A stretch of DNA of 64,000 nucleotides, taken from positions 124,001 through 188,000 of the forward strand of contig JAJPKO010000037.1 of the NCBI GenBank assembly GCA_021323655.1. Direction: 5' to 3'. The notes beneath the pieces are model-generated. The model was not told the DNA's origin, searched no databases, and saw only the letters and a program-made list of their open reading frames with translations. Each line of letters begins with the position of its first letter. Within the stretch, counting starts at the first letter, position 1. A program made the position numbers and the translations under genes. This DNA comes from Acidobacteriaceae bacterium (lineage in GTDB: Bacteria > Acidobacteriota > Terriglobia > Terriglobales > Acidobacteriaceae). Of the stretch, positions 1 through 64,000 are shown piece by piece.

Positions 1-2
1 TG

Positions 3-290
3 CAGCTTCCCCAATACGTCGCCAGAACCGATGCGAAAGATCCCATACTTTCTCCGCTATTTTCTGATCTGCGCGGCATGCCGCCCACTCTTTTCGTCAC
101 CAGCACACGCGACCTTCTACTGAGCGGCACCGTCATCCTCCATCAGGCCTTTCTTAAGGCCGGGGCAGACGCGCAGCTCGTCGTCTTTGAGGGTCTGCCC
201 CATGCCTTCTGGAACAACGTAGACCTTCCCGAATCACGCGATGCCGATGAGATCATGGCGCACTTCTTCGATACCCACCTGGGAAAATGA
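3..290 (+). CDS. alpha/beta hydrolase (acetyl esterase-like), C-terminal part, truncated by window start
   Basis: Frame is open from base 3; 'PPTLFVTSTRDLLLSGTVILHQAFLKAGADAQLVVFEGLPHAFW' matches the Asp/His end of hydrolase fold-3 esterases. Confidence 0.75.
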   Translation, partial: QLPQYVARTDAKDPILSPLFSDLRGMPPTLFVTSTRDLLLSGTVILHQAFLKAGADAQLVVFEGLPHAFWNNVDLPESRDADEIMAHFFDTHLGK

Positions 291-337
291 CCCTGCTGGA
301 TATGCACACCGTACCCTGCGATACTTGAATCAGAGCC

Positions 338-1129
338 ATGGCGGAAGTTTGTGCGAAGTGTGATGGAATGGGCATGCGTGTCGTCGCCCGCCCCGATGGA
401 ACCAGTGCTGCTGAACCCTGCGAGTGTCAGCAGGCGCGCCGCGTCGCGCGCCTGCTGGATCGCGCCAAAATTCCCCCCAGATACAAGCACTGCACCTTGC
501 AAAGTTTCGAGGTCGGCCGCCACTCGCATGAATCTCTGCGCGCCGCATTTATCATGGCCGATAGGTTCGTCACCGCATACCCCCTTGAAACCGATGGCAA
601 AGGGCTGCTCTTCACAGGCTCCATGGGCGTCGGCAAAACTCATCTTGCCGTCGGCCTGCTGCACGCCCTGATCACCGAACGCGGCGCACGCGGCCTTTTC
701 TGCGATTACCGCGAGCTGCTCAAGCAGATTCAGGAATCCTACAATCCATCCACCCACATCACCGAGCTTCAGGTGCTCCAGCCCATCTTCGATGCTGAAG
801 TCCTGCTCATTGACGATCTCGGATACATCAAGCCCACCGAGTGGGTGTGGGACACCGTCGCACTGATTCTCAACGCCCGCTACAACGCCAGACGGACCAC
901 CCTCATCACTACAAACTACCCTAATCTTCCCGCCGCTGGCGCATCCGGCGGACAGGAATCAACTCCTGCCAGCCGCGAGCGCAGAATGGCAGACTCCGTG
1001 ATGCGCGAAGAATCCCTCGGCGACCGCATTGGCGAACGCATGCGCTCCCGGCTGATGGAAATGTGCGTCGAAATAAGAATGGAAGGAAAAGACCTACGCC
1101 AAACCGTAAAGCGCGCCCGCTTCTCCTGA
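338..1129 (+). CDS. DnaC/IstB-like AAA ATP-binding protein (helicase-loader type)
   Basis: Cys pair CAKC..CEC, Walker A 'GSMGVGKTHLA', Walker B 'VLLIDDLGY', 'TTLITTNYP'. Confidence 0.8.
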   Translation: MAEVCAKCDGMGMRVVARPDGTSAAEPCECQQARRVARLLDRAKIPPRYKHCTLQSFEVGRHSHESLRAAFIMADRFVTAYPLETDGKGLLFTGSMGVGKTHLAVGLLHALITERGARGLFCDYRELLKQIQESYNPSTHITELQVLQPIFDAEVLLIDDLGYIKPTEWVWDTVALILNARYNARRTTLITTNYPNLPAAGASGGQESTPASRERRMADSVMREESLGDRIGERMRSRLMEMCVEIRMEGKDLRQTVKRARFS

Positions 1130-1159
1130 TATCGTAAAATCTGCTTTCACGGAGCAGAC

Positions 1160-2371
1160 ATGATGACAAGGCGTGACTTTCTTTCGCAGGCAGCCGTCAC
1201 CGCCGCAGGCCTCGTATCCATTCCATCCCCGGCCCAGTCGGCCGAAAGTGTCAAACACCTCGCTCCGCCGCAAAAACCCGTCATCGTCACCCGCGAAACC
1301 GGCGACAACACCATAGACGAAGCTTACAAAATGCTCCTCGATGGCGCTGACACACTCGACGTCTGCAATCACATCTGCATGGGCCGCGAAGACGACCCCA
1401 ACGATCGCAGCGTTGGCTATGGCGGTCTGCCTAATGAAGACGGCATCGTCGAGCTTGACGCCTGCTGTATGCACGGCCCTACGCGCACAGCCGGCTCCGT
1501 TGGCGCCATCCAGAACATTCGCCACGCTAGCCTCGTCGCCCGTCTTATTATGGAACGTTCCGGTCACGTCATGCTCACTGGCCTGGGTGCCGAGCACTTC
1601 GCCGTCATGTATGGCTTCAAACGTGAGGACCTCCTCACCGATGACGCCCGCAAAATGTGGCTTCTATGGAAGGAAAGCCGCTCCAGCCAGAATTTCTGGG
1701 GACCGCCGATGTCCGCGCCCGGCGGAAAGGACGCAAACCCCGCTCCCTCTCTCAACCACAGCGCAATTCCCCTCCATCCCGGTCCGAAATGGGCTGAGCT
1801 GATCCGCGCCCGCTCGCAGCAGCTCACGGCCATGGCTGCCGATCTTGGCATCCCCGAACACAAGCGCGCAACTGCCGTCAATCAGATACTCTGGCCCACC
1901 ACAGGCACCATCCACGTCTCCGTCGTAAACACAAAAGGCGAGATGTCCGGAGCGACCTCTACCTCAGGCCAGGCATTCAAAATCGCAGGCAGGCTAGGTG
2001 ACTCGCCCATCATTGGCGCGGGCTGCTACACCGACCAGGACATCGGCTCCGCAGGGGCAACGGGTTCAGGCGAAGAGAACATGAAGGTTTCTGGCGCGCA
2101 TACTATTGTCGAGCTGATGCGCCAAGGCATGTCTCCCAAAGATGCAGGACTTGAGGCCCTCCGCCGCATCGCCCGCAACTACAACGGAGATATGACCAAA
2201 CTCCGCTACCTCGACATGATCTACTATATTGTTCGTAAAGACGGGGCGTACGCCGACTGCTCACTCTGGAGCACAACCGCCAGCGGCACACCAAAGGTCT
2301 TCGTGGTACACAATGGCGCAAAACGCATTGAGAACTGCGCCTTCCTGCTGACCGGCACAACCACAAACTGA
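1160..2371 (+). CDS. N(4)-(beta-N-acetylglucosaminyl)-L-asparaginase family protein (isoaspartyl peptidase/asparaginase type 2), signal sequence
   Basis: TRRDFLSQAAVTAAG Tat-like signal; 'ELDACCMHGPTRTAGSVGAIQNIRHASLVAR' and 'GATSTSG..GRLGDSPIIGAGCYTD' are characteristic of the family. Confidence 0.85.
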   Translation: MMTRRDFLSQAAVTAAGLVSIPSPAQSAESVKHLAPPQKPVIVTRETGDNTIDEAYKMLLDGADTLDVCNHICMGREDDPNDRSVGYGGLPNEDGIVELDACCMHGPTRTAGSVGAIQNIRHASLVARLIMERSGHVMLTGLGAEHFAVMYGFKREDLLTDDARKMWLLWKESRSSQNFWGPPMSAPGGKDANPAPSLNHSAIPLHPGPKWAELIRARSQQLTAMAADLGIPEHKRATAVNQILWPTTGTIHVSVVNTKGEMSGATSTSGQAFKIAGRLGDSPIIGAGCYTDQDIGSAGATGSGEENMKVSGAHTIVELMRQGMSPKDAGLEALRRIARNYNGDMTKLRYLDMIYYIVRKDGAYADCSLWSTTASGTPKVFVVHNGAKRIENCAFLLTGTTTN

Positions 2372-2413
2372 AAAGAAACAGGCAATCATCAGACTTAAAG
2401 AAACCAGAGAGGT

Positions 2414-2677
2414 CTACCGCGCCGCCCGAACCGGCTTCTTCTGCCGAGGCCTTACGGCGCTCTCCTCCGCCCGCGATGCCCCACCGCCCGATTGCTGGTC
2501 CATCCAGTCATCCAGTCGCGACTTCTTGAACCGCCAGCGGTTTCCCAGCTTGAAAGCTGGGACAAAACTTTCCGAAGCATACTTATAGAGAGTGTCTGAA
2601 CTGATGCCCAGGTAATCTGCTGCCTGCCTGATGTCCATGACCTCCCGGATCTCGTTGCGCGCCACCGACGTCTTCAT
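2414..2677 (-). CDS. helix-turn-helix (excisionase/MerR-type) DNA-binding protein
   Basis: 'MDIRQAADYLGISSDTLYKYASESFVPAFKLGNRWRFKKSRLDDWM' excisionase-family HTH. Confidence 0.8.
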   Translation of the reverse strand: MKTSVARNEIREVMDIRQAADYLGISSDTLYKYASESFVPAFKLGNRWRFKKSRLDDWMDQQSGGGASRAEESAVRPRQKKPVRAAR

Positions 2678-2901
2678 ACAACCTTCCCTCTCAGTATCAG
2701 AGTAAGATGCCAGAGCAAATTTACCCAGCCTTGTGCTTATACCCTGTTTTCAGGGACAAATTCAAGAACTTTTCAGGTCTCAACCGACTGTTTCAGGCTC
2801 TTGCAGTAAAATATGCTGGTTTTCACTGTTAACTATCTTGGTTCAAGCTTGGCGGCCAGATAAAGTACTACCTGCACAAGATTCAGTAAACAACAGAAAA
2901 A

Positions 2902-2922
2902 GCTGGAGATAATCTCTCCAGC
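2902..2922 (-). terminator. intrinsic terminator of the phosphofructokinase gene
   Basis: GCTGGAGA-TAATC-TCTCCAGC perfect 8-bp stem; on the minus strand followed by TTTTTC. Confidence 0.7.
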
Positions 2923-2949
2923 CCCTCATACCTCCCTGGAAAGTCCCTG

Positions 2950-3984
2950 CTAGACCTTCGGCTCCAGTCCGTTCAGTATCTCCAGGAAATGGTCATCCAC
3001 CGTGCGGTTCTTTGAGATGGCCTCTTCCAGCGGAATGTCCTTGATCTCTGTCCCGCGCAGCACCACCAGGCGTCCAAAGTTCCCCTTGTGAACCAGATCA
3101 ATCGCTGCCTGACCATAACGGGTCGAAAGCATCCGGTCATAGGCCGTCGGAGTACCGCCGCGCTGGGTGTGTCCCAGGTTGACCGAGCGGGTCTCGTACC
3201 CGGTCTTCTCTTCAATCAGTTCCGCCAGGGCCTGGGCGACTCCGCCCAGACGGGCATGCCCGAAGCTGTCTACCTTGCCGCCAACGGTGGCCTGTCCGCC
3301 GGTGGGCAACTTCGCGCCTTCAGCCACAACAACAATGCCATACTTCTTGCCGTGGTCATGGTTGTACTTCAGCAGCTTGCAGACATGGTCAATATCAATC
3401 GGCTTTTCGGGAAGCAGCACGGCATGGGCTCCTCCAGCCACTCCGGCTGTCAGAGCAATCCAGCCCGCATCGCGGCCCATCACTTCGCACACGATCACGC
3501 GGTTGTGAGCTTCGGCGGTGGTGTGCAGGCGGTCAATGGCTTCCGTTGCAATCGAAACGGCGGTATCAAAGCCAAAGCAGGCATCCGTGCCATACAGGTC
3601 GTTATCAATGGTCTTCGGCACGCCCACGCCGGGAACCCCGGCCTTCACCAAGGCGTTCATCACCGACTGCGTGTCGTCACCACCAATGGCAATCAGCGCG
3701 TCAATCTTGTTGGCCTTCAGGTTGGCCACGCACTTCTCAATTCCGCCTTCAATCTTGCGGACATTAGTGCGCGAGGTGCGCAGGATCGTGCCCCCCTGGT
3801 CCAGAATGCCATCCACGGCCTCGATGGTCAGCGGCGTCATCAGGTTTTCGAGCACCCCGCGCCAGCCCTCCAAAAAACCGACAAACTCGTCTCCGTAGTG
3901 GAAGATCCCCTTCTTCACCACGGCATGAATCACCGCATTCAGACCGGGACAGTCCCCGCCTCCAGTAAGCAGACCAACTCGCAT
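2950..3984 (-). CDS. pfkA: 6-phosphofructokinase family (PfkA), residues typical of PPi-dependent enzymes
   Basis: 'MRVGLLTGGGDCPGLNAVI', 'IGGDDT', 'PKTIDND', 'MGRDAGWIAL'; start taken at the internal Met just before the conserved N-terminus. Confidence 0.88.
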   Translation of the reverse strand: MRVGLLTGGGDCPGLNAVIHAVVKKGIFHYGDEFVGFLEGWRGVLENLMTPLTIEAVDGILDQGGTILRTSRTNVRKIEGGIEKCVANLKANKIDALIAIGGDDTQSVMNALVKAGVPGVGVPKTIDNDLYGTDACFGFDTAVSIATEAIDRLHTTAEAHNRVIVCEVMGRDAGWIALTAGVAGGAHAVLLPEKPIDIDHVCKLLKYNHDHGKKYGIVVVAEGAKLPTGGQATVGGKVDSFGHARLGGVAQALAELIEEKTGYETRSVNLGHTQRGGTPTAYDRMLSTRYGQAAIDLVHKGNFGRLVVLRGTEIKDIPLEEAISKNRTVDDHFLEILNGLEPKV

Positions 3985-4215
3985 TTTCCTGTCTTCTCCT
4001 TTAAAAAATGTGTCCGGATTCGCTTCCAATTTCAGGAAAAACTTCTACAGCCATCATAGCTGCCGGACACGGCCAGGGACAAATCTCCGGAACTGAGCCA
4101 TCCGGCTTCTGCCCGACGCTCAGTACTCATCGTCAAAAGCGACCAGAGATGCGCCTGTAGCTTCAGCAAGTTGCGCCGCGAAACTGTATGGCCTCTGGCT
4201 TCTCCTCAGATCAAA

Positions 4216-5073
4216 TCAATTACTGTAATGGTGGAAAAAGGGCGAAGTGTATCGCGATTTTTTTCTGTCATGAAGCCCCAGCGTTCTTGAAATGTCCGCC
4301 AAGCAGCGCATCAGCTTCTCTGCAATCCCGGGGACGCTTTGAACAGTGATACGCGATGTCGGCCCGGAAACACTCACCGCCGCAATAGGATAACGATTAA
4401 CATCAAAAATCGGAGCGCCTACGCAACGAACCCCTGTTTCAATCTCTTCATCATCTATCGCAAAACCGCGCTTTTTCACGCGCTCCAATGACTTCATCAA
4501 TGCCTCACGTGAGCAGAGTGTCTTCGGTGTGAGCCGCGTAAATTTGACCTTGCTGATAATGTCCTCTCGCTGCTCTTCCGGCAAAAACGCCAGCATTGCT
4601 TTCCCAAGCGACGTGCAATATACGGGATTGGATGTTCCCGTGCGCGAAGTCATGCATACTCTGCGGTTTGGTTCTACTTTGTCCAGATAGACCACTCTCG
4701 TTTTCTGTAAGACACCCAAATGAACAGTCTCACCTACTTCCATTGAGAGCCGCCGAAAGAACAGCTGCACCCGTTCGCGGAGATCAATCTGCTCCACTGC
4801 TCTGTTGCCCAATTCATAGAGCTTCAACCCCAGGCGAAATCGGCCTTCTGATGTGCGTTCAATCAGAGAGGTCCTTTCCAGCACAATGAGCGATCGGTGC
4901 GCAGTACTTTTGTGCAGCCCCATACGCGCGCAAATTTCCGCCAGACTTAACGGAACATCGCTTTCGCTCAGCATCTCCAGCATGGCCACCACCCTGTCAA
5001 TGCTTTGCAGTTGATACGGGTCCGCATGCTTGTTGATTCCAGTTGTAGGCGTCGAAATTGCTACCGCATTCAT
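4216..5073 (-). CDS. IclR family transcriptional regulator
   Basis: N-terminal wHTH 'SIDRVVAMLEMLSESDVPLSLAEICARMGLHKSTAHRSLIVLE' and IclR effector domain; strong RBS GGGAGGAGGG before ATG at 5073. Confidence 0.88.
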   Translation of the reverse strand: MNAVAISTPTTGINKHADPYQLQSIDRVVAMLEMLSESDVPLSLAEICARMGLHKSTAHRSLIVLERTSLIERTSEGRFRLGLKLYELGNRAVEQIDLRERVQLFFRRLSMEVGETVHLGVLQKTRVVYLDKVEPNRRVCMTSRTGTSNPVYCTSLGKAMLAFLPEEQREDIISKVKFTRLTPKTLCSREALMKSLERVKKRGFAIDDEEIETGVRCVGAPIFDVNRYPIAAVSVSGPTSRITVQSVPGIAEKLMRCLADISRTLGLHDRKKSRYTSPFFHHYSN

Positions 5074-5211
5074 AACCCTCCTCCCTTTGCTGAACGCACT
5101 CTGATCAACCGGGCGCCCTCTACCCATATACCAGCTAAGATTTCGCCTGCCTTCGCAGGCCTGCTTCGGTATTTCCGAAGGTATGCTGTTCTCGCACGCT
5201 ACTTTGATCTC

Positions 5212-5976
5212 TTAGCGCGCCATCCATCCGCCATCCACTACCAGCACTTCTCCGCTTACATAATCGCTGGCTGATGAAGCCAGAAATACTGCAGCACCGG
5301 CCAGGTCTTCCGGTTCACCCCAACGCTGCGCGGGAATACGTTCAAGAATCTGACGATTTCGGCTCTCGTCTTTCTGAAGGGCCTCTGTGTTCTCAGTCCT
5401 GAAATACCCAGGCGCAATTGCGTTTACCTGAATTCCTCGTCCTGCCCATTCATTTGCAAGCGCCTTTGTAAGTTGCGCCACCCCACCCTTGGACGCCGAA
5501 TACGCGGGTACGCGAATTCCACCCTGGAACGAAAGCAGTGAAGCAATATTAATGATCTTTCCTCGGCCCAGCTTCAGCATCTCTTTTCCAGCAAGCTGGG
5601 ACAACCGGAAGACACTCGTAAGGTTTACCTGCAGAACTGTATTCCACGCCGTAGACTCATAATCTTCAGCAGCATTGCGGTAAATCATCCCGGCATTGTT
5701 CACCAGAATGTCTGGCGTTCCCATCGCAGCAGAAACAAGAGTAAAAAGTTTTTCAGCACCATCAGGCAAGCTCAGATCGGCAGAAAAGCTCTGCGATTTT
5801 TGCCCCATCGTTTGAATCTGCTTTGCCGTTGCATCCGCTGAACGCCTGTTTCCGTGGCATGCAACTGAGGCGCCCGCTTCTGCAAGAGCAACAGCAATCG
5901 CAGCGCCCAATCCACTTGCCGAACCTGTAACTAAAGCTGTCTTTCCATCTAAGCGAAACCGATCCAGTATTCCCAT
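5212..5976 (-). CDS. SDR family oxidoreductase (2-deoxy-D-gluconate 3-dehydrogenase / KduD-like)
   Basis: 'FRLDGKTALVTGSASGLGAAIAVALAEAGA', 'NNAG', 'YSASKGGV'; sits beside KDG genes. Confidence 0.82.
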   Translation of the reverse strand: MGILDRFRLDGKTALVTGSASGLGAAIAVALAEAGASVACHGNRRSADATAKQIQTMGQKSQSFSADLSLPDGAEKLFTLVSAAMGTPDILVNNAGMIYRNAAEDYESTAWNTVLQVNLTSVFRLSQLAGKEMLKLGRGKIINIASLLSFQGGIRVPAYSASKGGVAQLTKALANEWAGRGIQVNAIAPGYFRTENTEALQKDESRNRQILERIPAQRWGEPEDLAGAAVFLASSASDYVSGEVLVVDGGWMAR

Positions 5977-6083
5977 GAATAACTACTTACGTTTCTTTGC
6001 TTTTTGATGTTAAGCATTCTTTTTTATTAGAAAAACGATAGTCAATGGCTACAGATTTATAAGGTTTCATTTTTGCGAGAATT

Positions 6084-6100
6084 GTACCGTAATGCGGTAC
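6084..6100. promoter_or_regulatory. palindromic operator-like site GTACCG-TAATG-CGGTAC
   Basis: Perfect 6-5-6 inverted repeat between the aldolase end and SDR start; same half-sites and spacing recur at 7971-7987. Confidence 0.6.
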
Positions 6101-6111
6101 GCGTGCAGGAA

Positions 6112-6759
6112 TTAAGAAGCTCGTGTCTGCCGGATGATTTCCAGATACGCCCGCGCCGCATTCGTCACCAGGTGCTGCTTCCCTTCTGCTATCGCCTTGG
6201 CATTTACCAGATCTGCGCCAACACCGAGGGCACGCGCCCCGGCCTTTAAAAAATCTGCCGCTGTCTGCTGTGTAACTCCACCCGTTGGTATCAACTGCAA
6301 TTGTGGAAACGGCGCAAGGAGTGCCTTCAGATAATCGGCGCCTCCCATTGCCGAACACGGAAATACCTTCACGTAATCGGCTCCCACATTCCATGCGGTA
6401 ATGATCTCTGTCGGTGTCAGTGCTCCCGGAATCGAAACCTTCCCTGCTTTCTTTGTTTCCGCAATAACTTCAGGATGCAGGCTGGGGCTCACAACAAATT
6501 CCGCTCCAGCATCAATTGTGGATGCTGCCTGTTCAGCCGTCGTCACTGTTCCTGAGCCAAGAAGCAGTTTTCCCGCATACACCCTCTTCAATTCGCGCAG
6601 TAGTTCTATCGCTCCAGGAACCGTCATGGTCACTTCAACGACGGTCACACCACCTGCGACCATGGCTTCTACCAATGCGTGGCCCTCTGCCGCGGACTTC
6701 GCACGCAATACGGGAACCAACCCAACCCGCTCAATCTCTGACTTAACCGCAGCCGACAT
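6112..6759 (-). CDS. eda: bifunctional 4-hydroxy-2-oxoglutarate aldolase / KDPG aldolase
   Basis: 'GLVPVLRAKSAAEGHALVEAMVAGGVTVVEVTMT', 'SIPGALTPTEI', 'KVFPCSAMGGADYLKALLAPFPQLQLIPTGGV'. Confidence 0.9.
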   Translation of the reverse strand: MSAAVKSEIERVGLVPVLRAKSAAEGHALVEAMVAGGVTVVEVTMTVPGAIELLRELKRVYAGKLLLGSGTVTTAEQAASTIDAGAEFVVSPSLHPEVIAETKKAGKVSIPGALTPTEIITAWNVGADYVKVFPCSAMGGADYLKALLAPFPQLQLIPTGGVTQQTAADFLKAGARALGVGADLVNAKAIAEGKQHLVTNAARAYLEIIRQTRAS

Positions 6760-6856
6760 ATCTTCCTCTGGTTTTAAAATTCGGTGTCTCGCCGTTTCCT
6801 GATACTGCAGGAAAAGAATAAAGGGCAAGGAGTCTAACTAAACTTTCAAAGGACAT

Positions 6857-7954
6857 TTACCGCGCAATTCTCGCCGAGCCACCCTTCATCACGCGCTCTA
6901 CCTCCACAAGCGTGGCCATACTTGTATCGCCCGGAGTCGTCATAGCCAGCGCCCCGTGAGCTATGCCGCATTGCACAGCCCATTCCACTGGCTTGCCTGC
7001 TAAAAACCCGTAAATCAACCCGGAAGCAAACGAATCCCCTCCTCCCACGCGATCAAGAACCTCAACATCGCGTTGTGCAACATGCACAATCTTATCCTGA
7101 TACAGTGCCATCGCGCCCCAGGCATTACGGCTCGCTGTATGCGCAATGCGTAATGTTGTTGCGATCATTTTTAGATTGGGATAGGCAGCGGCCACATCAC
7201 GCAGCATCTTTTCATAGCTGGCAAGCGGAAGTTCATTGAAATCTTCCGTTACTCCTTCAAGGTGAATGCCAAGCATCGCCGAAAAATCTTCTTCATTGCC
7301 AAGCAGCAGATCAACTTTGCTCACAAGCTCGCGGTTCACTTCCTGCGCTTTGACCTTTCCACCAATCGCCCTCCACAAAGATTCGCGGTAATTCAGATCA
7401 TAAGAGACAACAGTGCCGTGCTTTCTGGCTGCATCCATTGCTTCAGAAGCAACTTCCGGCGTTGTCTCAGAAAGCGCCGCAAAAATTCCTCCTGTGTGGA
7501 ACCACCGCGAACCATTCCCTGGTCCAAAGATCGTCTCCCATTCGAAATCGCCCTTCTTTACCTGAGAAATCGCAGTGTTGCCACGATCTGAGCATCCGAC
7601 GGCAGCGCGAACTCCATATCCACGCTCGGTAAAATTCAGTCCATTGCGCACTGTGCGGCCGACTCCATCGTATTTCACCCAGCGAAGGAGTGAAGTATCC
7701 ACACCGCCTTGCAGAATAAAGTCTTCCACGAGACGACCCACTGGATTGTCCGCAAAAGCTGTAGCCACCGCTGTCTTCAGTCCGAAGCAGCGGCGAAGTC
7801 CGCGGGCTACGTTGTATTCGCCTCCACCTTCCCATGCAGTAAAGTGCCGGGTCGTATGGATCCTTCCCTCACCCGGATCAAGCCGCAGCATCACCTCACC
7901 CAGGCTGATGTTGTCCCATCGGCAGGCTTCTTTCTTCAGAACAATTGCGCCCAT
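6857..7954 (-). CDS. kdgK: PfkB-family sugar kinase (2-keto-3-deoxygluconate kinase-like)
   Basis: 'GEVMLRLDPGEGRIHTTRHFTAWEGGGEYNVARGL', 'DRVGGGDSFASGLIYG' anion-hole motif. Confidence 0.82.
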   Translation of the reverse strand: MGAIVLKKEACRWDNISLGEVMLRLDPGEGRIHTTRHFTAWEGGGEYNVARGLRRCFGLKTAVATAFADNPVGRLVEDFILQGGVDTSLLRWVKYDGVGRTVRNGLNFTERGYGVRAAVGCSDRGNTAISQVKKGDFEWETIFGPGNGSRWFHTGGIFAALSETTPEVASEAMDAARKHGTVVSYDLNYRESLWRAIGGKVKAQEVNRELVSKVDLLLGNEEDFSAMLGIHLEGVTEDFNELPLASYEKMLRDVAAAYPNLKMIATTLRIAHTASRNAWGAMALYQDKIVHVAQRDVEVLDRVGGGDSFASGLIYGFLAGKPVEWAVQCGIAHGALAMTTPGDTSMATLVEVERVMKGGSARIAR

Positions 7955-7970
7955 CCATCTCCTTCCGAGC

Positions 7971-7987
7971 GTACCGATATCCGGTAC
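7971..7987. promoter_or_regulatory. palindromic operator-like site GTACCG-ATATC-CGGTAC
   Basis: Perfect 6-5-6 inverted repeat 17 bp upstream of the kinase ATG; followed by a further GTACC half-site. Confidence 0.6.
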
Positions 7988-8054
7988 ACCGTACCATTAC
8001 TACCGTTGGAAGGATTGGTAAACGTCTGCATGTACAGATGTCAACCTCAGGGAC

Positions 8055-9029
8055 TTATCCCTGCGTTTCTCCGGCTTTAGGAGGTTTGGCCCCGGCAATC
8101 CGCAGATTTACAAATTTGTTCAGTGCATCGAACCAGAACGGCGCACCGAGAGAAACGGCGATTCCAGTCAACAGCCACCCAAACAGATTGATGGTCCAAT
8201 GCGCCAGCAGTTTCAAAGTATGGCGCGCCCGGGTCTCGTTGTGCGCAGTGTCTAGTTGATTAAATGTGCGCCAGTAGTTTTTGGTATAACTCAGGTCATA
8301 GCCCAGCGGAAGTGTCTGAAGATTATTCTCAATCGTGCGCCGTGCTCTGTCATAGTCTTTCCGCAGCGCTTCGCAATCCGGTCCGCCACTGCAGCTATAC
8401 ATCTGGGCCACAGCATTCACCTGATCACGTGCGGCTTGGGAATCCCATAGCTTTGTCGCAACGTGCAGCAGATTTGCATTGCACGCCACTGCGAGCAGGA
8501 GACCAAGTCCCAGCAGCGCCCATTGTGTTTGCCGCTTATAGAAGCCATTCACCCGGTCCATCGTGCTGTCATACCATTGCTCCACTGCCAGCCTGCATGC
8601 TTCCGGATCATGCAGAATTCCGGTCATCAGCGTTTGCAGTTTTGCTTTCAGTGGGGATTCCGGCATGATGGCCACCAGTCCAGGAAAATCTGTGACTACC
8701 GCATCATTCCTGATCACCAAAGCGGCCATCAAAACCTTGCTGAATAACGGAGACGGGATATAGGTGGGCCGGGGCTTGTCTTCTGAAAAAAACGCAATCT
8801 TCAGAAATTTAGGCGGACGAAATGAAATGTTTTGAATCAGAGGATGGCCCAGAAAAACCGCGTAGAGTTGCGGGTCTCCCAGCATCTTCTGCACCGCCGC
8901 CTCCAGCGTCCGTGCCCTGCTCGATACAAATGACGCCAATATCTCCTGCACATGCGAAGCAATAATGCTCAGCAGCAGGCAGATCAGTGCGATTCCAATG
9001 GCTGTTCCCAGGACCTGCTCCATTCGCAA
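8055..9029 (-). CDS. hypothetical membrane protein
   Basis: Long ORF with N-terminal TM (TAIGIALICLLLSIIASHV), internal TM (WALLGLGLLLAVACNANLL) and C-terminal hydrophobic segment; no family recognised. Confidence 0.7.
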   Translation of the reverse strand: MRMEQVLGTAIGIALICLLLSIIASHVQEILASFVSSRARTLEAAVQKMLGDPQLYAVFLGHPLIQNISFRPPKFLKIAFFSEDKPRPTYIPSPLFSKVLMAALVIRNDAVVTDFPGLVAIMPESPLKAKLQTLMTGILHDPEACRLAVEQWYDSTMDRVNGFYKRQTQWALLGLGLLLAVACNANLLHVATKLWDSQAARDQVNAVAQMYSCSGGPDCEALRKDYDRARRTIENNLQTLPLGYDLSYTKNYWRTFNQLDTAHNETRARHTLKLLAHWTINLFGWLLTGIAVSLGAPFWFDALNKFVNLRIAGAKPPKAGETQG

Positions 9030-9107
9030 GACCTCCCTAGAATGAAATGCAGCCAGTATATGTCGAGTTCTCTCCAGCTGCGATAGAATGCGTCACAGGC
9101 AAAGAAG

Positions 9108-9665
9108 ATGGATTCGACAAGACGCACTCTTCTTATTCTGCTGGCCGCTGTCATTATTGTTGTGATGGTTACAGGGCTTTACGTGTACACCGGTGAAAAG
9201 CCTTCTGCGGCCACGGGAGAAATCGTCAAGCTCGAGGTCTTCCCCATCCATAGTCAATTGCGCGTCGGTGAAGGCGCCAAAGGAATTGAAGGCGGCATGG
9301 AAACCTATGACCAGCTTCTTGTGCTGGCACAGATACGAATCCACAATCAGGGCAAAATCCCGCTCTTCTTACGCGACGTTTCTGCCAGCCTTGATCTCAG
9401 CAATGGCGACAGCCAGCACAGTACCGCTGCCAGCCGAAGCGACTTTCAGAATGTCTTTGTGGCCTACCCTCAGCTCGCTTCGCTCAAGGAGGATCCGCTT
9501 CCCTGGGACCTCACCCTGCAGCCAGGGCAAACAGTAGAAGGGCTCGCAATCTTCCATTACCCAATAACAAAACAGCAGTGGGATGCTCGCCAGAGCTTTC
9601 ATGGAACCATCTCATTCCAATATCAGAAAGACCTTTTACTGCCCTGGCCTCCGGAAAACAAATAA
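9108..9665 (+). CDS. hypothetical protein with single N-terminal TM anchor
   Basis: 'RRTLLILLAAVIIVVMVTGLYVYTG' then soluble beta-rich domain. Confidence 0.65.
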   Translation: MDSTRRTLLILLAAVIIVVMVTGLYVYTGEKPSAATGEIVKLEVFPIHSQLRVGEGAKGIEGGMETYDQLLVLAQIRIHNQGKIPLFLRDVSASLDLSNGDSQHSTAASRSDFQNVFVAYPQLASLKEDPLPWDLTLQPGQTVEGLAIFHYPITKQQWDARQSFHGTISFQYQKDLLLPWPPENK

Positions 9666-9672
9666 CCCCTGT

Positions 9673-10497
9673 TCAATGTCCTGGATTAACAGGGACAGGA
9701 GCACCTTTGGGAGTAGAGATGTATCCCTGCACTTCATTCTTGGTGATGTTGTTCACCACCAACTCATACAGATAATTGTCCTTGCCCGTATAAAACTGCA
9801 CTGGCTCATTCAGCCCACGGTCTTTCTTTTCGATCTTTTTATCGTCTGCATAAACATTCATGGTGTAGCGGTTGTGCTTCGTATCGGCCTTTCGTAATTC
9901 AAGACCCACCGTGGAAACCGCCTGCCGCTGGCCTTTCCGCAACGTGAATTCGTAGTAATTACGATCACCCCTATGCTTCAGAATCTCCAGCTCATCGTGA
10001 TTTTTTGCGATCAGGCCGCTCTGGATGCCAAGATCACCTCTCACGCTTTGGAGTTGCGATTCGGTGTTCTGCAATTCAGTTTTCGTCTGCGCCACGTCAG
10101 TCTTCACTCCACCCACGTCTGTCTTCACGCTCGAAACGTCATTAGACACGGCGCCAATCTGCTGTTTCGTTGCTGCCTGTTCGCTTTCCAGTCGCTTTGC
10201 ATCGGATTCTTGGCGACGCAACAACTCCTGAGCACGGGCCTCGAGTTGCCGCTGGGTCAATCCGACAGAGTCTGAAGTGATCTTTAATCTCGCGTTTGTC
10301 TCCCGCAGGTCTGATGCGAGTTGCTCTCTCTCATGCTGCGCCTCCAAAAGTTTCGTTTCAGCTTTGGCCAGCCGGTTATTAAGGGAATAGCTCCAGATCA
10401 GTCCTCCGGCTGCTGCGATCACAGCCAATACCAACAGTCCCATAAAGAGCCCGGAAAAACTGCGTTGCTCTCCACCTGCTTCAGAACCTTCGCTCAT
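9673..10497 (-). CDS. hypothetical TM-anchored coiled-coil protein
   Basis: TM 'FSGLFMGLLVLAVIAAAGGLIWSY' followed by long heptad-rich region with VSSVKTDVGGVKTDV repeats. Confidence 0.7.
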   Translation of the reverse strand: MSEGSEAGGEQRSFSGLFMGLLVLAVIAAAGGLIWSYSLNNRLAKAETKLLEAQHEREQLASDLRETNARLKITSDSVGLTQRQLEARAQELLRRQESDAKRLESEQAATKQQIGAVSNDVSSVKTDVGGVKTDVAQTKTELQNTESQLQSVRGDLGIQSGLIAKNHDELEILKHRGDRNYYEFTLRKGQRQAVSTVGLELRKADTKHNRYTMNVYADDKKIEKKDRGLNEPVQFYTGKDNYLYELVVNNITKNEVQGYISTPKGAPVPVNPGH

Positions 10498-10583
10498 GGT
10501 CTTCCTTCCGTATGCCGAGATTACGCGACTATATAGACAGCAGCAAACATATTTTTGCTTCAGCATGGCCCTAAAATAGATAC

Positions 10584-11630
10584 ATGACAGGAACCGATGT
10601 CATCATTGCTGGCGCCGGAATCATCGGCCTTTCCACAGCACTCGAACTAGCCGCACAGGGCATACAAGTGACTGTGCTGGAGCGGAAACGCGCCATGTCG
10701 GAAGCATCATGGGCAGCAGCCGGAATGCTGGCTGCCAGCGATCCTGAAAACCCGCCGCAGTTACAGCCACTCTCCGATCTCAGTATTTCTCTTTACCCGG
10801 AATTCCTGGCGAGAATAGAGCACCTCTCCGGTCTCTCCGTTCCATTTAGAACAGCAGGAACCCTCCAGGCTGTTCAAAATGACGAATCTCGTCTTCTCTC
10901 GGAAGACATTGCCAGGCGCATTCCGGAACTGAATTCTGCCGGATGGCAGTTCTTATGGCTGGACGAGCATAGTCTCGACCCACGGGATCTCTGCGCCGCT
11001 CTTCCAAAAGCAGCCAGGGCAGCTGGAGTTCACATTCTGGAAGATTCTTCCGTAATCGGTGTTCGCCCTATGTCTACAGGGGTGGAAGTCACAACCCTGA
11101 CTGCAAGTTACACCTCGACGCACTTTATCAATTGTTGCGGAGCGTGGGCGGGCGAAATCGCTGACCGCCTGAACATTGAACCGCGCAAAGGCCAGATGGT
11201 GGTCGTCAGTCTTCCTCCAAATCTGCGTTTGGATTATGTCATCCGCACACCGGAGTTGTACCTGGTGCCTCGCGGAGACGATCGCGTTGTCATTGGTGCG
11301 AGCGTCGAGCGCGCGGGATTCGACAAGACTGTACATGAAGCAACCATACAGACACTCCTGCATAAAGCCGCCCACCTGTGGCCGCCTATCCAGAAAGCCC
11401 AAATTGTGGAAACGTGGGCAGGGCTCCGCCCTGGATCTCCTGACGGGTTTCCCGTTCTCGATGCCTGCGGCGGGCCAAATTGCTGGGTTGCCACCGGTCA
11501 CTTCCGCAATGGCATCCTGCTCGCTCCTGGATCAGCACGCATCCTGTGCGAGCTTGTTCTCGGAAAAACGCCCAGCATCGAATTATCACCTTTTCGGTAT
11601 GACCGTTTTGCAAAGGTGAGCGTTTATTGA
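10584..11630 (+). CDS. thiO: glycine oxidase ThiO (FAD-dependent)
   Basis: 'DVIIAGAGIIGLSTALELAAQGIQVTVLER', 'ASWAAAGMLA', 'TWAGLRPGSPDGFPVLD'. Confidence 0.88.
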   Translation: MTGTDVIIAGAGIIGLSTALELAAQGIQVTVLERKRAMSEASWAAAGMLAASDPENPPQLQPLSDLSISLYPEFLARIEHLSGLSVPFRTAGTLQAVQNDESRLLSEDIARRIPELNSAGWQFLWLDEHSLDPRDLCAALPKAARAAGVHILEDSSVIGVRPMSTGVEVTTLTASYTSTHFINCCGAWAGEIADRLNIEPRKGQMVVVSLPPNLRLDYVIRTPELYLVPRGDDRVVIGASVERAGFDKTVHEATIQTLLHKAAHLWPPIQKAQIVETWAGLRPGSPDGFPVLDACGGPNCWVATGHFRNGILLAPGSARILCELVLGKTPSIELSPFRYDRFAKVSVY

Positions 11631-11821
11631 ATACATCTGCAAATTGCAATAATTTTTACAATGCGTCTTCGGCAAAGTGACAACCCAATCTCTGCGCTGA
11701 TATAAAAAATAGTTAGGTTCTCTGCGCGGTTCCGGCTTCCTGGTCACGTCCGATCTGCTTCCCCGTGCTCAGGGGCCGCATCAAAAATTGTTCATTTTGT
11801 ACTGGAGGAATCTTACTTAGC

Positions 11822-12955
11822 ATGTCAACCGCAGTAGCAGCTAAAGGACTCGAAGGTATTGTTGCAGCCAACTCTGGTATTTGCTGGATAGATGGAGATG
11901 CCGGGGTGCTCGCCTACCGCGGTATTGATATTCACGATCTGGCAGAAAAGTCTAACTTTGAGGAGACCACATACCTCCTTTGGAATGGAAGACTTCCCAA
12001 CGCTTTTGAGCTCGAATCATTCAAAAAGAAGCTTGCCGACGCCCGCCAGCTCCCTCCAGACATACTCAAACTTCTCCAGGAATTCCCGAAAACAGCCACA
12101 CCGATGGAAGTCCTGCGCACAGCCGTCTCAGCGCTCAGCTTCTATGACGAGAATGAAAAGGCCGTAGACCACGACTCAAACGTGCGGAAGAGCTTCGCGC
12201 TCACTGCACAGATTGCAATGATTGTGGCCGCCTTTGACCGCATTCGCAAAGGCAAGCCTGTGGTGGAAGCAGACAAATCTCTTTCCCACGCCGGTAATTT
12301 CCTCTGGATGCTCAACGGAGAAAAACCCTCCGAAACCGCTACAAAGGCCTTCGATGTTGCCCTGATTCTCCACGCGGACCACGAACTGAACGCATCTACC
12401 TTCGCTGCTCGCGTCATCGCCGCCACCCTTTCCGATGTTCATTCAGCAATCACCGGCGCCATCGGCGCCCTCAAAGGTCCTCTCCACGGTGGTGCGAATG
12501 AAGCCGTAATGCGCATGCTGTTTGAGATTGAAAAGCAGGGCACCGATCCCGTGGAGTATGTAAAGGGGATGCTGGCGCAGAAAAAGAAGGTCTCCGGCTT
12601 TGGCCATCGTGTATATCACACGGAAGACCCGCGCGCCACTCACCTGCGTAAAATGTCAGAGGACCTGGGGCGCTCAGCCAACAACGCAAAGTGGTTTGAG
12701 ATGTCCCAGAAGATCGAGAAATTCATCAAGGCGGAAAAGAAGCTCAATGCCAACGTGGACTTCTACTCCGCCTCTACCTACACTACGCTGGGCATTGACC
12801 TCGATCTATTCACCCCGATCTTCGCCGTGAGTCGCATCGCCGGATGGGCCGCCCATGTCATCGAGCAGCTCGACGACAACCGCCTCATTCGACCTCGCGC
12901 CGAATACATCGGTCCGGAATACCCCCAGAAGTACGTCCCGATCTCGCAGCGCTAG
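11822..12955 (+). CDS. gltA: citrate synthase
   Basis: 'GKGLEGIVAANSGICWIDGDAGVLAYRGIDIHDLA'-type N-terminus, 'LHADHELNASTFAARV', 'GPLHGGANEAVM', 'GFGHRVY'; RBS ggagga upstream of ATG 11822. Confidence 0.95.
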   Translation: MSTAVAAKGLEGIVAANSGICWIDGDAGVLAYRGIDIHDLAEKSNFEETTYLLWNGRLPNAFELESFKKKLADARQLPPDILKLLQEFPKTATPMEVLRTAVSALSFYDENEKAVDHDSNVRKSFALTAQIAMIVAAFDRIRKGKPVVEADKSLSHAGNFLWMLNGEKPSETATKAFDVALILHADHELNASTFAARVIAATLSDVHSAITGAIGALKGPLHGGANEAVMRMLFEIEKQGTDPVEYVKGMLAQKKKVSGFGHRVYHTEDPRATHLRKMSEDLGRSANNAKWFEMSQKIEKFIKAEKKLNANVDFYSASTYTTLGIDLDLFTPIFAVSRIAGWAAHVIEQLDDNRLIRPRAEYIGPEYPQKYVPISQR

Positions 12956-12972
12956 CCGCACTCATATCCATT

Positions 12973-13005
12973 AAGAAAAGCCCCAGGATGCCTGTGGCTT
13001 TTCTT
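12973..13005. terminator. bidirectional intrinsic terminator
   Basis: AAGAAAAGCC-c-CAGG-atg-CCTG-t-GGCTTTTCTT between convergent gltA and 13017 gene. Confidence 0.85.
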
Positions 13006-13016
13006 GCGAGGAAGAA

Positions 13017-13298
13017 CTACTTCCGGTTATGGTTTGCGGCCTCAGCGGCAGCTTTCAGTTCACGGTTCGCCTGGTCCAGCAAATCTTTCGCGCGGGCAGC
13101 ATGGCCATCCATGTCCCATTCATTAGCCTGCTGTGCGGCAACAATCTTGTTGTATGCCTGTTCGGTCAACCGCTGCGCAGCTGCGATATTTGGATGACGG
13201 TGAGAACTTACATTCTGTACTGGCAGGTGCTGCGCAATGGCCACTCCTCCAGCGATGAGCGATATTCCCAGCGCACTGCCTAATACGATTCGTTTCAT
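13017..13298 (-). CDS. small secreted hypothetical protein
   Basis: Signal peptide MKRIVLGSALGISLIAGGVAIAQ then helical Ala-rich region. Confidence 0.65.
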   Translation of the reverse strand: MKRIVLGSALGISLIAGGVAIAQHLPVQNVSSHRHPNIAAAQRLTEQAYNKIVAAQQANEWDMDGHAARAKDLLDQANRELKAAAEAANHNRK

Positions 13299-13437
13299 AT
13301 TTTTCTCCGTGGATAGACATAGTCATGGGCCGAACCATACTTCCGGCCCATTGGGCTATGAGAATAAAACCACGCCAGAGAAATGAGTTTCTACAAAAAT
13401 ACTGAAAATCTGTCCGGATGTGGCTTCGACTCCTGGG

Positions 13438-13998
13438 TTACATACCACTCTTCCGGCTTGCTGGTGGAACGATCCCGTTCATTCTCAGATACACGACCAT
13501 CTGTCCATAGTGGTCCATCGAGTGCGCAATGCAGAATGCAGCCATGCCGGCACGCGTGGACTTGCGCTCTCCCGATCCGATCACTTCAAATGCATTGGCT
13601 GGAGTGATCGTATCCAGCGCCTTATGTGCATATGCGTAAGAATCGCGCAGCGCCTTCATAATGTCATCTTTGCTGGACAGCTTCTCAATATCGTCGCGCT
13701 TTACTGCTCCAGAAACATTCCATCCCTGAAAAAAAGCGTAATTGGCCTCTGTCAGGTGTTTTACCTGCTGGGCAAAAGTGCGCACTCCCTTAAACTCGCC
13801 CTGTGTGGGAGCAAAATTGTACTTGTCCGCCGGCATGGCATCTGCCGCTTCTACAACCTCCTTCTCCAGCGCGCTCATAAGGTTGTTATAGGTCTGCGCC
13901 GGAGAAGCCTGTGCGGCCGCTTCCTGCGCACAAATGAACGGTGCCAGAGCCATCAGGAAACTCAACAGGGCGATACAACATAAACGAATTCCTTTCAC
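13438..13998 (-). CDS. DinB-family protein with signal peptide
   Basis: 'NNLMSALEKEVVEAADAMPADKYNFAPTQGEFKGVRTFAQQVKHLTEANY', 'HSMDHYGQMVVYLRMNG'; GTG start at 13998 preceded by AAAGGAGGAAG. Confidence 0.82.
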   Translation of the reverse strand: MKGIRLCCIALLSFLMALAPFICAQEAAAQASPAQTYNNLMSALEKEVVEAADAMPADKYNFAPTQGEFKGVRTFAQQVKHLTEANYAFFQGWNVSGAVKRDDIEKLSSKDDIMKALRDSYAYAHKALDTITPANAFEVIGSGERKSTRAGMAAFCIAHSMDHYGQMVVYLRMNGIVPPASRKSGM

Positions 13999-14127
13999 GT
14001 CTTCCTCCTTTTGAAAAGTACTGCGCAAGCAGCCTAGCAGAAACCGGGTCTGCTCTGCGTCAAATCCTCGTTGAGACGGAAGAAATGTTCCTGACAGGCC
14101 GTAAAATACTTTCAGGAGAAACCATCA

Positions 14128-15288
14128 ATGAGACGGGTATACATGGACGCAAATGCAACGACACCTCTGCTGCCCGAGGTGCTCGAAGCCATGCGCCCGT
14201 ACTTCATTGAGCACTTCGGTAACGCCTCCTCCATCCATCAGCAGGGGCAGCAGGCCCGCGCAGCTGTAGAACAGGCGCGGGAATCCGTGGCCGCCCTTAT
14301 CAATTGCCGTCCCGCCGAGATCGTCTTCACCTCCGGTGGGACGGAGAGCGACAATATGGCCCTCTTCGGCCTGCTCAGCCATGGTGATCATCTCATCACC
14401 TCATCCATCGAGCACCACGCTGTCCTGCATGCCGCAGAGAAACTGCGTGACCGAAACATTGAAGTTACCTTCCTGCCCGTTTCCAGCGAAGGTGTGATTG
14501 ACCCGCAAGACGTACGCCGCGCTCTCCGCCCAAATACAAAGCTCATCAGTATCATGATGGCCAACAATGAGACCGGGGCCATCCAGCCGGTCAGCGAGAT
14601 AGGACGCATCGCCGCCGAAGGAGATGTTCTTTTCCATACCGATGCTGTGCAGGCAGCCGGCAAACTCCCTCTCGATGTACACACGCTGCGCTGTGATCTG
14701 CTCAGTATCTCGGGGCATAAAATGCATGCCCCACAGGGCACCGGAGTCCTCTATGTGCGCCGTGGGACCCAGCTTGAGCCGCTTTTTTTTGGCGGAGCAC
14801 ACGAACGCCAGCGTCGTGCCGGAACTGAAAACCTACCTGGCATTGTGGGCTTGGGAAAAGCGGCCGAGATTGCGCTTAAGACTCTCTCCGATGGAACAAT
14901 CGAACGCATCAAGGCCCTGCGCGATCGCCTGGAACAGGGTATTCTTGCGCAGATAGAGGGCGCTGGCGTAAACAGCCGCAACGTTGCGCGTGTAGCCAAT
15001 ACCACAAACATCTACTTCGACAACCTTGAGGGTGAAGCGCTCGTCATCGCATTGGATCTGAAAGGTCTCTGCACATCTGGCGGCTCGGCTTGTGCATCGG
15101 GAGCTACCGAGCCCTCGCATGTGCTCACTGCGATGGGCCTGCCTCCGGCAAGGGCACGCGCCAGTCTGCGCTTTTCTCTCAGCAAGCTAAACTGTGAAGA
15201 TGATGTTGATTTTGCGTTGGAAGTCGTGCCTCCCGCCGTCGCGCGCCTGCGCGAGCTTTCGCCGGTCAATGCCGGAACACTAGGTTGA
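14128..15288 (+). CDS. cysteine desulfurase (NifS/IscS family)
   Basis: 'VYMDANATTPLLPEVLEAM', 'SGHKMHAPQGTGVLYVRRG', 'CTSGGSACASG'. Confidence 0.92.
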   Translation: MRRVYMDANATTPLLPEVLEAMRPYFIEHFGNASSIHQQGQQARAAVEQARESVAALINCRPAEIVFTSGGTESDNMALFGLLSHGDHLITSSIEHHAVLHAAEKLRDRNIEVTFLPVSSEGVIDPQDVRRALRPNTKLISIMMANNETGAIQPVSEIGRIAAEGDVLFHTDAVQAAGKLPLDVHTLRCDLLSISGHKMHAPQGTGVLYVRRGTQLEPLFFGGAHERQRRAGTENLPGIVGLGKAAEIALKTLSDGTIERIKALRDRLEQGILAQIEGAGVNSRNVARVANTTNIYFDNLEGEALVIALDLKGLCTSGGSACASGATEPSHVLTAMGLPPARARASLRFSLSKLNCEDDVDFALEVVPPAVARLRELSPVNAGTLG

Positions 15289-15429
15289 TCTTCCCTGTTG
15301 CTTCGCGTGGTACATGCCTGCAATTCCTGATGACCTTGTAAACTCTTTTTCGTCTACGCTTTGAGTAGTGCAACTGTTCCGCTGCATGCGGACCTACTGT
15401 TGAAGCTTTTTTGCGAAACGGAGAGATGT

Positions 15430-16383
15430 ATGACGAAGGCTGGAAATACTCTTGCCCTCATCGCGTTTGCCACAGCGCTGCTGGCCACTCCCTGCGCCTT
15501 TGCGCAACAGGCACAGCAGGCCTCCAACCCTTATCAGGGAGTTTCCAATCCTCCGGCAGACGATGCCATTGTCGCCAATGGCGATGTAGCTCCTCCCGCG
15601 AAGCCGTCTCCTGCAAAGCCACAATCCCCTGCGCCCGCCGCAGCTCCATCTCCTGTTCCCGCACCGGTGACCCAGGCGCAGGCAGTCGCGAATTCCGACG
15701 CCGACATTGTTTCCTCTGTTCCAGTAACCAGCACAACTGCCGCTAGTGGCTCTGTTCCGGCCAAACTCGAAACGCGTCCCTATAATCCCGACGAAGATAT
15801 CGTAGGCTACGTTCCCTCTCCCAACAATGAGCTGGCCGAAGGAACCAACATCCGTGTGCGTATGCTCGACTCGCTCTCCACAACTGAGACTGCTGCAGGG
15901 TCCGCTTTCCGCGCACAGGTGGTAAACGACGTTTACAAGAATGGCAAAGTCATCGTCCCTGCCGGTTCTGAGCTGCGCGGACGCGTGGTGCACGTCTCGC
16001 AGGGACATCATTTTGGACCAGCCGCCACTCTGCGTCTTAGACCGGACGTCATCATTCTCCCGGACGGCACTGCTTATCACCTTTACGGGCAGGTGGTGCA
16101 ATCGAAGGCCCCCAACACTCGCACCGACAGTGAAGGGGGCATCCAGCCAGCCATGCATCTCAAGAAGGATGCAATCGAGTATGGTGCCGGAGCCGGAACT
16201 GGCGCCATCGTAGGAGCAAAAGTCGGTGGACCTACCGGCGCGCTCGTTGGCTCACTCATTGGCGCAGGCGTCATTACGGCGCATCTGCTCATGCAGCATC
16301 CGCAGATCGCAGAAGTGCCGAAGGGCTCCATCGTCACGTTCAGCCTGACTGAGCCCATGGACCTGCTTCCAACCAGGAATTAG
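15430..16383 (+). CDS. secreted hypothetical protein with Pro/Ala-rich linker and glycine-zipper C-terminus
   Basis: Signal peptide; 'VIVPAGSELRGRVVHVSQG'; 'GAGAGTGAIVGAKVGGPTGALVGSLIGAG' glycine zipper. Confidence 0.75.
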   Translation: MTKAGNTLALIAFATALLATPCAFAQQAQQASNPYQGVSNPPADDAIVANGDVAPPAKPSPAKPQSPAPAAAPSPVPAPVTQAQAVANSDADIVSSVPVTSTTAASGSVPAKLETRPYNPDEDIVGYVPSPNNELAEGTNIRVRMLDSLSTTETAAGSAFRAQVVNDVYKNGKVIVPAGSELRGRVVHVSQGHHFGPAATLRLRPDVIILPDGTAYHLYGQVVQSKAPNTRTDSEGGIQPAMHLKKDAIEYGAGAGTGAIVGAKVGGPTGALVGSLIGAGVITAHLLMQHPQIAEVPKGSIVTFSLTEPMDLLPTRN

Positions 16384-16429
16384 CTGACGTGTTTTCGCGA
16401 GTCGAATTCCCCGGTAGGATGAATACCCC

Positions 16430-16864
16430 ATGCCAAATAAACAGCAGACCTACGCAAACCACGTCCGCATTCATTGGGTGTTTCATTTCTTTCTTGCGCC
16501 GGTCACCATTCTTAATCTGCTTTACCGAATCGTTCTGCTGATTCGGCATCCGAATCCGGATGCGGTCTGGACGGTCATTATGGCTGTCGCCCTGTTGGTC
16601 CTGCTTTTTCTGGTCCGCATCTATCCGCTGAGAGTGCAGGACCGCGTGATCCGGCTTGAGGAGCGTCTGCGGCTGTCTGCTTTACTGCCAGAACCATTGC
16701 GCTCACGCATTCCGGAGTTGAGGGAAGGGCAACTTGTGGCGCTACGCTTTGCTTCCGATGAAGAGCTGCCTGCGCTTGTAGAAGAAACGCTTGCGCAGAA
16801 CCTTCGCGGCAGCGACATCAAGAAGAGGATCAGGAACTGGCGGCCGGATTACTGGCGCGTGTAA
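16430..16864 (+). CDS. DUF6526-like two-TM membrane protein
   Basis: 'QTYANHVRIHWVFHFFLAPVTILNLLY' and 'VQDRVIRLEERLRLSALLP'. Confidence 0.7.
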   Translation: MPNKQQTYANHVRIHWVFHFFLAPVTILNLLYRIVLLIRHPNPDAVWTVIMAVALLVLLFLVRIYPLRVQDRVIRLEERLRLSALLPEPLRSRIPELREGQLVALRFASDEELPALVEETLAQNLRGSDIKKRIRNWRPDYWRV

Positions 16865-16875
16865 AAGTGTGAATT

Positions 16876-17430
16876 ATGGCATCCATTCGCAGAGAAATTG
16901 TTCCGCTGGCCCGGCCGGAAGATATATGGGATGCGCTGTGGGATGTGGGAGCACCGCATATCCGGCTCGTACCTGGGTTTGTGACCCATACGGAGATGGA
17001 CGGCAGTTCGCGTATCGTGACTTTCTTTAACGGGATGACGGTACGCGAACGCATTGTTGCTGTAGATGAACAGCAGCGGCGCGTCGTCTGGTCTGCTGTA
17101 GGCGGTACGCTCACCCATCACAACGGGTCGGCGCAGGTTTTTCCGGAAGGCAGCGGCTCGCGCATAGTCTGGATCGCCGATCTGCTGCCTGATGAAATGG
17201 CCGATCGAATCGCCATGCTCATGGATGAAGGAATGAAGGCGATGAAGGCTGCGCTTGATCGCACTCGCTTAAGCCTAACCTATCTTGCCGCGGACACTGA
17301 GGCTGTTATGTACTCTTCGTACGGGCCTTTGAAGTCGTCAATGACGCGGCCATCAAAGTGCCAGATACGGGTGCCGACTTCTTCGATCAGGTCCTGGTCG
17401 TGGGTCACCAGCAGAACGGTTCCTTCATAA
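16876..17430 (+). CDS. SRPBCC-family protein; C-terminal about 50 codons overlap the ABC-F gene antisense
   Basis: 'SIRREIVPLARPEDIWDALWDVGAPHIRLVPGFVTHTEMDGSSRIVTFFNG' SRPBCC fold pattern; 151-bp tail-to-tail overlap. Confidence 0.75.
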   Translation: MASIRREIVPLARPEDIWDALWDVGAPHIRLVPGFVTHTEMDGSSRIVTFFNGMTVRERIVAVDEQQRRVVWSAVGGTLTHHNGSAQVFPEGSGSRIVWIADLLPDEMADRIAMLMDEGMKAMKAALDRTRLSLTYLAADTEAVMYSSYGPLKSSMTRPSKCQIRVPTSSIRSWSWVTSRTVPS

Positions 17431-18890
17431 CGTTGCAATGCGATGTTCAGAGCATTAATGGATTCGAGGTCAAGGTGGTTTGTCGGCTCGTCCAGAATCA
17501 GGATGTTCGGCTTTTGCAGCATCAGCTTGCAGAAGATGAGACGGGCTGCTTCGCCACCGGACAACGCTGCCGTTGGCTTCAGGCCCTCTTCGCCGCGGAA
17601 GAGCATCTGGCCAAGAATGCCGCGAATGTCTTCGGTTGTGGCTTTCGGATCGAACTGATGCAGCCACTCATTAACGGTCATACCGTGTTCGATCACTCCG
17701 GCGTGGTCCTGCGGGAAGTAGCCAATCTGCGCCTCGTGGCCCCACTTGATGGAGCCAGCATTCAAGGCGAAGTCCTTCTCTGCCAAATCAGGGACGCTGG
17801 AGAGCAGGGACTTCAGCATGGTCGTCTTCCCTTGCCCGTTGCGGCCAATGAGGCATATCTTTTCGCCGCGCATAACTGCGCCGCTGAAGCCGCTGAAGAC
17901 GAGGTGATCGCCGTAACTTTTGGTCAGGCCTTCAAACTCCAGAACATGCTTGCCGGATGGTCGCGCCTGATCAAAACGAATGTAAGGGCGCTGGATGTTG
18001 GACTTGGCCAATTCGGTAGTTTGCAGTCGTTCGACTTCCTTTTTTCGGCTGGTGACCTGGCTTGAACGCGTTCCGGCGGAGAAGCGCGCGATGAACTCAT
18101 TCAACTGCGCAATCTTCTTTTCGCGCTGGGCGTTTTCTGCTTCCAGGCGGGAGCGAATCTGGGTCTTAGCGACGACCATGTCGTCGTATCCGCCGGTGTA
18201 GGTGATGATGATCTGGTAGTCAATGTCAGCGGTGTGGGTGCAGACGCTGTTCAGAAAGTGGCGGTCGTGCGAAATGGTGATGAGGGTGCCTTCAAACTTG
18301 AGAAGGAACTCGACGAGCCAATGGATTGAGTCAAGGTCGAGGTGGTTTGTCGGCTCGTCCAGCAGAAGGGCCTGTGGGTTTCCAAAGAGGGCCTGCGCCA
18401 GCAGTACGCGGACTTTCTGGCCACCCTGGAGTTCGCCCATTTTGCGTTCATGCAGCTCATCGGGTATATCCAGGCCCTGAAGCAAAACTGCGGCATCGCT
18501 CTCGGCAGTGTATCCATCTTCTTCGCCAACGATACCTTCAAGCTCGCCGAGGCGCATTCCGTCTTCGTCGGTGAGTTCGGGTTTGGAGTAGATGGCGTCG
18601 CGCTCTTCGAGGGCGGCCCAGAGGGCCTTGTTCCCCATGATGACGGTGTCAATCACGCGGAAAGCGTCAAAGGCATATTGGTCCTGACGGAGGACACCGA
18701 TTTTTTGGGGGCGGACGACAGAGCCCTTTTGCGGATCCAGCTCGCCGGAGAGGATCTTCATGAAAGTGGACTTACCAGCACCGTTGGGGCCGGTGAGTCC
18801 GTAGCGCCGTCCGGGGGTAAAAGTGGTGGTTACCTCTTCAAACAGAACCTTGGACCCGTAGCGCATGGTTACGTTATTGACTGAGATCAT
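17280..18890 (-). CDS. ABC-F family ATP-binding protein (YbiT/EttA type)
   Basis: Two Walker A (GPNGAGKST, GRNGQGKTT), two signature motifs (GGQKVRV, LSGGEAARL), LDEPTNHLDLxSI twice. Confidence 0.93.
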   Translation of the reverse strand: MISVNNVTMRYGSKVLFEEVTTTFTPGRRYGLTGPNGAGKSTFMKILSGELDPQKGSVVRPQKIGVLRQDQYAFDAFRVIDTVIMGNKALWAALEERDAIYSKPELTDEDGMRLGELEGIVGEEDGYTAESDAAVLLQGLDIPDELHERKMGELQGGQKVRVLLAQALFGNPQALLLDEPTNHLDLDSIHWLVEFLLKFEGTLITISHDRHFLNSVCTHTADIDYQIIITYTGGYDDMVVAKTQIRSRLEAENAQREKKIAQLNEFIARFSAGTRSSQVTSRKKEVERLQTTELAKSNIQRPYIRFDQARPSGKHVLEFEGLTKSYGDHLVFSGFSGAVMRGEKICLIGRNGQGKTTMLKSLLSSVPDLAEKDFALNAGSIKWGHEAQIGYFPQDHAGVIEHGMTVNEWLHQFDPKATTEDIRGILGQMLFRGEEGLKPTAALSGGEAARLIFCKLMLQKPNILILDEPTNHLDLESINALNIALQRYEGTVLLVTHDQDLIEEVGTRIWHFDGRVIDDFKGPYEEYITASVSAAR

Positions 18891-19031
18891 TGTGTCTTCC
18901 CGCGAGATTCAGGCAGAGCAGATTCGCCGCCGTGGTAAGGAAATAAAACCCTGTTCTTTTATTTTACCCAATCCGGGAGGGGGTGTTCTTCCTTTCCACC
19001 GCACTCCCCGGGTTAGTACGGGAATCCTTCG

Positions 19032-19045
19032 TTTTCAGTGACTTA
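19032..19045 (+). repeat. copy of dispersed TTTTCARTRACTTA intergenic element
   Basis: TTTTCAGTGACTTA; related copies at 63445 and 63517, also near C-rich tracts. Confidence 0.4.
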
Positions 19046-19058
19046 CGAAACGTGAGAG

Positions 19059-21458
19059 TTAAGGCAGAGCAAACGCTATGTAGAAGCCGTCGTCCACGTG
19101 TTTGAACTTGCTGCCGCCTGCAGCGATGACGATGTATTGCTTGCCGTCCACCATATAGGTAGTTGGCGTGGCGGTTGCGGCGTAAGGCAGCTGGTATTGC
19201 CAGAGCAATTTTCCGGTATGGCTGTCGAAGGCGCGAATTTTGTTGTCGAAGACAGTGGCGCCGATGACGACCAGGCCGCCTGCGGTCACGATGGGGCCGC
19301 CGTAGTTTTCGGTTCCGGTGGTGGGCACGCCTTTTGCGGCCAGTTCCGGGTATTCGCCGAGTGGGACCTGCCACAGGTACTTGCCGGTGTTCAGATCAAT
19401 GGCGCTAAGAGTACCCCAGGGCGGCGTGATGGCAGGATAACCATCGGGGTCGAGAAAGCGGTGATAGCCGGTGAAGCGGTAGCGGTCCATCTCTGCGATA
19501 GCGGGGTCTGCCTGTTCGGGGGACGGGTCAGAAACACCGAGGAAGCGAGCGAGAGATTTCATATCGGCAGTGGAAATGCGCGCTGCGGTGAAGGCAGGCA
19601 TGCGGCCACGGCCGGTACGAACGATGTTGTTGAGCTGCTGCGTGGTGATGCGATTGCCTATTCCGATGAGCGAAGGAAAGGACGGGGCGATGCCCTCCTG
19701 GTGATCACCGTGACAGATGGCGCACTGCTTTGCATAGACGCTGGCTCCGTGAGGATCTGCCGGAGATTCATCGGAGCCGAGACTGCGGTGTTGCAGCTCC
19801 TTATCATTGGAATCGGCAGCGCCGGGGTCTTTGCCTGATTTGAGATAGTGCAGGAGCGCGGTGAGCTGCGCATCCTGAATATTGGGGAACGAGGGCATGC
19901 GGCCTTTTCCGGCATGGATGGTTTCGATGATCTTCTGGTCGGAGAGGCGCTTGTCAATGCCGATGAGAGAGGGGAATTCCGGAGGTGATCCGACGCGGTC
20001 ATCGCGATGGCAGAGAGAACACTGCGTGCGATAGGTGCGTAGGCCCAGGCCCGCGGTCTGGTCATTGACGGCAAGACCGCCAGTGTAAACCACATTGTTG
20101 GCGTTGATGTAGATGACTCCGGTGGACGGGTCTACGCCGGGGCCGCCCCATTCAGCTCCGCCATCAAAACCGGGGACGACGAGGGTTTCTTTGCCGACGG
20201 ACAGGGGAAAGAACTGGCTGGTGGCTTGAATGAAGGTCTTGAACTGCTTAACTGCGTATTCGTGCGCGGCTGGTGTGCGCTGCGTGAGGTCGTTGATAGT
20301 GAGGGACTGGCGCGTGAACGGAGCGGGCAATGCCGGGAATGGCTGGGTCTTTGAGGCGACTTCTCCGGGCACGGTGCTGGCGGGAACGGGGCGTTCTTGC
20401 ACGGGAAAGAGCGGGGCGCCTGTCTCACGATTGAGAACGAAAAGGAAACCCTGCTTGGTGGTCTGCGCGACAGCGTCTACCAGTTTGCCATTGTGCCTGA
20501 CGGTAAGAAGAACGGGCGGCGCGGGGAAATCGCGGTCCCAGATGTCGTGATGCACGCCTTGAAAGCTCCAGATAAGCTTGCCGGTGGCGGCGTTGAGGGC
20601 GAGAAGGCTGTCGGCGTAACGATCATCCCCGGCGCGGGCACCTCCGTAGAAGTCGGGCACGGCAGAGCCGGTGGGCACGTAGACGATGCCGCGTTTGTCA
20701 TCCACGGTCATGCCCGCCCAGTTGTTCGCGGCCCCGGCGATCTTCCATGCGTCCTTGGGCCATGTCTCATGGCCGGGCTCGCCGGGCCTGGGGATGGTGT
20801 GGAAGTCCCAGACGAGCTTGCCGGTGTGTACGTCAAAGGCGCGGATGTCTCCGGGAGGTGCGGGAGGGGTTTCAGGATTGCGGCCGCCTACGATGATGAG
20901 ATCTTTATAGATGACGCCGGGGCTGGTGAGGACGATGGACTGCTTGCGGTAGTCGCCACGGAGGCCTTTGCGGAGATCAATGCGGCCATTCTCGCCGAAG
21001 GCCGTGACCGGGTGGCCGGTAGCGGCATCGAGCTCGTAGAGGTAATTCATGATGCCGCAGAGCAGAAACTGCTGCTGGCCGTTGGTCCAATAGGCGATGC
21101 CGCGGGCGGGCTGGTCGGCGGTGATGCCGGCGTCGAATTTCCAGATGAGCTTGCCGTTGGTGGCGTCTACGGCGATGACCTTCTGCGAAGCGGTATAGGC
21201 ATACATAACACGGCCTACAACCAGCGGATTGGTCTGAATGCCTTCTCCGCCTTCATGCGTGTCGAACTGCCATGCCACTTTGAGACGCCGGACGTTGCGG
21301 CGATTGATCTGCGTAAGAGAAGAATAGTGGCCAGGGGACCATTGTCCTCCTGCAATGGCTGGCGTGTTGCTGGGATTTTGCGCAGCAAAGCCGGCGATGG
21401 GAACGAGGAAGCAGAGGGCAAAAGAGACGCAAACTTTTGTGAGGCTCTTATGGTTCAA
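19059..21458 (-). CDS. PQQ-dependent dehydrogenase (membrane GDH/ADH-like propeller) with two cytochrome c motifs inserted
   Basis: PQQ propeller repeats ('ALNAATGKLIWSFQ', 'HHDIWDRDFPAPPVLL', 'AIDLNTGKYLWQVPLGE'), CSLCH and CAICH heme motifs; ORF extends to 21548 but its first residues are encoded by a REP-like hairpin, so start is probably downstream (TTG 21458 is one option). Confidence 0.85.
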   Translation of the reverse strand: MNHKSLTKVCVSFALCFLVPIAGFAAQNPSNTPAIAGGQWSPGHYSSLTQINRRNVRRLKVAWQFDTHEGGEGIQTNPLVVGRVMYAYTASQKVIAVDATNGKLIWKFDAGITADQPARGIAYWTNGQQQFLLCGIMNYLYELDAATGHPVTAFGENGRIDLRKGLRGDYRKQSIVLTSPGVIYKDLIIVGGRNPETPPAPPGDIRAFDVHTGKLVWDFHTIPRPGEPGHETWPKDAWKIAGAANNWAGMTVDDKRGIVYVPTGSAVPDFYGGARAGDDRYADSLLALNAATGKLIWSFQGVHHDIWDRDFPAPPVLLTVRHNGKLVDAVAQTTKQGFLFVLNRETGAPLFPVQERPVPASTVPGEVASKTQPFPALPAPFTRQSLTINDLTQRTPAAHEYAVKQFKTFIQATSQFFPLSVGKETLVVPGFDGGAEWGGPGVDPSTGVIYINANNVVYTGGLAVNDQTAGLGLRTYRTQCSLCHRDDRVGSPPEFPSLIGIDKRLSDQKIIETIHAGKGRMPSFPNIQDAQLTALLHYLKSGKDPGAADSNDKELQHRSLGSDESPADPHGASVYAKQCAICHGDHQEGIAPSFPSLIGIGNRITTQQLNNIVRTGRGRMPAFTAARISTADMKSLARFLGVSDPSPEQADPAIAEMDRYRFTGYHRFLDPDGYPAITPPWGTLSAIDLNTGKYLWQVPLGEYPELAAKGVPTTGTENYGGPIVTAGGLVVIGATVFDNKIRAFDSHTGKLLWQYQLPYAATATPTTYMVDGKQYIVIAAGGSKFKHVDDGFYIAFALP

Positions 21459-21507
21459 GATTGACCCGGGTTTATGGCTCTCTGGTGGACGGTCGCAAAC
21501 ATAAGGT

Positions 21508-21546
21508 GTTGCAAGCCCATGTCTCAAAATCGAGACGTGGGGCAAC
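21508..21546. repeat. REP-like hairpin copy 1 (CCCATGTCTC-AAAATC-GAGACGTGGG)
   Basis: Near-identical to perfect hairpin at 25682-25707; one G:T mismatch, plus outer GTTGC/GCAAC stem. Confidence 0.75.
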
Positions 21547-21661
21547 AACCTCTTCTACTGCAGCGTAACGAATTTGCTGCGACGGCCACCTTGTGAATGA
21601 AACCCATAGTAAACGAAAACCAGATGAGATTGGCCATGGAATTGCCCCGCTTCAATGATTT

Positions 21662-22408
21662 TTATGTGACGCAGTGGGCGTTCGGGTCCCGGACATAGCC
21701 AAGATCGGGAGCGGGGGTAAAGGTGCCATTGCCATTGCCGAGCATGACGTCGAACGTGTCCCCGTCATCGTCGTCGTAGACCACGGCGAGGTCGGGAACG
21801 CCATCACCGTTGAAGTCGGCGGCGGAAAGATGCGGGGACTTCCCGCGCATTCTGAGGGAGAAGGACCAGGCGCGGCGAAATTCACCTTTGGCGTCGCCGA
21901 GGAGCACGGTCACAGCACTGGCGCGCCAGTCGGAGACGGCAATGTCCGGAGTACCGTCACGGTTGAAATCGGCAACAGCGATGGAGACAACGGAATCGAA
22001 TCGAGCAATGGGTTTGGGAGGGAGCAGTTTTCCGGTGCCATCGCCGGGAAAGAGAAAGATTGTGCCACTGCTGTCTCCGAGCATGACGTCAGGAGTGCCG
22101 TCGCGGTTGAAATCGGCAGCGATGATGGTGCTCGGAGCAGGGCCAGAGATGGCGATGGAGGTTTCCTGTGTGAAGGATCCGTCCGGGTGGCCAAGAAGGA
22201 TGATGAGATGCGCCTGGCCGGGGTCGTTCTGCTCTGGAAAGACTACCTTGGCGAGATCGGCAATGCCGTCGTGGTTGAAATCGGCAGTGATGATCAGGGT
22301 GGGGTCGTCGTCAGCGTCGTCTTTTGATTGCGCATGCAACGGCGCGATGATCGCGGCGAGCGCAATGAGAGTGGCGAGGCAGCGCATTTTGCAGGCGGCA
22401 GAAAGCAT
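21662..22408 (-). CDS. secreted FG-GAP/VCBS repeat protein
   Basis: Repeats 'ADFNHDGIADLAKVVF', 'ADFNRDGTPDVMLGD', 'ADFNRDGTPDIAVSD', 'ADFNGDGVPDLAVVYDDDDGD'. Confidence 0.85.
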   Translation of the reverse strand: MLSAACKMRCLATLIALAAIIAPLHAQSKDDADDDPTLIITADFNHDGIADLAKVVFPEQNDPGQAHLIILLGHPDGSFTQETSIAISGPAPSTIIAADFNRDGTPDVMLGDSSGTIFLFPGDGTGKLLPPKPIARFDSVVSIAVADFNRDGTPDIAVSDWRASAVTVLLGDAKGEFRRAWSFSLRMRGKSPHLSAADFNGDGVPDLAVVYDDDDGDTFDVMLGNGNGTFTPAPDLGYVRDPNAHCVT

Positions 22409-22620
22409 GATGCTTCTTAAGAAAGAGTAACTCCTACACTTGAATCGTGCTTGTGTTTTGCGCTTTGTAAAACAACCTCATCAATATGGAATATGGACGC
22501 ACGCATTTTTCGAGGCTTTGTGCTTTATACGAAGTTTTGAGTGTTGCCCCTTCCCAGGGGTATCACTAAAGCGTTATTCTTCATAACCAAAGAAACATTC
22601 TCGCCTCAGAAGGAGTTTTC

Positions 22621-23499
22621 TTGCGCAATTCCAGAAAATCCATCGGTCTGGTTGTGGCCTTTTTTGTCCTTGGAATGTGCGGGCTGACGAGCGCGGCCCA
22701 GCAATTAAGCGATGCCTCCGGTCAGCCGTCTGCTCCCCATGCGAAGCAGGTGCATGTGAAGCATGTGCTGGTGATTGGTGAGACAAAAGGCTTTGAGCAC
22801 GATTCTGTTTCCGCAGCGATGAATGCCATTTACGACATGGGCAAAGAAAGCGGGCTGTGGGACACGGAGATGCGCACGGATACAGAGCTGCTCACGAAAA
22901 AAGACCTGGGACGGAATGCGAAGAACCTGGATCATTTCGATGTTCTGGTTTTTGCCAGCACGACGGGCGAGCTGGACATGGACGCGGACCAGAAGCGGGA
23001 CATGATGTCGTTCATCAAAGAAGATGGAAAAGGGTTTGTGGGAATCCATGCGGCGCTGGATACGAATTACACCTGGCCCGAATATGGCGAAATGATTGGC
23101 GGCTGGTTTGACCAGCACCCCTGGATGACATTCAATGCGCCCATCATCAATGAGTCCCCTGACTTCCCTGCCGTGCGGCACTTTCCGAAAGAATTTGTGA
23201 AATACGATGAGATTTATCAGCCAAAGGACTGGTTGCGCGACAAGGTGAATGTGCTGCTCAGCCTGGATCCGTCGAAGCTGAATTATGAAAACAACCCGCG
23301 CATTCACCGCACGGACCACGATTTTGCAGTGGCGTGGTGCAAGATGTACGGCAAGGGACGCGTGTTCTACTCCACGCTGGGGCATACGGAAGAGGCGTGG
23401 CAAGACCCTGACATTCGCAAGATGTATTTTGAGGCGATCAAGTGGGCCATGGGATTGACGGAAGGAAGCACTACTCCGCATCCGCGCCCGGCGCGCTAG
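22621..23499 (+). CDS. ThuA-domain protein (TTG start), signal peptide
   Basis: 'VLVIGETKGFEHDSVSAAMNAIYDMG', 'GFVGIHAALDTNYTWPEYGEMIGGWFDQHPW', 'GRVFYSTLGHTEEAWQDP'. Confidence 0.87.
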   Translation: MRNSRKSIGLVVAFFVLGMCGLTSAAQQLSDASGQPSAPHAKQVHVKHVLVIGETKGFEHDSVSAAMNAIYDMGKESGLWDTEMRTDTELLTKKDLGRNAKNLDHFDVLVFASTTGELDMDADQKRDMMSFIKEDGKGFVGIHAALDTNYTWPEYGEMIGGWFDQHPWMTFNAPIINESPDFPAVRHFPKEFVKYDEIYQPKDWLRDKVNVLLSLDPSKLNYENNPRIHRTDHDFAVAWCKMYGKGRVFYSTLGHTEEAWQDPDIRKMYFEAIKWAMGLTEGSTTPHPRPAR

Positions 23500-23522
23500 T
23501 CTGAAAACCCTGAGGGCATTCG

Positions 23523-24683
23523 ATGAAAAGGATTGGAATGGGGCTGATTGGCCCTGGATTTGTTGCTGCGCACCATCTGGATGCAGTTCGACGGTTGGGT
23601 GATGTAGACATTGTTGCAATTGCCGGGTCTTCACAGGAATCGGCGGAGAAGAAGGCGCGGGCATACAAGGTAGATCGTGCGTATGGGGACTACAAGGCGC
23701 TGATTGCTGATCCTGATATCCAAGTAATTCATAACACGACGCCGAACTATCTTCATCTTCCAGTGACGCTTGCTGCGCTGGAGGCGGGCAAGCATGTGAT
23801 TTCAGACAAGCCGCTGGCGCTGAATGCGCAGGAAGGCCGGAAGCTGCGCGATGCAGCGCTAGCGGCCAAAGTGGCGCATGTGGTGACGTTCAATTATCGC
23901 GGAAATCCGCTGGTGCAGCAGGCGCGCGGGATGATTGCGCGGGGTGAAATCGGCGCTCTGAGTTTTATCCACGGCTTTTATTTCCAGGACTGGATGACGA
24001 CCCCAAATGTTTATTCGTGGCGGTCGGACCCGGCGAAGGGAGGTGTGACATCGGCGCTTGGAGATATTGGTTCGCACTGGTGCGATGTGGCGGAGCATAT
24101 CTCTGGCATGAAAATTGTGTCGGTGCTGGCGGATCTTGCGACGGTGGTGCCGGTGCGATATTCGGCGGGAGCTTCGGCGGAGGCGTTCTCTTCAACTGTG
24201 GCAGGTGAAAGACGGCCGGTTGAGGTGCAGGCGGAAGACCTGGCGAGCGTTCTGCTGCGTTTTGAAAACGGAGCGCGAGGCTGCTTCTCTGTGGGACAGG
24301 TGCTGCCGGGACACAAAAATGATTTGCAAATTGAGTTGAACGGACGGACCTCTTCCCTGAAGTGGAGACAGGAAGAGCAGAACGAACTTTGGATCGGGCA
24401 CTATAACAAGCCCAACTGCATGATGGCGAAAGACCCGTCTCTGATTGCGAGCGATGCTCTTCCCTATGTTCATCTGCCGGGCGGGCATCAGGAATCCTGG
24501 GCCGATGCATTTCGCAATGTGATTCAGGATGCATACACATGGATCCGCGAAGGCGGACATCCCGAAGCAAAGCCAGCACCGCTGCCTACGTTTGAAGACG
24601 GCTACCGCTCAACGTGCCTGATTGATGCCATGCTGAAAAGCCATGCGGCAGGCGGAGTGTGGACCAGCGTGGAACAGAACTAA
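23523..24683 (+). CDS. Gfo/Idh/MocA family oxidoreductase
   Basis: 'IGMGLIGPGFVAAHHLDAVRRL', 'HVISDKPLALNAQEGRKL', 'TFNYRGNP', 'DIGSHWCDVAEHISG'. Confidence 0.9.
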   Translation: MKRIGMGLIGPGFVAAHHLDAVRRLGDVDIVAIAGSSQESAEKKARAYKVDRAYGDYKALIADPDIQVIHNTTPNYLHLPVTLAALEAGKHVISDKPLALNAQEGRKLRDAALAAKVAHVVTFNYRGNPLVQQARGMIARGEIGALSFIHGFYFQDWMTTPNVYSWRSDPAKGGVTSALGDIGSHWCDVAEHISGMKIVSVLADLATVVPVRYSAGASAEAFSSTVAGERRPVEVQAEDLASVLLRFENGARGCFSVGQVLPGHKNDLQIELNGRTSSLKWRQEEQNELWIGHYNKPNCMMAKDPSLIASDALPYVHLPGGHQESWADAFRNVIQDAYTWIREGGHPEAKPAPLPTFEDGYRSTCLIDAMLKSHAAGGVWTSVEQN

Positions 24684-24698
24684 GAGGAGCAACCCTGG

Positions 24699-25658
24699 AT
24701 GAAACTTGGAGTATTTACAGCACTGCTTTCGCAGATGCCACTGGAAGATGCACTGAACAAGCTGAAGTCTTATGGCATCAGCAGGGTGGAACTTGGAACC
24801 GGCAATTATCCCGGAGATGCGCACTGCAAGCTTTCCATGCTGGACGATACGAATGCGCTCAAGGACTTTAAGAAGAAGCTGGATGATCATGGATTTTCAA
24901 TCAGCGCGCTGAGCTGCCATGGAAACCCGCTGCATCCGAACCCGGCGCTGGCGAAACAGGCGCAGGAGACAAACCGCAAGAGCATCCTGCTGGCGGAGAA
25001 GCTGGGTGTTCCGGTGGTGGTGGATTTTTCGGGCTGCCCTGGCGATTCTGCTGAAGCAAGATCACCGAACTGGATCACGTGCCCGTGGCCACCGGATTAT
25101 CTGGATACGTTGAAGTGGCAGTGGGAGGAGGTTGTTACTCCGTACTGGATGGAACGCGGGAAGTTTGCTGCTGACCACGGGGTGAAGATTGCGATTGAGA
25201 TGCATCCGGGGTTTGTCGTTTACAGCCCTGAGACGTTGTTCCGTTTGCGGGAAATTGCCGGGCCAGCGGTGGGCTGCAACTATGACCCGAGTCATATGTT
25301 CTGGCAGCAGATTGACCCGATTGCCGCGATACGCGTGTTGGGAGATGCGATTTTTCATGTCCATGCGAAAGACACGCAGCTGTACCCTTCGAACCTTGCG
25401 CGGACTGGAGTGCTGGATACGAAGCCTTATACGGATGAGCGCAATCGCGGATGGATCTTCAGGACCTGCGGATATGGTCATGGTGCGGAATGGTGGAAAG
25501 AGTTTGTCTCGACGCTGCGTCTCTATGGATATGACGGAGTGCTTTCTATCGAGCACGAAGATAGCCTGCTTTCCGCCGAAGAAGGGCTTTCAAGAGCGGC
25601 ACAGTTTTTAAGCGATATTATTTTGAAAGAGAAGCCTGGAGCGGCGTGGTGGGTTTAG
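24699..25658 (+). CDS. sugar phosphate isomerase/epimerase (TIM barrel, AP endonuclease 2-like)
   Basis: 'RVELGTGNYPGDAHCKLSMLDD', 'CNYDPSHMFWQQIDPIAAIRVLGDAIFHVHAKDTQL', 'GVLSIEHEDSL'. Confidence 0.9.
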   Translation: MKLGVFTALLSQMPLEDALNKLKSYGISRVELGTGNYPGDAHCKLSMLDDTNALKDFKKKLDDHGFSISALSCHGNPLHPNPALAKQAQETNRKSILLAEKLGVPVVVDFSGCPGDSAEARSPNWITCPWPPDYLDTLKWQWEEVVTPYWMERGKFAADHGVKIAIEMHPGFVVYSPETLFRLREIAGPAVGCNYDPSHMFWQQIDPIAAIRVLGDAIFHVHAKDTQLYPSNLARTGVLDTKPYTDERNRGWIFRTCGYGHGAEWWKEFVSTLRLYGYDGVLSIEHEDSLLSAEEGLSRAAQFLSDIILKEKPGAAWWV

Positions 25659-25681
25659 TAGTTATCGGAGAGGTGCTGCTG

Positions 25682-25707
25682 CCCACGTCTCAAAATCGAG
25701 ACGTGGG
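25682..25707. repeat. REP-like hairpin copy 2 (CCCACGTCTC-AAAATC-GAGACGTGGG)
   Basis: Perfect 10-bp stem with AAAATC loop; same loop and stem as 21516-21541. Confidence 0.8.
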
Positions 25708-25769
25708 GGTACCTGCTACTTACAGAACCCCACTTATGAAAGTTCTTCCTGTAATCTGAGATACGAATT

Positions 25770-27167
25770 ATGAATCGAAGGCAATTTCTTTCTTCAGCAG
25801 GAATTTTTTTAGCCGGTAAGTCCCTTCATGCGCTGGCACCTCGTCCTTTTGTACCTGCTCCGGGAGCGGCGAAGGCAGACCACACGCTGCGCATTGAACC
25901 GTGCACGCTTGAGATCGGGCCTGGAGTTTCCGTGAAGACGATCGCATATAACGGTCAGGTGCCGGGGCCGCTGCTTCGGTTGCGGGAGGGCGTTCCTGTG
26001 ACGATTGATGTAACCAACGCCTCAGACAATGCCGATATTGTCCACTGGCATGGGCTGGCGATTGATTCTTATAACGACGGCGCGATGGAAGAAGGCTCGC
26101 CGATGATTCCGGCCGAGCACACGCAGCGCTATTCCTTTACGCCGCGGCCCGCGGGAACGCGCTGGTATCACACACATGCGGGCGCCAACGACAATCTGGC
26201 GATGGGCACGTATACGGGCCAATTCGGTTTTTTGCTGGTGGAGGGCAAGGAGCAGCCGGCGCACTATGACCAGGAGATCTATCTGGCCATTCACCACTGG
26301 GAACCGTCTTTTGTACCCATGGTGGAAACGATGCGCATGGAGTCCTCGAACAATCCGCTTACGACTGGGTCGGACGTGGGCTACAAATACGCCACGATAA
26401 ATGCGCACATGCTCGGCGCGGGAGAACCGATCCGCGTGAAACATGGGCAACGAGTGTTGTTTCGCCTGCTGAACGCGAGCGCAACGGAGAATGTTGTTCT
26501 GGCGCTGCCAGGGCACACGTTCAAGGTGATGGCGATGGATGGCAATCCTGTGCCGAATCCGAAGCCGGTGGAAGTGCTTTCGCTCGCGGTGGCTGAACGC
26601 ATTGATGCCGTGGTGGAGATGAACTCGCCGGGCGTGTGGGTGCTGGGATCGACGCTAGAAAAAGTACGCCAGATGGGGTTGGGGATTGTTGTTGAGTATG
26701 CGGGCAGGAAAGGCGCTCCTGTGTGGAAAGATCCCGCCGCTTCCGAATGGGACTACACGCAGTTTGCCAATCCTGTAGTTGCAGCAAAACCGGATGAAAC
26801 GTTTACGCTGACATTTCGCGATATTGGCCCGCAGCATGGATCGAAGTTTGACACGTGGACGATCAATAACCAATCGTGGCCGGACATTGAACCGCTGATA
26901 GTGCAGAAAGGCAAACGCTACCGCCTCGTTTTCCGCAATGGAAGCGGAGACCAGCATCCTCTGCATCTGCACCGTCATACGTTTGAAGTGACAAAGATTG
27001 GCGAGAAACAGATCAGCGGACTGAGAAAAGATGTGATTAACGTAATGCCGCTGGACAGCGTGGAAGTGGATTTTGTCGCCGATAATCCTGGCGATACGCT
27101 GTGGCATTGCCACCAGCAACTGCACATGGACTATGGGTTCATGCAACTGATTAAGTACGCAGGGTGA
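25770..27167 (+). CDS. multicopper oxidase, Tat-exported
   Basis: Tat-like 'NRRQFLSSAG'; Cu motifs 'HWHG', 'WYHTHAG', 'HPLHLH', 'HCHQQLHMDYGF'. Confidence 0.92.
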   Translation: MNRRQFLSSAGIFLAGKSLHALAPRPFVPAPGAAKADHTLRIEPCTLEIGPGVSVKTIAYNGQVPGPLLRLREGVPVTIDVTNASDNADIVHWHGLAIDSYNDGAMEEGSPMIPAEHTQRYSFTPRPAGTRWYHTHAGANDNLAMGTYTGQFGFLLVEGKEQPAHYDQEIYLAIHHWEPSFVPMVETMRMESSNNPLTTGSDVGYKYATINAHMLGAGEPIRVKHGQRVLFRLLNASATENVVLALPGHTFKVMAMDGNPVPNPKPVEVLSLAVAERIDAVVEMNSPGVWVLGSTLEKVRQMGLGIVVEYAGRKGAPVWKDPAASEWDYTQFANPVVAAKPDETFTLTFRDIGPQHGSKFDTWTINNQSWPDIEPLIVQKGKRYRLVFRNGSGDQHPLHLHRHTFEVTKIGEKQISGLRKDVINVMPLDSVEVDFVADNPGDTLWHCHQQLHMDYGFMQLIKYAG

Positions 27168-27186
27168 TGTGAAGGTAACTGTTGGA

Positions 27187-28215
27187 ATGATAAAGAAGCT
27201 CTGTACTGTAACTCTGATGGCAATAGCTGCATGGTTTTTCCCGATGGGAAGTGGCGCGCAGACACAGACCAATCATGAAGAAGGCGCCCAAGCATATGCA
27301 AAGCACTGCTCCATCTGCCATGGAGATCATCGCGAAGGCAATCTGCCTGGGTTTCCTCCGCTGCTGGACATAAGCCGGCAGTTGAACGATCAGCAAATGG
27401 CCACTCTGATCCATACAGGAAAAGGCCGCATGCCGGCGTTTCCTAAAATGCCGCAGGAAGAGTTGATGGCGCTGATTCGCTTTCTGCACAGCGATGATCT
27501 GTCAGCAGGAGCAGCCCATGGAGAGGAGGGTGGTGCGAATGTGGCCGATGCGGGACGGCGCCTCTTCCAGCGTAACTGCGCGTTTTGCCATGGACGAGAC
27601 GCCGCGGGTGGAGAAACCGGCCCAGACCTGACGCGCTCAAAACTGGCACTGGCGGATGTGAATGGCGACAAGATTGGCGAAGTTGTGAGGAACGGGCGGC
27701 CTGATAAAAAGATGCCCGCATTCAATTTCTCCAGTGATGAGATTCGCAGCATCGCTGCATTCATCCACGCACAGCAAAAGAAAGCTGCGGAGCACCCGGG
27801 AGGACGACGCGGCGTGGACGTTGCCGACTTGCAGACAGGAAATGCTGCTGACGGCAAAGCGTACTTCAATGGCGCGGGAGGCTGCGCGAAGTGCCACTCA
27901 CCCACAGGCGATCTTGCTGGTATCGCTTCGCGGTTTGAGGGGCTTCAGCTCGAGGAGCGCATGCTTTATCCACGCAATACGAAGACAAAGGTGAATGTCA
28001 CGCTCCCGTCGGGAGAAAAGATCAGCGGCGTGCTGGCGTACCGTGATGAATTTACGATTGGGCTGCGCGACAGCGACGGGACATACCACTCCTGGCCGAC
28101 GAGCCGCGTCCGCTTCACGGTGGACTCGCCTGTGGATGCGCATGTGGAGCTGTTCAGCAAGTATACGGACAAAGATATCCATGACCTGATGGCATATCTG
28201 CAAACCCTGCGGTGA
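27187..28215 (+). CDS. secreted triheme c-type cytochrome
   Basis: Three CxxCH motifs: CSICH, CAFCH, CAKCH; signal peptide MIKKLCTVTLMAIAAWFFPMGSGAQ. Confidence 0.9.
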   Translation: MIKKLCTVTLMAIAAWFFPMGSGAQTQTNHEEGAQAYAKHCSICHGDHREGNLPGFPPLLDISRQLNDQQMATLIHTGKGRMPAFPKMPQEELMALIRFLHSDDLSAGAAHGEEGGANVADAGRRLFQRNCAFCHGRDAAGGETGPDLTRSKLALADVNGDKIGEVVRNGRPDKKMPAFNFSSDEIRSIAAFIHAQQKKAAEHPGGRRGVDVADLQTGNAADGKAYFNGAGGCAKCHSPTGDLAGIASRFEGLQLEERMLYPRNTKTKVNVTLPSGEKISGVLAYRDEFTIGLRDSDGTYHSWPTSRVRFTVDSPVDAHVELFSKYTDKDIHDLMAYLQTLR

Positions 28216-29819
28216 TGAGGTCACACATTCCGATGAAGTTTTTGCAATACACGTTTTTGCTTGCCTCTGCCGGCCTCTTATCTTTGCTGCCCCAGGCCGT
28301 GACCGCGCAGAACCTCGATCCATCTGCCATTCTGCATCCGGCACCGGACAGCTGGCCTACTTACCACGGGGACTACTCGGGCAGGAGGCATAGCCACCTG
28401 ACGCAGATTACGCCGCAGAATGTTGGAAACCTGACGCTGGCGTGGGCGTTCCAGACGGACCAGAACGCGGCGATCAAGGCCTCTCCCCTGCTGGTGGATG
28501 GGATCCTCTACTTTACTGTTCCGGACAATATCTGGGCGGTAGATGCGCGCTCGGGGCACATGCTGTGGCACTTTAACAAGCCGACGGATGAAGGCGACCA
28601 TATTGGCCAGCGCGGCGTGGCGATGTATAAGGGCTGGCTCTATTTCCTTTCTCCGGATGGTCACCTGACGTCACTGAATGCGAAAGATGGTTCTGTGCGC
28701 TGGACGGTGCAGGTGGCGGATGTGAGCAAGGGATACTGGACGACGATGGCCCCGCTGGTGATTCGCAACCACGTCATCATTGGCGTTTCGGGAGATTTCG
28801 ACAATCTTCCGGGGTATCTGAAGTCCATTGATCCGGAGACGGGTGAAACGCAATGGCAATGGCTGAGCACGCCACCTGCCGGTACTCCTAACAGCACGAC
28901 GGGCGGGATGACGTGGATCACGGGGACGTATGATCCTGATCTGAATCTGCTGTATTGGGGTACGGGGAACCCGACGCCGGTGTTGAACGGGAAGACGCGT
29001 CCGGGCGATGATCTCTACACATGCAGCATTGTTGCGCTCAATCCGGACACGGGCAAGCTGGTGTGGGGATTCTCTGTTTCTCCGCACGACACCCATGACT
29101 GGGATGCGGTGGAGCCGCCAGTGCTGGTGGATGGCGACTTCCATGGCAAGCCGCACAAAATGCTGATGCAGGCTTCGCGCAATGGCTACTTCTTTGTGCT
29201 GGATCGCACGAATGGAAAGAGCCTGCTGACTGCTCCCTTTGGCCCGGTGAACTGGGCGCTAGGGGTGGACAAGGATGGGCATCCTATTCCCAACCCGGAG
29301 AAGGAACCTGCGCCGGATGGGCGGCTGATTGCTCCGGATGAAGGCGGACTGACGAATTTCCGCTCACCCAGCTTTGATCCGAAGACGGGCCTGTTTATTG
29401 TGGATGCGCACCCGAGCTGGAGCATCTATTTTGCCAAGCCTGCGGACGGCAACTACGGCTGGGCGGGCGCAGATTATGGGCTGTGGGGCAAAGGCGTGAT
29501 CGAAGCCATTGACTACCAGACGGGAAAGATTCGCTGGACCCATGATGTGGGGCCGGGAGGCTCAGGCGCGGGTGTTCTTACGACTGATTCCGGGCTGACG
29601 TTTACGGGCGATGCCCATGGCAATGTGCTGGCGCTGGACACGCGGACCGGCAAGACATTGTGGCACGCCGGAGCGGGTGCGCCAATGTACAGCTCGCCGA
29701 TTTCTTATGAACTGGATGGACGACAGTATGTAATCACCAGTAGCGGTGGCGTGCTTTTTGCCTGGGCGTTGCCAGAGCATCTACAGGAAAGCGGGAAAAA
29801 AGCCGCCGGGAGACGATGA
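28212..29819 (+). CDS. PQQ-dependent dehydrogenase (methanol/ethanol dehydrogenase-like)
   Basis: 'WPTYHGDYSGRRHSHLTQITPQNVGNLTLAWAFQTD', 'SPHDTHDWDAVEPPVL', 'GPGGSGAGVLTTDSGLTFTGDAHGNVLALDTRTGKTLWH'; starts 4 nt inside the cytochrome gene. Confidence 0.9.
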   Translation: MMRSHIPMKFLQYTFLLASAGLLSLLPQAVTAQNLDPSAILHPAPDSWPTYHGDYSGRRHSHLTQITPQNVGNLTLAWAFQTDQNAAIKASPLLVDGILYFTVPDNIWAVDARSGHMLWHFNKPTDEGDHIGQRGVAMYKGWLYFLSPDGHLTSLNAKDGSVRWTVQVADVSKGYWTTMAPLVIRNHVIIGVSGDFDNLPGYLKSIDPETGETQWQWLSTPPAGTPNSTTGGMTWITGTYDPDLNLLYWGTGNPTPVLNGKTRPGDDLYTCSIVALNPDTGKLVWGFSVSPHDTHDWDAVEPPVLVDGDFHGKPHKMLMQASRNGYFFVLDRTNGKSLLTAPFGPVNWALGVDKDGHPIPNPEKEPAPDGRLIAPDEGGLTNFRSPSFDPKTGLFIVDAHPSWSIYFAKPADGNYGWAGADYGLWGKGVIEAIDYQTGKIRWTHDVGPGGSGAGVLTTDSGLTFTGDAHGNVLALDTRTGKTLWHAGAGAPMYSSPISYELDGRQYVITSSGGVLFAWALPEHLQESGKKAAGRR

Positions 29820-29878
29820 ATCGAGTATCTGATTTCTCATGCGCCCTCAGAAAAAGGTGAAACTCGACCTCTGATTTC

Positions 29879-30103
29879 TCAACTTATTTCTGAACGCAGA
29901 GCGTGAAGCTGGCGCTTTTGCGTGCGAAAGGGACGCGGGAGCGATTCCTGCTTGAGAGCGCGGACTGCCCGCAGCGCGCCAAGGGTCACCGTGTCATTGT
30001 GTACGGAGATAAGGATGCCTTTTACTTTTAGGTGCTCCTTCAGGAAATCAAGCACCAGTTTGTAAGCCTTGTCCTGTAAACCCCGGCTGTCCATCCGAAC
30101 CAA
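29879..30103 (-). pseudogene. C-terminal remnant of a periplasmic sugar-binding/LacI-type protein
   Basis: 'RMDSRGLQDKAYKLVLDFLKEHLKVKGILISVHNDTVTLGALRAVRALKQE' resembles the C-terminal lobe of ribose-binding/LacI proteins; an in-frame stop lies just upstream and no N-terminal domain is present. Confidence 0.5.
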
Positions 30104-30146
30104 GTGTGCTCTGCCAGCCCCTTACACAGTCAGGAGTGCTGGCAGG

Positions 30147-31262
30147 TCACTGATACGGAGCTGTGGCGACCGAAACGAGCGAGTCTGCACAGCCGTAATA
30201 TAAGAACCATTTTCCGTGAAAGAGCACCAGACCTTCTGCAAAGGTGGTTCCGGCAGCATACTGGCCTGTCTTCTCATAGGGAAGCTCTGGCTTCAGGACT
30301 GGAGATTCGGCCTGGGCAAGCAGATGCGAGGGGTCCTTTGCATCAAAGAGTGCCTCACCCGCAGCATAGGCGTTTGGGCCAAGGGCCGGGTCGCCGCCTT
30401 CGGAAGCATTTTTGCCGTTGTAGAGAACAACAATTCCAGCCTGGGTGAGCACAGGCGGAGAACCAGTCTCAGGAAAGCTGCTGTCAAAATGCGCGGGCCG
30501 CGAATGCAGGAGTTCAACAGGATTGCCCTGCTTATCTTCCACTGGAGACCAGTGGACCAGGTCCGGTGAAGTGGCAAGGTGAATGGTTCCTTCGCCCCAG
30601 TACATCCAGTACTTGCCATGGATGCGAGCGGCAATCAGCCGCCCGTTCTGAATTTTTGTGACAATACCGGCAGATTTATATTTGAGGTCGGCGTATTTGC
30701 CTCCTGCTGAGTCCTGAAAGGCTGGCCCGTACTTTGTCCAGTGGAGAAGGTCATGGGAAGTAGCAATTCCCACGGAGTATGTCTTGCGGTTCCACTGCGT
30801 ATAGGTCAGGACATAGGTGCCATCGTCTGACTCAACGATGCGCGGATCTTCCACGCCTCCAGGCCACTCCCGTTCTCGCTGATTATCTTCGGCAGGATAG
30901 AAAACTGGTGCTGGAAGCCGTGTAAAGTGGATACCGTCGCTGCTGGATGCCAGTCCCAGGCGAGAGGTATGCATGCCAATCTGCATTTCGCCTGAGTCGT
31001 CCTCTGCCCGGTACAGCACATATATCTTTCCGTCACGCACAATGGCCGCCGGATTGAAGGTGTGCAGTGCCTCCCAATGCACGGGCGCGTGCCGGATGGG
31101 ATCCTGAAAGACTGACGCAGGATCAGGAGTGATGACCGGATTGCCAACAGAAGGACGGCTAAAAGGACCGATGGCCCAGTTACTCTGTCCGAAAGCACTG
31201 GCGTAAACGTACCCGGCAAGCAAAAGCAGATGCAGTATTTTCATAGGCTTTGTATCCAGCAA
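30147..31262 (-). CDS. secreted glycoside hydrolase/phosphorylase, GH130-like
   Basis: Five-bladed propeller signature: 'HTFNPAAIVRDGKIYVLYRAEDDSG', 'GVEDPRIVESDDGTYVLTYTQWN', 'GIVVLYNGKN'; signal peptide MKILHLLLLAGYVYASAFG. Confidence 0.8.
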   Translation of the reverse strand: MLDTKPMKILHLLLLAGYVYASAFGQSNWAIGPFSRPSVGNPVITPDPASVFQDPIRHAPVHWEALHTFNPAAIVRDGKIYVLYRAEDDSGEMQIGMHTSRLGLASSSDGIHFTRLPAPVFYPAEDNQREREWPGGVEDPRIVESDDGTYVLTYTQWNRKTYSVGIATSHDLLHWTKYGPAFQDSAGGKYADLKYKSAGIVTKIQNGRLIAARIHGKYWMYWGEGTIHLATSPDLVHWSPVEDKQGNPVELLHSRPAHFDSSFPETGSPPVLTQAGIVVLYNGKNASEGGDPALGPNAYAAGEALFDAKDPSHLLAQAESPVLKPELPYEKTGQYAAGTTFAEGLVLFHGKWFLYYGCADSLVSVATAPYQ

Positions 31263-31314
31263 ACCGAGTCAGAATATGTACTACAAATCAGCAGCCAATA
31301 AACACTCTGTATGG

Positions 31315-32304
31315 TTACTTCCCTGCTTCACGCGCCCGCAGCTCGGACACAATCTCCGCCGCAGCCTTGCGCGCGGCATCGCTCTTGTCCGGCGGAAAGC
31401 TGATCGCTCCCACGCGCGCATGTCCGCCGCCACCATAGCGTTCACAGATGGTGGCGAGATTTACCATGTCTTCAGGCTTGGTTTTCGTCCAGGGATTCGA
31501 CCCTACCGCAACTTTTGTGCGGAAAGACGACTTGGAAAGACCGATGGAATAGGTCGCCTGCGGGAAAAGGTAATACGGGATGAATTTGTTGTATCCCTCA
31601 AGCTGATGGTCAGTAATGTCAAAGTAGATAGTGCCGTCTTTATACTCGGCACGCTCACCAATGAGCTTGAGTGCCTGCTGGTGGCGCTCCATGAGCGGAG
31701 GCAGAAGCTCTGCCACAAATGGCTGTTCAAGAACTTCGGCCAGAGGCATCTCGGTCATGAAAGGGATCAAACGCGGCGTGAAGGCCGGGTCCTGCGTAGA
31801 TTCGATAACCAGAGTCAGCTTCATGGCCGGTTCAGCCATCTCGACGGCAGACTTTGGGCTTTCGTAGAGTGCCCCGTCCACAATGTCTGCCCATTTCACC
31901 AACTCGGCCACTGGAGCAGCGTTGAAGCCAAAACGGGTCTGGGCGATATGCGCCAGGAAGCTGGTGCACGAGGTATAGTCCGGGTCATAGAAACGACGAT
32001 CGCCGTACCGCCCATCGGCCATGCCTTTCAGATAATCCTGGTGATCGTCCTGAGTCAGGAAAGCGCTGAGGTGGTGATCAAACCACCAGGTAATTTTGGG
32101 TGAGGCGGAGTATTTGAAATCCACAATGGCGTTCTCATCGCCGATGAAATCGGCTTCGTTAAACAAGGCGCCAGCACGGTGGACCAGTCCGTGATACTCA
32201 TAGCTTGCGGCCGGAGTGATGCACTCCCTGTGAAATCGCGCAAAAAGTGATGCTGAACAAACCCCGTCAAAGCATTTGTCGTGATAAAAGACCCGAACCT
32301 TCAA
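31315..32304 (-). CDS. DHH-family phosphoesterase (DHHA1 domain)
   Basis: 'YHDKCFDGVCSASLFARF', 'WWFDHHLSAF', C-terminal 'RYGGGGHARVGAISFP'. Confidence 0.88.
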   Translation of the reverse strand: MKVRVFYHDKCFDGVCSASLFARFHRECITPAASYEYHGLVHRAGALFNEADFIGDENAIVDFKYSASPKITWWFDHHLSAFLTQDDHQDYLKGMADGRYGDRRFYDPDYTSCTSFLAHIAQTRFGFNAAPVAELVKWADIVDGALYESPKSAVEMAEPAMKLTLVIESTQDPAFTPRLIPFMTEMPLAEVLEQPFVAELLPPLMERHQQALKLIGERAEYKDGTIYFDITDHQLEGYNKFIPYYLFPQATYSIGLSKSSFRTKVAVGSNPWTKTKPEDMVNLATICERYGGGGHARVGAISFPPDKSDAARKAAAEIVSELRAREAGK

Positions 32305-32571
32305 AATGAGAGCGCTCCTGGGCGATAAGAATAAATATCAGGAATCTCTTAGGATTGCTGGCCCAAGGCCAAGTGTCAAGCTGCCTACTGCGCCAGCGGT
32401 TTGCTGATTCCGCGCGAGGGTCAGATCTGCGCGGGAGGTGCACGGTTCTACCTGATGGACGAAGGTAGGTCACGGTTCATCGAAATGGGGGCACGGTTCG
32501 TTACCATGAAGGTGACTCCTGCTATCCAGCAGCGCCGACGGACGTCTAAGGTAGGGTAAACTGAGGCGGTC

Positions 32572-32982
32572 ATGAGCGCATCCATGTACATCGTCGTGGA
32601 AGGTGAAGACCCAGGTTTTGACATCTTTGTAAACGGCCGCGCCCTGGCGCGCAACGAAGATGCTCTGGAAAAGCTCGCCTCCCGCCTGGGCGTCAAGCCG
32701 CTGCTCGATTTCTTTTCTGCCGACGAAAATTCCATGGCGCTTTTGCTGGAAGAAGGCGCAGGCGATCCGGAGTGGGTCAAAACGCTGCCTCCGCCGCAGT
32801 GGTTTTCTCCAGAAGACGGATTGGAAACCATTCGAACCCTGCTTGCTTTTCTAAGATGCAATCCTCTTTCCCTGGGATCTGAAACGGTGCCTGTCGTCAG
32901 CGAGCTGGAGGAATATGAGCGCGTGCTGTGCAAGACATCAGAACGCAGCCTGCGCTGGCAGCTCGCCGTCAGTTGGCGCTGA
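32572..32982 (+). CDS. hypothetical protein
   Basis: 136-aa ORF 'MSASMYIVVEGEDPGFDIFVNGRALARNEDALEKLASRLGVKPLLDFFS'; no functional family assigned. Confidence 0.65.
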   Translation: MSASMYIVVEGEDPGFDIFVNGRALARNEDALEKLASRLGVKPLLDFFSADENSMALLLEEGAGDPEWVKTLPPPQWFSPEDGLETIRTLLAFLRCNPLSLGSETVPVVSELEEYERVLCKTSERSLRWQLAVSWR

Positions 32983-33057
32983 GCGTCTACGTTTCAGCAG
33001 GATGTACCTTCTCTTCATTTCCATTTAGGATGATTGCAGCGACTCCGCTACTTCTTT

Positions 33058-33146
33058 GCCCGGATGGCGAAATCGGCAGACGCAGCGGACTTAAAATCCG
33101 CAGACCCGCGAGGGTTGTGGGGGTTCAAGTCCCCCTCCGGGCACCA
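33058..33146 (+). tRNA. tRNA-Leu (anticodon TAA), CCA encoded
   Basis: GCCCGGA...TCCGGGC acceptor, anticodon stem-loop gcgga-ctTAAaa-tccgc, long variable arm, T-arm gggggTTCAAGTccccc, 3' ACCA. Confidence 0.96.
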
Positions 33147-33167
33147 CACCTTGATGATTTCCACCGG

Positions 33168-34685
33168 TTATCCGTCGGAGGCACCGTCTCGATCTGTCAC
33201 TTCGGTCAGGTCGGCCAGCTTTTGCGCCAATTCCGGAGTGAGCGCGCCTTCAGGGCAGCGCCAGCCCCAGTTGTCCTGCGATTGCGAGGGCGTGTTCATG
33301 CGGGCTTCGGAGCCGAGTTCAAGGATGTCCTGCACAGGAAAGAGGCAAATGTCTGCCACGGAAGTGGCTGCGGCCCGGATCAGAGGCCAGACGACTCCGT
33401 CGGAGACGTCTCCTGCGTAGGTCTTTACAGCGCCCTGCTCCGCGTCCGTTGCGCCATTTTCCCACCAGCCGCGGGTGGTGTCGTTGTCGTGCGTCCCGGT
33501 ATAGACGACAGTGTTATTCAGGAAACGATGCGGCAGGTAATTGTGCGCTCCGCGATTGGAAAAGCCGAATTGCAGGACCCGCATTCCCGGAAAATTGAAC
33601 TGGTTCCGCAGTGATTCCACTTCAGGAGTGATGACGCCCAAGTCTTCAGCAATGAACGGCAGCTCGCCCAGCGCTTCTTTCAACTTTGAAAACAAAGCGG
33701 CGCCGGGTGCCTTCACCCACTCGCCATTCACAGCGGTCTCTTCTTCCGCGGGAATGGACCAGTAAGCCTCGAAGCCGCGGAAGTGGTCCAGACGAATGAA
33801 ATCGTAAAGAGCATGGGCGCGCCGGATCCGGTCTACCCACCAGTCGAAGCCGCGCTGTTCCAGGACGTCCCACCGGTAGAGCGGATTGCCCCATCGCTGG
33901 CCGGTTTTGCTGAAGTAATCCGGCGGTACTCCGGCTACGCGGGAGGGAGACAGGTCCTCCTTCAATTCGAAAATGTCGGGGTGTGTCCATACATCGGCGC
34001 TGTCATAGCTTACAAAGATGGCGACATCGCCAATAAAGCGGATGTCGCGTTCCGCGCAGTATTGGCGCAGTCCGGCCCATTGCTCATCGAACGCAAACTG
34101 GATGATGCGTTCGATGGCCTGTTGCTCTGCATGCTCATGGTCGAAGCGCTCCAGTGCTGCTGCTTCGCGGCGCGCGAATTCCTGCGGCCACGTATTCCAA
34201 CTGGCAAAATCAAACTTGCGGCGCAGCACCGTAAAGCGCGCGTAGTCGGGTAGCCAGGAGTTGTTGACGCCACAATATCCTTCAAACCGCGACCACTGCT
34301 CCTGAAGTTCAGGGGCGTTGTGGTTGTACAGAAAATTCCTGGCGGCTTCCTGCAAAAGCGGAGGCTTTTTCTCTGCTACTTCGTGGAAGCGGACGTTTCC
34401 TGATCTTCCAGGAAGATCCGAGATGCGGGCGCCATCTATCCATCCCCAGTCGGAGAGCTTTTCCAGGCTGATCAGCAGCGGGTTTCCGGCGAAGGCAGAA
34501 AGGGCGGCGTAGGGAGAATTGCCATATCCTGTAGGGCCAAGCGGCAGTACCTGCCAGAGGCGCTGTTTAGCGGCTGCGAGAAAATCAGCGAATTCATATG
34601 CGGCTGGCCCTAAATCGCCAATACCGCCGTAGGAAGGCAGAGATGTAATGTGCAGCAAGAGTCCGGAAGCACGCTCAAAAGACAT
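33168..34685 (-). CDS. malQ: 4-alpha-glucanotransferase
   Basis: 'RASGLLLHITSLPSYGGIGDLGPAAYEFADFLAAAKQRLWQVLPLGPTGYGNSPY', 'FIGDVAIFVSYDSADVW', 'RLDHFRGFEAYWSIPA', 'YTGTHDNDTTRGWW'. Confidence 0.95.
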   Translation of the reverse strand: MSFERASGLLLHITSLPSYGGIGDLGPAAYEFADFLAAAKQRLWQVLPLGPTGYGNSPYAALSAFAGNPLLISLEKLSDWGWIDGARISDLPGRSGNVRFHEVAEKKPPLLQEAARNFLYNHNAPELQEQWSRFEGYCGVNNSWLPDYARFTVLRRKFDFASWNTWPQEFARREAAALERFDHEHAEQQAIERIIQFAFDEQWAGLRQYCAERDIRFIGDVAIFVSYDSADVWTHPDIFELKEDLSPSRVAGVPPDYFSKTGQRWGNPLYRWDVLEQRGFDWWVDRIRRAHALYDFIRLDHFRGFEAYWSIPAEEETAVNGEWVKAPGAALFSKLKEALGELPFIAEDLGVITPEVESLRNQFNFPGMRVLQFGFSNRGAHNYLPHRFLNNTVVYTGTHDNDTTRGWWENGATDAEQGAVKTYAGDVSDGVVWPLIRAAATSVADICLFPVQDILELGSEARMNTPSQSQDNWGWRCPEGALTPELAQKLADLTEVTDRDGASDG

Positions 34686-34707
34686 AAATTTTCCTTTAAA
34701 GAAGAAA

Positions 34708-34745
34708 AAGGCCCGCGATTCGAGAGATTCTCATTCACGGGCCTT
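34708..34745 (-). terminator. intrinsic terminator downstream of the PPIase gene
   Basis: AAGGCCCG...CGGGCCTT stem; T-rich tract follows on the minus strand. Confidence 0.65.
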
Positions 34746-34764
34746 AGTTGCTTTTATTCGTGTT

Positions 34765-36720
34765 TTACGACTGTTGTTGCGCGCGCCGGTTGATGCGGAT
34801 GCGGCCTTCCTTCTGGTACTTCTCCATCAGGCTGGAGAGGAAGACCTCATACATCTGGTCCCGTTGCTGGCTCAACAGCGCATCGCGCGTTGTCTCGAAG
34901 TTCTTCTGCACGTCCTCGGGCGTGGGAAGCTGCTTGTCGAGCAGCTTGGCGACTACGCCGGTGCGCCCTGTGTTGATGACCTTGCTGATCTGACCCGGAT
35001 TGAGGTCAAAGAGCGAAGGCGCTACGGACGCCAGCTGCCCCACATCAGGGACCTGCGCATCGCGTCCGACCAGATCACTGGTTTTCACGGTTGCGCCTAC
35101 TTCCTTAGCGGCCTTCTCGAGGTCATTTTCGGCATGTACCTTGTCTGCAAGCTCATTGGTTTTGCGCGCCAGCAACTGCGGGAGCTGCTCGTCACGGTAG
35201 TCGTCGAGAATGTGCGATTTGTATTCGTCAAATGTTGGTGCGTGTGCAGCCTGAACGTCCTTCACCTGGAAAACTGCATATCCATCGCCGGTAGAGGCCA
35301 CCAGAGGAGCGGCGGCCGGCCTTGCGGAAAATGCGCTGGTCAGCAACTGTGAGCCGTCAGCAAGACCCGGAATCACAGCACTCTGCTCAAGATAATCGGT
35401 GGTGACTACCTGAAGATGATGCGCCTGTGCGGTTTTCTCCAGGCCATTTTTCTGCGCCTCAGCCGCAAGCTGATTGGCGAATGCCTGTCCGGCCTGCGCT
35501 TCCTTCTGACGAGTCAGCAGGGCCAGAATCTCTGGCTTCACTTCGTCGAGCGGACGCGTGTGGGCGGCCTGTTTTTCTTCTGCCTGGATGATGTGATAGC
35601 CATACTTGGTGCGAACCAGATCGGAAGTCTGACCAGGCTGCAAAGAGAATGCGGCCTTGTCGAACTCCGGTACAGTCACGCCGTGCTTGATGAACCCGAG
35701 TTCCCCGCCCTGGTCCTTACTTCCTGGGTCGTCCGAGTATTTCTTTGCCAGTTCAGCAAAGTTCCCCCCGCTGTGCAGTTGCTTCAGGATGTCTTCGGCC
35801 TTCTGCTTTGCGGCGGCATCTGCCCTGGCATCCGCATTGGGGTCAACCTTGATGAGGATGTGCCGTACTTTCACCTGATCATCCACATGGTAGTCGCTCT
35901 GGTGCTGGTTGTAGTACTGCTGCACCTGGGCATCGGTCACCTGCGGAGCGCCGCCAGGCAGATTGGCTGTTGTGAATGCGATGTACTCGATCTTGCGCTT
36001 TTCCGGAACCGCTTTTGCATAGCGCGCGGCATTCTGCTTGAAGAAGGTTTGCAGCTCAGTGTCTGTAGGATTGATCTGTTTGCGCAGGTCGTCGGAGCTC
36101 AGCACAGCGTATTGGAACTTGATTTTCGTTCCCTGCTGCGTGTAGGCCTCGCGTACCTGCTGGTCTGAAACTGTAATGCCGGATGTAACAAACGAGCGCA
36201 GCCGTTGCTCAAGGAGCTCTTTCTTGATTTCGCTCTCAAATTTCTCTCGCGATATGCCGAAGTTTTCAGAAACCAGGCTGGCATAGCGCTCGTCGCCAAT
36301 GTATTGGCCGTTGGGGAAGAGTACCTGTCCCCACATTCCGGTATGGAGAAAATTGCGCAGGTCCTCATCGCTGACCTGAATGCCGAGGCGATGGGCCTCT
36401 TCGAGTTCAATGTGCTGCTGGATCAGTCCCTGTCCTACGCGCTGCATCATGTAGGGCAGCACAAAGTCAGGAAGCTGCTGGCGCTGCATCATGCGCTGCG
36501 CGATCGCCTGCACGTCCTGCATGGGGACCTGGTCCCCGGAACCGAAGAAGCGGCCCCAGATGCCGCCTCCGCGAATGGTGGCGTACGTGTCAGATCCGGT
36601 GCTGGTGTCACTGAAAATGCCTGGGACAAGTGTAATCACCATCGTGATGCAGGCAACGGCGATGATGACAATGAAAATCCATTTGACGATGCGGCTGTCT
36701 TTCTGAAGAAAACGAATCAT
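34765..36720 (-). CDS. peptidylprolyl isomerase, SurA/PpiD-type, N-terminal TM
   Basis: TM 'WIFIVIIAVACITMVITLVP'; parvulin domain 'VRHILIKVDPNADARADAAAKQKAEDILKQLHSGGNFAELAKKYSDDPGSKDQGGELGFIKHGVTVPEFDKAAFSL'. Confidence 0.92.
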   Translation of the reverse strand: MIRFLQKDSRIVKWIFIVIIAVACITMVITLVPGIFSDTSTGSDTYATIRGGGIWGRFFGSGDQVPMQDVQAIAQRMMQRQQLPDFVLPYMMQRVGQGLIQQHIELEEAHRLGIQVSDEDLRNFLHTGMWGQVLFPNGQYIGDERYASLVSENFGISREKFESEIKKELLEQRLRSFVTSGITVSDQQVREAYTQQGTKIKFQYAVLSSDDLRKQINPTDTELQTFFKQNAARYAKAVPEKRKIEYIAFTTANLPGGAPQVTDAQVQQYYNQHQSDYHVDDQVKVRHILIKVDPNADARADAAAKQKAEDILKQLHSGGNFAELAKKYSDDPGSKDQGGELGFIKHGVTVPEFDKAAFSLQPGQTSDLVRTKYGYHIIQAEEKQAAHTRPLDEVKPEILALLTRQKEAQAGQAFANQLAAEAQKNGLEKTAQAHHLQVVTTDYLEQSAVIPGLADGSQLLTSAFSARPAAAPLVASTGDGYAVFQVKDVQAAHAPTFDEYKSHILDDYRDEQLPQLLARKTNELADKVHAENDLEKAAKEVGATVKTSDLVGRDAQVPDVGQLASVAPSLFDLNPGQISKVINTGRTGVVAKLLDKQLPTPEDVQKNFETTRDALLSQQRDQMYEVFLSSLMEKYQKEGRIRINRRAQQQS

Positions 36721-36783
36721 GAATGGTTATGGCCTTCTGGATGTGGGCGTGAATATCTAATTATAAATCAGTACGGAAGGTCC

Positions 36784-37662
36784 TCAGCTGGAGGCGAGGG
36801 TGAGCACGGTGATTTCCGGCGGGCAGTTCAGGCGGAAAGGCACGCCTACGCTCCCGATTCCGCGATTAACATAGAGCTGCATAGGCCCGACCTGAAATTG
36901 CCCTGCCAGGTATTGCTTTCCCAGCGGCGGCAGGTAGACTGGCGGAACAAAAGGAATGCGGACCTGGCCCCCATGCGTGTGCCCGGACAGCATGAGCTGG
37001 TAGCCGTGCTTTGCCGCCTCAGGAGCGACATCCGGTTCATGCGCCAGCAGGATTACGGGTTCGCCGTCGGCCTGCGCTGTCCTGGGGAAGGCATTTGCGA
37101 AATCAGGCCGGGGCGTGCCCTCAAGTGCGTCGGTCACACCCGCCAGCCAGAAGCGCTTGCCTTCCTGCTCAATGGGAAGAGACGCATTGGCAAGTACTGG
37201 TATGCCGTGTGAAGTCAGTGCATCCGTCGCCGCGCCCTGGTCTACCACGCAGTCGTGGTTTCCCAGGATCGCATACCGCGCCGGACACTTGATGCGCGTC
37301 AGCAGTTCGCCGCATTTGTAGGCCCATGGGATGGAGCGTTGCCGCGCAATGGGTCCATAGCTAACAAAATCACCTGTCAGGACTACCATGTCAGGTTTAA
37401 GCGCGTTTACCTCGTGCAGAACAAGCTTGAGGAAGGACGGCTCGGTAAATTCCATCAGATGAATGTCGGAAATCTGGACGATCTGAAAGCCGTTGAAGAC
37501 TTCGGGTAATCCAGAAAGGACGACCCGCCGCCGGACGACGTCAATTTCATGCCGTGCAATCTCGCCGGCATAGAGACCAAATCCAGCCATGGTTGCGGCG
37601 GAAAGGCCCAGAAACTGGCGGCGAGTAACGACGGGCTTCTTCTCCAACGTGGCTACGCCCAT
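36784..37662 (-). CDS. metallophosphoesterase
   Basis: 'IVQISDIHLMEFTEP', 'MVVLTGDFVSYG', 'AILGNHDCVVD', 'MLSGHTHGGQVRIP'. Confidence 0.92.
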   Translation of the reverse strand: MGVATLEKKPVVTRRQFLGLSAATMAGFGLYAGEIARHEIDVVRRRVVLSGLPEVFNGFQIVQISDIHLMEFTEPSFLKLVLHEVNALKPDMVVLTGDFVSYGPIARQRSIPWAYKCGELLTRIKCPARYAILGNHDCVVDQGAATDALTSHGIPVLANASLPIEQEGKRFWLAGVTDALEGTPRPDFANAFPRTAQADGEPVILLAHEPDVAPEAAKHGYQLMLSGHTHGGQVRIPFVPPVYLPPLGKQYLAGQFQVGPMQLYVNRGIGSVGVPFRLNCPPEITVLTLASS

Positions 37663-37717
37663 TTCATCATGATACCGGGATGGTGGGCAAGAATCGAATA
37701 CCCGCACACAGGAAAAA

Positions 37718-37745
37718 GGGCCGCATCCCTGTGCGAATGCGGCCC
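37718..37745. terminator. bidirectional intrinsic terminator
   Basis: GGGCCGCAT-ccctgtgcga-ATGCGGCCC with A-tract before and T-tract after. Confidence 0.75.
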
Positions 37746-37777
37746 CTGTTTTATGAGTGGCTCGTCCAATCTATTTA

Positions 37778-40700
37778 CTATTGCGACACGGTTACGGAAA
37801 CTGCGGTCGAGACTGAGCTGCTGTAATTTGAGTCGCCGCTATAGTTGGCAGTGATCGTTCCCGAGCCGCCGTTATTTCCATTGTTATTGCTGCTGCTTCC
37901 GCACGCCACCACCCCGGAAATGAGGAAAGCGAAGAGCATCAGGCAGAGCAAGGAGCGCCAACTGCGCCTGCGGGCCGGAATTGAGATGAAGAAAATGCAG
38001 GCTGCGGCAATGGCGCCGCCGGAGACTCCCCATGGAAACGGCCTTTGCTCCGGCGTGACAGCGCTGCTGAGCTGGCTGGCATTAATCTGCAGTTGGTAGA
38101 GAGCTGCTACGGTGCTTCCCTTCCCGTTTCCATTGGAAACGAAGCCTGTGGCGGCTGCGGTGCTGACGGTACCCAGGGTCTTGTTGCCCTGCATAAAGGT
38201 AACCGTGCCAGTGGGCGCAACACCAACACTGTCAGTATTTACCTGTGCTTCCAGGGTGACTGTGGTCGAGCCGGATTTCTGAGTGGCCTGCGCGACTGTA
38301 TTCGTCGCTCCCTTTGTCACAGTGATGGAAAGAGCAGAGCTCGTGCTGCGGTTATAGCTTGCATCGCCGCCAAAAGCAGCCGTCAGGCTATGCGAGCCGA
38401 CAGAAAGCGACTGGTTCTGAATGTAATAGTTGTTGTAGCTGGCCAGTCCATTGCTGGCGATTGGGACGCTGATGCTGGTCCCTGTAGAACCGTTGTAATT
38501 CAGCGGGCCTGCAGAATCAGTGAACGTGATATTTCCAGTGGCTGGAGTGGTTGATCCGCTTAACCCTTTCGGTTGAGCATCAATCGCTGTCACGTAACCA
38601 TATGGCACGCTCTTTCCGCTGCAGGCTGTGCCACTGGAGTCATCGCACGCAATAGAAGCTGTACCCTGAATGGGATCGTAGATATAGCCTCCAATGGTGG
38701 TCTGACTGTCTTCAGGAGTGATGTTTACCTGGAACCCTGTAGACTGGCTCGCAGCGTTTTTTACGTCTCCACCATAGTAGGCATAGACGTTATACTTACC
38801 TCCCGGAAGGGGACCTCCCGGAAGGTCGGCATTGCTGGCGGTGGCCGAGCCACCGGAAAGTGTCAGATCGCCGAGGGAGCCGTTGTTCTGTACGCCGCTG
38901 TCGTTGACGATGCTCACCTCGCCTGTTGGAGTAGAACCCCCTGAGCTGGTGACGGTCGCCGTAAAGGTGAGTTTGGTTCCGTGCGGCACAGAGTTGCCGT
39001 TCGTGAACCCTGTTATCGTCAGCGTGGTTGAGGTGGAAGCAAAACTGGCCTTGCTCCAATTCGAGATGAGTTTGGCTACATCCACACTGCCCAGACCGCT
39101 GGCGGCATCGTAGCCTGCGCCCGCGTCATAGCCGGTCAGGAAGTTGTTGCTGCCGCAATTCGCCTTTGAGCCACCAGTGCAATAAACAGAATTGTTTCCC
39201 GCGGTCACGTCGTTAAATACCGACGCGTATCCGTTGGCTTCCAAATTGTAGAGAACGTAATCTGCCTGCCCGAGCCGGAGAGTTAAATTTCCAGTGCGCG
39301 CTCTCTCCTCCTGAAGGACCAGCGCCAACATTCCGGCAAAAGCCGGAGCCGCGGCTGAAGTTCCACCGCTACCGCCAAATGAAGTGTTTGAGGTAATTTG
39401 CCCATTCGTGGTCTGGCAATCAGTATAGGTGCTGGAAGAATCGCCGTTCGAAACATTGTCCGAGCAAATGACCCAGGTAGCGCCAAAGAGACCGTCACTG
39501 GCCAGGAACGAGACGTCTGGCAGAGCTCGTGCACTGGTGCTGAGAGGATCTGTTACGCCAGTCTGAAACGACGGCTGGGGATAGGGACCAATCGCTCCAG
39601 AGCAGGAGTAACTGCCGTTGCTGTTCAGAACGACGTTCCCATTGCAATAACCCGCGCTGCTGAGACCACCACCGGCAGCCGCAATTGTCGTTACGGTCTT
39701 GCCATTGCTCGTAAATTGCAGGGGTGTATTCGATGAATACCCGCTGCTGTTGGGAGTAAGCGCAGCGTTCAGATTTGCCGAGTCATTCCAGGGATTTTCC
39801 GGAATATAATTTTTTGCCGTGCGATAGTAAGGGGCCGCACCGGCTGTATTTGTATCTACATAAGGGCTGGATGGGTTGAGAAAGCTTGTGTTTGGCAGTC
39901 CGCTTGAAAGAACGTCGAAATCCGTCCCACCTACCGCAATGTTGTAAGGGGTAGAAGCGAGCCCATTGACCGCGAGGCCGTTTTGCGCCTGTGTTTCAGT
40001 ATTCTGATTGTCGCAACCAGCCGAGCCGCTGTCTCCAGTGGAGACGGTCACGCTAATACCTTGCGCAGCCGCTTGTTGCCATGCGGACAAAATCTGAGCA
40101 TTCCCACCCACTCCCTCGTTTGCTTCGCACGCACCAAAACTGACGTTCAGGATATCGATCTTGTTGTCATCGAGGGCGCGGTAGATTGCCAGAAAAAGCC
40201 CATTCTGAAAATCATTGTCAGCGGCAGTATAAAAATTAATCTCTGCGCCTGGAGCAATTCCTCCAGCGACTTCGTTGTCCAGCAATGCCTCGACCGCACT
40301 GCCCGAAATAATGCCGGGATCGTTGCCGTCCACGATTACCTTAGGCGTATTTACGCTGGATGAGGACTCTCCGAGAAATGCGGTGCGGTAATTGATGATG
40401 TCCTGCATGACGATATTGGAATCGCCTGCAATTCCAATGGTCACCCCAGTACCGTCGTACTTTGTTCCGCTGTAATTAGGATTTAGTGTCGGATTCGGGG
40501 TGTCATAGATTGTGGCAGCATCGGCGGGGTTTACATACAGAAAAAACTGGGTGCCTGAGCTATTGGAAAGCGTCAGATCGGGCTTGATCGTCTTGCTTTC
40601 CGGATCGAAATGCCCTTTCGGTCCCTTCACCAGCGTCGGCTTTGGACGAAAATCATTCAATGGCCCGATACCCGCAACCACTGGCGCCAGTGCCGCTGGA

Positions 40701-41272
40701 ATCTGCGGATCGGTGGCGTTGGCAAAATGGGTCTCGCCGTTGATTGCATATTTATGGATTGAGGTGTGGAAGGCCTCGTTGACCTGCGCCACGTTTCCGG
40801 AAAAGATGACCACGTTGCGCGCCTGGGGAACCTTCTCGATGGTGAATCCCTGCGATTGCAGCCAGGCGGTGACCGTATTCAGGTCCGTGTCGCTGACGCC
40901 GAAGCGCTGCCCATATTCCGCCGGGGTGAGCCACTTGCGGTAATTCGGTGATGCGGGGTTCTGTACATCGCTCAGGAACTGTTTCAGCGCGATGTCCTGT
41001 GCCGGGCTGTGCTTCAGAATCAGCATAATGCGCCCGGTGGACATGGCTGCCGAAGCCGCTCCCTGGTCAAACCGCGCCTGCGCCAGCGGATGCACGTTGT
41101 GCTGCAGGGTGACACGCACATCGGGATTGATGGGCTGCGTGATGCGGTTCTGTACCACGACCGCCTCAGGCTGGCTCTGAGCGAAGCCTGCGACGGCAAT
41201 GAAGAGGAACAGTCCGGCAACTACTGCCGCCAGACGCGAGACAATGCGGGGACTTGAGTGCGTATCGAACAT
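37778..41272 (-). CDS. S53 family (sedolisin/kumamolisin-like) peptidase with activation propeptide, Ig-like repeats and C-terminal TM hairpin
   Basis: Propeptide 'SPNYRKWLTPAEYGQRFGVSDTDLNTVTAWLQSQGF', catalytic 'GGSGGTSAAAPAFAGML', Ig-like repeats 'TPTGEVSIVND', 'GNITFTDSAGPL', 'APTGTVTFMQGNKTLGTVS'. Confidence 0.88.
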   Translation of the reverse strand: MFDTHSSPRIVSRLAAVVAGLFLFIAVAGFAQSQPEAVVVQNRITQPINPDVRVTLQHNVHPLAQARFDQGAASAAMSTGRIMLILKHSPAQDIALKQFLSDVQNPASPNYRKWLTPAEYGQRFGVSDTDLNTVTAWLQSQGFTIEKVPQARNVVIFSGNVAQVNEAFHTSIHKYAINGETHFANATDPQIPAALAPVVAGIGPLNDFRPKPTLVKGPKGHFDPESKTIKPDLTLSNSSGTQFFLYVNPADAATIYDTPNPTLNPNYSGTKYDGTGVTIGIAGDSNIVMQDIINYRTAFLGESSSSVNTPKVIVDGNDPGIISGSAVEALLDNEVAGGIAPGAEINFYTAADNDFQNGLFLAIYRALDDNKIDILNVSFGACEANEGVGGNAQILSAWQQAAAQGISVTVSTGDSGSAGCDNQNTETQAQNGLAVNGLASTPYNIAVGGTDFDVLSSGLPNTSFLNPSSPYVDTNTAGAAPYYRTAKNYIPENPWNDSANLNAALTPNSSGYSSNTPLQFTSNGKTVTTIAAAGGGLSSAGYCNGNVVLNSNGSYSCSGAIGPYPQPSFQTGVTDPLSTSARALPDVSFLASDGLFGATWVICSDNVSNGDSSSTYTDCQTTNGQITSNTSFGGSGGTSAAAPAFAGMLALVLQEERARTGNLTLRLGQADYVLYNLEANGYASVFNDVTAGNNSVYCTGGSKANCGSNNFLTGYDAGAGYDAASGLGSVDVAKLISNWSKASFASTSTTLTITGFTNGNSVPHGTKLTFTATVTSSGGSTPTGEVSIVNDSGVQNNGSLGDLTLSGGSATASNADLPGGPLPGGKYNVYAYYGGDVKNAASQSTGFQVNITPEDSQTTIGGYIYDPIQGTASIACDDSSGTACSGKSVPYGYVTAIDAQPKGLSGSTTPATGNITFTDSAGPLNYNGSTGTSISVPIASNGLASYNNYYIQNQSLSVGSHSLTAAFGGDASYNRSTSSALSITVTKGATNTVAQATQKSGSTTVTLEAQVNTDSVGVAPTGTVTFMQGNKTLGTVSTAAATGFVSNGNGKGSTVAALYQLQINASQLSSAVTPEQRPFPWGVSGGAIAAACIFFISIPARRRSWRSLLCLMLFAFLISGVVACGSSSNNNGNNGGSGTITANYSGDSNYSSSVSTAVSVTVSQ

Positions 41273-41451
41273 GGCCATCCTTATGAACAGTGTAGAGATC
41301 GGATTGGTGTGAGAGTATGTACGCCGACTGTATGGTGCATAGATACAGAAATTCGTTTCGTGCTGGCACGGTTAGAGCAAGTCAAGCAGAACTCTATGCC
41401 GCCCTGTTAGAACGCGCTACGTCGAAATAAGTTGCTTCGCGAAAAAAGAAT

Positions 41452-43266
41452 TTATTCCGGGTACCTGCCTGCTTCTATTGCCAGCCGGGCCAGCGAGCGG
41501 CCCGCCTCGACCACATTGGCCGGTTCATGCTTCAGCAGGCGGCGAAGGATAGCGAGCTGCGTCCGAAGCATGTCGCCCTCGGCCACGGCAGCAATCACCC
41601 GGCGGGCAGCCGCTTCCATGACATCCATGGCGTGCGCCGCATAATATTGGGTTGCCAAAGCGTGGAACTGCGTCCGAGACTTGCGGGCGCGCAGAATCGC
41701 CGACTCCAAAGCGTAGACTTCCATAATAATGTCTGCGAGATCGGCCATGACCTCCTGCTGGTCCGCAAGCGCATTCATATATTTCTGGCTTGCCGCTCCT
41801 GCGGTGAACAGCGCAACCTTCCTGGCACTCGCAAGTATTCCCGCCTCGCGCGCAAGTGCGTCATCCGCAGCCTCATCAAAATTCGGAGCAGACGGTGACA
41901 TTACTTCATTCATGATCTGCTGAATGGCCGGAAGCAGAGGAAGCTGTCCTGTCATGGCGCGCTTGAGCAGGAACCCTGTGATAATGAGACGATTGATCTC
42001 GTTTGTGCCTTCAAAGATGCGATTGATGCGCGAGTCGCGATACGCGCGCTCTGCTGGATACTCTTCAACATAACCATAGCCCGCGTAGATTTGGACGACG
42101 TGGTCCACGACCGCATCGAGCATCTCAGAACCCCAGACCTTCAGGATGGAGCACTCCACAGCGTACTCCTCGATGCGCTTCTGGATTTCGCGCGCGTTGT
42201 GCGCCTGGTTTTCGGGGATGGCGGCGAGCGCTGCATCAATCATGCCAACGGTGCGGTAAGCCATGCTTTCGCCTACAAAGATGCGGGCCGTGCTGTCGGC
42301 GATCTTCTGCTGAATAAGGCCGAAGTCGGAAATGGATTTGCCGAAGGCCTTGCGCTCTTTCGCATACTTGATTCCGTTGGCCAACGACGTGCGCGCGCCG
42401 CCTACACATGCCGCGCCCAGCTTGAACCGGCCAATATTCAGAATGTTGAAGGCGATGTGATGGCCCTTCCCTGCCTCGCCCAGCAAGTTCTCGACCGGGA
42501 CCTTGCAGTCAGACAAAATTAATGGGCAGGTAGACGAGCCGCGAATGCCAAGCTTGTGCTCTTCCGCCCCGACCGTCAGACCGTGAGTATTGCGCTCAAT
42601 CAGGAAGGCCGAAAACTTAGCGTTCTTCGGATCGGAGTCATTCGGATCCATGATCTTCGCAAAAACGGTGAACAGGTCGGCGAAGCCTGCGTTCGTAATC
42701 CACATTTTTTCACCGTTCAGGATGTAGTGCTTCCCATCTTCAGAAAGCACTGCACGTGCGCGAATGTTCATCGCATCCGAACCAGACGAGGCTTCAGAGA
42801 GCGCGTAGGCTGCGATCCATTCGCCTGTCGCAAGTTTTGGCAGATACCTGTCCTTCTGCGCCTCAGTGCCATACCAGACGATGGGCAGTGTGCCGATGCC
42901 AACATGAGCGCTGAAGGCCACGGTAAAACTGGCAAGCACCGACATTCGGTCCGCAATGATGGCCGATGTCACCTTGTCCATAGCCAGACCGCCGTAGGCC
43001 TCTGGAATGTCTACTGCCATCAGGCCCAGGTCGCCTGCTTTTTTCAGCAATCCGCGCGTTACATCAAAGTGCTTGGCTTCAATGTCTTCAGCGGCAGGAA
43101 GAACTTCATTCACAGCAAACTGCGCGGTGGTTTCGGCAATCTGGCGCTGCTCGTCTGAGAAGTTTTCCGGCGTGAAGATTTCCGCCGGCTGACGTTCTTC
43201 AAGAAGAAAGCTGCCGCCGGATGGGGCCTGAACAGAAGTGGATGCGGGGGTGGTAGCAGTGGCCAT
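41452..43266 (-). CDS. acyl-CoA dehydrogenase family protein
   Basis: 'YALSEASSGSDAMNIRARAVLSEDGKHYILNGEKMWITNAGFADLFTVFAK', 'IYAGYGYVEEYPAERAYRDSRINRIFEGTNEINRLII'. Confidence 0.93.
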   Translation of the reverse strand: MATATTPASTSVQAPSGGSFLLEERQPAEIFTPENFSDEQRQIAETTAQFAVNEVLPAAEDIEAKHFDVTRGLLKKAGDLGLMAVDIPEAYGGLAMDKVTSAIIADRMSVLASFTVAFSAHVGIGTLPIVWYGTEAQKDRYLPKLATGEWIAAYALSEASSGSDAMNIRARAVLSEDGKHYILNGEKMWITNAGFADLFTVFAKIMDPNDSDPKNAKFSAFLIERNTHGLTVGAEEHKLGIRGSSTCPLILSDCKVPVENLLGEAGKGHHIAFNILNIGRFKLGAACVGGARTSLANGIKYAKERKAFGKSISDFGLIQQKIADSTARIFVGESMAYRTVGMIDAALAAIPENQAHNAREIQKRIEEYAVECSILKVWGSEMLDAVVDHVVQIYAGYGYVEEYPAERAYRDSRINRIFEGTNEINRLIITGFLLKRAMTGQLPLLPAIQQIMNEVMSPSAPNFDEAADDALAREAGILASARKVALFTAGAASQKYMNALADQQEVMADLADIIMEVYALESAILRARKSRTQFHALATQYYAAHAMDVMEAAARRVIAAVAEGDMLRTQLAILRRLLKHEPANVVEAGRSLARLAIEAGRYPE

Positions 43267-43335
43267 GTGCAGAGATGCTCCTGTTTTGCTCAACGAAGCA
43301 TCTTACGCCTGTTTGATGAAAATTTGCGCGGAGGC

Positions 43336-43458
43336 TCAGGAAGTCTTCAGCCCAACGGCCCGGGCGATCTTTTTCTGGCGGTCGTCGAAGGTGAGAAAGC
43401 GCTCAGCCCCTAGTTCGAGTGCACAGGCCACGTGAAGAGTATCGAGCGTGCTAGTCCC
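43336..43458 (-). pseudogene. C-terminal remnant of a PIN-domain (VapC-like) toxin
   Basis: 'GTSTLDTLHVACALELGAERFLTFDDRQKKIARAVGLKTS' matches the PIN C-terminus; N-terminal catalytic half absent. Confidence 0.65.
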
Positions 43459-43606
43459 ATAACGCGGCGTGTTCGGCAAGGGGCATGATGCGGGCAAAGG
43501 GGCGGTTCCGTTTGCGCAACTCAATGATTTTTCCAGCTTGCAGTTTTGCTTCGAGCTTCCGCGTGTTTCGAAGCTCGCGCATTGTCATAGATTCAATGAC
43601 AGCCAT
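43451..43606 (-). pseudogene. truncated Phd/VapB-type antitoxin (51 codons)
   Basis: Manual translation MAVIESMTMRELRNTRKLEAKLQAGKIIELRKRNRPFARIMPLAEHAALWD*; runs out-of-frame into the PIN remnant. Confidence 0.55.
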
Positions 43607-43613
43607 ACCAATA

Positions 43614-43636
43614 ATGTGACACACTTTGTGTCACAT
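43614..43636. promoter_or_regulatory. 23-bp perfect palindrome, likely antitoxin autoregulatory operator
   Basis: ATGTGACACA-CTT-TGTGTCACAT immediately upstream of the antitoxin ATG. Confidence 0.65.
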
Positions 43637-43775
43637 CACAAAATAGGTGCAGTAATTAGTTGTTGGGATTTTTTATGAATTTAGTAATTTCGTTATCCAT
43701 CACAATTTCATGGATGAGCTTATCTGCTCCGTCGTCTGTTCCTAATGCCTTATTCACGCCTTCATAAAACCGTCT

Positions 43776-44033
43776 TCATATCCGCTTTTGTAGCCATTCC
43801 CAATGGCCCTCTCTCTTAAAACCGGCTTCCAATGCATAGAAACCGACCGCAAAGCTGAAAACAACTACAATTTTCCAGTGCAGACCCTTGTGGTCTGACT
43901 CGTAGCTGATAATGTACGCGCATAGACCCGCAATAAGGAGTAAGAGGACTGTTGGTAACACGCGAACTTTCTTTTGCCATTCTCCATATTCCTTTCGAAT
44001 GGTTTGTCTTTGTTCCGGTGTAATCCTTCGCAA
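43776..44033 (-). CDS. small two-TM hypothetical membrane protein
   Basis: 'VRVLPTVLLLLIAGLCAYIIS', 'WKIVVVFSFAVGFYALEAGF'. Confidence 0.55.
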   Translation of the reverse strand: MRRITPEQRQTIRKEYGEWQKKVRVLPTVLLLLIAGLCAYIISYESDHKGLHWKIVVVFSFAVGFYALEAGFKREGHWEWLQKRI

Positions 44034-44117
44034 TTTTTCTCTTCAAGTGAAGATAGGCCCTTCTGTGTCATTCGTGGATCCTGTATTAAGCGGAATTTAA
44101 GCATTTGTGCAATTCAC

Positions 44118-45302
44118 TTAAACGCAGTTCTCAAACACTCCAGCCGCACCCATTCCCCCGCCGACGCACATCGTCACCAGTCCATAGCGCAGATTACGCC
44201 GCTTCATTTCATGCAGAAGGGTCGCTGTCAGCTTCGCACCGGTGCAGCCCAGCGGATGGCCTAAAGCAATGGCTCCGCCATTGACGTTGACCTTTGCCGG
44301 ATCAAGCCCTGCCTGCTGGATGACAGCCAGCGATTGCGCGGCAAAGGCCTCATTCAGTTCAATTAAATCTATCTGGTCCAGTGTGAGTCCCGCGAGCTTG
44401 AGGGCTTTAGGGATCGCGAAGACCGGACCGAGTCCCATCTCTTCAGGAAGACATCCCGCAGTAGCAAAACCGACGAAGCGCGCAAGCGGCTTTAGTCCTA
44501 AGGCCTGTGCACGTTCAGCGGACATGACGACCGCTGCGGCAGCCCCGTCTGATGTCTGGGACGAGTTCCCTGCTGTTACTGTGCCTTTTGCGTGGAATAC
44601 GGGCTTAAGTTTTGCCAGTGCTTCGAGCGATGTGTCTGCACGCGGGCCTTCGTCTGTCTTGAAGTCGATGTTTTTTACTTCTGGTTTTGCCGGATTTTCT
44701 CCTGGAGCAGAATATATAACCGTCACAGGCACAATTTCGTCTGCAAACCTGCCAGCTTGAATTGCCGCAAGCGCTTTCTGGTGGCTGCTCAGCGAAAATG
44801 TGTCGGCCTGTTCGCGCGTGATGCCATATTTTGCGGCCACCCGCTCGGCGGTCAAGCCCATGGAGAGATAGCTGTCAGCATAATGTTCAATGAGCCAGGG
44901 GTTCGCGCTCATTTTGTTCCCGCCCATTGGCACCATGCTCATGGATTCCGTCCCTCCGGCAATCATCACCTCAGCCGAGCCTGAACGGATGCGTTCAGCA
45001 GCAATGGCAATGGCCTGTAGCCCGGAAGAGCAGAAGCGGTTGATGGTCATGGCCGAAACCTCAACTGGCAGCCCGGCGCGCAGACTGGCTATCCGGGCAA
45101 CATTCATTCCCTGCTCGCCTTCGGGCATGGCGCATCCCAGGACGACATCCTCTACTTCTTTAGGATCGAGTGCGGGGGCCCTTTCCAGCGCCCCTTTGAT
45201 GGCGAATGCAGCTAGGTCATCGGGGCGGGTAAAGGCCAGCCTTCCTTTCGGCGCCTTGCCCACGGCCGTGCGAACAGCGCTTACAACTACCGCATCTCTC
45301 AT
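44118..45302 (-). CDS. fadA: acetyl-CoA C-acyltransferase (thiolase)
   Basis: '[20 protein letters not shown]', '[11 protein letters not shown]', '[20 protein letters not shown]', '[18 protein letters not shown]'. Confidence 0.95.
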
Positions 45303-45310
45303 GCTGCACC

Positions 45311-45955
45311 TCAGTTATTGCCTTCCAGCGTAAGCCAGTTTCCGGCTCTGTAATAGTGGATGACAGAAGACCGCTCCACAAAATCATCTTCAATACCATC
45401 GTGGTCAAACGGGCCATGCTTGCGTACACCTGGAGTATGCTGCAGCCCCTCGGGCGGAATGGTGGAAATTCCCCATGCAGAACCCATTTCACTCGATGGC
45501 GTTTCCGCGCCTATGCGCTCCATCAGGCCATGCGTCGCCAGCGTGTAGGGCTTCCCTGTACTCTCAAAGAACACCAGCAGGTCTATCTTTCCCTCATGCG
45601 CGCAGAGAATCACCCAATCCTTACTTCCCTTTTTCTCAAAGGATCCCTGAATCACATTCTCCGGATGTTGCGCCTCAAATGTCTGCGGAACCACGCAGTG
45701 GAGTGCATTCAGTTGAGCAACAATGTTTTGCGGCAGCGAGGAAAAGGACGCGAGTGGTAAGAACCGTATGCGATAGCTGCGCGTGCCATGCTGGGTTTGC
45801 AGTTGGCCTGTGGTGGCTTGTTCCTGCGCACGGGCGCATAGCGCACACAACAGAAAAAGCAGTAATGTGGCACATTTAATGGAACCTATACTTGTAGTAG
45901 TCCACCCTTTCCTTCGGAAAGGATGGACCATCCGGCGATCGAACTGGACTTTCAT
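45311..45955 (-). CDS. secreted hypothetical protein within the fad operon
   Basis: Hydrophobic '[17 protein letters not shown]'; start uncertain. Confidence 0.6.
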
Positions 45956-45957
45956 CT

Positions 45958-48408
45958 CTAATTCCGCAGCGGCTTTCCCGTCTTTAGTGTGTAGGCGATG
46001 CGCTCCTGCGTCTTTCGCTCACCGCAAAGCGAAAGAAATGCCTCACGCTCCAGGTCTAACAGATATTGCTCGCTGGCCAGGCTTCCTGGCGTCACGCCTC
46101 CTCCGCACATGATACGTATCAGATGGTGCGCAATCTTTGCGTCATAGTCGCTGATGTATTCGGCCTGTCGCATCAGGTGAACTCCCAGTTTCAACGTCGC
46201 GCCAACCTGGTCGCCAGCAACAGGAATCTGCGTGCGCGCTGCTGGCGGTGCATAGTTTGACTCTGCCAAATATACCGCCGTCTCGCGCGCTTCAAGCAGC
46301 AGCCGCTCGCGGTTCGTGGTGATTTTGTCAGAAGGCAGCAGTAGGTCAAGTTTGCGCGCCTCGGCAGCCGAGGTCGAGACCTTCGCCATGGCAATCGTCT
46401 CAAAGCGCTGCTTCAGTGCTTCCTGAAACTCTCCGGTGAAGGCAAACCGGCGCGGATCATCGGCCGGATGGATGCCTGAGCCTCCCACCGTCGCGTCCAC
46501 TGCATGGAGCACCATTTCCTTTGTGCCTCCGCCTGCCGGAATCAGGCCGACTCCAGTCTCTACCAGACCCATGTAAAGCTCAGCGTGGGGATGTCGCGCC
46601 GCCCCGTGCAGTGAAATCTCCACACCACCACCAAGGCAAAGACTAAAGGGCGCCACGACCACAGGCCGCGGACAGAACTTGACCGCCGCAGTCATGCGCT
46701 GAAAGGCGCGCACGGCGAGGTCCACCTCGTCCCATTCACCTTCCTGCATGGCCAGCAGCAGTTGCATCAGGTTTGCTCCCACGGAAAAATCGGAGGCGTC
46801 GCCGCTGATGACAAAGCCACGAAAATTGCGCACGTGCTCGCTGTCGGGATGAAGCGTCTGCGTGATCAGAGAAACAATGTCGTCGCCAATCGCATTTTTC
46901 TTCGAATGCAATTCGATACAGCCGATGCCTTCGCCGATATCCACCAGCGATGCGCCGGCATTTTTTCGCACCACTCCATTCGCACGCTTGAACGATACTA
47001 CATTTGCAATGCCTTCAGGCAGCGGAACCGGTTTATAATCGTGCATCGAAAGGTCAAACTCCGTTCTCCCCTGTGGACCATCGCTATACCAGGCCGCTCT
47101 TCCGGAGGCTAGCAGCGTCTCAACCTGCGGGCTTACATGCTCGCTGCGTGCCTTGAGCTTTTCGCAGGATGCCGCCACCCCGATTGCATCCCACATTTCA
47201 AATGGTCCAAGCTCCCAGTTAAATCCGGCGCGCATAGCGCGGTCTATCGAAGCGAGATCGTCGGCAATTTCCGGCCAGCAATCGGCAGCGTAGTTCCAGA
47301 CGCGCGTCAGAAGGGTCCACTGGAAGGTGCTGGCCTTGTCCTTGCCCGGACCAGAGCCGATCAGCAGGTGCAGGCGCTCCGGCAGCGTCTCAGCATTTTT
47401 CGCCATCTCCAGCGCGGGAAACTTCGGCCTCTGTGCCGGGTGGTATTCCAAAGTCTTCCAGTCGAGCACGAGGCGATTGTTCTTCGGATCCGGCGAAGCA
47501 GGGGCTTTCCTGTAGAAGCCCTGCCCTGTTTTATCGCCCAGCCATTTGCGCTCCAGCATGGTTTCCAGAAACGCGGGCAGCGTGACCGCAGCGGCATCTT
47601 CGGTCTTCATGCGGGAAAAATTACGCGCCACATGCCCCAGCACATCAATTCCAACCATGTCAGCCAGCCGAAACGTTCCGGTGCGCGGCCACCCAATACT
47701 GGAGCCGGTAAGGGCATCCACCTCTTCAATCGTAAGATCGAGCTGCTGCATCAGTTCAATCGCCGTAAGCATGGCAAAGACGCCAATGCGGTTTGCGATA
47801 AAGTTAGGCGTGTCTCGCGCGTACACAATGGCTTTACCCATGCGCCGGTCGGCAAAATCGGCGATGGCAGCCACGGCCTGTGCGTCTGCCTCCGGAGTGC
47901 GGATGATCTCCAACAGCCGCATATAGCGTGGCGGATTGAAGAAATGGGTCCCAAACCAGCGCTGCTTAAACTCGGCGGTCATCTTCTCCGCGATGGAACC
48001 CACCGGAAGCCCGCTGGTATTTGTGGTCACAATCGCGTCGGGCCGTAAATGCGGCGTTATTTTTTCAAGAAGTACCTGCTTAATGCTGAGATCTTCTGTG
48101 ACTGCTTCGATGATCCAGTCACATGATTTCAATTGCGGCAGGTCGTCCTCGAAATTCCCAGGCGTTATCAATCGCGCATTCGCGGAATCATAAAAGGCCG
48201 CAGGTTTTGCTTTGAGCAGCGCCTGTAAAGCCTGCGCAGCAATGCGGCTGCGCTCCGGGCCGCCCGCTCCATCGGGAACAATGTCCAGCAGCAGCACCGG
48301 AACTCCTGCATTTACCAAATGAGCGGCGATGCGCGATCCCATGGTGCCTGCTCCGAGCACGGCGCAGCGGCGGACCAGGGGAGGAAGAGAAGATTTAGCA
48401 GTGCTCAT
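45958..48408 (-). CDS. fadB: 3-hydroxyacyl-CoA dehydrogenase / enoyl-CoA hydratase fusion
   Basis: 'RRCAVLGAGTMGSRIAAHLVNAGVPVLLLDIV', 'GTHFFNPPRYMRLLEIIRT', crotonase domain 'GFVISGDASDFSVGANLMQL'. Confidence 0.93.
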   Translation of the reverse strand: MSTAKSSLPPLVRRCAVLGAGTMGSRIAAHLVNAGVPVLLLDIVPDGAGGPERSRIAAQALQALLKAKPAAFYDSANARLITPGNFEDDLPQLKSCDWIIEAVTEDLSIKQVLLEKITPHLRPDAIVTTNTSGLPVGSIAEKMTAEFKQRWFGTHFFNPPRYMRLLEIIRTPEADAQAVAAIADFADRRMGKAIVYARDTPNFIANRIGVFAMLTAIELMQQLDLTIEEVDALTGSSIGWPRTGTFRLADMVGIDVLGHVARNFSRMKTEDAAAVTLPAFLETMLERKWLGDKTGQGFYRKAPASPDPKNNRLVLDWKTLEYHPAQRPKFPALEMAKNAETLPERLHLLIGSGPGKDKASTFQWTLLTRVWNYAADCWPEIADDLASIDRAMRAGFNWELGPFEMWDAIGVAASCEKLKARSEHVSPQVETLLASGRAAWYSDGPQGRTEFDLSMHDYKPVPLPEGIANVVSFKRANGVVRKNAGASLVDIGEGIGCIELHSKKNAIGDDIVSLITQTLHPDSEHVRNFRGFVISGDASDFSVGANLMQLLLAMQEGEWDEVDLAVRAFQRMTAAVKFCPRPVVVAPFSLCLGGGVEISLHGAARHPHAELYMGLVETGVGLIPAGGGTKEMVLHAVDATVGGSGIHPADDPRRFAFTGEFQEALKQRFETIAMAKVSTSAAEARKLDLLLPSDKITTNRERLLLEARETAVYLAESNYAPPAARTQIPVAGDQVGATLKLGVHLMRQAEYISDYDAKIAHHLIRIMCGGGVTPGSLASEQYLLDLEREAFLSLCGERKTQERIAYTLKTGKPLRN

Positions 48409-48665
48409 GGAAGAAGCTCCCAAAGTACGGCGCAGAATACTAAGCTGTTCTACAACGGGTCAAGTTTGACACACCACACACACAACGGTAGCGTCAAAAT
48501 AGTTTCGGAAACGGATTTTCTGTTTCGACTGGCAAGGCGGAAAAGCATTCCCGGGCGGCTGAGGTCGCACAGAATTCTATGCTTTTGGTACGGTTGATGC
48601 CGTTGCCCCTTCAAAGCAAGTGGCCATGCCGGAAATCGTGGGACGGATTTCTGTTTCAATCAATC

Positions 48666-48698
48666 TGTCATCCTGAACGGAGTGAAGGACCTGCTTCG
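48666..48698 (+). repeat. dispersed intergenic repeat of the TGTCATCCTGARCGRAGYGAAGGACCTGCTT type
   Basis: TGTCATCCTGAACGGAGTGAAGGACCTGCTTCG directly upstream of the M16 gene; sequence type known to me from acidobacterial intergenic regions. Confidence 0.5.
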
Positions 48699-48720
48699 AC
48701 CAGGAACATCTAGAGGCCGC

Positions 48721-50250
48721 ATGAAATTTCCTTCTGCTGTGCGATTGCTTGTCGTGCTCTGGTGCGCTTCGCTGGCTGTGTTTGCCCAAAACCTGACCAG
48801 CTTTGAAAAGCGCGTGACCACCAAAGTCCTTCCCAACGGGTTGACCATCATCATCTGCCAGCGCCATGACGCTCCGGTATTCTCGTACTTCACGATTGTG
48901 GACGCCGGTAGCGCCAATGATCCTGGCGGCGAATCTGGCCTCGCGCACATGTTTGAGCACCTGGCCTTCAAGGGCACAAAAGACATCGGCACCACCAACT
49001 ATGCCGCAGAAAAAGTGGCCTTAGATAAAGTCGAGCAGGCCTATGCGGCTTACGATGCCGAATCACTGAAGCGCGTGGGACGTGACCCTGCAAAGCTCAA
49101 ACAACTGCACGCGGCTTTTCAGCAGGCTGTGTCCGAAGCGCAGAAATACGTCATCCCGAACCAGTTTACCGAGATCGCTGAAGAAAACGGCGCCGTTGGC
49201 CTAAATGCTGAAACCAGCCTCGATGCCACGCAATATTACTGGAGCATGCCCTCCAACCGCCTTCAGCTTTGGGCCTACATGGAAAGCGACCGCATCGCCA
49301 ATCCTGTGCCGCGCGAGTTCTATAAAGAGCGCGATGTGGTCATGGAAGAGCGCCGCATGAGGGTAGACTCCAGCCCGATTGGCCGCATGGTCGAACAATT
49401 TCTGGCAGCGGCCTATATGGCACATCCCTACCGGCGCCCCGGCGTTGGATGGTCAAGTGAGCTTGAACACATTACCGCAACCGAAGCCGAGGCTTTCCAC
49501 AAGAAATACTATGTCCCATCCGATATTGTGATTGCCGTGGTCGGGGATGTGGATCCGGCAGAGGCCATGCCGGTGCTTGAAAAATATTTCGGCGCGATTC
49601 CCGCTGGTCCTCAGCCTGAGCCGATGACCACCATTGAGCCTCCGCAGACGGCAGAAAAGTCGGTGATTATTAAAGAGCCGACGCAGCCTTTCTATATCGA
49701 AGGCTACCACAAGCCCGATTATCGTGATCCAGATGACGCCGTTTACGACGCCATCGGAGACATCCTCTCAAACGGGCGCACCTCGCGCCTCTACCGCAGC
49801 CTTGTTCGCGACCAGCAGATTGCCGTCGAGGCCGAAGGATTCAGCGGCTTCCCAGGCGTGAAGTATCCAGGCCTCTTCGCGTTCTTCGCTGTGCCTGCTC
49901 CCGGACATACGCCGCAGGAGATGCAGGCGGCCATCCACAAGGAAATTGACAAGCTCAAGACCACCGACGTGACAGATGATGAACTGGCGATGTTCAAGAC
50001 ACGCGCCCGTGCCGACATTTTGCGCGGATTGGCCGATAATCAGGGCCTGGCCGAGCAGCTTGCCATCTACCAGTTGCGTTATGGCGACTGGCGTGAGCTG
50101 TTCAACCAGCTCCGGAAGATCGATGCTGTCACCAAGGCCGACATCCACCGCGTGGCCAACAAAATCTTTGTGCCAACAAACAGGACTTACGCCATGGTTG
50201 AATTCCAGCCTCCACAACAAACGCAACAGACCAAAGGAGGCGCTCGATAA
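48721..50250 (+). CDS. M16 family metallopeptidase, catalytic (HxxEH present)
   Basis: 'LPNGLTIIICQRHDAPVFSYFTIVDAGSANDPGGESGLAHMFEHLAFKGT'; Met at 48721 starts the signal peptide. Confidence 0.92.
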   Translation: MKFPSAVRLLVVLWCASLAVFAQNLTSFEKRVTTKVLPNGLTIIICQRHDAPVFSYFTIVDAGSANDPGGESGLAHMFEHLAFKGTKDIGTTNYAAEKVALDKVEQAYAAYDAESLKRVGRDPAKLKQLHAAFQQAVSEAQKYVIPNQFTEIAEENGAVGLNAETSLDATQYYWSMPSNRLQLWAYMESDRIANPVPREFYKERDVVMEERRMRVDSSPIGRMVEQFLAAAYMAHPYRRPGVGWSSELEHITATEAEAFHKKYYVPSDIVIAVVGDVDPAEAMPVLEKYFGAIPAGPQPEPMTTIEPPQTAEKSVIIKEPTQPFYIEGYHKPDYRDPDDAVYDAIGDILSNGRTSRLYRSLVRDQQIAVEAEGFSGFPGVKYPGLFAFFAVPAPGHTPQEMQAAIHKEIDKLKTTDVTDDELAMFKTRARADILRGLADNQGLAEQLAIYQLRYGDWRELFNQLRKIDAVTKADIHRVANKIFVPTNRTYAMVEFQPPQQTQQTKGGAR

Positions 50251-51740
50251 TGCCTACTCTTCGCAAGAATTCAGCGATCGCATTTTTCCTTGTGCTTCTT
50301 TGCATACCGTCAGCGTTTGCGCAAACTGAGCAGGCACAACCCTGGAAGCAGATTCCCATTCCGCCACTGCATCCATTCCATCCGCAGCAGCCAAAGCGCA
50401 TCAAGTTGCCGAACGGTATCGTCATTCTCCTTCAAGAAGACCACGAGCTGCCGTTCATCAATGGCTTTATTGAAATGCGGGGCGGTTCGCGCGATCAAGA
50501 TGCGAGCAAAGCCGGCATGGTGGGGCTTTATGGAGACACATGGCGCACCAGCGGTACGGCTACGCATAATGGCGACCAGCTCGACGACCTGCTCGAAGCG
50601 CGCGCCGCTAAAGTTGAGACTGGTGGCGACACTGACTCGACGTCTCTCTCCTGGTCATGCCTGACCAAAGATGAAGACTTTGTTTTCAGCATCGTCATCG
50701 ATCTGCTGGAACATCCCGCATTCCGCGAAGACAAGCTTCAGCTTGCCAAGCAACAGGCCGCGGCTGCGATCGTCCGTCGTAACGATGATGCAGAAGGCAT
50801 CGCCGCACGCGAGGCCACCAGACTCGTCTATGGCCCGAACAGCCCCTACGGCCGCCAGCCAGAGCTGGCCACCATCAAGGCCGTCACGGTTGACGATCTG
50901 AAGAGGTGGCACGATCGTACCGTTGTCGGAAGCAACATCATTATCGGAGTCTCCGGTGACTTCAATTCTGATGCAATGGAGAAGACCCTGCGGGACGCCT
51001 TCAGCAGCCTGCCGAAAGGTGAACCGGTTCCACCGCTCAAGGAGGACTTCTCCGGGCCAAAACCTGGCGTCTACTACGTAGACAAATCTGATGTAAATCA
51101 GAGCAACATCTATATAGTTGGGTTAGGCACAGAGCGCAGCAATCCGGACTTTTTCGCCCTCTCAGTCATGAACGAAATTTTCTCTGGAGGCTTCGGCTCG
51201 CGGCTCTTTCAGACTGTGCGCACAAAGCTCGGGCTGGCCTATGCTGTCGGCGGCGGTTACGGTGCGGGGTATGACCATCCCGGAATGTTCCGCGTTGTAG
51301 CCGGGACGAAAAGCCCTTCCACCATTCAGGCCACGCAGGCCATGTTTGTGGAAATTCGTGACCTAAAATCAAAGCCCTTCACCGAAGATGAGCTTCGCCG
51401 TGCTAAGGACGAAGTCCTGAATTCATTCATCTTCAACTACGACACCAAAGACAAAGTGCTGGCCGAAGCAGCGAAGCTCGAATTTTATGGATACCCCGCT
51501 GATTTTCTGGAAAAGTACCGCGACAGCGTCGAGAAAGTAACGGTCGCGGATGTTGAACGCGTCGCACAAAAATACATTGAACCATCGAAGCTGGCCGTCC
51601 TCATCGTGGGAAATGAGAAGGAGTTCGGCGCTCCTCTGACCAGCTTGAACATGGGTACGCCGCATGCCGTGGACATCACTATCCCGGGCCTTCCGCCTCA
51701 GGGACAAGATCAGCCCGGAAATCCTGAAGGAGAGCAGTAA
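50250..51740 (+). CDS. M16 family peptidase-like, non-catalytic partner (HxxEH absent)
   Basis: 'LPNGIVILLQEDHELPFINGFIEMRGGSRDQDASKAGMVGLYGDTW'; R/Y pair 'RTKLGLAYAVGGGY'; stop/start overlap TAATG. Confidence 0.9.
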   Translation: MPTLRKNSAIAFFLVLLCIPSAFAQTEQAQPWKQIPIPPLHPFHPQQPKRIKLPNGIVILLQEDHELPFINGFIEMRGGSRDQDASKAGMVGLYGDTWRTSGTATHNGDQLDDLLEARAAKVETGGDTDSTSLSWSCLTKDEDFVFSIVIDLLEHPAFREDKLQLAKQQAAAAIVRRNDDAEGIAAREATRLVYGPNSPYGRQPELATIKAVTVDDLKRWHDRTVVGSNIIIGVSGDFNSDAMEKTLRDAFSSLPKGEPVPPLKEDFSGPKPGVYYVDKSDVNQSNIYIVGLGTERSNPDFFALSVMNEIFSGGFGSRLFQTVRTKLGLAYAVGGGYGAGYDHPGMFRVVAGTKSPSTIQATQAMFVEIRDLKSKPFTEDELRRAKDEVLNSFIFNYDTKDKVLAEAAKLEFYGYPADFLEKYRDSVEKVTVADVERVAQKYIEPSKLAVLIVGNEKEFGAPLTSLNMGTPHAVDITIPGLPPQGQDQPGNPEGEQ

Positions 51741-51741
51741 C

Positions 51742-53154
51742 ATGCGAATCGCTGTTGTGATTATGGCCGCCGGAAAAGGCACCCGGCTCAAGTCCAAACG
51801 CGCAAAGGTCCTGCATCAGATTGGCGGTAAGGCCCTGCTGGAACACGTCATCTGCGCAGCGCGGCAGATCGTTCCCGCGCACGACATCTTCGTGATTGTC
51901 GGGCATCAGGCCGGGGCCGTACAGTCTGAAATGGCGCACCTGAATGTGAACTTTATCACTCAGGCGGAGCAGCGCGGGACGGGTCACGCCATCCAGTGCG
52001 CCCGTCAGGCCGTGCATGGCTATGACCATATCCTTGTGCTCTCGGGTGATGTGCCGCTGCTGCAGGCCAGTACCATCGCGCAACTGCGGGACTTTCATCT
52101 GGCTCAGCATGCCGCTATGACCATTCTCACCGCCGCTCTTGAAAATCCCTTCGGCTATGGCCGTGTTCTGCGCAAGTCCCCGCATTCGCCGGAAGTGGCC
52201 GGAATTGTCGAACAGAAGGCGCTTACTCCCGAGCAGGAGAAGCTCCGCGAAATCAATTCCGGAATTTATGCCTTCGCCACAAAGCCGCTCTATGACCACA
52301 TCAATGAGCTGAGCACCAATAACGCGCACGGTGAATACTATCTGACCGATATGGCGCGCATTCTGGTGGAAGAAGGCGAACGCGTGGTCGCGCTCGAAGC
52401 CGCATCACCAACAGAAGTGCTCGGGGCAAACACGCTCGCTGAGCTTGCTCTTCTCGACGCGGAGATGCGCTTGGGCACCGCACGCAGGCTCATGACCAGC
52501 GGAGTCACCATCTTCCGCCCCGAGACTGTTGTGATAGACGCTGAAGTAGAAGTCGTGCCGGACACCATCATTGAGCCTTTCGTGCAGTTGCTGGGAAATA
52601 CCCACATCGGTGAGGGCTGCCGTATCCGGTCCTATTCCGTAATTGAGAACTCTACCCTCGAAAGCCACGTTCTCGTGCGCCACGGCTGCATCATCACTGA
52701 TTCGCATGTTCGCTCCGGTGCCCTGCTTGGCCCTTATGCGCATCTGCGGCCGGGCAGTGAAATCGGAGAAGAAGCGCACATCGGCAACTTTGTTGAAACG
52801 AAGAAAGTACGCATGGGCAAAGGCTCCAAGGCCAATCACCTCAGCTATCTCGGAGATGCGGAAATCGGCAGCGGCGTCAATATTGGCGCGGGCACCATCA
52901 CCTGCAACTACGATGGCACCCACAAGCACCGCACCCTCATTGAAGATGGCGTCTTCGTGGGCAGCGACTCGACACTGGTTGCTCCCATTGTGATCGGAAA
53001 GGGCTCTTACATCGCCGCGGCATCCTGCATTACAGAAAATGTACCGGAAGATGCACTGGCCCTCGGCCGCGCGCGCCAGACGACGAAGCCGGGATGGGTC
53101 TCCTCGCATCGCGGGACGAACAGGGCGGCAAAAGAAGCGGTGAAAAACAGCTAA
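51742..53154 (+). CDS. glmU: bifunctional UDP-GlcNAc pyrophosphorylase / glucosamine-1-P N-acetyltransferase
   Basis: 'VVIMAAGKGTRLKSKRAKVLHQIGGKALLEHV', 'HIGNFVETKKVRMGKGSKANHLSYLGDAEIGSGVNIGAGTITCNYDG'. Confidence 0.96.
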   Translation: MRIAVVIMAAGKGTRLKSKRAKVLHQIGGKALLEHVICAARQIVPAHDIFVIVGHQAGAVQSEMAHLNVNFITQAEQRGTGHAIQCARQAVHGYDHILVLSGDVPLLQASTIAQLRDFHLAQHAAMTILTAALENPFGYGRVLRKSPHSPEVAGIVEQKALTPEQEKLREINSGIYAFATKPLYDHINELSTNNAHGEYYLTDMARILVEEGERVVALEAASPTEVLGANTLAELALLDAEMRLGTARRLMTSGVTIFRPETVVIDAEVEVVPDTIIEPFVQLLGNTHIGEGCRIRSYSVIENSTLESHVLVRHGCIITDSHVRSGALLGPYAHLRPGSEIGEEAHIGNFVETKKVRMGKGSKANHLSYLGDAEIGSGVNIGAGTITCNYDGTHKHRTLIEDGVFVGSDSTLVAPIVIGKGSYIAAASCITENVPEDALALGRARQTTKPGWVSSHRGTNRAAKEAVKNS

Positions 53155-53175
53155 ATCCATTCGGGCTGGAGAAGC

Positions 53176-54243
53176 TCAATCCAGCCCAAGCTGTTTTGAA
53201 GCCAGTCGAGTACCCTCTACGCGAGATCTGATCTTGGCAAATGCGATATCGCGGGCCGTAGATGTATCGTCTGCAAATGGAGAGAACCCGCAATCGTCAG
53301 TCGAGCCTAGCTGTGCTGCGGGAATATATGCTGACGCCTCCTTCAGGCGATCGCGGACCTCTTCAGGCGTTTCTACCCGCGGATGAATCGGATCCGTCAC
53401 TCCTATGAATATCTTTTGCCCGGGCCTGATGAGGCCGCCCACAAGCTTCAGGACTTCTTTCCGGTCCGATTCACTTGCCATCTGGAGATAGTACCGCCCA
53501 GCACTCAGTTCAAAAAGCGTCGGCAGCAAATGGCTGTAGTCCACTTCTGCGGAGTGGGTCGAGTCGTAATCGCCACCGGGGCAAACGTGTACTCCAATCT
53601 TCTCCCTCTCTACCGGAGTGAACCGCTCGAGAACCTGCTGATTGATCTGGATGAAATTTCGAAGTAATCCACCGGAAGCATCCAGCTTCAGAGAAAGGCG
53701 GGCTTCCGTAAAATCCATTTGGACCACCTGGGCCCCTGCCGCAAATGCTGAACGAATGTCCTTTTCCACCTCGTTGATTAGGTCGTTCAGAAAATCCTGC
53801 TGCGAATACCCAGGAATCCCGTTTTGCGGATAAAGCAGACTGAGCGCCGAAGCTGAAATCACCGCCTGCTTCAGAGGTCTCGACGTATGCGGCTTCGCCT
53901 TCCGGACAAATTCACCGGAATAATTTGCGTAGCGAAAGGGGCCAGCCGTAATGCGGGGAAGCTGCCGTGTATGGCCGTCGGCAAAAGGAATCACAACTCC
54001 GTCTGGCGCAAGATTTCCGGCTCCATCCAGCGGATAGGTGGCAAAACTCGATTTTCTCTGCTCGCCATCGGTTATGACCGGAGAGCCAGTCTCTTCAAAC
54101 CGCCGCAGTGTGTCTGTGACCGCTGTTTCATAGGCCCCACTCAGCACTTCGTGCGAAATGCGCCCGGAAGCAAAGTCATGCATGGCCTGCAGCAGCTCAG
54201 GAGGGCGTGGAATACTGCCAATAGGTTCGGTAGGCATTGTCAT
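53176..54243 (-). CDS. cobalamin-independent methionine synthase (MetE C-terminal-like) family protein
   Basis: 'EPIGSIPRPPELLQAM', 'VVQMDFTEARLSLK', 'IGVHVCPGGDYDSTHSAEVDYSHLLP', 'DDCGFSPFADD'. Confidence 0.82.
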   Translation of the reverse strand: MTMPTEPIGSIPRPPELLQAMHDFASGRISHEVLSGAYETAVTDTLRRFEETGSPVITDGEQRKSSFATYPLDGAGNLAPDGVVIPFADGHTRQLPRITAGPFRYANYSGEFVRKAKPHTSRPLKQAVISASALSLLYPQNGIPGYSQQDFLNDLINEVEKDIRSAFAAGAQVVQMDFTEARLSLKLDASGGLLRNFIQINQQVLERFTPVEREKIGVHVCPGGDYDSTHSAEVDYSHLLPTLFELSAGRYYLQMASESDRKEVLKLVGGLIRPGQKIFIGVTDPIHPRVETPEEVRDRLKEASAYIPAAQLGSTDDCGFSPFADDTSTARDIAFAKIRSRVEGTRLASKQLGLD

Positions 54244-54305
54244 GGCCGCGAGTGTATTCGCGTCCCTGCCGCGGCACAATCCATCGTTGGGTGGAAAATT
54301 CGGGG

Positions 54306-54845
54306 TCAGGCGGCGGCGTTGGCTTTCGTTCCAGCCAGAATCTGCCGCAGCCGGATACGCGCTGACATGAGTGTACGGCTTGCGTCTCGGGGAGAAATCT
54401 CCGTCAGGCTTGAGACCTGGTCCAGCGAATACCCTTCCACATCCCTCAACAGAAAAAGCAGCCGTTCTGTTGGCGGAAGCTGATGCAGAGCTTCTTCCAG
54501 TTCGGTGCGGCGAATGTTTCTCTCCAGAGATTGAGCGGGCGCCGCTTCGGGGCCAACTGTGGAAGGCGAAATCTCAAAACGGGCACGCAATTGAGAAATC
54601 AGTGCCTGGTCAATTCCTGAACGGTCCGGTTCCGGGGCCGCGTTAAACGCCTGTACGAATGTCTCCGTCAGAATGTTCTCAGCATGGACTTCATTGCCTG
54701 TCATATAGAACGCCACCGAAAACACCCTATGACGATGGCTGTCGTAAATATCCCGTTGCACCTGCTCAGTGCGGTGTTCTTCAGCGCGGACAGCCACAAT
54801 GTCAGGTTTTCCCTGCTGAAAAAGCCCTCGCAAACCAACGGTCAC
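54306..54845 (-). CDS. ECF-type sigma-70 family RNA polymerase sigma factor
   Basis: 'YDSHRHRVFSVAFYMTGNEVHAENILTETFVQAF', region 4 'LEEALHQLPPTERLLFLLRDVEGYSLDQVSSLTEISPRDASRTLMSARIRLRQIL'. Confidence 0.85.
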   Translation of the reverse strand: MTVGLRGLFQQGKPDIVAVRAEEHRTEQVQRDIYDSHRHRVFSVAFYMTGNEVHAENILTETFVQAFNAAPEPDRSGIDQALISQLRARFEISPSTVGPEAAPAQSLERNIRRTELEEALHQLPPTERLLFLLRDVEGYSLDQVSSLTEISPRDASRTLMSARIRLRQILAGTKANAAA

Positions 54846-55249
54846 AATTTGCCTTTCCCGGTTCCAGTTTCGAAGATCGTTATCTCTTCTCTATTGTTGC
54901 AAATAAAGATGCGTATAGGTGAATTAACAGTTGTCATAAATCGAAGTCAGGCAATAAGATTTCTCGCAAGCATGAAATTGGAAAGATTCGGCATTGAAAA
55001 AAAGAGTCTCGCGCTCCCGTATGGACGTTGAAGATTCACCCAAATGAAAGGAAATTGTTTTATAAATTTTTGATGACTTCTCTCATCCTTCAACACGTTT
55101 TTTCCGTGGAAAGGAAATTGGCTTTCAATTAGAGTCTGAATTAATCTAATTTAATCAACTGGACACATTCTGCCTTGCCCATCGAAAAGAGAAGAAGGTA
55201 TTGCAGTTTTTGTATTCTTTAATTCGTTGGATCATGAAACAAGGATTGC

Positions 55250-56347
55250 ATGGCTTCCGAACGAATACTTATAGTAGATACGGAGCAACGGGGAAGGGCG
55301 ATCATCGCCTCCATCCTGGAAAATGCGCATTACTATACGGTAACTGCCAGCAATGGGCCCGAAGCAATCCAGCACCTGCGTAAAGACCCTCCCTACGACC
55401 TTGTACTCTCTGACATTATGGGGGAAAACAGTGGTCTGGCCTTGCTTGAGGACGTTCGTGAGCTGCAGCCGGACACCCCCGTACTCATGGCCACCGATCC
55501 AACCAATGCCCGGACTGCGATCCATGCCCTCCGCAAAGGTGCTTTCGACTGCCTTCTGAAGCCGGTAGAGATGGACCAGCTCCTCCTGGCCGTGAGAAAT
55601 GCTTTGAACTACAGGCGGACCCTCCTGCAAAGCTCTGTGCAGCAATCCAACCTGGAACAGGTCATCGCCAGCAGAACAGACATGCTGCGTCGCGCCGTTG
55701 CCGACCTTGAGCGCTCCTACGACATCACTTTGGAAGCGCTGGGCGATGCTCTTGATCTGAAAGACGCAGAAACAGAAGGCCACTCCAAACGTGTCACCGC
55801 TTACACTGTGGCCCTTGCACGCGCCATGGGACTGGCCCCTTCCGAGATCCGCATCATAGCGCGTGGAGCATTTCTGCACGACATTGGAAAGATGGCCATT
55901 CCCGACGCGATCCTCCTGAAACCCGGCAAGCTTACGTCGGACGAGCAGGCGCTCATGCGCGAACATTGTGTGCGTGGATATCAGATCCTTTCCAAAATTC
56001 CCTACCTTCGTGAAGCCGCGGAAATTGTCTACACACACCAGGAGCACTATAACGGCAGCGGATACCCGCGCAGCCTGAAGGGAAACGAGATTCCGCTCGG
56101 CTCGCGCATCTTTGCCGTTGCAGACACGCTCGACGCCATCACCTCGGACCGTCCGTATCGCCGGGCGCAGAGCATCGAAATTGCCCGCCGGGAAATCCAG
56201 CGCTGTTCCGGCACCCAGTTTGATCCAAAGGTCGTGGATGTTTACCTGAGCATGCCAAACCGTCTCTGGATGGAGCTTCGCCGGGAAATTAGCCTACATC
56301 CCCGTTTTTCTTCCGTGGCCCTGAGCACCCCGGAATTAAAGTCGTGA
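55250..56347 (+). CDS. response regulator with HD-GYP phosphodiesterase domain
   Basis: Receiver 'RILIVDTEQRGRAIIASILEN..PYDLVLSDIMGENSGLALLEDV'; 'HDIGKMAIPDAILLKPGKLT', 'HQEHYNGSGYPRSLKGNEIPLGSRIFAVADTLDAITSDRPYR'. Confidence 0.93.
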   Translation: MASERILIVDTEQRGRAIIASILENAHYYTVTASNGPEAIQHLRKDPPYDLVLSDIMGENSGLALLEDVRELQPDTPVLMATDPTNARTAIHALRKGAFDCLLKPVEMDQLLLAVRNALNYRRTLLQSSVQQSNLEQVIASRTDMLRRAVADLERSYDITLEALGDALDLKDAETEGHSKRVTAYTVALARAMGLAPSEIRIIARGAFLHDIGKMAIPDAILLKPGKLTSDEQALMREHCVRGYQILSKIPYLREAAEIVYTHQEHYNGSGYPRSLKGNEIPLGSRIFAVADTLDAITSDRPYRRAQSIEIARREIQRCSGTQFDPKVVDVYLSMPNRLWMELRREISLHPRFSSVALSTPELKS

Positions 56348-56370
56348 ATCCAACTCACCGGAGTGAAACC

Positions 56371-56652
56371 ATGACCTTATTACGTACCGAGGAAATCGAA
56401 GAAAAGCTGAAACACCTGCCTAATTGGACACAGCGTGGAAGCGAAATTGTCCGCGAATTTGACTTCAAGGATTTTGTGAAAGCCATGCAATTCGTCAATA
56501 TGGTGGCAGAACAGGCAGAAGCCGCTGGTCATCATCCGGATATTGATATCCGGTACAACAAGGTCAAACTGGTTCTGGCTTCGCATGATGCTGGGGGGCT
56601 GACGGAACGCGATTTTCAGTTGGCCGGATCCATTGACCAGATTCCTACGTAA
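56371..56652 (+). CDS. 4a-hydroxytetrahydrobiopterin dehydratase
   Basis: 'LPNWTQRGSEIVREFDFKDFVKAMQFVNMVAEQAEAAGHHPDIDIRYNKVKLVLASHDAGGLTERDFQLA'. Confidence 0.92.
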   Translation: MTLLRTEEIEEKLKHLPNWTQRGSEIVREFDFKDFVKAMQFVNMVAEQAEAAGHHPDIDIRYNKVKLVLASHDAGGLTERDFQLAGSIDQIPT

Positions 56653-56666
56653 AATTGAATCCAAAT

Positions 56667-56894
56667 TCAATAAATTGCTTCATCATCCATTTTTTCAGGA
56701 TGAGAGCGGTTTTCGGCTGGGTTTTCCCTCATTTTTCCCAGCGTTCTCCGGTTCCAGAATGCCACGGCAACTCCTCCAAAAATTGCCGACCCCACAACTA
56801 GGAGGCCGGTACGCAGCCGACTGGATCCACGTGCTTCTGCTGGCTTTCTCTCTTTAGAATCATTAGCTTCTGTATGCTTTTCCATATCAGTCAC
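56667..56894 (-). CDS. small single-TM hypothetical protein
   Basis: 'LRTGLLVVGSAIFGGVAVAFW'; hydrophilic termini. Confidence 0.5.
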   Translation of the reverse strand: MTDMEKHTEANDSKERKPAEARGSSRLRTGLLVVGSAIFGGVAVAFWNRRTLGKMRENPAENRSHPEKMDDEAIY

Positions 56895-56971
56895 TCATGC
56901 CCTATTTGTTCTTTTTTGTCAAAAGGGGCGCAACTTTTCTGCAAAAAGGTGTTTTTTTTCTCGTTAGGTGC

Positions 56972-57000
56972 TTGCATTCTTCCAGAGTCTTCGCTAGACT
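56972..57000 (+). promoter_or_regulatory. sigma70-like promoter TTGCAT-N17-TAGACT
   Basis: TTGCAT (56972-56977), 17-nt spacer, TAGACT (56995-57000). Confidence 0.4.
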
Positions 57001-57126
57001 ACAGGAAATTGAAGAATAAGTATGGCATCTCATAGAAATTGAAAAAAGTTGGAGCTAATCAGCAAGTTCCAGCGTCTAAGAAATAAAAAGCAAGCTGGTA
57101 GATCGAGCCATGCTCTCCCAGCCTAA

Positions 57127-57170
57127 AGTTTATAAGTTGCGTCACTGGAGTTTATAAGTTGCGTCACTGG
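57127..57170 (+). repeat. perfect tandem duplication, 22 bp x 2 (AGTTTATAAGTTGCGTCACTGG)
   Basis: Two identical adjacent 22-nt units. Confidence 0.95.
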
Positions 57171-57175
57171 CCTCC

Positions 57176-57211
57176 CGGCACGGACAGAAAACCGTTCGTG
57201 CCGTCTTTTTT
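57176..57211 (+). terminator. intrinsic terminator
   Basis: CGGCACG-N14-CGTGCCG followed by TCTTTTTTC. Confidence 0.7.
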
Positions 57212-57299
57212 CTTCGGCCACAAACAAAACACCTCGCCGTCCTTCCATCCCAGAAAAATACCTGACTGTCGTAGTTTAATATCGTCATCAGGAGAAGCG

Positions 57300-57746
57300 A
57301 TGAAGCGTACTCTTTTGGTCTTTGCTCTTTGCCTAGCTACCATTGCTGGTTACGCGCAGTGGTCCAATCCTGCTGACGATATACCTGCGTATCATCCCAG
57401 TGCTCCAGCAAAGGGTGAAAAATTGCCGCCTATCCTTACGCCCGAGCAGCTACCGGGTGAGTATTCCCATTTTGCATGGCAGAAAGAAGTCTACAAAAAA
57501 GCCGCACAAGTCTCCCATGTTCTGTATCAGCTTCCCTGCTACTGCCGCTGCGACCGCGCCCTTGGGCACACCAGTCTGCATAGCTGCTTTGAAGGGACCC
57601 ATGGCGCCATCTGCTCTACCTGCGCGAAAGAAGGGGCTTATGCTTACAAAATGACGAAGCTGGGTAAAACCCCTAAACAGATACGTGAAGGCATTGAGCA
57701 CAACGAATACGAAAAAATTGATTTGAACCAATTGGGTGGGATGTAG
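57300..57746 (+). CDS. PCYCxC-motif (CYCXC family) secreted protein
   Basis: 'LPCYCRCDRALGHTSLHSCFEGTHGAICSTCAKEG'; signal peptide MKRTLLVFALCLATIAGYAQ. Confidence 0.85.
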   Translation: MKRTLLVFALCLATIAGYAQWSNPADDIPAYHPSAPAKGEKLPPILTPEQLPGEYSHFAWQKEVYKKAAQVSHVLYQLPCYCRCDRALGHTSLHSCFEGTHGAICSTCAKEGAYAYKMTKLGKTPKQIREGIEHNEYEKIDLNQLGGM

Positions 57747-57813
57747 CAATCTGCCATGATTTACACTCCAGACAGAACGCATCACGTCGCTTGCGCTCTG
57801 CTACACTCGCCGC

Positions 57814-58464
57814 ATGGCACGTGGTTTTTTTCTTACTTTTGAGGGGCTGGATGGCTCCGGCAAAACAACTCAGATCCGCAAACTGACGGCCTGGGTTGAG
57901 GCGCAGGGCCACAAAGTCACGGTCATGCGCCAACCCGGTGGGACGCGCATCGGCGATCGCATCCGCCAGCTTCTGCTGGACTCGAGTACTGAGAACCTTG
58001 CATCCCGCGCCGAGTTGGGCTTGATGTTCTCCGACCGCGCCCAGGCCATTGCTGAAGTCATACGCCCAGCGCTCGATGCCGGGCACATTGTGATATGCGA
58101 TCGCTACACAGATTCCACTGAGGCCTATCAGGGAGGTGGCCGCCAGCTCGGCAGCGAAATCGTTCTAAAACTGCACGATGTCATCTGTGAAGGTCTCCAG
58201 CCAGATCTGACAATCCTGCTCCTCCCCGATTTCAACCGGTCCCTGCAACGAGCTCGCCGCCGGAACGAACGCAATCTGAAGTCGGGCACAGACGAAAATC
58301 GTTTTGAGCGCGAAGCGGAGGACTTCTACCGCCGCGTGTATGACAAATATTGCGAAATTGCCCGGCGCGATTCGTCGCGCATCGTCGTCATGGAAGGCGA
58401 TGCCGGCATCGAAACAATTCACGAACGAATTGTTCAGACAGTACAGGACCGATGGCAGCGTTGA
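57814..58464 (+). CDS. tmk: thymidylate kinase
   Basis: 'FLTFEGLDGSGKTTQIRKL', 'ICDRYTDSTEAYQGGGRQL', 'RFEREAEDFYRRVYDKY'. Confidence 0.95.
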   Translation: MARGFFLTFEGLDGSGKTTQIRKLTAWVEAQGHKVTVMRQPGGTRIGDRIRQLLLDSSTENLASRAELGLMFSDRAQAIAEVIRPALDAGHIVICDRYTDSTEAYQGGGRQLGSEIVLKLHDVICEGLQPDLTILLLPDFNRSLQRARRRNERNLKSGTDENRFEREAEDFYRRVYDKYCEIARRDSSRIVVMEGDAGIETIHERIVQTVQDRWQR

Positions 58465-58617
58465 AACAACATAACACTTTGCTCTGCGAAGCAAATCATC
58501 GTGAAATCTTTTTTCACCCAATGCAGTCTATGGTTACCATCAGCATCCCTCAGGCTCCCATTCTGAGCCGGAATGCGTTACATTTCATCTAATAAGGGCA
58601 GAAGCGAAAGGAACATT

Positions 58618-61038
58618 GTGACCTCAAAAGAAGTGCGAGAGAAAAACGAACTTCGCAAGCTCCCCATGATGCCAATTCGGGACATGGTGATCTTTCCCTA
58701 TATGATGACACCCTTCGTTGTGGGACGCGAAACCAGCGTTCGCGCGCTCGAAGAAGCGCTCACAGGCGACCGCAAGATTTTCCTCGCCACGCAGCATGAC
58801 GCCCGCGTAGACGAACCTCGGGCCGAGGACATTTACTCTGTCGGAACGGTCGGCAATATCGTGCAGAGCGTCAAGATGCCCGATGGCAACATCAAGGGCC
58901 TGGTAGAAGGGCTGGAGCGCGCCAAAGCTGTCGAACTGAATGATTCGGACGGTTTTTTCGTCGCCACTGTTCGCATGCCCAAAACTGACCCCGGGCCGCT
59001 CTCCGGCATCGAGCAGCTCACTCAGCGGGTCACTTCTCTCTTTGAGCAATACGTCAAGCTACAGCAATCTCTCAATTATGAGACTATGATTGCTGCTGTT
59101 CGCACGGACGAACCCGGCAAGCTTGCCGACACCATCGCAGCCAATCTTCAGCTTGAAATTCCTGAAAAGCAGCAACTGCTGGAGATTTTCGACCCAGCTG
59201 AGCGCCTCCTTCGTCTGGCCGACGTCCTCGACATCGAAATTGAAAAGCTCAATATGGAGCGCAGCATCCAGTCCCGCGTCAAGCGCCAGATGGAGCGCGC
59301 CCAGAAAGAGTACTACCTCAACGAGAAAATCAAGGCCATCCAGAAGGAATTGGGCCGTAGCGAAAAAAGCGAGTTTGACGAGCTGAAAAAGAAGATTGAA
59401 TCGGCGGGGATGCCCAAGCCGGTCTTCGACAAGGCCATCCAGGAGCTCAGAAAACTCGAAGCCATGCCGCCCATGTCTGCCGAGTCCACCGTCTCGCGTA
59501 ATTATCTTGACTGGCTGCTGGCTGTTCCCTGGAAAAAGAAGTCGAAGGAAACACGCTCGATTGAGAAAGCGGAAAAGGTACTCAACGAAGACCACTACGG
59601 TCTGGAAAAAATCAAAGAGCGCATCCTTGAATTTCTCGCCGTTCGCCAGTTGGTCAAGAACCCCAAAGGCTCCATCCTTTGCTTCGTCGGGCCTCCGGGC
59701 GTAGGAAAAACCTCGCTCGGCATGTCCATCGCCAAGGCCACAGGGCGCAAGTTCGTCCGCATGTCGCTTGGCGGCGTCCGCGATGAAGCTGAAATTCGTG
59801 GCCATCGCCGCACCTATATCGGCGCACTTCCCGGGCAGATCATCCAGTCCATGAAGAAGGCAGGCACGAAGAACCCGGTCTTCATGCTCGATGAAGTGGA
59901 CAAGATGGCCTCTGACTTCCGCGGGGATCCGGCATCGGCCCTGCTGGAAGTCCTCGATCCTGAGCAGAATTCGAGCTTCCAGGACCACTACCTCGATGTG
60001 GAATACGACCTGTCCGAGGTCCTCTTCGTCGCTACCGCCAACGTCCTCCATACCATTCCCGCTCCGCTGCAGGACCGCATGGAAATTCTGCGGCTGCATG
60101 GATACACCGAAGCGGAAAAGGTCGAAATCGCCAAGCAATACCTGATCAAGAAACAGCGCGAAAATACCGGACTCACCGAAAAGAACATAGTCTTTACCGA
60201 CGACGCGATTATCACCATCATTCGCAGCTACACGCGCGAAGCCGGAGTCCGTAATCTCGAACGCGAGATCGGCAACATCTGCCGCAAAGTAGCGAGGCGC
60301 GTCGTAAAGTCGGGAGCAAAGCACAAAGAAGAAATCACAGCGGACAACGTTGCTGATTTTCTCGGCGTTGCAAAATTCCGCGATTCGCAGGTGCATGAGA
60401 AGAGTGAAGTGGGCCTGGTCACTGGTCTGGCCTGGACCGAAGTCGGCGGCAGCATCCTGCCGACTGAAGTACAGATCCTCGACGGCAAGGGCAAGCTCAC
60501 CCTCACCGGACAACTCGGCGACGTCATGCAGGAATCAGCCCAGGCTGCGCTCTCTTACGTCCGCAGCCGCGCGCTTCATCTCGGCCTTACACGCGATTTT
60601 TATCGCAATGTGGACATCCACATCCACGTTCCGGAAGGCGCCATTCCCAAAGACGGCCCCTCGGCAGGAATCACCATGGCTACAGCACTCGCCAGCGCTC
60701 TGGCCAAAATTCCGGTACGGCGCGACATCGCCATGACTGGCGAAATAACCCTGCGCGGCAAAGTGCTCGCCATTGGCGGACTCAAGGAAAAACTGCTCGC
60801 CGCACACCGGGCAGGCATCTTCGAGGCAATTCTGCCAAAGGACAACGAGAAAGACATGGCAGAACTCCCGGACAATCTCAGAAACGCCATGAAACTCCAC
60901 TTTGTGGATTCCATGGATGAGGTATTGCAACTCGCGCTGGAAGGGCCGCTGCCAGAGCTGCACGAAGAAGCAGCGCAAGTGCTGGCCTCTGTTCCGCCAC
61001 CTCCTGCCATTACACCGGAACAGCGCCCGCACCAGTAA
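58618..61038 (+). CDS. lon: ATP-dependent endopeptidase La
   Basis: LON N-terminal domain, '[51 protein letters not shown]', '[19 protein letters not shown]'; GTG 58618 has an upstream GAAAGGA, an alternative ATG lies at 58573. Confidence 0.95.
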
Positions 61039-61266
61039 TCGGTGCCGGGTGCTGTTGTACAACTGTATTTCCATCATAAGTCCGCCGATATTCGCAGAAA
61101 TTGCTGGCAACGGTTGAGGGCTGAGTATATACTGCGAATTTTTTGGTGATTGAATCAGCGGGCTGTACTTGTATGTGCTGCCATATGTGAGCAGGTGGCG
61201 CAGTCGAAGTTAGAGGGGGTTTTGCTCCTGAAGTGAAAAAATGCATGGATTTGAGGATGGAGATTT

Positions 61267-61827
61267 ATGGCAAAGGCAGCGCTTACAGATAAACAGTGTC
61301 AGGAACTGCTCAGGACATTGAAGGAACGTTTTAAGAAGAACATGGGACGCCATGAGGGGCTTGTGTGGGCGGAAATCCAGGCGAAACTGGAGGCTTCCGC
61401 TGTAAAGCTATGGTCTCTGTATGAGATGGAGCGAACCGGTGGTGAGCCGGATGTAGTTGGGCACGATAAGGCGACGGGTGAGTATATTTTTTACGACTGT
61501 TCGGCGGAAAGCCCCAAAGGGAGAAGGAGTATTTGTTATGACCGTGAGGCGCTGAATTCAAGAAAAGAGCAGAAGCCGAAAGACAGCGCACTCGACATGG
61601 CCGCTGTCATGGGCATTGAACTCCTGACGGAAGAGCAGTATCGGGGGCTGCAGAAGCTGGGAGAGTTTGATACGAAAACGTCCAGCTGGGTGAAGACGCC
61701 GGCATCTGTCAGAAAACTGGGCGGAGCACTGTTTTGTGATCGCCGCTTTGACATGGTTTTTGTGTATCACAATGGCGCTGAGTCTTATTATGGCGCACGC
61801 GGGTTCAGAGGGCTGCTGAGGGTCTGA
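61267..61827 (+). CDS. DUF4256 domain-containing protein
   Basis: 'LLRTLKERFKKNMGRHEGLVWAEIQAKLEA', 'CSAESPKGRRSICYDREALNSRKEQKPKDSALDMAAVMGIELLTEEQYRGLQKLG..KTSSWVKTPASVRKLGGALFCDRR'. Confidence 0.85.
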   Translation: MAKAALTDKQCQELLRTLKERFKKNMGRHEGLVWAEIQAKLEASAVKLWSLYEMERTGGEPDVVGHDKATGEYIFYDCSAESPKGRRSICYDREALNSRKEQKPKDSALDMAAVMGIELLTEEQYRGLQKLGEFDTKTSSWVKTPASVRKLGGALFCDRRFDMVFVYHNGAESYYGARGFRGLLRV

Positions 61828-61868
61828 AACGTTCGCGCGAGTGGCGCGGATTTTGCGAGATGTATTGT

Positions 61869-62669
61869 TCACCCGGCAACGTCCTCGTTTCCTTTGCGAT
61901 ATCGCAGGCGCAACGCCTCCCAACTACCATCACTCACCCATCCACCGTCAACTGTCAGGGCGTGTCCCGTGATATACCCGCTTAGACGGGGATCAGCAAG
62001 AAAGGCAATCGCCTGGGCGACGTCATCAGCCGTGGCAAACCGCGCCAACGGAACACGCTTGGTAATATCGGTATCTGTATAGCCAGCGGATGCCTGGTCG
62101 GCAACATCCATTTCGGTCTTGACCCATCCTGGACAAACCGCATTGACCCGCACGCCGTATCCACCCCATTCTGCTGAGAGCGTCCGAGTCAGTCCAATCA
62201 GTCCGTGCTTTGATGCGTTGTACGCGGCGCGTTCGGAGATTCCCACTAGACCCGCTATGGACGCGACATTCACGATGCTTCCCGAACGTTGCGCCATCAG
62301 AAAAGGGGCAAAGATCCTGGCCAATAAAAAAGGTGCAACCAGATTGATGTCGAGGACCCGACGAAATTCGGCAACTGAGACACTCAGTGTCGGTGATATG
62401 AAGCTGATTCCAGCATTGTTGATCAGAACATCCAGATGGCCCCACTCGCCCTGGATGCATTTCGCAAAGCCTTCGACTGTACCTTCATTTGAGACGTCGC
62501 CCGGGCACTCGAGGACTGGCACGGCAAATTTTTTCAAGGAATGCGCGACATCCGCAACAGAATGCAGGTCGTTCAAGGCGAGCGCGTATCCTTGTCCAGC
62601 CAAGACCTCAGCAGTTCGGCGGCCAATACCTTGCGCAGCCCCTGTAATGAATGCAACTTTTTGGGTCAT
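61869..62669 (-). CDS. SDR family oxidoreductase
   Basis: 'KVAFITGAAQGIGRRTAEVLAGQGY', 'LINNAGIS', 'YNASKHGLIGLTRTLSAEW'. Confidence 0.92.
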   Translation of the reverse strand: MTQKVAFITGAAQGIGRRTAEVLAGQGYALALNDLHSVADVAHSLKKFAVPVLECPGDVSNEGTVEGFAKCIQGEWGHLDVLINNAGISFISPTLSVSVAEFRRVLDINLVAPFLLARIFAPFLMAQRSGSIVNVASIAGLVGISERAAYNASKHGLIGLTRTLSAEWGGYGVRVNAVCPGWVKTEMDVADQASAGYTDTDITKRVPLARFATADDVAQAIAFLADPRLSGYITGHALTVDGGWVSDGSWEALRLRYRKGNEDVAG

Positions 62670-62678
62670 AGAGGGATT

Positions 62679-63365
62679 TTAGACGTGAAGCAGTGATATG
62701 GTTCGTTTGCGAGCAAAAACATAAGCTCGACGGCTCTGGTGTTCTACGTCGGGATGGTATGGCTCCCGTTCGATAACTTCCTCAATGAAAAATCCCTCTG
62801 TTTCAAGGAGCTGTTTGATCTCGGAGGTCCGAAAAAAGAACCAATCCATCGCCACCGGCACCCCCCACAACTCGTCAGGACTGAGGATTTGATTGCCGAT
62901 ATGGAAAGCCAGCAGCAGCACTCCCTCGGCCTGTAAGACACGGTGCATTTCCTGAAACGCGATGGAAAGCAGATCCTTCGGGAGATTCACAATCGAGTAG
63001 AAGGCAGCGATTCCCGCCAATTGATTTGTTTCCAGATTGAGTGCCATCATATTTCCAATCTGAAAACAAATGCCCGGATTCACCTGTCGGGCGGCCGCGA
63101 TCATCTGTGGCGATAGATCCAGGCCGAAGACATCTGTTCCCAAATCGCGCAAGTAGCGCGCTACGTGGCCCGGACCACATCCAAGATCACAGACCTGGCC
63201 GCGACCGGCGGTCAGGCCGGCGAATCGCTCAAGAAGCTCGCGATCCAATGGTTTGTTCTTCAGTTCGTCCGCGAGATTCCGCGTGTATTCCTCTGCCAGA
63301 CGATCGTAATTTCCGCGGATTGAATCGATAAGCGATGTGTTCACTGGGCTGCGAGTACCTTCCAA
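62679..63365 (-). CDS. class I SAM-dependent methyltransferase
   Basis: 'VCDLGCGPGHVARYLRDLGTDVFGLDLSPQMIAAARQVN'. Confidence 0.9.
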   Translation of the reverse strand: MEGTRSPVNTSLIDSIRGNYDRLAEEYTRNLADELKNKPLDRELLERFAGLTAGRGQVCDLGCGPGHVARYLRDLGTDVFGLDLSPQMIAAARQVNPGICFQIGNMMALNLETNQLAGIAAFYSIVNLPKDLLSIAFQEMHRVLQAEGVLLLAFHIGNQILSPDELWGVPVAMDWFFFRTSEIKQLLETEGFFIEEVIEREPYHPDVEHQSRRAYVFARKRTISLLHV

Positions 63366-63444
63366 CCAATATTCGCTTCTTCCAAGACTGTGGAGCAGGA
63401 CTGGGGGTTCCCTCCCCTCCCTCCCCGGAAGTTTGTTTCTTTTA

Positions 63445-63530
63445 TTTTCAATGACTTAGCGGGGGATTATCCCCCGTTATCCTATTGATTCTGCGCGACT
63501 TAAGTCCAACCTAGTGTTTTCAATAACTTA
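63445..63530 (+). repeat. two copies of TTTTCAATRACTTA flanking a C/G hairpin
   Basis: TTTTCAATGACTTA (63445-63458), hairpin CGGGGGA-TTA-TCCCCCG (63460-63476), TTTTCAATAACTTA (63517-63530). Confidence 0.5.
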
Positions 63531-63736
63531 CGAGGGGATCTCCGTTGTGCTGCAAAGCACGAACGCCCGCTATTCGCAGGCGTTTCATGAAGAACTTTAC
63601 TCTTAAATTCAGGATATCAAATCGGGCATAAATAACCGGTCATCGGATAAAAAATTTAAATTCTTTAATTTGTTGTTATTACGGAAAAATTGGGCGCTGA
63701 GGGGTTGACAACGATTTTGCTCCGCGGCCCTCCGTT

Positions 63737-63940
63737 TCAATAGCCTCTTTCGGAGTTTTCTTTTCCGGGACCGCCTTTGAAGTCGTTTAACTCTTTTTCC
63801 GCCAGTGCGCGCTTTTCCGCTGCCTCTTCCTTTTCCTTGTTCTGGCCGCCGTGTTCGGCAGAGTTGCGGGTCAGGTCCTCCACTGCTTTCGAGATGTTCT
63901 CTTCAAGCTGCTTTCTCTGCTCAGCGTTGTGTGGCATCAT
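63737..63940 (-). CDS. small hydrophilic hypothetical protein
   Basis: 67-aa ORF 'NAEQRKQLEENISKAVEDLTRNSAEHGGQNKEKEEAAEKRALAEKELNDFKGGPGKENSERG'. Confidence 0.5.
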   Translation of the reverse strand: MMPHNAEQRKQLEENISKAVEDLTRNSAEHGGQNKEKEEAAEKRALAEKELNDFKGGPGKENSERGY

Positions 63941-64000
63941 TCATCCTCCCAGACAGTAGGATGCGAGATGCATGGAGGCTCAGGCGGCCCAGGGTGGCGC

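Follow-up and report, generated by a model that had tools for sequence, protein, structure and literature searches.

The three-domain multicopper oxidase (MCO) encoded in the window (the whole stretch of 64,000 nucleotides analysed here) is, by sequence comparison, evolutionarily tied to a dehydrogenase and c-type heme module, and it may drain the electrons of this module to oxygen. Its gene is the fourth of a six-gene set on the + strand, ThuA–Gfo/Idh/MocA–TIM-barrel–MCO–CYT3–QP, whose last two genes encode CYT3, a cytochrome c with three hemes, and QP, a beta-propeller of quinoprotein fold. The initial annotation had taken the last three genes as a set of their own. These genes are real, co-directional and tightly packed (MCO, 25770..27167, 465 amino acids; CYT3, 27169..28215; QP, 28212..29819; all +), and their clustering is conserved in relatives. 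The trio is not complete, however, because the ThuA, Gfo/Idh/MocA and TIM-barrel genes upstream also form part of the set.

The first gene of the conserved set encodes a ThuA-family protein (22621..23499, +; PF06283, 164 bits) with a Sec-type signal sequence, and starts at a TTG preceded by AAGGAG. It is followed by the genes of a Gfo/Idh/MocA oxidoreductase (23523..24683, +) and a xylose-isomerase-like TIM barrel (24699..25658, +; PF01261, 120 bits), both without signal peptide. The ThuA gene lies directly 5' in many MCO sets and also in sets without MCO. A 26-nt imperfect palindrome between the TIM-barrel and MCO genes (25682..25707) was rejected as a terminator, since it is one of nine dispersed genome copies and a consensus scan gave no terminator excess; it is probably an intergenic repeat outside the system. 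Starting CYT3 at GTG 27169 leaves a gap of 1 nt to the MCO gene, and starting it at ATG 27187, behind GAAGG, a gap of 19 nt; the ATG is the more likely start. The GTG start of QP overlaps CYT3 by 4 nt, with ATG 28215 and ATG 28233 as alternatives.

Three cupredoxin domains (Pfam Cu-oxidase_3, Cu-oxidase and Cu-oxidase_2, each above cut-off) and the four Cu-binding motifs HWHG, WYHTH, HPLHLH and HCHxxxHxxxG, with all Cu ligands, place the protein among the three-domain multicopper oxidases. The N-terminus carries the twin-arginine motif MNRRQFL, so that both the complete Cu motifs and the Tat-type leader of the initial annotation were found again. As had been supposed, Phe occupies the T1 axial position (ten residues beyond the Cys), both in the window MCO and in all 47 aligned relatives, and the T1 copper probably has a high potential. 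A HCHQQLHMDYGFMQ-type signature with this conserved Phe characterizes the clade. None of the curated NCBIfam equivalogs (CueO, CopA, laccase, ascorbate oxidase) is matched at cut-off: the best score is that of copper_res_A (151 bits vs. a cut-off of 479), and the CueO and laccase models give 87 bits of the 525 needed and 60 of 559, respectively. The nearest solved relatives are laccases and MCOs (PDB 6vow, 4f7k). With these enzymes, as with CueO and CopA, the window MCO has the fold and the four Cu motifs in common, but it differs from them in standing outside all curated equivalogs, in its clade signature and in its dehydrogenase neighbours.

The top match to copper_res_A and the Tat-type leader could suggest that the MCO handles copper in the manner of CueO or CopA and that its position is incidental. 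This is very improbable, considering that the score falls far under every curated cut-off, that no copper-resistance gene occurs among the neighbouring window genes scanned and that the partner is conserved in 48 of 52 loci; a copper-resistance role was rejected, there being no curated match. Recent acquisition of the MCO gene was likewise rejected, as its GC and GC3 agree with those of neighbouring genes.

Among the 52 distinct loci of the focal clade, 48 have a quinoprotein and c-heme module on the same strand directly 3' of the MCO gene, at gaps mostly below 70 nt. The module consists of CYT3 and QP in 26 loci, so the order found in the window is kept in relatives (26/52), and of a fused diheme quinohemoprotein (QH) in 22. 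No complete partner was present nearby in the focal-clade loci L023, L026 and L054. Neither form of the module was found next to the MCO in the 60 MCO loci outside the focal clade (Fisher p ~2e-27 for the two groups, before allowing for relatedness). Judged by conservation, clustering of the MCO with the module is far beyond chance. The MCOs of sister clades adjoin a spermidine-dehydrogenase-like (SpdH-like) flavoprotein or another quinoprotein. The flavoprotein was found at seven loci of the neighbouring clade (match to PDB SpdH, 8.8e-52), and two further loci of that clade, L036 and L037, have the arrangement cytochrome–lactonase–DUF4380–quinoprotein–MCO; the lactonase gene recurs in the L086 set. 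On the MCO tree, the QH-partner loci are paraphyletic to those with CYT3 and QP, the inner branches having SH-aLRT values of only 83–89. The dehydrogenase partner has changed at least two times on this tree while a dehydrogenase neighbour was kept throughout. The role of an electron acceptor is favoured for the MCO because its partner dehydrogenases were swapped and the adjacency was retained, and we infer that electrons may pass from the cytochrome to the MCO.

CYT3 contains Pfam Cytochrome_CBB3/Cytochrom_C domains, three CxxCH motifs (CSICH, CAFCH and CAKCH) and a Sec export signal (judged by eye), and is thus a multiheme c-type cytochrome with the three hemes first annotated. It is a mosaic. 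Heme domain 1 groups with heme domain 2 of QH (98*), and domains 2 and 3 group with the diheme partners of quinoproteins from MCO-less loci (96* and 99*); CYT3 is therefore a quinohemoprotein-type heme domain joined to a diheme cytochrome of the quinoprotein-partner type. The first domain was considered as an exclusive docking domain for the MCO and rejected, since triheme CYT3–QP pairs occur without MCO in six of the loci listed and QH is also found without an adjacent MCO.

QP has a Pfam PQQ beta-propeller and is a full member of NCBIfam TIGR04528 (acido_non_PQQ / acido-empty-quinoprotein group A; 784.9 bits, cut-off 650). The label of a PQQ dehydrogenase is not supported for this protein: it remains under the cut-off of the PQQ-dependent alcohol dehydrogenase model TIGR03075 (385 vs. 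480 bits), its cofactor site is non-canonical and PqqC and PqqE are missing. The genome check for PQQ biosynthesis proposed earlier was negative, the profile search giving no PqqC or PqqE match over cut-off in the own genome; PqqC was also absent from 22 of the 29 genomes carrying such MCO sets. PQQ synthesis was accordingly rejected as support for a PQQ enzyme. Together with the replacement of Glu70 by Lys, the absence of a vicinal Cys-Cys pair and the variable Glu185 position, the family name and these missing genes could mean that QP is truly empty, i.e., a propeller without redox cofactor that serves for binding or as a scaffold, with no dehydrogenase step and no electron chain. Such a role is improbable. 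In 26 orthologues, Glu70 is always Lys and the Glu185 position is F, L, M or S, yet no substitution is seen at the catalytic Asp, the +2 Asp, the Trp floor, the Asn ligand, a second Asn or either Arg. Of the 15 site positions examined, 12 are invariant, vs. 199 of 535 columns overall. QP thereby retains the Arg/Lys, catalytic Asp, Asn ligand and Trp floor of PQQ-dependent alcohol dehydrogenases while lacking their Cys-Cys and their Glu ligands of metal and PQQ. Pairing with c-type hemes is fixed with or without MCO. Bacteria that do not produce PQQ can take it from the environment, though among Acidobacteria the importer PqqU was found only in Vicinamibacteria (PMC12124388); supply to QP by scavenging is possible. 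QP is probably not dead, because its altered cofactor site is invariant across the orthologues. Many copies of 'empty' quinoproteins occur in acidobacterial genomes without PQQ synthesis.

The nearest folds to the QP structure model are the lanthanide enzymes PedH (6zcw) and XoxF (6dam) and the quinohemoprotein alcohol dehydrogenase qhADH (1kb0). The model (pLDDT 74.6, pTM 0.79) was sufficient for the fold, and site geometry was not taken from it; that of QH was weak (67, 0.65) and no geometry was read. Like the periplasmic modules of these enzymes, the window set places a Sec-exported propeller beside a c-type cytochrome, and QP keeps the Trp, Asn, catalytic Asp and lanthanide-type +2 Asp of the PedH/XoxF type. 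Unlike them, it lacks Cys-Cys, has Lys for Glu70 and a DxDN loop at Glu185, and is found with a triheme partner, with an MCO in the operon and without PQQ biosynthesis. Cytochrome and QP also occur together in most TIGR04528 loci sampled from relatives, but there the partners are nearly all diheme and the window cytochrome has the third, QH-type domain; an MCO of the focal type was found in none of 20 such loci.

CYT3–QP pairs without MCO exist in other genomes, usually with the ThuA–Gfo–TIM genes. Among the matches listed from a 200-genome sample, 17 triheme loci had an MCO and six had none, and at 14 loci, chosen for their distance from MCO loci, a QH gene had no MCO beside it. The dehydrogenase modules would thus work without the MCO, because MCO-less TIGR04528, CYT3–QP and QH loci exist; by this comparison the MCO appears optional and the dependence one-way. 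Heme-copper oxidases gave three strong matches and one weaker in the genome of the window. Describing the three genes as a self-contained chain was too strong, given the MCO-less pairs and at least three heme-copper oxidases. The possible bypass of the quinone pool is a feature of known cytochrome c-linked quinoproteins too.

The nearest curated model of the Gfo/Idh/MocA protein is levoglucosan dehydrogenase (181 bits, under the cut-off of 650), and its PDB matches include 6a3f (165 bits), DgpA 7xr9 and glucuronide-3-dehydrogenase 8tdi. The TIM barrel matches 2-hydroxy-3-keto-glucal hydratase (HYD; PDB 8ro4) at 5.5e-10. Of the 3-keto-glycoside pathway, the set thus has a HYD-like TIM barrel and Gfo, with no OGE recognised and no known 3-dehydrogenase; these resemblances suggest glycoside oxidation. 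Deglycosylation operons acting by oxidation, elimination, hydration and reduction are described as GlycDH–OGE–HYD–Gfo in Agrobacterium, for levoglucosan in Bacillus smithii and as PUE for puerarin (PMC10628242). They likewise combine a HYD-like TIM barrel and Gfo/Idh/MocA with a dehydrogenase of another kind; the window set differs in that its putative oxidation step is a quinoprotein with a triheme cytochrome, and in having ThuA, no recognised OGE and an extra MCO.

Copper enzymes of the MCO fold often oxidise phenols or metals. The MCO could accordingly be a laccase-like oxidase of a small molecule of the pathway, e.g., a phenolic aglycone cleaved from a plant glycoside, with QP and CYT3 feeding the heme-copper oxidases of the genome and the genes clustered by a common substrate rather than an electron chain. 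Its nearest solved relatives, its dispensability in otherwise similar sets and the likeness of Gfo and the TIM barrel to enzymes of O-/C-glycoside and levoglucosan deglycosylation, where aglycones are released, agree with such a role, which nevertheless seems rather unlikely. The QH and SpdH-like clades mostly lack ThuA–Gfo–TIM in the immediate set and yet keep the dehydrogenase; the dehydrogenase, not the glycoside pathway, is hence the common factor.

It is quite possible, at somewhat less than an even chance, that the six genes form the periplasmic oxidation module of an acidobacterial glycoside or sugar pathway with an attached oxygen sink. The sugar or glycoside would be oxidised in the periplasm by QP, a propeller like that of lanthanide alcohol dehydrogenases, and the fixed pairing suggests that its electrons pass to CYT3. 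They could then reach the normal respiratory oxidases or, where its gene is present, the MCO, whose T1 copper would accept heme electrons for the reduction of O2 to water, as the recurrent change of dehydrogenase partner suggests. By analogy with the oxidation–elimination–hydration–reduction operons, ThuA might then process the oxidised sugar together with the TIM barrel, as a hydratase-like enzyme, and Gfo, as a reductase. More tentatively, the Tat-exported axial-Phe clade of Acidobacteriaceae and some acetic acid bacteria may be a modular terminal acceptor paired with unrelated periplasmic dehydrogenases (quinoprotein with triheme cytochrome, fused diheme QH, SpdH-like flavoprotein), forming an energy-non-conserving O2-reducing branch outside the membrane, which here would serve a quinoprotein that oxidises glycosides at a non-canonical cofactor site.

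Open-access PMC text yielded no description of the MCO–CYT3–QP set, in line with the novelty first supposed, and no paper on TIGR04528. Should the MCO draw its electrons from the hemes of its partners, periplasmic sugar oxidation in soil Acidobacteria would have a soluble O2-consuming branch, and its clear sequence signature would let it be found elsewhere. The role and cofactor of the acidobacterial 'empty' quinoproteins also become a testable question.

The window itself carries a QH gene (19059..21548, −), which is divergent to the six-gene set and encodes a propeller enclosing two heme domains of the c type. Its orthologues are the QH partners immediately 3' of the MCO gene at the 22 other loci. 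An FG-GAP gene lies between QH and ThuA, and the same QH neighbourhood was seen at locus L062.

The three genes lie where the initial annotation placed them. In the multicopper oxidase MCO (25770-27167), a twin-arginine leader precedes the full complement of three Cu-oxidase domains, and the triheme cytochrome c CYT3 (27169-28215; likely start ATG 27187) has three CxxCH motifs. The quinoprotein-fold beta-propeller QP (28212-29819) overlaps CYT3 by 4 nt or starts slightly downstream. The Phe proposed as the T1 axial residue of MCO was confirmed and also occurs in 47/47 aligned relatives. The genes directly upstream belong to the same set, namely ThuA (22621-23499, Sec-type signal), a Gfo/Idh/MocA oxidoreductase (Gfo, 23523-24683) and, immediately before MCO, a xylose-isomerase-like TIM barrel (TIM, 24699-25658). 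The order ThuA-Gfo-TIM-MCO-CYT3-QP proved to be conserved in many Acidobacteriaceae, and locus L062 closely matches the window layout including the nearby fused diheme quinohemoprotein QH (19059-21548, minus strand). A 26-nt imperfect palindrome, CCCACGTCTCAAAATCGAGACGTGGG, flanks the gene set at 25682-25707 and 21516-21541; the genome holds 9 copies at ≤2 mismatches, the control 0. An FG-GAP repeat protein (21662-22408) recurs beside MCO sets at L011, L015, L039 and L066.

Scanning across 84,980 species genomes yielded 50 loci, and the wider family is present in 89/200 sampled genomes of the order. After removal of duplicates, 48/52 loci of the clade holding the window MCO (99% SH-aLRT support) carry a module directly downstream on the same strand, either CYT3+QP (26) or QH (22). 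The remaining 60 MCO loci have neither module (Fisher 2e-27, uncorrected for relatedness). On the MCO tree the CYT3+QP partners are nested among QH partners, which suggests a single replacement of QH by CYT3+QP, though inner-branch support is only 83-89. In the adjoining group, MCO stands beside a flavoprotein resembling spermidine dehydrogenase (PDB match 8.8e-52) at seven loci, four of them from acetic acid bacteria; it lies upstream of MCO at L042, L044, L045 and L047, the others being L040, L041 and L038. Hosts of this pairing are acetic acid bacteria and some Acidobacteriaceae, and no paper linking the two families was found in the open-access literature. The same group has MCO beside a cytochrome-gluconolactonase-DUF4380-quinoprotein set (L036:5234-13215, the same place as L085, with a second MCO after it; also L037), a composition suggesting that an aldose is oxidised to a lactone. 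MCO may serve dehydrogenases, the best evidence being the repeated change of dehydrogenase with MCO retained.

All parts of the set are members of known families. Nevertheless, no paper in the open-access library searched combines these elements, in agreement with the initial annotation, and within that literature no description was found of one MCO clade repeatedly paired with several kinds of periplasmic dehydrogenase. This finding is interesting and testable, while being weaker than the self-contained oxidase chain first proposed. More distant MCO paralogues (L093, L097, L110, L122 and others) have a conserved uncharacterised exported-looking protein of ~270-280 aa downstream in place of the dehydrogenase. 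At L035, an MCO-QH-Gfo set lies on a contig labelled Rhodanobacteraceae with its MCO nested among Acidobacteria, by either transfer or misbinning.

A self-contained chain is too strong a reading because CYT3-QP occurs without MCO and the own genome has heme-copper oxidases. Dependence is asymmetric: MCO mostly goes with the module, the module not always with MCO. No such MCO was found at 20 TIGR04528-type loci sampled from relatives, most of which have a diheme cytochrome adjacent or fused to QP. Six triheme loci, picked because their genomes have no such MCO at that place, retain CYT3-QP and ThuA, and 5/6 also Gfo-TIM. MCO presence changes several times on the QP tree, whose branches are weakly supported. 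MCO is therefore an optional branch and not the sole electron outlet.

Heme domain 1 of CYT3 scores ~77 bits against QH heme domains and ≤10 bits against the diheme partners of MCO-less quinoproteins, which domains 2 and 3 match at ~70 bits. The domain tree agrees (98*, 96* and 99*; few columns, many rows). By these comparisons CYT3 is a composite of parts from both electron-transfer modules. This is not proof of docking to MCO, since triheme CYT3 is also found without it.

The label of PQQ dehydrogenase was not upheld for QP, which falls below the cut-off of the PQQ alcohol dehydrogenase model and above that of TIGR04528, 'acido-empty-quinoprotein group A' (785 bits). In an alignment with the quinohemoprotein alcohol dehydrogenase 1kb0, the Cys-Cys pair is missing from QP, Glu70 is replaced by Lys and a DxDN loop occupies the Glu185 region, but QP retains the Trp, Asn, catalytic Asp, +2 Asp and Arg residues; a +2 Asp is typical of lanthanide enzymes. 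In 26 orthologues 12/15 site positions examined are invariant, against 199/535 of all columns, which is only indicative as active sites are generally more conserved. The predicted fold is nearest to PedH, XoxF and quinohemoprotein alcohol dehydrogenase. An altered redox site seems more likely than an empty one. The PQQ biosynthesis proteins PqqE and PqqC were sought in the own genome, listed as 100% complete, and neither was found over cut-off. Among 11 genomes whose TIGR04528 protein passes the cut-off, the own one being counted, one has PqqE, and PqqC is absent from 22/29 genomes carrying MCO sets. PQQ scavenging is common among Gram-negatives, but within Acidobacteria the importer PqqU was found in Vicinamibacteria alone (PMC12124388). 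TIGR04528-like quinoproteins are greatly expanded in some genomes (G039 with 31 matches, G034 with 22; loci L139-L150), and no PqqE passes the cut-off there.

A relative of TIM is 2-hydroxy-3-keto-glucal hydratase (8ro4), and Gfo is akin to levoglucosan dehydrogenase and to 3-dehydrogenase relatives. Known operons convert glycosides by oxidation, elimination, hydration and reduction (PMC10628242). By analogy, the window set might encode a similar glycoside pathway, differing in a quinoprotein as the first enzyme.

In QH, the two c-type heme domains lie inside the propeller (residues ~500-670) and not C-terminally. Ser replaces the usual Asn ligand, and Trp277, Ser295, Asp338, Asp340 and Lys365 are invariant in 23 orthologues.
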